The position numbers were made by a program, and so were the translations under genes. Below, piece after piece: positions 1-15,144 of a stretch of 15,144 nt of DNA (the first letter of the stretch is position 1; every line of letters begins with the position of its first letter). The notes beneath the pieces are model-generated. The model was not told the origin of the DNA. It searched no databases and saw nothing but the letters and a program-made list of their open reading frames with translations. Location of the stretch: the NCBI GenBank assembly GCA_021775385.1, contig JAJFHW010000144.1:1-15144 (forward strand). Direction: 5' to 3'. The stretch is from Hyphomicrobiales bacterium. GTDB taxonomy: Bacteria > Pseudomonadota > Alphaproteobacteria > Rhizobiales > HXMU1428-3.

Positions 1-3
1 TCA

Positions 4-151
4 GCAGTGCGGTGGATAGTGGCAACTGAAGGCGCACTAATGCGACGGTTGCTGGTGGGCAACTGAAGGAGCACTAATGCGACGGTTGCTGGTGGGCAAC
101 TGAAGGAGCACTAATGCGACGGTTGCTGGTGGGCAACTGAAGGAGCACTAA
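4..151 (+). repeat. Tandem array of a 37-bp hairpin unit upstream of rdgB
   Basis: Three identical 37-bp units occupy 41-77, 78-114 and 115-151, preceded by a diverged unit at 4-40 that keeps the 3' half (GCAACTGAAGG, then GCACTAA). Each unit contains GGTTGC, a TGGTGG loop and GCAACT, which can fold into a six-pair hairpin (one end pair is G-U), followed by GAAGGAGCACTAA. There are no spacers, so this is not CRISPR. The unit length is not a multiple of three, which argues against a coding repeat. The same module occurs once at the end of structured element A (2285-2321) and once at the start of element B (6364-6399), so the array looks like a local amplification of one part of that element. 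The array may continue upstream of the window. Confidence 0.95.
141..145 (+). promoter_or_regulatory. Repeat-derived ribosome binding site of rdgB
   Basis: AGGAG at 141-145 lies inside the last 37-bp unit, 8 nt before the ATG at 154. It is the only good Shine-Dalgarno match upstream of rdgB, so the repeat appears to supply the translation signal of the gene. Every repeat unit carries the same AAGGAG. Confidence 0.8.
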
Positions 152-153
152 AA

Positions 154-774
154 ATGAAGTTGCAATCAGGACAAAAACTTGTTGTCGCAAGTCATAACAA
201 AGGCAAGGTGCGCGAGATCAATGAGCTTATAAACCCCTATGGTTTAAACGCTATCTCGGCAGGTGAACTAGGGCTACCCGAACCAATAGAAGATGGTGAT
301 AGCTTTGCGGCTAACGCCATCATTAAAGCCGTGGCTGCAGCCAATGCAGCTGGCATCCCAGCTTTAGCGGATGATTCAGGGCTAGAAGTTCACGGGCTTG
401 ATGGAGCACCAGGAATTTATTCAGCGCGCTGGGGCGGAGAAAAAGGAGACTTTAATCTGGCCATGAACCGTGTGAATGATGAGCTTTTGGCAAAGGGCTT
501 CAATGATGAAAGGCAACGCACAGCTAACTTTACTTGTGCGTTAGCTCTGGCATTTCCTCAAGATGCAGATCAAAAAGAACCCCTTGTTTTTGAAGGCAAA
601 GTTTTTGGCTCTCTTGTTTGGCCCCTTAGAGGAGAACATGGCTTTGGCTATGACCCAATGTTTGTAGCGAAAGGGGAAATTCTCACCTTTGGTGAAATGG
701 ATCAAACTCGCAAACATGAGATGTCGCACAGAGCGAATGCTTTTGCATTATTTAAGAAAGCCTGCCTTGTATAA
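154..774 (+). CDS. rdgB: RdgB/HAM1 non-canonical purine NTP pyrophosphatase
   Basis: This cytosolic enzyme of the Ham1/ITPase family hydrolyses dITP, dXTP, ITP and XTP to the monophosphate and pyrophosphate, keeping deaminated purines out of DNA and RNA. The 206-aa protein has the normal family length. The substrate-binding start [10 protein letters not shown] is at residues 13-22, DDSG with the catalytic aspartate at 73-76, the [10 protein letters not shown] block soon after, GFGYDPMF at about 163-170 and SHRANAF near the C-terminus. The ATG at 154 is chosen because the family N-terminus begins here and AGGAG lies 8 nt upstream, inside the tandem repeat. hemW follows after 39 nt on the same strand. 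In many alphaproteobacteria rph precedes rdgB; if so here, rph lies just outside the window and the repeats separate the two genes. Confidence 0.97.
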
Positions 775-776
775 TA

Positions 777-800
777 GGAAGCCTAGGCGCTTCCCCTTTT
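777..800 (+). terminator. Possible weak intrinsic terminator between rdgB and hemW
   Basis: GGAAGC (777-782), loop CTAGGC and GCTTCC (789-794) form a perfect six-pair GC-rich hairpin followed by CCTTTT. It starts right after the rdgB stop codon. The stem and U-tract are short, so it may only attenuate read-through into hemW, or mark a processing site. Confidence 0.4.
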
Positions 801-813
801 AAGGCATCAGAGC

Positions 814-2073
814 ATGATAATGTTAAACACAAGTGATGGATATTTAGAGACCCCAAATCTTCAACCTATAAATGAGTTGTTTGGTGTCTATGTGCATTGG
901 CCATTTTGCGCAGCCAAATGTCCGTACTGCGATTTTAACTCCCATGTGGCAAAAGATAAAATTGACGAGCAACGTTTCTTAAAGGCCTACAAATCTGAAA
1001 TTTTTCATTGGGCCAACCAAATTCATCAAAAAAGTGAATTAAAAAAGATCACCTCCATTTTCTTTGGTGGCGGCACACCATCTCTTATGAGCCCAGCCTT
1101 AGTTGAGGGGGTGTTAAAAGAGCTTGAAACAACTTTTGGCTTTGCTGAAACGATTGAAATTAGCCTTGAAGCAAACCCGCAAAGCGTCGATGCTTTGAAA
1201 TTCAAAGACCTGAAGCAGGTTGGCGTTAATCGTCTCTCAATTGGTGTGCAGTCATTCAATGACCAAGACTTAAAAACACTCGGGCGATTGCATGATGTGT
1301 CTCAGGCTAAACAAGCTATTGAGATCGCCCAAAATCACTTTGATCGTTTCTCGTTTGATCTTATCTATGGGCGCCCAAAACAAACATTGGCGGAATGGGA
1401 AGCTGAGCTAAAAGAAGCCATCTCACATGGTACAACTCACCTTTCACTCTACCAACTAACCATCGAACCAAATACGCCCTATAAAAAACTGTATGATGCC
1501 GGCAAACTGATTATGCCTAGTGAAGAGCTTGCTGTTGATTTTTATGAGCTAACCCAGGAGCTTTGTGAAAGTAAGGGGCTACACCAATATGAAGTTTCCA
1601 ACCATGCAATAAAGGGAGAAGAAGCCCGTCATAACCTGCTTTATTGGCGTTATGGTGATTTTCTTGGGCTTGGGCCAGGCGCGCATGGCAGAGTAACAAT
1701 CGGTGAAAAACGTCTGGCAACATGTACAGCCAAAATACCAACAAAATGGCTCAAGGCAGTTGAAGTCACTAATTATGGTCAAATAGGCGGGGCTATGGAA
1801 TGTGAAGAAATTTCAAAAGAAACTCAGGCAATTGAAATGGTACTCATGGGGATGAGGCTAAAAACGGGCATCTCATCTATTGAGCTGCTTGATCGAACCG
1901 GTCATCAAATACATTCGGCAACTATAGAGCAGTTACAAAACGATGGCTTATTAAAAGAAAATATCAGAGGTCAAAACACTTTCCAACTAGTGCCAACAGC
2001 CAAGGGCACACAGCTCCTGAATTACATGGCCGGCCAGTTAGTCGAAGGCTTGATTGAAGCATCAGAAAGATAA
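814..2073 (+). CDS. hemW: HemW, radical SAM heme chaperone (CPO-III-like)
   Basis: HemW binds heme and a [4Fe-4S] cluster and delivers heme to target proteins. It was long misannotated as an oxygen-independent coproporphyrinogen III oxidase (HemN-like). The radical-SAM cluster motif CAAKCPYC is at residues 32-39 (CX3CX2C). It is followed by DFNSH, GGGTPSL at 85-91 (SAM-binding), ANPQS, NRLSIGVQSF, FDLIYGRP and a C-terminal winged-helix-like HemN_C region. The 419-aa length is slightly above the typical 380-400 because of a short N-terminal extension. The ATG at 814 has only a weak Shine-Dalgarno (AAGG about 9 nt upstream), and a second ATG is two codons later. It lies 39 nt after rdgB, the common alphaproteobacterial order. 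The absence of HemN's extended N-terminal cluster region favours HemW over true HemN. Confidence 0.95.
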   Translation: MIMLNTSDGYLETPNLQPINELFGVYVHWPFCAAKCPYCDFNSHVAKDKIDEQRFLKAYKSEIFHWANQIHQKSELKKITSIFFGGGTPSLMSPALVEGVLKELETTFGFAETIEISLEANPQSVDALKFKDLKQVGVNRLSIGVQSFNDQDLKTLGRLHDVSQAKQAIEIAQNHFDRFSFDLIYGRPKQTLAEWEAELKEAISHGTTHLSLYQLTIEPNTPYKKLYDAGKLIMPSEELAVDFYELTQELCESKGLHQYEVSNHAIKGEEARHNLLYWRYGDFLGLGPGAHGRVTIGEKRLATCTAKIPTKWLKAVEVTNYGQIGGAMECEEISKETQAIEMVLMGMRLKTGISSIELLDRTGHQIHSATIEQLQNDGLLKENIRGQNTFQLVPTAKGTQLLNYMAGQLVEGLIEASER

Positions 2074-2084
2074 CCTATCAGATG

Positions 2085-2322
2085 TGACCTGTAATACGGT
2101 TGCTTGTGCCATATGCTTGCGAAAACCAGCAGGTACACTAAAGAAGTTACACTTAAAGAAGTTTTCTGTACGAAGAAGGAGTGCCGTGTCTTTGGCGGCA
2201 GGACATGACGCCATGGGCGTTTGGTGCCTAGCACCACCCCTCTGAGGCCTGCCGCTTCAGCGGTAGAATAGCCGTGAGAAAAAAGCGACAGTTGTTGTTG
2301 GGCAACCTGAAGGAGCACTAAA
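2085..2322 (+). repeat. Structured intergenic repeat element, copy A
   Basis: The region between hemW and the convergent lipoprotein gene shares a series of conserved blocks with 6364-6565. These are CTGTACGAAGAAGGAG (2167-2182), GGACATGACGCC (2201-2212), CCCTC-n-GAGGCC (about 2238-2249) and GAATAGCCGTGAGA (2266-2279). Between the blocks lie hairpin 1 (TGCCG 2182-2186 with CGGCA 2196-2200), hairpin 2 (GGTGC 2223-2227 with GCACC 2231-2235, outer pairs GGG/CCC and GCC/GGC) and hairpin 3 (TGCCGC 2250-2255, TTCA loop, GCGGTA 2260-2265). At the 3' end is a copy of the 37-bp module (2285-2321) whose hairpin survives through a G-U pair. The 5' boundary is uncertain: a decayed module-like stretch begins near 2095. 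The element ends 8 nt from the lipoprotein stop codon. Confidence 0.8.
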
Positions 2323-2328
2323 AGCCCC

Positions 2329-3549
2329 CTAAAATGCTTCGCGCCCAAATGTTTTAGGTGAAGGTTGAATAATCTTGTTACTAAATTTTTGTACTTGCAA
2401 TATGGCAAAGCGGCGTTCTGATAAGCCATTTTGGTTCAAACGAAACAAACCATCAACACCAGCAAATCCACCTTGTTGCGTGAGGTTAGCCGCAGAATAA
2501 CGCTGGCCTTTAGGTTGGTTCGCAAGCGATACTGCTAAACTCACCGCATCATAAGAGAGGGTTGTTATTCGTGTTGGAATGATGCCGTATGTTTGAGTGT
2601 AGCGTTGCTTAAACTGGTTCCAGCCTCTTGGCTCAGCTGCTGGAAACCAACCACCGACAAGAGGTTTCTGAGTGCCTACAGAGGCAAAGTCCCAACGCGA
2701 CGATCCTAAGATCTGAACTTTTTTCGCATCAATTTCATAATAAGGAATAAGTGTAGCAAGTTGGGGCAAATATTGTTGCCCGGCTGGTATAAACAGTGCT
2801 TCAGCTTGTCGTGTTTTTAATTGTTCGGCAAAAGGTTTCGCAGCTTTCACTAAGCCAGTTGGATCTTTTGGGTAAGTCGCAAGCGCCACCACTTCACCAC
2901 CATGCGAAGCCACAGCATTTCTAAAAGCAATTTCAGCCACTTTGCCATATTGATCTTGAGGAAGGTAGGCTGAAAAACGACGTTTTCCCTGGCTAACTGC
3001 GTAAGAAACAATGCTGCTCACATCATGCCCTGCAAGAAAACTAAGGAGGTAAACCCCATTCCCTGCCACAGACTCATCAGATGAAAACGCAATCATAGGA
3101 ACGTTAGATTGTTGAACAATCGGCGTTGCAGCACGAACAGATGCGGCAAATAAAGGCCCAAGAACAATCTCAGCTCCTTCAGAAATAGCTGCCGATGCAG
3201 CTTGGCGTGCGCCGCCCGGAGTGCCTTTTGTGTCTTTCGTTATCAGTTCAATATTAGGATTGTCAGCTTCAAAAAGGGCAAGTTCTCCTGCCTGCTTAAT
3301 TTGTTTAGCAATTTGGGCTGAGCGCCCTTCGGCTGTGAGGGGAAGCAAAAGTGCAATTTTGACTTTTTCATCACCAGGTTTGGCTGCCGGCGTATTTAGA
3401 GCTGTATCAGTTAGGCTACCACCACCTGTTGAACAAGCATTTAGTGTAAAAATTAGAGCAAATGAGGCAAGTAACGAGGCAAAAGCAGAAAAGCTGTTTC
3501 GTTTTCTAAAAACTGTTAGGTTTTTTAAATTTAGAAAAGAAAATTTCAC
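2329..3549 (-). CDS. Predicted lipoprotein, penicillin-binding protein activator (LpoA-like)
   Basis: The 406-aa protein has a long N-terminal signal sequence ending in a lipobox (LNAC, residues 36-39), so it should be a lipidated envelope protein. The rest has the type I periplasmic-binding-protein fold of the LpoA C-terminal domain and Leu/Ile/Val-binding proteins: KVKIALLLPLTAEG near residue 63, GPLFAASVRAA, VPMIAFSSDESVAG and YDAVSLAV. In E. coli LpoA stimulates penicillin-binding protein 1A. The neighbourhood supports that family because E. coli lpoA is divergent from rsmI and adjacent to yraN, and here rsmI-yraN are also divergent from this gene. The start is GTG at 3549 with GAGGTG 5 nt upstream. 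A branched-chain amino-acid ABC binding protein is the alternative, but no permease or ATPase genes are adjacent. The exact partner in alphaproteobacteria is inferred. Confidence 0.85.
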   Translation of the reverse strand: MKFSFLNLKNLTVFRKRNSFSAFASLLASFALIFTLNACSTGGGSLTDTALNTPAAKPGDEKVKIALLLPLTAEGRSAQIAKQIKQAGELALFEADNPNIELITKDTKGTPGGARQAASAAISEGAEIVLGPLFAASVRAATPIVQQSNVPMIAFSSDESVAGNGVYLLSFLAGHDVSSIVSYAVSQGKRRFSAYLPQDQYGKVAEIAFRNAVASHGGEVVALATYPKDPTGLVKAAKPFAEQLKTRQAEALFIPAGQQYLPQLATLIPYYEIDAKKVQILGSSRWDFASVGTQKPLVGGWFPAAEPRGWNQFKQRYTQTYGIIPTRITTLSYDAVSLAVSLANQPKGQRYSAANLTQQGGFAGVDGLFRLNQNGLSERRFAILQVQKFSNKIIQPSPKTFGREAF

Positions 3550-3995
3550 AATATCACCTCAGACATAAAAACAAAAAGTTTCAAGATTTTGAAAATATAA
3601 TGGATCTTGAAAAACAACAAGCACTAGAAAGAAATGAGCAATTGAAAGAAACGACCCAAACCCTCTACAATTACTGGATTATATAATGACAGGAATATAT
3701 ATAGACTATGACCCTTTAAAGGTAGTAACACTATTTCTGTCAAATTCAGCTACTTCATTGATAATGAGCCCAGAAGATAGATTCGTCAAAAAATCTATGA
3801 AGTTTTAGTAGGGAAAGTTAATTTATCCACTTCTTATTCAATAATGAGAAATATACCTTGAAGTAATATCTTGAAAAAAACACGTAACAAATTGAATAAA
3901 AGAAATATTTCACTCAAGTGTAATTTGATATTTTTAGTTCTAAAATAGAAATAATAAAGATAAAACATAAGCAAAACAGAGCATTTCATCAAAAT
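3550..3995. other. AT-rich divergent intergenic region
   Basis: This gap lies between the divergent lipoprotein gene and rsmI and should hold both promoters. An AT-rich hairpin is visible (ATAGATT 3777-3783 with AATCTAT 3792-3798). A 14-nt string, ACAAATTGAATAAA (3887-3900), recurs upstream of gshB. An open frame of 28 codons (3600-3686, ATG to TAA) reads as a plausible amphipathic peptide but has no ribosome binding site. I see no convincing RNA gene, and no copy of the dispersed structured element. Confidence 0.6.
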
Positions 3996-4937
3996 ATGAA
4001 CCAAGAAGACGATAAAAAAGAAATAGCACGAATAAAGGCTCAAAAAGAGCGACCTGTCGCTCGTGTTCAAGATGTGATGGATGGACTGTTAAGCCAGCCT
4101 CTTTTGCCTGCGCTTTACTTAGTGGCAACACCCATAGGCCATTTGGCAGATATCAGTCTTAGAGCTCTTGGTGTTCTCGCAAAAGCTGATTTTGTTGCCG
4201 CAGAAGACACGCGTCATTCAAGAAAACTCCTGCAAAATTATGGAATATCAACCGAAATGATCAGTTATCATGATCATAATGGTGATCAAATGCGGCCGAA
4301 AATCATAAGAATGATTAAAGAGGGGCGCGCCGTGGCCTTAATATCCGATGCAGGCACACCATTAATTTCTGACCCTGGCTATAAATTGGCAAAACTTGTG
4401 CGTGAAGCCGGGTTAAGAGTTGAAGTTGCACCCGGTGCCAGTTCTGTCATGGCCGGTCTTTGTCTTTCAGGCCTACCAACTGATACATTTCTCTTTGAGG
4501 GCTTTCTTCCACCCAAGCAAGTAGCAAGATGTAAACGTTTGGAAACACTAAAATCCATTGAAGGAAGCTTAGTGTTTTTTGAAACGGCAAAGAGAATTGA
4601 AGCCGTAGTCCAAGACGCCCTCACTGTTTTAGGAGATAGAGAGGCTAGCGTTTTACGCGAGATAACCAAAGTTCATGAAGAAGTCATCGATGGCAAATTA
4701 AGTGATATAAAAACTCTTCTGGAAAACAGAGATTTAAAAGGAGAGATCGTTTTTATCATAGGTCCACCTCTTTTAGCAGCCATCACAGATGAAGAAATTG
4801 CTGAGGCACTGAAGAACCATTTATCTGAAGGGGCGAGCGTGAGAGATAGCGTATCTGAGGTTATGACTGGCTTGAACTTACCTAAAAAAAGAGTTTATGA
4901 CCTCGCCTTAAAGCTTAAAAAAGAGCTTGATGAATAA
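3996..4937 (+). CDS. rsmI: RsmI, 16S rRNA (cytidine-1402 2'-O)-methyltransferase
   Basis: RsmI uses SAM to 2'-O-methylate C1402 in the decoding centre of 16S rRNA. The 313-aa protein carries the tetrapyrrole-methylase fold with the family landmarks in order: YLVATPIGHLADISLRAL from residue 41, AAEDTRHSRKLL at 68-79, LISDAGTPLISDPGY at 115-129, PGASS at 146-150, and LPTDTFLFEGFLPPK at about 160-174. A roughly 38-residue charged N-terminal extension precedes the core and makes it longer than the usual 280-290 aa. The ATG at 3996 has no clear Shine-Dalgarno, so an internal start such as the ATG at 4077 cannot be excluded. It overlaps the yraN start by 8 nt, indicating co-transcription and probable translational coupling. 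Confidence 0.95.
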   Translation: MNQEDDKKEIARIKAQKERPVARVQDVMDGLLSQPLLPALYLVATPIGHLADISLRALGVLAKADFVAAEDTRHSRKLLQNYGISTEMISYHDHNGDQMRPKIIRMIKEGRAVALISDAGTPLISDPGYKLAKLVREAGLRVEVAPGASSVMAGLCLSGLPTDTFLFEGFLPPKQVARCKRLETLKSIEGSLVFFETAKRIEAVVQDALTVLGDREASVLREITKVHEEVIDGKLSDIKTLLENRDLKGEIVFIIGPPLLAAITDEEIAEALKNHLSEGASVRDSVSEVMTGLNLPKKRVYDLALKLKKELDE

Positions 4938-5313
4938 GAAAAAAACACCATCAGGCTCTAAAAGAAAACAAACCTATGAAGCTGGGCTCTTTGCAGAGTT
5001 TCTAGCTAAAATTATGCTGCGTTTAAAAGGCTATCGCGTCATAGAGCAACGCTACAAAACACCTGTAGGAGAAATTGATCTCATAGTTAAACGCGGTAGG
5101 CATATCTCATTTGTAGAAGTTAAATATAGGCAAACTCTTGAAGAAGCAGCCTTTTCCATATCAGACCATCAAAAAAAGCGAATAAGCAAAACGGCAAATC
5201 TCTGGTTGGCAATAGATAGTAACTTGGCCTATGACAGTTTATCATTTGATGTGATCTTATTTGCCCCCTGGAAGTTTCCAACTCATATGAAAAATGCATT
5301 TGAAGAGTTATAA
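4930..5313 (+). CDS. yraN: UPF0102 (YraN) family endonuclease-like protein
   Basis: This small cytosolic protein has the restriction-endonuclease-like fold. The 127-aa sequence shows the UPF0102 pattern: YEAGLFAEFLA at residues 16-26, a basic RLKGYRVIEQRYKTPVGEIDLIV stretch with D50 in GEID, and FVEVKYR at 61-67, matching the D-ExK nuclease core. The cellular function is not established, although the fold suggests Holliday-junction or DNA-repair roles. ATG at 4930 is preferred over the TTG one codon upstream. The start lies inside the last codons of rsmI (ATGAATAA overlap), and AAGAG just upstream can serve as ribosome binding site. The rsmI-yraN-gshB order is common in alphaproteobacteria. 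Confidence 0.92.
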   Translation: MNKKKTPSGSKRKQTYEAGLFAEFLAKIMLRLKGYRVIEQRYKTPVGEIDLIVKRGRHISFVEVKYRQTLEEAAFSISDHQKKRISKTANLWLAIDSNLAYDSLSFDVILFAPWKFPTHMKNAFEEL

Positions 5314-5405
5314 AAACCTTTTTTAAAAGCACTTCACAAATTGAATAAAAAGATTATATCGTAAAATAATCATTTAAAAATAAAAGCAGAGCGAGCGACC
5401 AACCA

Positions 5406-6347
5406 ATGCCTCTTAAAATAGCCTTTCAAATGGATGAAATTTCAAGCTTACACATAGAAGGTGACACCACCTGTGCCATGATGCTTGAAGCTCAAAAAAG
5501 AGGACATGAGCTATTTTACTATTTACCCGATGCCTTAAGTCTTCGAGATGGCATCGTCACAGCAAGTGGATTTAATGTCGAGGTAAAGGATGTTGAGGGT
5601 GATCATTTTAAATTAGGTGAAGAAAAAACGGTCGATCTTTCAAGCTATGATGTTGTACACCTACGCCAAGATCCACCCTTCGACATGGGCTACATTACAA
5701 CCACCCACATTTTAGAGCAAATCCATCCAGAGACATTGGTGGTCAATAACCCAAAAGAAGTAAGAAATGCACCTGAAAAGTTTTTCGTGCTCGATTTCCC
5801 AGAGCTCACAGCTTCCACTCTGATCACACGTGATGAAAAAGCAGTGCAATCTTTCAGGGCGGAAAAGAAAGATATCATCGTAAAACCACTTTATGGCAAT
5901 GGGGGAGCCGGGGTCTTTCGCATCAAAGAAGATGATACAAATCTCTCATCATTAATGGAGATGCTGAAAGAGCAATCCTCTGAGCCCTTCATAGTACAAG
6001 AATATTTACCAGCCGTAAGAGCTGGAGATAAACGCATAATCCTAATCGATGGTGAACCAGTTGGCGCTATAAACCGTGTGCCAGCAGCGAATGAAACGCG
6101 CTCAAACATGCACGTCGGTGGCCGCCCAGAACAAATTGACCTATCCGATCGCGACAAAGAAATTTGTGCTGCCATCGGCCCAGAATTAAAGAAACGCGGC
6201 CTGATTTTTGTGGGCATTGATGTCATCGGTAATGTTTTAACGGAAATCAACGTGACCTCACCAACAGGCGTGCGCGAAGTCTTAAAATTTGGCGGTGCCG
6301 ACATCGCCTCTCTCTTATGGGATGCAATTGAAGAAAAAAGAGCATAG
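5406..6347 (+). CDS. gshB: Glutathione synthetase
   Basis: GshB joins gamma-glutamylcysteine and glycine using ATP, the second step of glutathione synthesis in the cytosol. The 313-aa length is standard for bacterial GshB. The N-terminal domain begins PLKIAFQMD and carries the family block [11 protein letters not shown] (86-96). The ATP-grasp part shows [14 protein letters not shown] (159-172), [30 protein letters not shown] as separate nucleotide and metal contacts, and the C-terminal [12 protein letters not shown] (from about 280) that closes the active site. The ATG at 5406 matches the family N-terminus, but the preceding sequence has only a weak purine stretch (GAGCGAGCG). The 92-nt gap after yraN contains the ACAAATTGAATAAA string also found before rsmI, so gshB may have its own promoter. 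Structured element B follows the stop codon by 16 nt. Confidence 0.97.
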
Positions 6348-6363
6348 AACTAATGCAAATGCA

Positions 6364-6565
6364 GTGACGGTTGCTGGTGGGCAACCGAAGTGCCGCTAAA
6401 AAGAATAGCCGTGAGAGAGCTAAAGCTCTAAGTTGACTGTACGAAGAAGGAGCTCAGCCTATTTCGAGCTGAGGGACATGACGCCGGGGGCGTCCGGCGC
6501 AAGCGCCGCCCCTCGGAGGCCCATGAGCTAAAGCTCATGGAATAGCGGTGAGAGAAAAAGCACAA
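6364..6565 (+). repeat. Structured intergenic repeat element, copy B
   Basis: The element lies between gshB and an unknown operon. In order it has the 37-bp-type module with a perfect hairpin (GGTTGC 6369-6374, TGGTGG loop, GCAACC 6381-6386), GAATAGCCGTGAG (6403-6415), a small hairpin (AGAGC 6416-6420, TAAA, GCTCT 6425-6429), CTGTACGAAGAAGGAG (6437-6452), hairpin 1 (CTCAGC 6453-6458 with GCTGAG 6468-6473), GGACATGACGCC (6474-6485), hairpin 2 (GGCGC 6496-6500 with GCGCC 6503-6507, extended by GGGGC/GCCCC and GCC/GGC), CCCTCGGAGGCC, hairpin 3 (CCATGAGC 6521-6528, TAAA, GCTCATGG 6533-6540) and AATAGCGGTGAGAGAAAAAGC. The conserved blocks match copy A nearly exactly, whereas the hairpin arms differ and still pair, as expected for a selected RNA or single-strand DNA fold. 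I do not recognise a known RNA family. Confidence 0.85.
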
Positions 6566-6615
6566 AAAAGCCAAATTTGTAATATGCACTAATGATCGGG
6601 AACTGGGAGTGAGTA

Positions 6616-7335
6616 ATGCTTAAGTCAAAAAGAATGATTGGTAACGAGATTACCAATGATGCCGGCGAGGTCGCGCACGATCAAACCGAAATCAAAAAAC
6701 GAAAAGGCCGCACAGAATGGACTAGTGTCATATTGTCTATCTCTGCATTACTCATATCAGCGGTTAGCCTCTATCAAACTGTTTTAAAACAGGCGAATTT
6801 AAAATTATTTGTACCTGAAACCATCTCTTACACTAGAGATGCAGAAGGTAATTATGAAGTGTTCATACTTCCTCTCACCATAACGAATAGTGGAGCCCAA
6901 GATGGGGTCATTTCATCTTTAAAATTAGTCGGTACAAATAATCAAACCGGCAAAAAACTTATTTTTAAAGCAAGTTATTTTGTTAAAGCAGAATATTTTA
7001 TGACCCCAAATTCAACTGGCCAAACAGGAATTGTACAACGGCCAAAAGAGCCATATTCTCCTATACCTGTAGCTGGCTATAGTGCCTTTGGCGGCAACAT
7101 ACTTTTTTACCCCGAAAAATCAAGTAAGAAGGCCTTTATGCCAGGCGAAGGGGAATATGATTTTGTACTCACTTTAAAATCATCGGCACAAGTACAGAAC
7201 AGTTTCCTTGATAGCTTATGGAAAAAAGAAAGTAAGCCAATAAAGTTCACGGCCGTTTCAGGTAAAGTTGCAAGCTTTTTCCCAGGTTGGATTAGAGTGG
7301 GCAATACGTGGCGTTTATCAATTAAAGATAATTAA
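6616..7335 (+). CDS. Unrecognised single-pass membrane protein
   Basis: I do not recognise this 239-aa protein. The N-terminal 34 residues are charged and probably cytoplasmic. One hydrophobic segment spans about residues 36-57 (TSVILSISALLISAVSLYQTVL). The remaining 180 residues are rich in alternating hydrophobic residues and in Thr/Ser/Gly (LPLTITNSGAQDG, GEYDFVLTLKS), which resembles a beta-sandwich domain placed outside the inner membrane; this is inference. The ATG at 6616 has GGGAG 6 nt upstream, which fixes the start. It is followed after 25 nt by a small secreted protein in the same direction, so the two probably form an operon. The upstream neighbour is structured element B, which ends about 50 nt before the start. 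Confidence 0.8.
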   Translation: MLKSKRMIGNEITNDAGEVAHDQTEIKKRKGRTEWTSVILSISALLISAVSLYQTVLKQANLKLFVPETISYTRDAEGNYEVFILPLTITNSGAQDGVISSLKLVGTNNQTGKKLIFKASYFVKAEYFMTPNSTGQTGIVQRPKEPYSPIPVAGYSAFGGNILFYPEKSSKKAFMPGEGEYDFVLTLKSSAQVQNSFLDSLWKKESKPIKFTAVSGKVASFFPGWIRVGNTWRLSIKDN

Positions 7336-7360
7336 AGTCGGTGATAAAGGGAGCAAGAAC

Positions 7361-7750
7361 TTGGTTGTAAAATCTAATCTTATACTGCTTGGAACTATTG
7401 TGCTCTTTAGCCAGCTTGCGCCTTTAAACCAAAAAGCTATTGCTGGACCAGTTGATGTGGTCGGTGCAAAAGCAAATAAAGAAGTAGCTGGCACATACCG
7501 CTTTGATGTCACTGTAAAACATGCTGATACGGGTTGGAAACATTATGCAAATAAATGGCAAGTGTTAGCTCCAAATGGAGATGTGTTGGGAACCCGCATT
7601 CTCCATCACCCTCATGTGAATGAGCAACCCTTTACCCGGTCATTATCAGGTGTCAAAATTCCAGAAAATATAAAAAAAATCACAATCAAAGCTTTTGATA
7701 ATTTAAATCATAAAGGCGGTAAGGTTCTTGAAGTTAACTTGAAAAAATAA
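7361..7750 (+). CDS. Small predicted periplasmic protein, unknown function
   Basis: From the TTG at 7361 the product is 129 aa. This start is chosen because AGGGAG lies 7 nt upstream and because the frame then begins directly with a signal peptide (VVKSNLILLGTIVLFSQLAPL, probable cleavage after AIAG at about residue 29). The frame is open further upstream, but that part overlaps the previous gene and is probably not translated. The mature part of about 100 residues is conserved-looking and beta-rich, with TYRFDVTVKHADTGWKHYANKW, then ILHHPHVNEQPFTRSL and KITIKAFDNLNHKGG. The cluster of histidines and aromatic residues could bind metal or a ligand, but no function is established. It is probably co-transcribed with the membrane protein before it, and it converges on the anti-sigma gene 15 nt away. 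Confidence 0.8.
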   Translation: MVVKSNLILLGTIVLFSQLAPLNQKAIAGPVDVVGAKANKEVAGTYRFDVTVKHADTGWKHYANKWQVLAPNGDVLGTRILHHPHVNEQPFTRSLSGVKIPENIKKITIKAFDNLNHKGGKVLEVNLKK

Positions 7751-7765
7751 ACTGCCATCCCTTAT

Positions 7766-8593
7766 TCAACTGGCCATTTGTGAGTAGATATTTTTAGCCA
7801 ATGGTGAGAGGGCTTCCTTAGTGATGTTGCCAACCAAAACATAGCTCACATCATGGTCCAGCCAATAAAATGCATTCATGTTTTTTTCTGAAGCAAATCG
7901 AAAGGCTGAGGTCTCTGTTTTTTGATTGCGAATGAGGTAAAGTGTGATCCGTTTACCAGTTTGGTCTTCATACATAAGCTGAGCTGCCATGCCATTATTC
8001 CGTGGTAATAGCCTTCCACCTATCAAATGAAAACCGCTTTGCTTAAGTTTTGGTGCCTTAATGGGAATTTGTAACCGTTTAGAAAGCCAGGTAACAAGGT
8101 GCCCCTCATCTTTACCGCTTACTTCAACAGGATGTAAGACCTCTACCGCATAAGTCGTGTGAGCATCAAGGGCTTGGCGCACCATCGGGCGTTCTTGAGA
8201 AGACATGTGAGAGGCAACAAGCGTTTGATATCCAAGCCAACCAGAAATGTTGCCAAAAATAAAAATGGAAAGCACAGCAGCAATTGATTGCCAGCGAAAG
8301 TCATTCAGCTTGGTTAGGAATGCTTCTTCTTTCAATACAGGCGCAACAGTTATATCCCCCATTGCTTCTGCAATTTTATGGGGAGAGAGACGCTCCGGAA
8401 TAGGCTCTTGTAAATGTGTATCAAAAAGTGTTTTTAACTGAGCTCGTTGCTCTTGCAACTCAGCAACAAATTTGGCATCGACAGGATGAAGTGCTAAATA
8501 ACTTTCAACAAGCTCCGTATCCCCCTGTGAAAGTTGGCCGTCCACATAAGCATGAAGGTCATCATGATGAATATTGTTTTTATCTTTGATCAT
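7766..8593 (-). CDS. Anti-sigma factor, membrane-bound, partner of adjacent ECF sigma
   Basis: The 275-aa protein has the usual anti-sigma layout. A cytoplasmic N-terminal domain starts HHDDLHAYVDGQLSQGD (residues 9-25, typical of RsiW/FecR-like anti-sigma domains, but without the HxxxCxxC zinc motif). One transmembrane segment lies at about 102-124, and an extracytoplasmic domain follows with GFHLIGGRLLP, a YEDQTGKRITLYLIRNQ stretch and FYWLDHDVSYVLVGN. It should sequester the sigma factor encoded just upstream and release it on an envelope signal. The ATG overlaps the sigma stop codon (ATGA, 4 nt), indicating translational coupling, and GGAG precedes it. Its periplasmic domain resembles that of the second anti-sigma factor at 10961-11779, so the two are probably paralogues. 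The signal is not deducible from sequence. Confidence 0.88.
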   Translation of the reverse strand: MIKDKNNIHHDDLHAYVDGQLSQGDTELVESYLALHPVDAKFVAELQEQRAQLKTLFDTHLQEPIPERLSPHKIAEAMGDITVAPVLKEEAFLTKLNDFRWQSIAAVLSIFIFGNISGWLGYQTLVASHMSSQERPMVRQALDAHTTYAVEVLHPVEVSGKDEGHLVTWLSKRLQIPIKAPKLKQSGFHLIGGRLLPRNNGMAAQLMYEDQTGKRITLYLIRNQKTETSAFRFASEKNMNAFYWLDHDVSYVLVGNITKEALSPLAKNIYSQMAS

Positions 8594-9111
8594 TTCACTC
8601 TCCTTAAACTGGTTGGTTCACTGTTCTTAGGTTCATAATCAATCAGTTTTCGTAAACGTTCTCTTCCCCGGCCTAGTCGAGACATAAGCGTTCCAATCGG
8701 GATCCCAAGAACTTGTGCTGCTTCTTTATAAGCCATACCTTCAACGGTAACGAGTAGCAAAACTTCTCGTTGGTCTAGAGGTAAAGTAGCAAGAGCTCTT
8801 TGCGTTTCAGCTAATGCCACACTACTAGGTTGAGAGGCCGCAACAGCGGGTTCAATAGTCATGTCATCTAATGAAGATAGAGAAGGTCGGCTTTTAATAG
8901 AGCGGAGTTGATTGCGATAAATATTTATAAGAATAGTGAAAAGCCAGTTTTGTAATGTACCAGTTGGTGACCATAAATGCCGCTTACGAATAGCACGTTC
9001 TAGACAATCCTGAACGAGATCATCCGCTTGATCAGCGGATCCTGTCAGCGCACGTGCGTAACGCCGCAAAGCAGGTATACACGCTTCAATTTCGTCCAGG
9101 AACTGTGTCAT
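8590..9111 (-). CDS. ECF-type RNA polymerase sigma factor (first pair)
   Basis: This sigma-70-family protein has only regions 2 and 4. Region 2 contains RRYARALTGSADQADDLVQDCLERAI and LQNWLFTILINIYRNQLR (core binding and -10 recognition). Region 4 contains LPLDQREVLLLVTVEGMAYKEAAQVLGIPIGTLMSRLGRGRERLR (-35 recognition helix-turn-helix). The ATG at 9111 gives 173 aa with GAGGA about 11 nt upstream. A TTG at 9129 in frame gives 179 aa but lacks a ribosome binding site. It is followed by its anti-sigma gene with a 4-nt overlap and preceded on the same strand by the P460 gene 35 nt away, so read-through from that gene is possible. No target promoter consensus could be defined by eye. Confidence 0.92.
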   Translation of the reverse strand: MTQFLDEIEACIPALRRYARALTGSADQADDLVQDCLERAIRKRHLWSPTGTLQNWLFTILINIYRNQLRSIKSRPSLSSLDDMTIEPAVAASQPSSVALAETQRALATLPLDQREVLLLVTVEGMAYKEAAQVLGIPIGTLMSRLGRGRERLRKLIDYEPKNSEPTSLRRVK

Positions 9112-9145
9112 GTCTTCATAAGTCCTCAAACTAAATAATCATAAA

Positions 9146-9664
9146 TTATTTTGGTAAAATTGCCGGTGTCGTAAACACATAATCACGTGACTTTACCGGC
9201 GTATGGCAAGCCACACACTCATCTACAAACTCGGCATCGTCACCATATGGTTTTTGCTCGGTTCCTAACCAACGAGCATAGCCCCAGCCACCCGTTTTCT
9301 CATATTTCATCGCATCTTTAATCATAAATTCTGCGTGAATAAATTTGCCAGGAACGGTCGCCGCTTCCCAATGTTCATCTTTACGGTTTTTCCAAACAAT
9401 TTTTGCAAGAGTGGCACCATCCGGCCAAGGGTTCGTCTTGCCTGCACGAGCAGCTTCAATCGCGATATCATTCCCAAGAATAACTCGAATACTATCATGA
9501 TCAGAACGATGAGACGGCGCGATCACACGCCAATTTTTATAGTCCTTTGGAATCTCAATTCCATTAGGCGCAGGAGTAACAACTGTTTCACCAGCAAAGG
9601 CAGTAAGTGTAAGTCCAGTTGAAACTGCAAAAAGAAAACCGGCTATTAAGACAGGGTGTTTCAT
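9146..9664 (-). CDS. Cytochrome P460-family c-type heme protein, exported
   Basis: The 172-aa precursor has a signal peptide (MKHPVLIAGFLFAVSTGLTLTAFA, two pieces of one segment, probable cleavage after AFA) and a single C-terminal heme c motif, CVACH at residues 150-154. The body (IEIPKDYKNWRVIAPSHR, then WPDGATLAKIVWKNR and GGWGYARW) fits the cytochrome P460 family. Members oxidise hydroxylamine or bind nitric oxide, and in true P460 a lysine is cross-linked to the heme. The lysines around residues 88-95 are candidates but this cannot be proven here. The ATG at 9664 is used because GGAG lies 6 nt upstream; an ATG 12 nt further upstream in frame has no such site. It lies directly upstream of the ECF sigma/anti-sigma pair on the same strand, suggesting shared control. 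Confidence 0.88.
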   Translation of the reverse strand: MKHPVLIAGFLFAVSTGLTLTAFAGETVVTPAPNGIEIPKDYKNWRVIAPSHRSDHDSIRVILGNDIAIEAARAGKTNPWPDGATLAKIVWKNRKDEHWEAATVPGKFIHAEFMIKDAMKYEKTGGWGYARWLGTEQKPYGDDAEFVDECVACHTPVKSRDYVFTTPAILPK

Positions 9665-9838
9665 AAAACGCTCCATTTTCTACAAATGAATAAAGGGTTG
9701 AAGTTTAAATTATGCAAAATTGTTACTTAAAGCGTTTGGCTGAAAACAAGGTTGGACAACCAGACAAAGCTTTAAAAAAGTCTGCTATAATTAAAAAACA
9801 CAACCGGAGGCGTTTTAATCCCAAAGAAATAAAAATCA

Positions 9839-9870
9839 TTTGGGTTTAGATAATAAACTCCAAACCCAAA
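9839..9870 (-). terminator. Intrinsic terminator after the DUF4399 gene
   Basis: TTTGGGTTT (9839-9847) and AAACCCAAA (9862-9870) form a nine-pair stem. Read on the minus strand the hairpin is followed by a T-rich stretch (TGATTTTTATTTC). It sits 26 nt after the DUF4399 stop codon and before the P460 gene, so these two genes are probably separate transcripts despite their shared direction. A nearby CCCAAA at 9820-9825 can pair alternatively with TTTGGG. Confidence 0.65.
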
Positions 9871-9895
9871 CCCAAACTCAAAGCTAAAGTCTGAT

Positions 9896-10336
9896 CTATT
9901 TTACAGTTATCGTAATCACTTGAGAGGATACAGGAGGGTTATGAGGAATATGATTTTCGTCTGCAAGTACTAATTGTAGGGTGTGTTTGCCAGGAGAAAG
10001 TTTTAATACCGTCTCCGTCTGACCACCACCAAAATGGATATATTGCTCATCAGCTGGAATGTTATCCAGGCATTCATCAACACCAATTTTCCCTTTGCCA
10101 AGGGCAGCACGGTCAATGAATAAATGATGATGGCCGGTATTCGCTTTAGATACACCAGTCGGCGCAACTCTAATCCCGCTTAAGCCAAAGATGATTTTAA
10201 TGGAGTTCGAGACAACATCTCCACCTTTAATGTTTACAAAATATTGCCTGGCGCCAGTTTTAGAAAGCGTCTCACTCGCCAAAGCACTGTTTGGCAAATT
10301 GAAAAATGCTAAAGCTAAGAAGTCCAATAAATACAA
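9896..10336 (-). CDS. DUF4399 family exported protein, probably frameshifted at its 5' end
   Basis: The readable frame encodes 146 residues with DUF4399 hallmarks: GHHHLFID at 68-75, an acidic/Cys stretch, HFGGGQTET at 101-109 and HIPHNPPV at 129-136. The function of the family is unknown. In this frame a TAA stop stands immediately before the TTG at 10336, and that TTG has no ribosome binding site. One base out of frame, an ATG at 10364-10362 has GGAG 9 nt upstream and begins a textbook signal-peptide n-region (MKKSIALKII). Joining that to the hydrophobic LLDFLALAFFNLPNSALA of the main frame would make a complete signal peptide. So there is either a one-base indel (natural, phase-variable, or a sequence error) or a short TTG-started product. 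It is divergent from the second ECF sigma gene. Confidence 0.75.
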   Translation of the reverse strand: MYLLDFLALAFFNLPNSALASETLSKTGARQYFVNIKGGDVVSNSIKIIFGLSGIRVAPTGVSKANTGHHHLFIDRAALGKGKIGVDECLDNIPADEQYIHFGGGQTETVLKLSPGKHTLQLVLADENHIPHNPPVSSQVITITVK

Positions 10337-10361
10337 TTATTTTAAGAGCTATTGATTTTTT

Positions 10362-10364
10362 CAT
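10362..10364 (-). promoter_or_regulatory. Probable ancestral start codon of the DUF4399 gene
   Basis: This ATG is preceded by GGAG with a 9-nt spacer. It opens a 29-codon frame that starts with a lysine-rich signal-peptide n-region and ends at a TGA inside the DUF4399 coding region. It is one base out of frame with the rest of the gene. Confidence 0.55.
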
Positions 10365-10443
10365 AAAATTGATCTCCACTATAAATCCTTACTATGTTGC
10401 ATGTTAATAGGCTTTCCACACGTCTAAGCTTTGGATTATTCAT

Positions 10444-10968
10444 TTGACCGCGAACAGAAATTCTTATGAAGAAATAAGAGCAGGCCTAAGGCAACTGTTT
10501 CCAAAACTCTGGCGTTATTGCCTGTTTTTAACAAGGTCTTCCCATGCAGCAGATGACCTGGCGCAAGCATCTTGCCTTCGCGCGTTAGAAAAAGCTAACC
10601 TCTATAAATCAGATACAAATTTAGATGGATGGGTATTTCGCATAGCCCAAAGATTATGGCTAAATGAACTACGCTCACAATCCACAAGAACCGGACAGGG
10701 CTGTTCGCCAATTGAAGAATATGACCTGGCAGATACAAATTTAGATCCTGAAATGAATATTTTAGGCAAAGACGTGTTATTAGCTATAGATACATTGCCA
10801 GAAGCCCAAAGAATGACTGTTATATTGGTCTATGTAGACGGATTTAGCTATAAAGAAGCGGCTGAAATCCTTGAAATACCAGCAGGAACTGTAATGAGCA
10901 GGTTAGCCGTTGCTCGCAAAGCAATCGCTACTCAATTTAAAGATGATGAAAGCCAAAAAGATGAGTGA
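10444..10968 (+). CDS. ECF-type RNA polymerase sigma factor (second pair)
   Basis: The 174-aa protein consists of sigma region 2 (FPKLWRYCLFLTRSSHAADDLAQASCLRALEKA, then LDGWVFRIAQRLWLNELRS) and region 4 (LPEAQRMTVILVYVDGFSYKEAAEILEIPAGTVMSRLAVARKAI), with no regions 1 or 3, as in ECF sigma factors. It is related to the sigma factor at 8590-9111 (shared GT-MSRL and YKEAA motifs) and directs RNA polymerase to its own promoter set. The start is a TTG at 10444, as no in-frame ATG precedes region 2 and the frame is closed by a TAG at 10408. No good Shine-Dalgarno is visible, so expression may be low or the start imprecise. It overlaps its anti-sigma gene by 8 nt and is divergent from the DUF4399 gene, with about 80-105 nt between them. 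Confidence 0.9.
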   Translation: MTANRNSYEEIRAGLRQLFPKLWRYCLFLTRSSHAADDLAQASCLRALEKANLYKSDTNLDGWVFRIAQRLWLNELRSQSTRTGQGCSPIEEYDLADTNLDPEMNILGKDVLLAIDTLPEAQRMTVILVYVDGFSYKEAAEILEIPAGTVMSRLAVARKAIATQFKDDESQKDE

Positions 10969-11779
10969 GACAGGTAGATTTAGTGATGAAGAGCTGGTCG
11001 CTTATCTTGATGGTGAGGCTGAGTTCGCCCCTATTGACGCCATTAAAACGGCTTTGGTAACAGACGAGAATTTGCGCAGACGCGTGCATAGCCTGCAATT
11101 CAATCAGCAAGCTTTGGTTTCAGCCATGGATAATATTTCTGAAAGGGTGAGCAAGAAAGGCAAGTTGCCAGATTGTCTAGTTGAAAGCTCAGTAGAGAGA
11201 AAAACACCATCTGTCTCTGAGTTACCATCAAAACAAAACTCACCAACAAATGAAACGCGCTTCTCATTTGAGGGGTGGCAAAAAATAGCAGCAGTCGCAT
11301 TGCTGTCTTTGGTCATAGGCTGGAGCGCTCGTAACGTCACAACAGACAACAATCTAAATAATTGGCACAATTACGTAGCAGCCTATCAAGCGCTTTATAG
11401 CAAAGAAACACTTGCTACAATTATTCAAAATGAAGAAACTTCTTCAAAACAATTGCAGCATGTAACAGGCGTTCTCGGCAAAAAAATAGAACTGGCACAA
11501 CTGACCAATGTTAAAGGTCTAAACTACAAAAGAGCTCAAATTTTAGGCTTTAAAGGTCAGCCTTTAATCCAGCTTGCTTTTTTGTCGGCAAAAGGCAAAC
11601 CAGTGGCCCTTTGCATCATCAAGTCTAAGAACAACAAAACATCAAAAGTTATCAATGACGTACAGCAAGGTTTAAAAGCTGCCCATTGGAAAAAGGGTGA
11701 GTTTGAATATCTATTGATCGGTAGCAATGATGCAGAGTTGATAAAATCAGCCGCGACGCAGTTTTCAAAAATCCTGTGA
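10961..11779 (+). CDS. Anti-sigma factor, membrane-bound, partner of second ECF sigma
   Basis: The 272-aa protein has a cytoplasmic N-terminal domain beginning GRFSDEELVAYLDGEAE (no zinc-binding HxxxCxxC), a Ser/Pro-rich linker at about 75-100, one transmembrane segment at about 108-123 and an extracytoplasmic domain (WHNYVAAYQALYSKETLA, later GQPLIQLAFLSAKGKPVAL and FEYLLIGSNDAEL). It should hold the upstream ECF sigma inactive at the membrane. ATG at 10961 overlaps the sigma stop (ATGAGTGA). Methionines at 10943 and 10946 are alternative starts, and none has a strong ribosome binding site, consistent with translational coupling. The extracytoplasmic domain is similar in layout to that of the anti-sigma at 7766-8593. 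A strong hairpin overlaps its stop codon. Confidence 0.87.
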   Translation: MSETGRFSDEELVAYLDGEAEFAPIDAIKTALVTDENLRRRVHSLQFNQQALVSAMDNISERVSKKGKLPDCLVESSVERKTPSVSELPSKQNSPTNETRFSFEGWQKIAAVALLSLVIGWSARNVTTDNNLNNWHNYVAAYQALYSKETLATIIQNEETSSKQLQHVTGVLGKKIELAQLTNVKGLNYKRAQILGFKGQPLIQLAFLSAKGKPVALCIIKSKNNKTSKVINDVQQGLKAAHWKKGEFEYLLIGSNDAELIKSAATQFSKIL

Positions 11780-11799
11780 GTTAAACACTTAACTCACAG
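11774..11799 (+). terminator. Hairpin terminator overlapping the anti-sigma stop codon
   Basis: CTGTGAGTTAA (11774-11784), loop ACAC and TTAACTCACAG (11789-11799) form a perfect 11-pair stem. The TGA stop of the anti-sigma gene (11777-11779) lies within the 5' arm. On the plus strand TTTGAAAG follows, and on the minus strand GGATTTTTG follows. It may therefore act in both directions, between this gene and the convergent MipA gene that ends at 11853. Confidence 0.7.
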
Positions 11800-11852
11800 T
11801 TTGAAAGCTATGTCTGAATAAGCTAAAAAAATAAGAAAAGGTCAAACTTAAC

Positions 11853-12743
11853 TTAACGCCAGTCAAACTTATAGGTTAGCCCAACCAATCCGGTAAACTG
11901 ATTTTCAGTTTCAATAACAGGACTATCTTCAGCATCACCCAAGAGGCGTGAATACTTCACATTGGCAAATAGTTTCCAGCTCTGCGACAATTGCAAATCT
12001 GTGCCCAAAGAAACAAACACATCCTTAAAACCGGCATCTGTATCAAAGGCCGCTAAATTCGCGCGAGAGTTCAGAGATTGCTGCGCAGTAACACCAAAAT
12101 TCGTTTGGAAATACTCTTCATCAGCGTAAGTCGTGCCAACCTTAGCTTTGATTTTTAAACGCTCGTTTAGAGGGCGCTCAACACCAGCACTAAACTTAAG
12201 AAGATACCCATCTTCATCACCAGTCACTTGCTGATGATATGAGGAGCTAAGTGTGTATTTGCTTGCGTTAACATCAAAGCTATAAGCAACAAAACCACCA
12301 ACGATGAGCCCTTCGTCAACATCACCAAGGCCAACAAGCTTGTCACCATCATCTTCCTCGCGGCCAAAGGTATAACCAGCAAGCGGACCAGCAGTTAGGC
12401 CACCTTGGTTGAGGAGTTTAAAGCGCACATCATCAGCACCGTTAATCTCGACATATTCTTTAAAGAAAGAAAATTGGCTATCGCTTGAAAAATCAGGGAT
12501 GATGACAGGAAAGCCATAAACATCATACTCGTCAGAGCCTTCATATTTCGGCTTGATCAGCGCACCACCACCAACTCGCACACCAGAGCCAGACTGCTCA
12601 GCAAGGTCAGATGCAGAAGCCGTGGATGAAACGGCAAAGCCAGCCCCTAAAGCAACTGATGTTGAAAGCAAAGCGGTTGCAAGAGCTTTAGTACTTTTAG
12701 AAACGAGGCTCAACTGAGCAAGACGAACAACAGTAGTTTTCAT
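11853..12743 (-). CDS. MipA/OmpV family outer-membrane protein
   Basis: The 296-aa precursor starts at the ATG at 12743, which has GGAG 9 nt upstream; the frame is open further upstream but without such a signal. A long N-terminal sequence ends in an Ala/Ser-rich signal-peptide region (SVALGAGFAVSSTASAS). The mature protein begins with the family signature VRVGGGALIKPKYEGSDEY followed by GFPVIIPDF. It continues as alternating beta strands and ends with an aromatic-terminated strand (TGLVGLTYKFDWR), as in outer-membrane barrels. MipA in E. coli links the lytic transglycosylase MltA to PBP1B, while OmpV members act as porin-like or adhesion proteins; which role applies here is unknown. It converges on the anti-sigma gene, and a link to the sigma circuits is possible but unproven. 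Confidence 0.92.
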   Translation of the reverse strand: MKTTVVRLAQLSLVSKSTKALATALLSTSVALGAGFAVSSTASASDLAEQSGSGVRVGGGALIKPKYEGSDEYDVYGFPVIIPDFSSDSQFSFFKEYVEINGADDVRFKLLNQGGLTAGPLAGYTFGREEDDGDKLVGLGDVDEGLIVGGFVAYSFDVNASKYTLSSSYHQQVTGDEDGYLLKFSAGVERPLNERLKIKAKVGTTYADEEYFQTNFGVTAQQSLNSRANLAAFDTDAGFKDVFVSLGTDLQLSQSWKLFANVKYSRLLGDAEDSPVIETENQFTGLVGLTYKFDWR

Positions 12744-12940
12744 AAAAGTAAGCTCCATAGCTTTAGAACAAATCGATGAGGTTGATAAAATCCAGTCAGA
12801 ATATAACCAGAATAAATGCATAACCTTAAATATAGCTTTCTTTTATGAAGGTCACTTAAAATATACGTGAAGCCACTCATTTAAATTTTAACTGTGACTA
12901 TCCGGTGGATAAAGACTAAAAATTACAAAATAGCTAGCTA

Positions 12941-13594
12941 TCACAAGATAGATTGCCCTGTCTTTGCCCAGTCTGCCATGAAGCCTTCTAGGCCTTTGTC
13001 TGTAAGAGGGTGTTTAGCAAGTTGTTTAATCACAGATCCAGGCACGGTTGCGACATCTGCACCGATGAGCGCACAGCTTTTCACGTGATTGATATTGCGA
13101 ATAGATGCCGCTAAAATTTCTGTTTCAAAATCATAATTGTCATAAATTTCGCGCATTTCTTCAATGAGCTCCATGCCATCAATGCCCATATCATCCAATC
13201 TGCCAATGAAAGGCGAGATGTAAGTGGCGCCAGCTTTGGCCGCCAATAGAGCCTGGTTCGCGTTAAAGCAAAGTGTCACATTCACTGAAGCGCCATCATC
13301 TGTGAGCGCTTTACAAGTTTTAAGGCCATCCATCGTCAGTGGAACTTTGATAGTCACATTTTCAGCCAAGCCGCGAAGTACCGCAGCTTCTTTCAACATA
13401 GTCGCACTATCAAGTGCAGTCACTTCGGCGCTCACAGGCCCGTCCACTACGGTGCAAATTTCTTTGATCACATCAAGAAAGTTTCTGCCAGATTTCGCAA
13501 TGAGGGAGGGGTTCGTTGTCACCCCATCAATAAGGCCCGTGTCTGCCAATTCGCCAATTTCTTCAATATCTGCGCTGTCGACGAAAAATTTCAT
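12941..13594 (-). CDS. tal: Transaldolase, short TAL/FSA subfamily (often annotated fructose-6-phosphate aldolase, fsa)
   Basis: The 217-aa TIM-barrel enzyme has [14 protein letters not shown] (23-36), the Schiff-base lysine in TIKVPLT (K83) and the [10 protein letters not shown] block (126-135). Transaldolase transfers dihydroxyacetone between sugar phosphates in the non-oxidative pentose phosphate pathway, whereas the sister enzyme FSA cleaves fructose 6-phosphate. By alignment from memory with E. coli FSA (Gln59, Tyr131) and TalB (Glu96, Phe178), this protein has Glu57 and Phe129, which is the transaldolase pattern. The ATG at 13594 begins the family N-terminus (MKFFVDSAD) and has GAGGT 5 nt upstream; the longer frame from 13639 is not supported. 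It is divergent from priA with a 267-nt gap. Confidence 0.93.
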
Positions 13595-13861
13595 AAAAGA
13601 CCTCATTCTAAAAATGTACTGTTTTGCTTCATGTCGCAATTTACGAAAAAAGCATCTAGATGCAAATAGATGGGGAAAGCCATAAATTTAGTCCCACAAT
13701 GCCCAAGTCCGATGCTTCACTCATATATTACTATTCTCAATATCGTCAATTCAGCTGTACGTCTATTATCTTTTTGATGTAAGCGATGAAATTAATGGGG
13801 CTAGCCCCTAAATTAAACCACCTCTTTTATGAGTTTACCGCTAAATTAAGGAGTGTCTGAG
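13595..13861. other. Divergent intergenic region between tal and priA
   Basis: This stretch should hold the promoters of both genes. The clear structural feature is a perfect palindrome, GGGGCTAGCCCC (13797-13808), about 40 nt before the priA ribosome binding site (AAGGAG, 13848-13853). The palindrome could be an operator or a small hairpin in the priA leader. I see no gene here. Confidence 0.5.
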
Positions 13862-15144
13862 TTGGGAGAAACTGTTCCCATACTGTTACCCGTTTTGCTC
13901 AACCAGACTTATGATTATCTGGTAAAGGGCGAAGCTGATTTATTAGCAGACCCGGCTCTCGACCAGGATTTGAACTTAAATCCGGGAGATTTTGTGCGCG
14001 TGCCTTTTGGGCGACAAGAGCGCATCGGCATAGTCTGGCGCAAAAACATCGAGCCAATAGATGAGCATGGCGTGGTCATCTCAAAGCCGGTTAATCCATC
14101 AAAACTCAAAGCTGTCATCGATAAAATCGACGTGCCCCCATTGCCAATGGTCTCCATGAAATTTGCTGAATGGGTTGCAAATTATACCCTCAGCCCATTA
14201 GGCATGGTGCTCCGCATGATGATGAGCGCCAAGCAAGCTTTTCAAACGCCTAAACCTAGATTTGGTGTTTCATACACGGGATCAAAACCAGCAAAAATGA
14301 CACCGGCAAGAGAAAAGGTCTTAGGCGTCCTTACCAATGACTTTGTCTGGACAAAAACCAATTTAGCTGCCGAAGCAGGCGTTTCCACCGCGGTTATTGA
14401 TGGCTTAGTCAAAACAGGTAGCCTGGTGCAAGCTGAGTTGGCACCAGAGAGGATGACCAGACCACGCGCAAACTTCCAGCAACCAGAATTTAAAGAAGAA
14501 CAAATCGAAGCCGCCCACAGAATGCGCGGAATAGGCAATTCAAATGCCTTTCAAGTCGGCCTGCTAGATGGTGTGACCGGCTCAGGTAAAACAGAAGTCT
14601 ACTTCGAAGCCATCGCTGGTGCTTTAGAAACTGGCCGCCAGGTCCTGGTTTTACTTCCAGAAATCTCCCTAACGAACCAGTTCTTAGATCGCTTTAAAGT
14701 CCGCTTTGGTTGCAAACCAGCAAGCTGGCACTCAGGCATAGGCGAAGGTGAGCGCGCCCGCATCTGGCGCGGTGTAGCAAACGGTGAGGTAAAGGCTGTT
14801 ATTGGCGCGCGGTCCGCTTTGTTCCTCCCCTATCAAGACTTAGGCCTCATCGTGGTCGATGAAGAACATGACGCAGGCTATAAGCAAGAAACCAATGTCA
14901 TGTATCACGCAAGAGACATGGCAGTAGTTAGAGGCTCCATCGGCAAATGCGGTGTTGTCTTAGCATCCGCAACACCGTCGCTTGAAAGTTTGGTCAACGC
15001 CGATCAAGGGCGCTACGCCCATATCAAACTTCGCACCCGCTTTTATGGGGCCGAGCTGCCTGAAATGACAGCAATAGACATGAAAAAAGACCCGCCAGAT
15101 CGCGGCAAGTGGCTCAGCCCTCTTCTGGTCGCAGCGGTAAATGA
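13862..15144 (+). CDS. priA: PriA, primosomal replication-restart helicase (5' part, runs off window)
   Basis: PriA recognises stalled or repaired forks and reloads the replicative helicase. The frame is open from the TTG at 13862 to the window end, giving 427 codons of a protein normally over 700 aa. The N-terminal 3'-end-binding domain begins VPILLPVLLNQTYDYLV. A winged-helix region follows (MTPAREKVLGVLTNDF), then the helicase core with Walker A GVTGSGKTEVY (237-247), LLPEISLTNQF, ARSALFLPY, the DEEH box at 333-336 and ASATPSLES. The zinc-binding cysteines and helicase motifs IV-VI lie beyond the window. The TTG start is chosen because AAGGAG lies 8 nt upstream and no earlier start fits the family N-terminus. 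Confidence 0.96.
   Translation, partial: MGETVPILLPVLLNQTYDYLVKGEADLLADPALDQDLNLNPGDFVRVPFGRQERIGIVWRKNIEPIDEHGVVISKPVNPSKLKAVIDKIDVPPLPMVSMKFAEWVANYTLSPLGMVLRMMMSAKQAFQTPKPRFGVSYTGSKPAKMTPAREKVLGVLTNDFVWTKTNLAAEAGVSTAVIDGLVKTGSLVQAELAPERMTRPRANFQQPEFKEEQIEAAHRMRGIGNSNAFQVGLLDGVTGSGKTEVYFEAIAGALETGRQVLVLLPEISLTNQFLDRFKVRFGCKPASWHSGIGEGERARIWRGVANGEVKAVIGARSALFLPYQDLGLIVVDEEHDAGYKQETNVMYHARDMAVVRGSIGKCGVVLASATPSLESLVNADQGRYAHIKLRTRFYGAELPEMTAIDMKKDPPDRGKWLSPLLVAAVN

Follow-up and report, generated by a model that had tools for sequence, protein, structure and literature searches.

The window, by which we mean the whole 15,144-nt stretch of DNA analyzed here, contains two copies of an element that is a folded repeat of about 120 bases, consisting of four hairpins, a helix designated P5 and a lone base pair designated N1-N2. 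Its fold, its copy number and its strand polarity in the window's genus are solid. The best reading of the element is that it is REP-like in lifestyle and probably represents a new family, the comparison with RIME and Bru-RS being by description. Our preferred explanation, to which we assign a probability of about 45%, is that this is a non-autonomous, non-coding family of hairpin repeats that would spread via a single-stranded intermediate at the replication fork. Bacteria commonly carry dispersed hairpin repeats, the best-studied of which are linked to RAYT transposases. The family described here occurs across a class and combines an RNA-grade fold with near-absolute polarity in one genus and with the lack of a RAYT-type transposase in a copy-rich genome (G002). 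It makes testable how transposase-less alphaproteobacterial repeats multiply, and the element would offer a natural read-out of fork direction.

Limits and parts of the element in the window

The genome to which the window belongs (G000) is a 2.88-Mb draft of 400 contigs and is 79% complete. We scanned the window, with filters off, using a covariance model (R1) made from 27 G000 copies. The two copies scored 130.1 and 105.5 bits, partly by construction as both are among the 27 training copies, and the third-best match reached 11.3 bits. An initial annotation had placed the copies at 6364-6565 and 2085-2322; a sequence check found both of them there, with the shared blocks in the order that it gave. 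These limits are too wide, and the element proper occupies 6439-6558 (copy B) and 2168-2284 (copy A). Outside the element, the stretch 6364-6438 contains a short hairpin repeat of another kind (6370-6385) and a stray 3′ tail (6403-6416), perhaps a truncated older unit, and 2285-2322 contains a diverged copy of the short hairpin. The element copies and their parts are as follows.

6439-6558, + strand: element copy B, whole, 120 nt (model R1, 130.1 bits; row of alignment A1)
2168-2284, + strand: element copy A, whole, 117 nt (model R1, 105.5 bits; row of alignment A1)
6440-6452, + strand: conserved unpaired 5′ leader TACGAAGAAGGAG of copy B (alignment A1)
6453-6473, + strand: hairpin P1 of copy B, 6453-6460 with 6466-6473 (A1 helix 1; 6 of 8 pairs changed on both sides)
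6480-6494, + strand: hairpin P2 of copy B, 6480-6485 with 6489-6494 (A1 helices 2-3)
6495-6508, + strand: hairpin P3 of copy B, 6495-6500 with 6503-6508 (A1 helix 4; helix 1 of alignments A4 and A6)
6510-6516, + strand: lone pair of copy B, N1 (6510, C) with N2 (6516, G) (pair counts over copies)
6512-6554, + strand: helix P5 of copy B, in the register dictated by other families; 6512-6514 pairs with 6552-6554 on the outside (CTC/GAG) and 6518-6520 with 6545-6547 on the inside, where this copy has one G.G mismatch; between the two parts is the internal loop G-N2-A x GUGA (6548-6551)
6521-6540, + strand: hairpin P4 of copy B, 6521-6528 with 6533-6540 (A1 helix 7; 7 of 7 pairs changed on both sides)
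6403-6416, + strand: stray copy of the element 3′ tail, GAATAGCCGTGAGA (sequence match)

In alignment A1, the element starts with TACGAAG and ends with GTGAGAGAAAA. The conserved linker GGACAT lies directly 5′ of hairpin P2 in copy B, and a conserved AATA follows directly 3′ of hairpin P4. Copy A is flanked by a radical-SAM protein gene and a convergent periplasmic-binding/LppC-like gene, and copy B by glutathione synthetase and an ORF without a Pfam match. A small ORF within the element (ATG...GAATAG) was set aside by eye; the P3 loop varies in length by one base and no frame is kept. We also set aside the idea of an autonomous element with its gene between two copies: one such ORF encodes enoyl-CoA hydratase and two have no Pfam match.

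Covariation supports the fold

The initial annotation had noted that three hairpins differ in sequence between the two copies and still pair, and covariation in alignment A1 shows this to be real. Across its 27 rows, 95.0% of 934 cells are paired, compared with 83.3% in shuffles, and 20 of 35 pairs carry changes on both sides. The covariation score is 0.362 versus 0.150 for shuffled data and is reached by none of 500 shuffles, with kinship kept in the data. The proposal of a selected fold is upheld by strong covariation in larger alignments. For the 3′ core (A4; 60 rows), the score was 0.343 versus 0.121 with the first P5 register used and 0.362 versus 0.120 with the revised register; for alignment A6 (53 rows, 51 distinct, several families), it was 0.358 versus 0.103. 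As with A1, none of 500 shuffles reached the score of the 3′ core or of A6; these shuffle tests ignore relatedness, so that they are strong but not phylogenetic. When partners were slid by 1-3 columns, the score fell below 0.1 in each alignment. The case for the fold is based on covariation because the advantage of single sequences over shuffles in folding is only moderate (+ strand, z of -2.20 and -2.41; - strand, -2.71 and -1.01), and the minimum-energy folds of single sequences differ from the consensus fold.

The linkers listed in the initial annotation are conserved and in order, but some are more than linkers: CCCTC...GAGGCC and GTGAGA pair across its third hairpin and form an extra helix. 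This helix, P5, is made of CTC/GAG and GGC/GCC, with the internal loop GNA x GUGA between them. A first register, which was proposed by RNAalifold and paired CTCG with TGAG, was rejected as two bases off; over 53 rows, one of its pairs would be A.G eight times and G.G twice, and the following pair G.A ten times and A.A once. Both R1 and the core model R2 carry this wrong register. P5 covaries across families (CTC/GAG, CGC/GCG, ATC/GAT and GTC/GAC), and the middle pair of its outer part is UA in 40, GC in 10 and AU in 1 of 51 sequences in A6. The lone pair N1-N2 was counted in two forms, leaving out the 54 of 241 copies that fit neither spacing. In the 5-spaced form (164 of 241 copies), it is CG in 100, AT in 46, GC in 8, TA in 1, GT in 1 and mismatched in 8, giving 155 of 164 Watson-Crick pairs and one wobble; in the longer, 6-spaced form, all 23 are Watson-Crick. 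By fixed A4 columns, N1 and N2 pair in 49 of 60 rows. P4 is the least regular helix in A6, with 69.5% of cells paired. Unpaired positions in the core are conserved across families.

We then compared G.T with A.C mispairs over 241 distinct copies, mostly from the window's genus and some from other Hyphomicrobiales. The ratio of G.T to A.C was 37:16 in P2, 46:10 in P3 and, in P1, 60:24 without and 67:54 with one misaligned pair, amounting for P1-P3 to 143 versus 50 without and 150 versus 80 with that pair. It was reversed in P4 (22:29) and about equal in 26 rows of other families (12:11). A near-constant G-T combination (216 of 234) was left out of these counts, as it is not a pair and is an artefact of the wrong P5 register. 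The nucleotide skew of the element strand at fourfold-degenerate sites, described below, would by mutation favor A.C. Given the excess of G.T over A.C in P1-P3, the written (+) strand is therefore likely the folded one in the window's genus, as judged from these mispairs. RNA and single-stranded DNA both tolerate G.T.

Copy number and distribution

Many further copies of the element were found in the genome by blastn and R1. Searching with the interval of the initial annotation, blastn returned 52 matches in G000 at E<=1, a few of which cover only short hairpin or palindromic bits. At E<=0.1, R1 matched at least 150 copies in G000 (best 150 of 697 candidates scored) and at least 150 in the 99%-complete congener G002 (best 150 of 920 candidates scored), as well as 144 in G001, 53 in G004, 34 in G007, 12 in G016 and one in G017. 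All eight genomes of the window's genus gave blastn matches. Beyond the genus, R2 was run with strict filters, scoring the best 13 or fewer candidates per genome; it matched 66 of 397 genomes of the order at E<=0.001, representing 36 of 141 genera, and 11 of 385 genomes of a class sample at E<=1e-4, G000 being among the 11. Tandem element arrays were found at loci L129, L166 and L240.

No match to the DNA pattern of the element was detected in viral contigs, nor any blastn match in plasmids. Pattern matches outside the alphaproteobacteria, which among the matches listed fell in Nitrospiraceae, Prevotellaceae, Balneolales, Myxococcaceae, Pseudomonas and Granulicella, were dismissed as chance, because R1 gave none of them a match at E<=1 in a run that covered 80 of the 82 loci (all but L150 and L151). 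The R1 E value of a pattern match in Sphingomonadaceae (L145) was 0.25.

Orientation follows replication in the window's genus

In G002, 148 of the best 150 scored copies lie on one strand per contig, as do 47 of 50 copies in G004 and 31 of 34 in G007, where the majority strand was set for each contig, so that contigs with a lone copy match it trivially (one copy in G002, two in G004 and seven in G007). No solitary site in G002 is on the wrong strand (0 of 108). Seven of the eight wrong-way copies in these three genomes lie within 600 bp of a right-way copy, with their 5′ ends facing; the remaining one is at G007 C38:52677.

In the sampled windows, G and T at fourfold sites are scarcer on the strand of the element. 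The GC skew of this strand at these sites (GC4) is below zero in 28 of 29 G002 windows and in all 23 G004 windows (one about 0), and its TA skew (TA4) in 29 of 29 and 22 of 23, respectively. G002 yielded a single 16S match, a gene on the - strand of contig C1; of the 38 element copies on that contig, 36 are on the + strand. In the window under study, both elements and all four matched companion hairpins (see below) are on the + strand, and the fourfold skews average about -0.16 for GC and -0.18 for TA. As judged from fourfold skew on contigs without a mapped oriC, the strand of the element in the window's genus most likely has the lagging-strand sequence.

Coding sequence opposite the element makes up 55% in G002 and 50% in G004, and is the richer only in G002. 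Relative to the element, 43 copies with clear neighbors in windows of G002, G004 and G001 and in the window itself have gene contexts of ++ (18), -- (12), +- (10) and -+ (3). Twelve of the 43 copies are antisense to both neighbors, and genes therefore do not explain the polarity. In the window's genus, orientation follows replication, not genes. The polarity is absent in five other genera, where, among 20 windows (G085, G148, G233, G255, G036 and G019), 10 had a negative GC4 and 11 a negative TA4 on the element strand. The fourfold strand skew itself is strong in the G002 and G004 windows (GC4 down to -0.56) versus <=0.19 in the 20 windows of other genera.

A shorter hairpin repeat, G[AT]TGCn3-5GGGCA[AT]C, whose sequence is unlike that of the element, accompanies it as GTTGC...GCAAC or GATGC...GCATC. 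Its occurrences in the window are listed here.

6366-6402, + strand: companion hairpin next to copy B, core 6370-6385 (direct-repeat family D1)
2287-2323, + strand: diverged companion hairpin next to copy A (direct-repeat family D1, 62% identity)
21-151, + strand: tandem array of the companion hairpin, 37-bp, 3.5 units, cores at 48, 85 and 122 (Tandem Repeats Finder)

Across the G002 windows, 78 of 82 companion hairpins are on the strand of the element, and those more than 1 kb from any element are all on the polar strand (38 of 38, in 20 clusters). The companion is also nested in the P1 and P4 loops of the element. The two repeats, though unlike in sequence, agree in polarity, which speaks for a common route.

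Genomic sites and turnover

Among 47 of 50 G002 copies that have both neighbors, identified by simple ORF calls with tandem copies counted singly, the 3′ end of the element lies <=25 nt from the stop codon of a convergent next ORF in 14 of 21 cases, and its 5′ end <=25 nt from an upstream stop codon in 1 of 30. A terminator at the 3′ end was considered as a general rule and rejected as too weak: among the 158 of 241 distinct copies that passed flank and lineage filters, a perfect stem of >=8 within 60 nt was found downstream in 18, upstream in 11 and far downstream in one. Visual inspection of the alignments revealed no terminator-like T-run 3′ of the fold.

In the single-contig genomes G085, G148 and G233, all eight sites at E<=0.1 adjoin the 3′ end of a tRNA gene at 2-11 nt, in convergent orientation; a weaker G233 match (L261:11608-11662) is not at a tRNA. 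The same adjacency was seen in one of four G019 windows, in none of eight windows of G255 and G036, and in none of the sampled windows of the window's genus, where the nearest tRNA in G002 is 2.3 kb away. Element arrays occur at the 3′ ends of tRNA-Leu, -Arg, -Met, -Ala and -Ser in low-copy genomes (L257-L264 and L273). Read on the tRNA strand, the units of the tRNA-Leu arrays in G085 terminate in GCACCA or GCACCC and resemble tRNA 3′ ends.

Local inverted pairs occur, and at orthologous sites hairpins have changed and still pair. An alignment of 60 kb of G002 with 48 kb of G003 gave nine orthologous sites. Eight were comparable, and at six of these eight the helices are nearly unchanged. At one of the sites, both-side changes left four pairs paired and two broken, with two more broken one-sidedly; at another, six changed pairs stay paired and one is broken on one side. 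At a site common to G006 (HSPs of 70-80% identity), eight or nine pairs changed on both sides are paired, two are broken, and one or two are broken one-sidedly. Most sites examined are common to G002 and G003. One tandem unit differs between them, and G003 has an extra inverted copy. Comparison of G002, G003 and G006 uncovered no clean empty site with exact ends.

Known families and enzymes

The statement in the initial annotation that the element matches no known family agrees with our searches of Rfam 15. At E<=1, no family matched over the element in the window, where the only hit was a sub-threshold CRISPR-DR17 at 4298-4322, and none of 13 matches in 12 loci of relatives lay over the element; four loci searched at the gathering threshold gave no match. 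Nor does the element fall under the definition of a REP of the GTAG or CGTC superfamily. No description of it was found in the literature searched, the scope of which left out most subscription papers.

Palindromic intergenic repeats are known from the same order as the host, namely RIME, Sm-repeats and ABC palindromes in rhizobia and Bru-RS1/2 in Brucella. The element resembles these in being palindromic and intergenic; the comparison is by description only, and the available parts of those descriptions mention no strand polarity, unlike the element in the window's genus. In the tyrT operon of E. coli, the rtT RNA repeats form a tandem directly after a tRNA gene and contain part of the tRNA 3′ end. 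Similarly, GCACCA/GCACCC recurs on the tRNA strand at the unit borders of the tRNA-Leu arrays in G085. Unlike rtT, however, the element is linked to tRNA genes only in low-copy lineages, its fold is antisense to the tRNA, and it has no Rfam match.

According to the parts of PMC3733652 available, REPs are 20-40 bp palindromes with a GTAG or CGTC tag, the CGTC ones being mainly HH dimers, found mainly in alpha-Proteobacteria and apparently without a dedicated transposase. Like REPs and BIMEs, the element is high-copy, intergenic, hairpin-based and often 3′ of genes. It differs in its length of about 120 nt, its five helices and the absence of a GTAG/CGTC tag at its ends, and in being mostly solitary or in direct tandem, on one strand per contig; the terms leading strand, lagging and replichore do not occur in the main text of PMC3733652. 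Orientation follows replication, via the lagging-strand template, in IS200/IS605 single-stranded DNA transposons and RmInt1-type group II introns, as described in the available parts of PMC5371812 and PMC8914252. The orientation of the element is likewise set by replication, in the window's genus only, but its folded strand most likely has the lagging-strand sequence, the complement of the lagging-strand template used by IS200/IS605. Unlike IS200/IS605 and the RmInt1 introns, it has no Y1 or RVT_1 domain to go with it in copy-rich G002.

We searched for two enzyme domains, PF01797 and PF00078. The first (Y1_Tnp) was found in one of nine genomes (G003) and not in G002 with its >=150 copies, whereas 5 of 14 control genomes contained it; the Y1 gene expected in the genome of a REP moved by RAYT is thus missing from G002. 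Two Y1 transposase matches are present in G003 (L152 and L153; C1:11.5-15.4 kb). The second (RVT_1) was found in 7 of 26 genomes and in two of eight in the window's genus (G004 and G006). It was not found in G002 or G003, so that neither has the PF00078 match expected in the genome of a group II intron or other reverse-transcriptase element.

Explanations for spread and polarity

From its copy number we infer that the element spreads, and it may be both mobile and transcribed. We further infer present-day movement, a single-stranded intermediate, a mobilizing enzyme, template switching, and recombination as the cause of exchange. The fold may act as RNA or as single-stranded DNA. In the model that we favor, what defines the family would be how one strand folds, namely the strand written in the window, and the element would have multiplied in the window's genus to at least 150 copies in some genomes. 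The most likely route to a new copy would be a single-stranded form at the fork, with either the folded strand itself or its copy recognized in trans and joined as lagging-strand sequence. Wrong-way copies would originate locally, by template switching beside a right-way copy, and recombination through the conserved linkers would swap helices between copies, so that pairing is kept and sequence changed. Fork-coupled spread is favored because an unlike hairpin shares the polarity far from any element and because wrong-way copies are local. We count against it that neither of the two enzyme domains searched for was found in G002, that no clean empty site emerged and most sites examined are common to G002 and G003, that polarity is absent in the five other genera, that G.T and A.C are about equal in other families and reversed in P4, that coding sequence opposite the element is not richer in G004, and that neither viral contigs nor plasmids gave a match. 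A bolder form of this model, which we regard as unlikely though worth stating, is that spread is enzyme-poor or uses an unknown enzyme, and that the element is a SINE-like, RNA-structured passenger that inserts as lagging-strand sequence only, shares its polarity with a second hairpin family, had its origin at, or docks to, tRNA 3′ ends and reports the direction of forks along the chromosome.

The main rival to fork-coupled spread is a selected RNA role at gene 3′ ends. The element would then be a functional structured RNA, its polarity reflecting selection on orientation: a nascent RNA transcribed head-on to replication would fold at the 3′ end of the opposing gene and stop or process antisense transcription, shielding leading-strand genes and forks. 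The conserved unpaired positions and the covarying lone pair do look like RNA tertiary structure, and the positions at convergent stop codons (3′ end in 14 of 21, 5′ end in 1 of 30), the eight sites next to convergent tRNA 3′ ends in G085, G148 and G233 and the sites common to relatives all point the same way. We nevertheless think this role rather unlikely, since in 21 of 43 copies the gene downstream is on the same strand as the element, the number of matches varies from zero at E<=0.001, as in 331 of the order's 397 genomes, to at least 150, no terminator-like T-run was seen by eye 3′ of the fold, and the short companion hairpin has the same polarity without the fold of the element. Passive spread, in which GC-rich hairpins on the lagging side multiply through slippage and template switching with no dedicated enzyme, would suit the tandem arrays (L129, L166 and L240), the inverted neighbors, the nesting of the companion in the P1 and P4 loops and the lack of Y1 and RVT_1 in G002; by itself, it leaves unexplained more than 100 separate sites and the conserved unpaired core positions across families, and we consider it quite unlikely. 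It is very unlikely that the element is a REP/BIME family moved by a RAYT (a Y1 tyrosine transposase): it is dispersed, intergenic, hairpin-based and mosaic, and congener G003 has two Y1 genes, but Y1_Tnp is missing from eight of nine genomes, including 99%-complete G002, and the element has about 120 nt, five helices and ends without a GTAG or CGTC tag. Finally, compensatory pairs could arise purely from quasi-palindrome correction in DNA, without selection on the fold, which would fit stems that are often perfect and discrete hairpin types that look converted. This origin is highly improbable, as P5 pairs bases flanking P4 and covaries, N1-N2 covaries, and G.T exceeds A.C in P1-P3, though not in P4 or in other families.

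Other folded modules and arrangements

Contig C2 of G255 (approximately 75-80, 463-478 and 501-507 kb; partly L251) carries many copies as inverted pairs with their 5′ ends facing, in contrast to the window's genus, in which copies stand alone or in direct tandem. At L089 and L090, element copies are followed directly downstream by CGTC/TGTC-type REP-like palindromes (TGTCATCCCGGGC..CCCGGGATCC). A recurrent insert in the P3 loop (GATCAGCCCG..CGAGTACGGATAAGCTGATC) looks like another small folded module; it was observed in G002 (L155:7379-7565 and 10604-10811) and at orthologous sites in G003 (L178:14748-14955).
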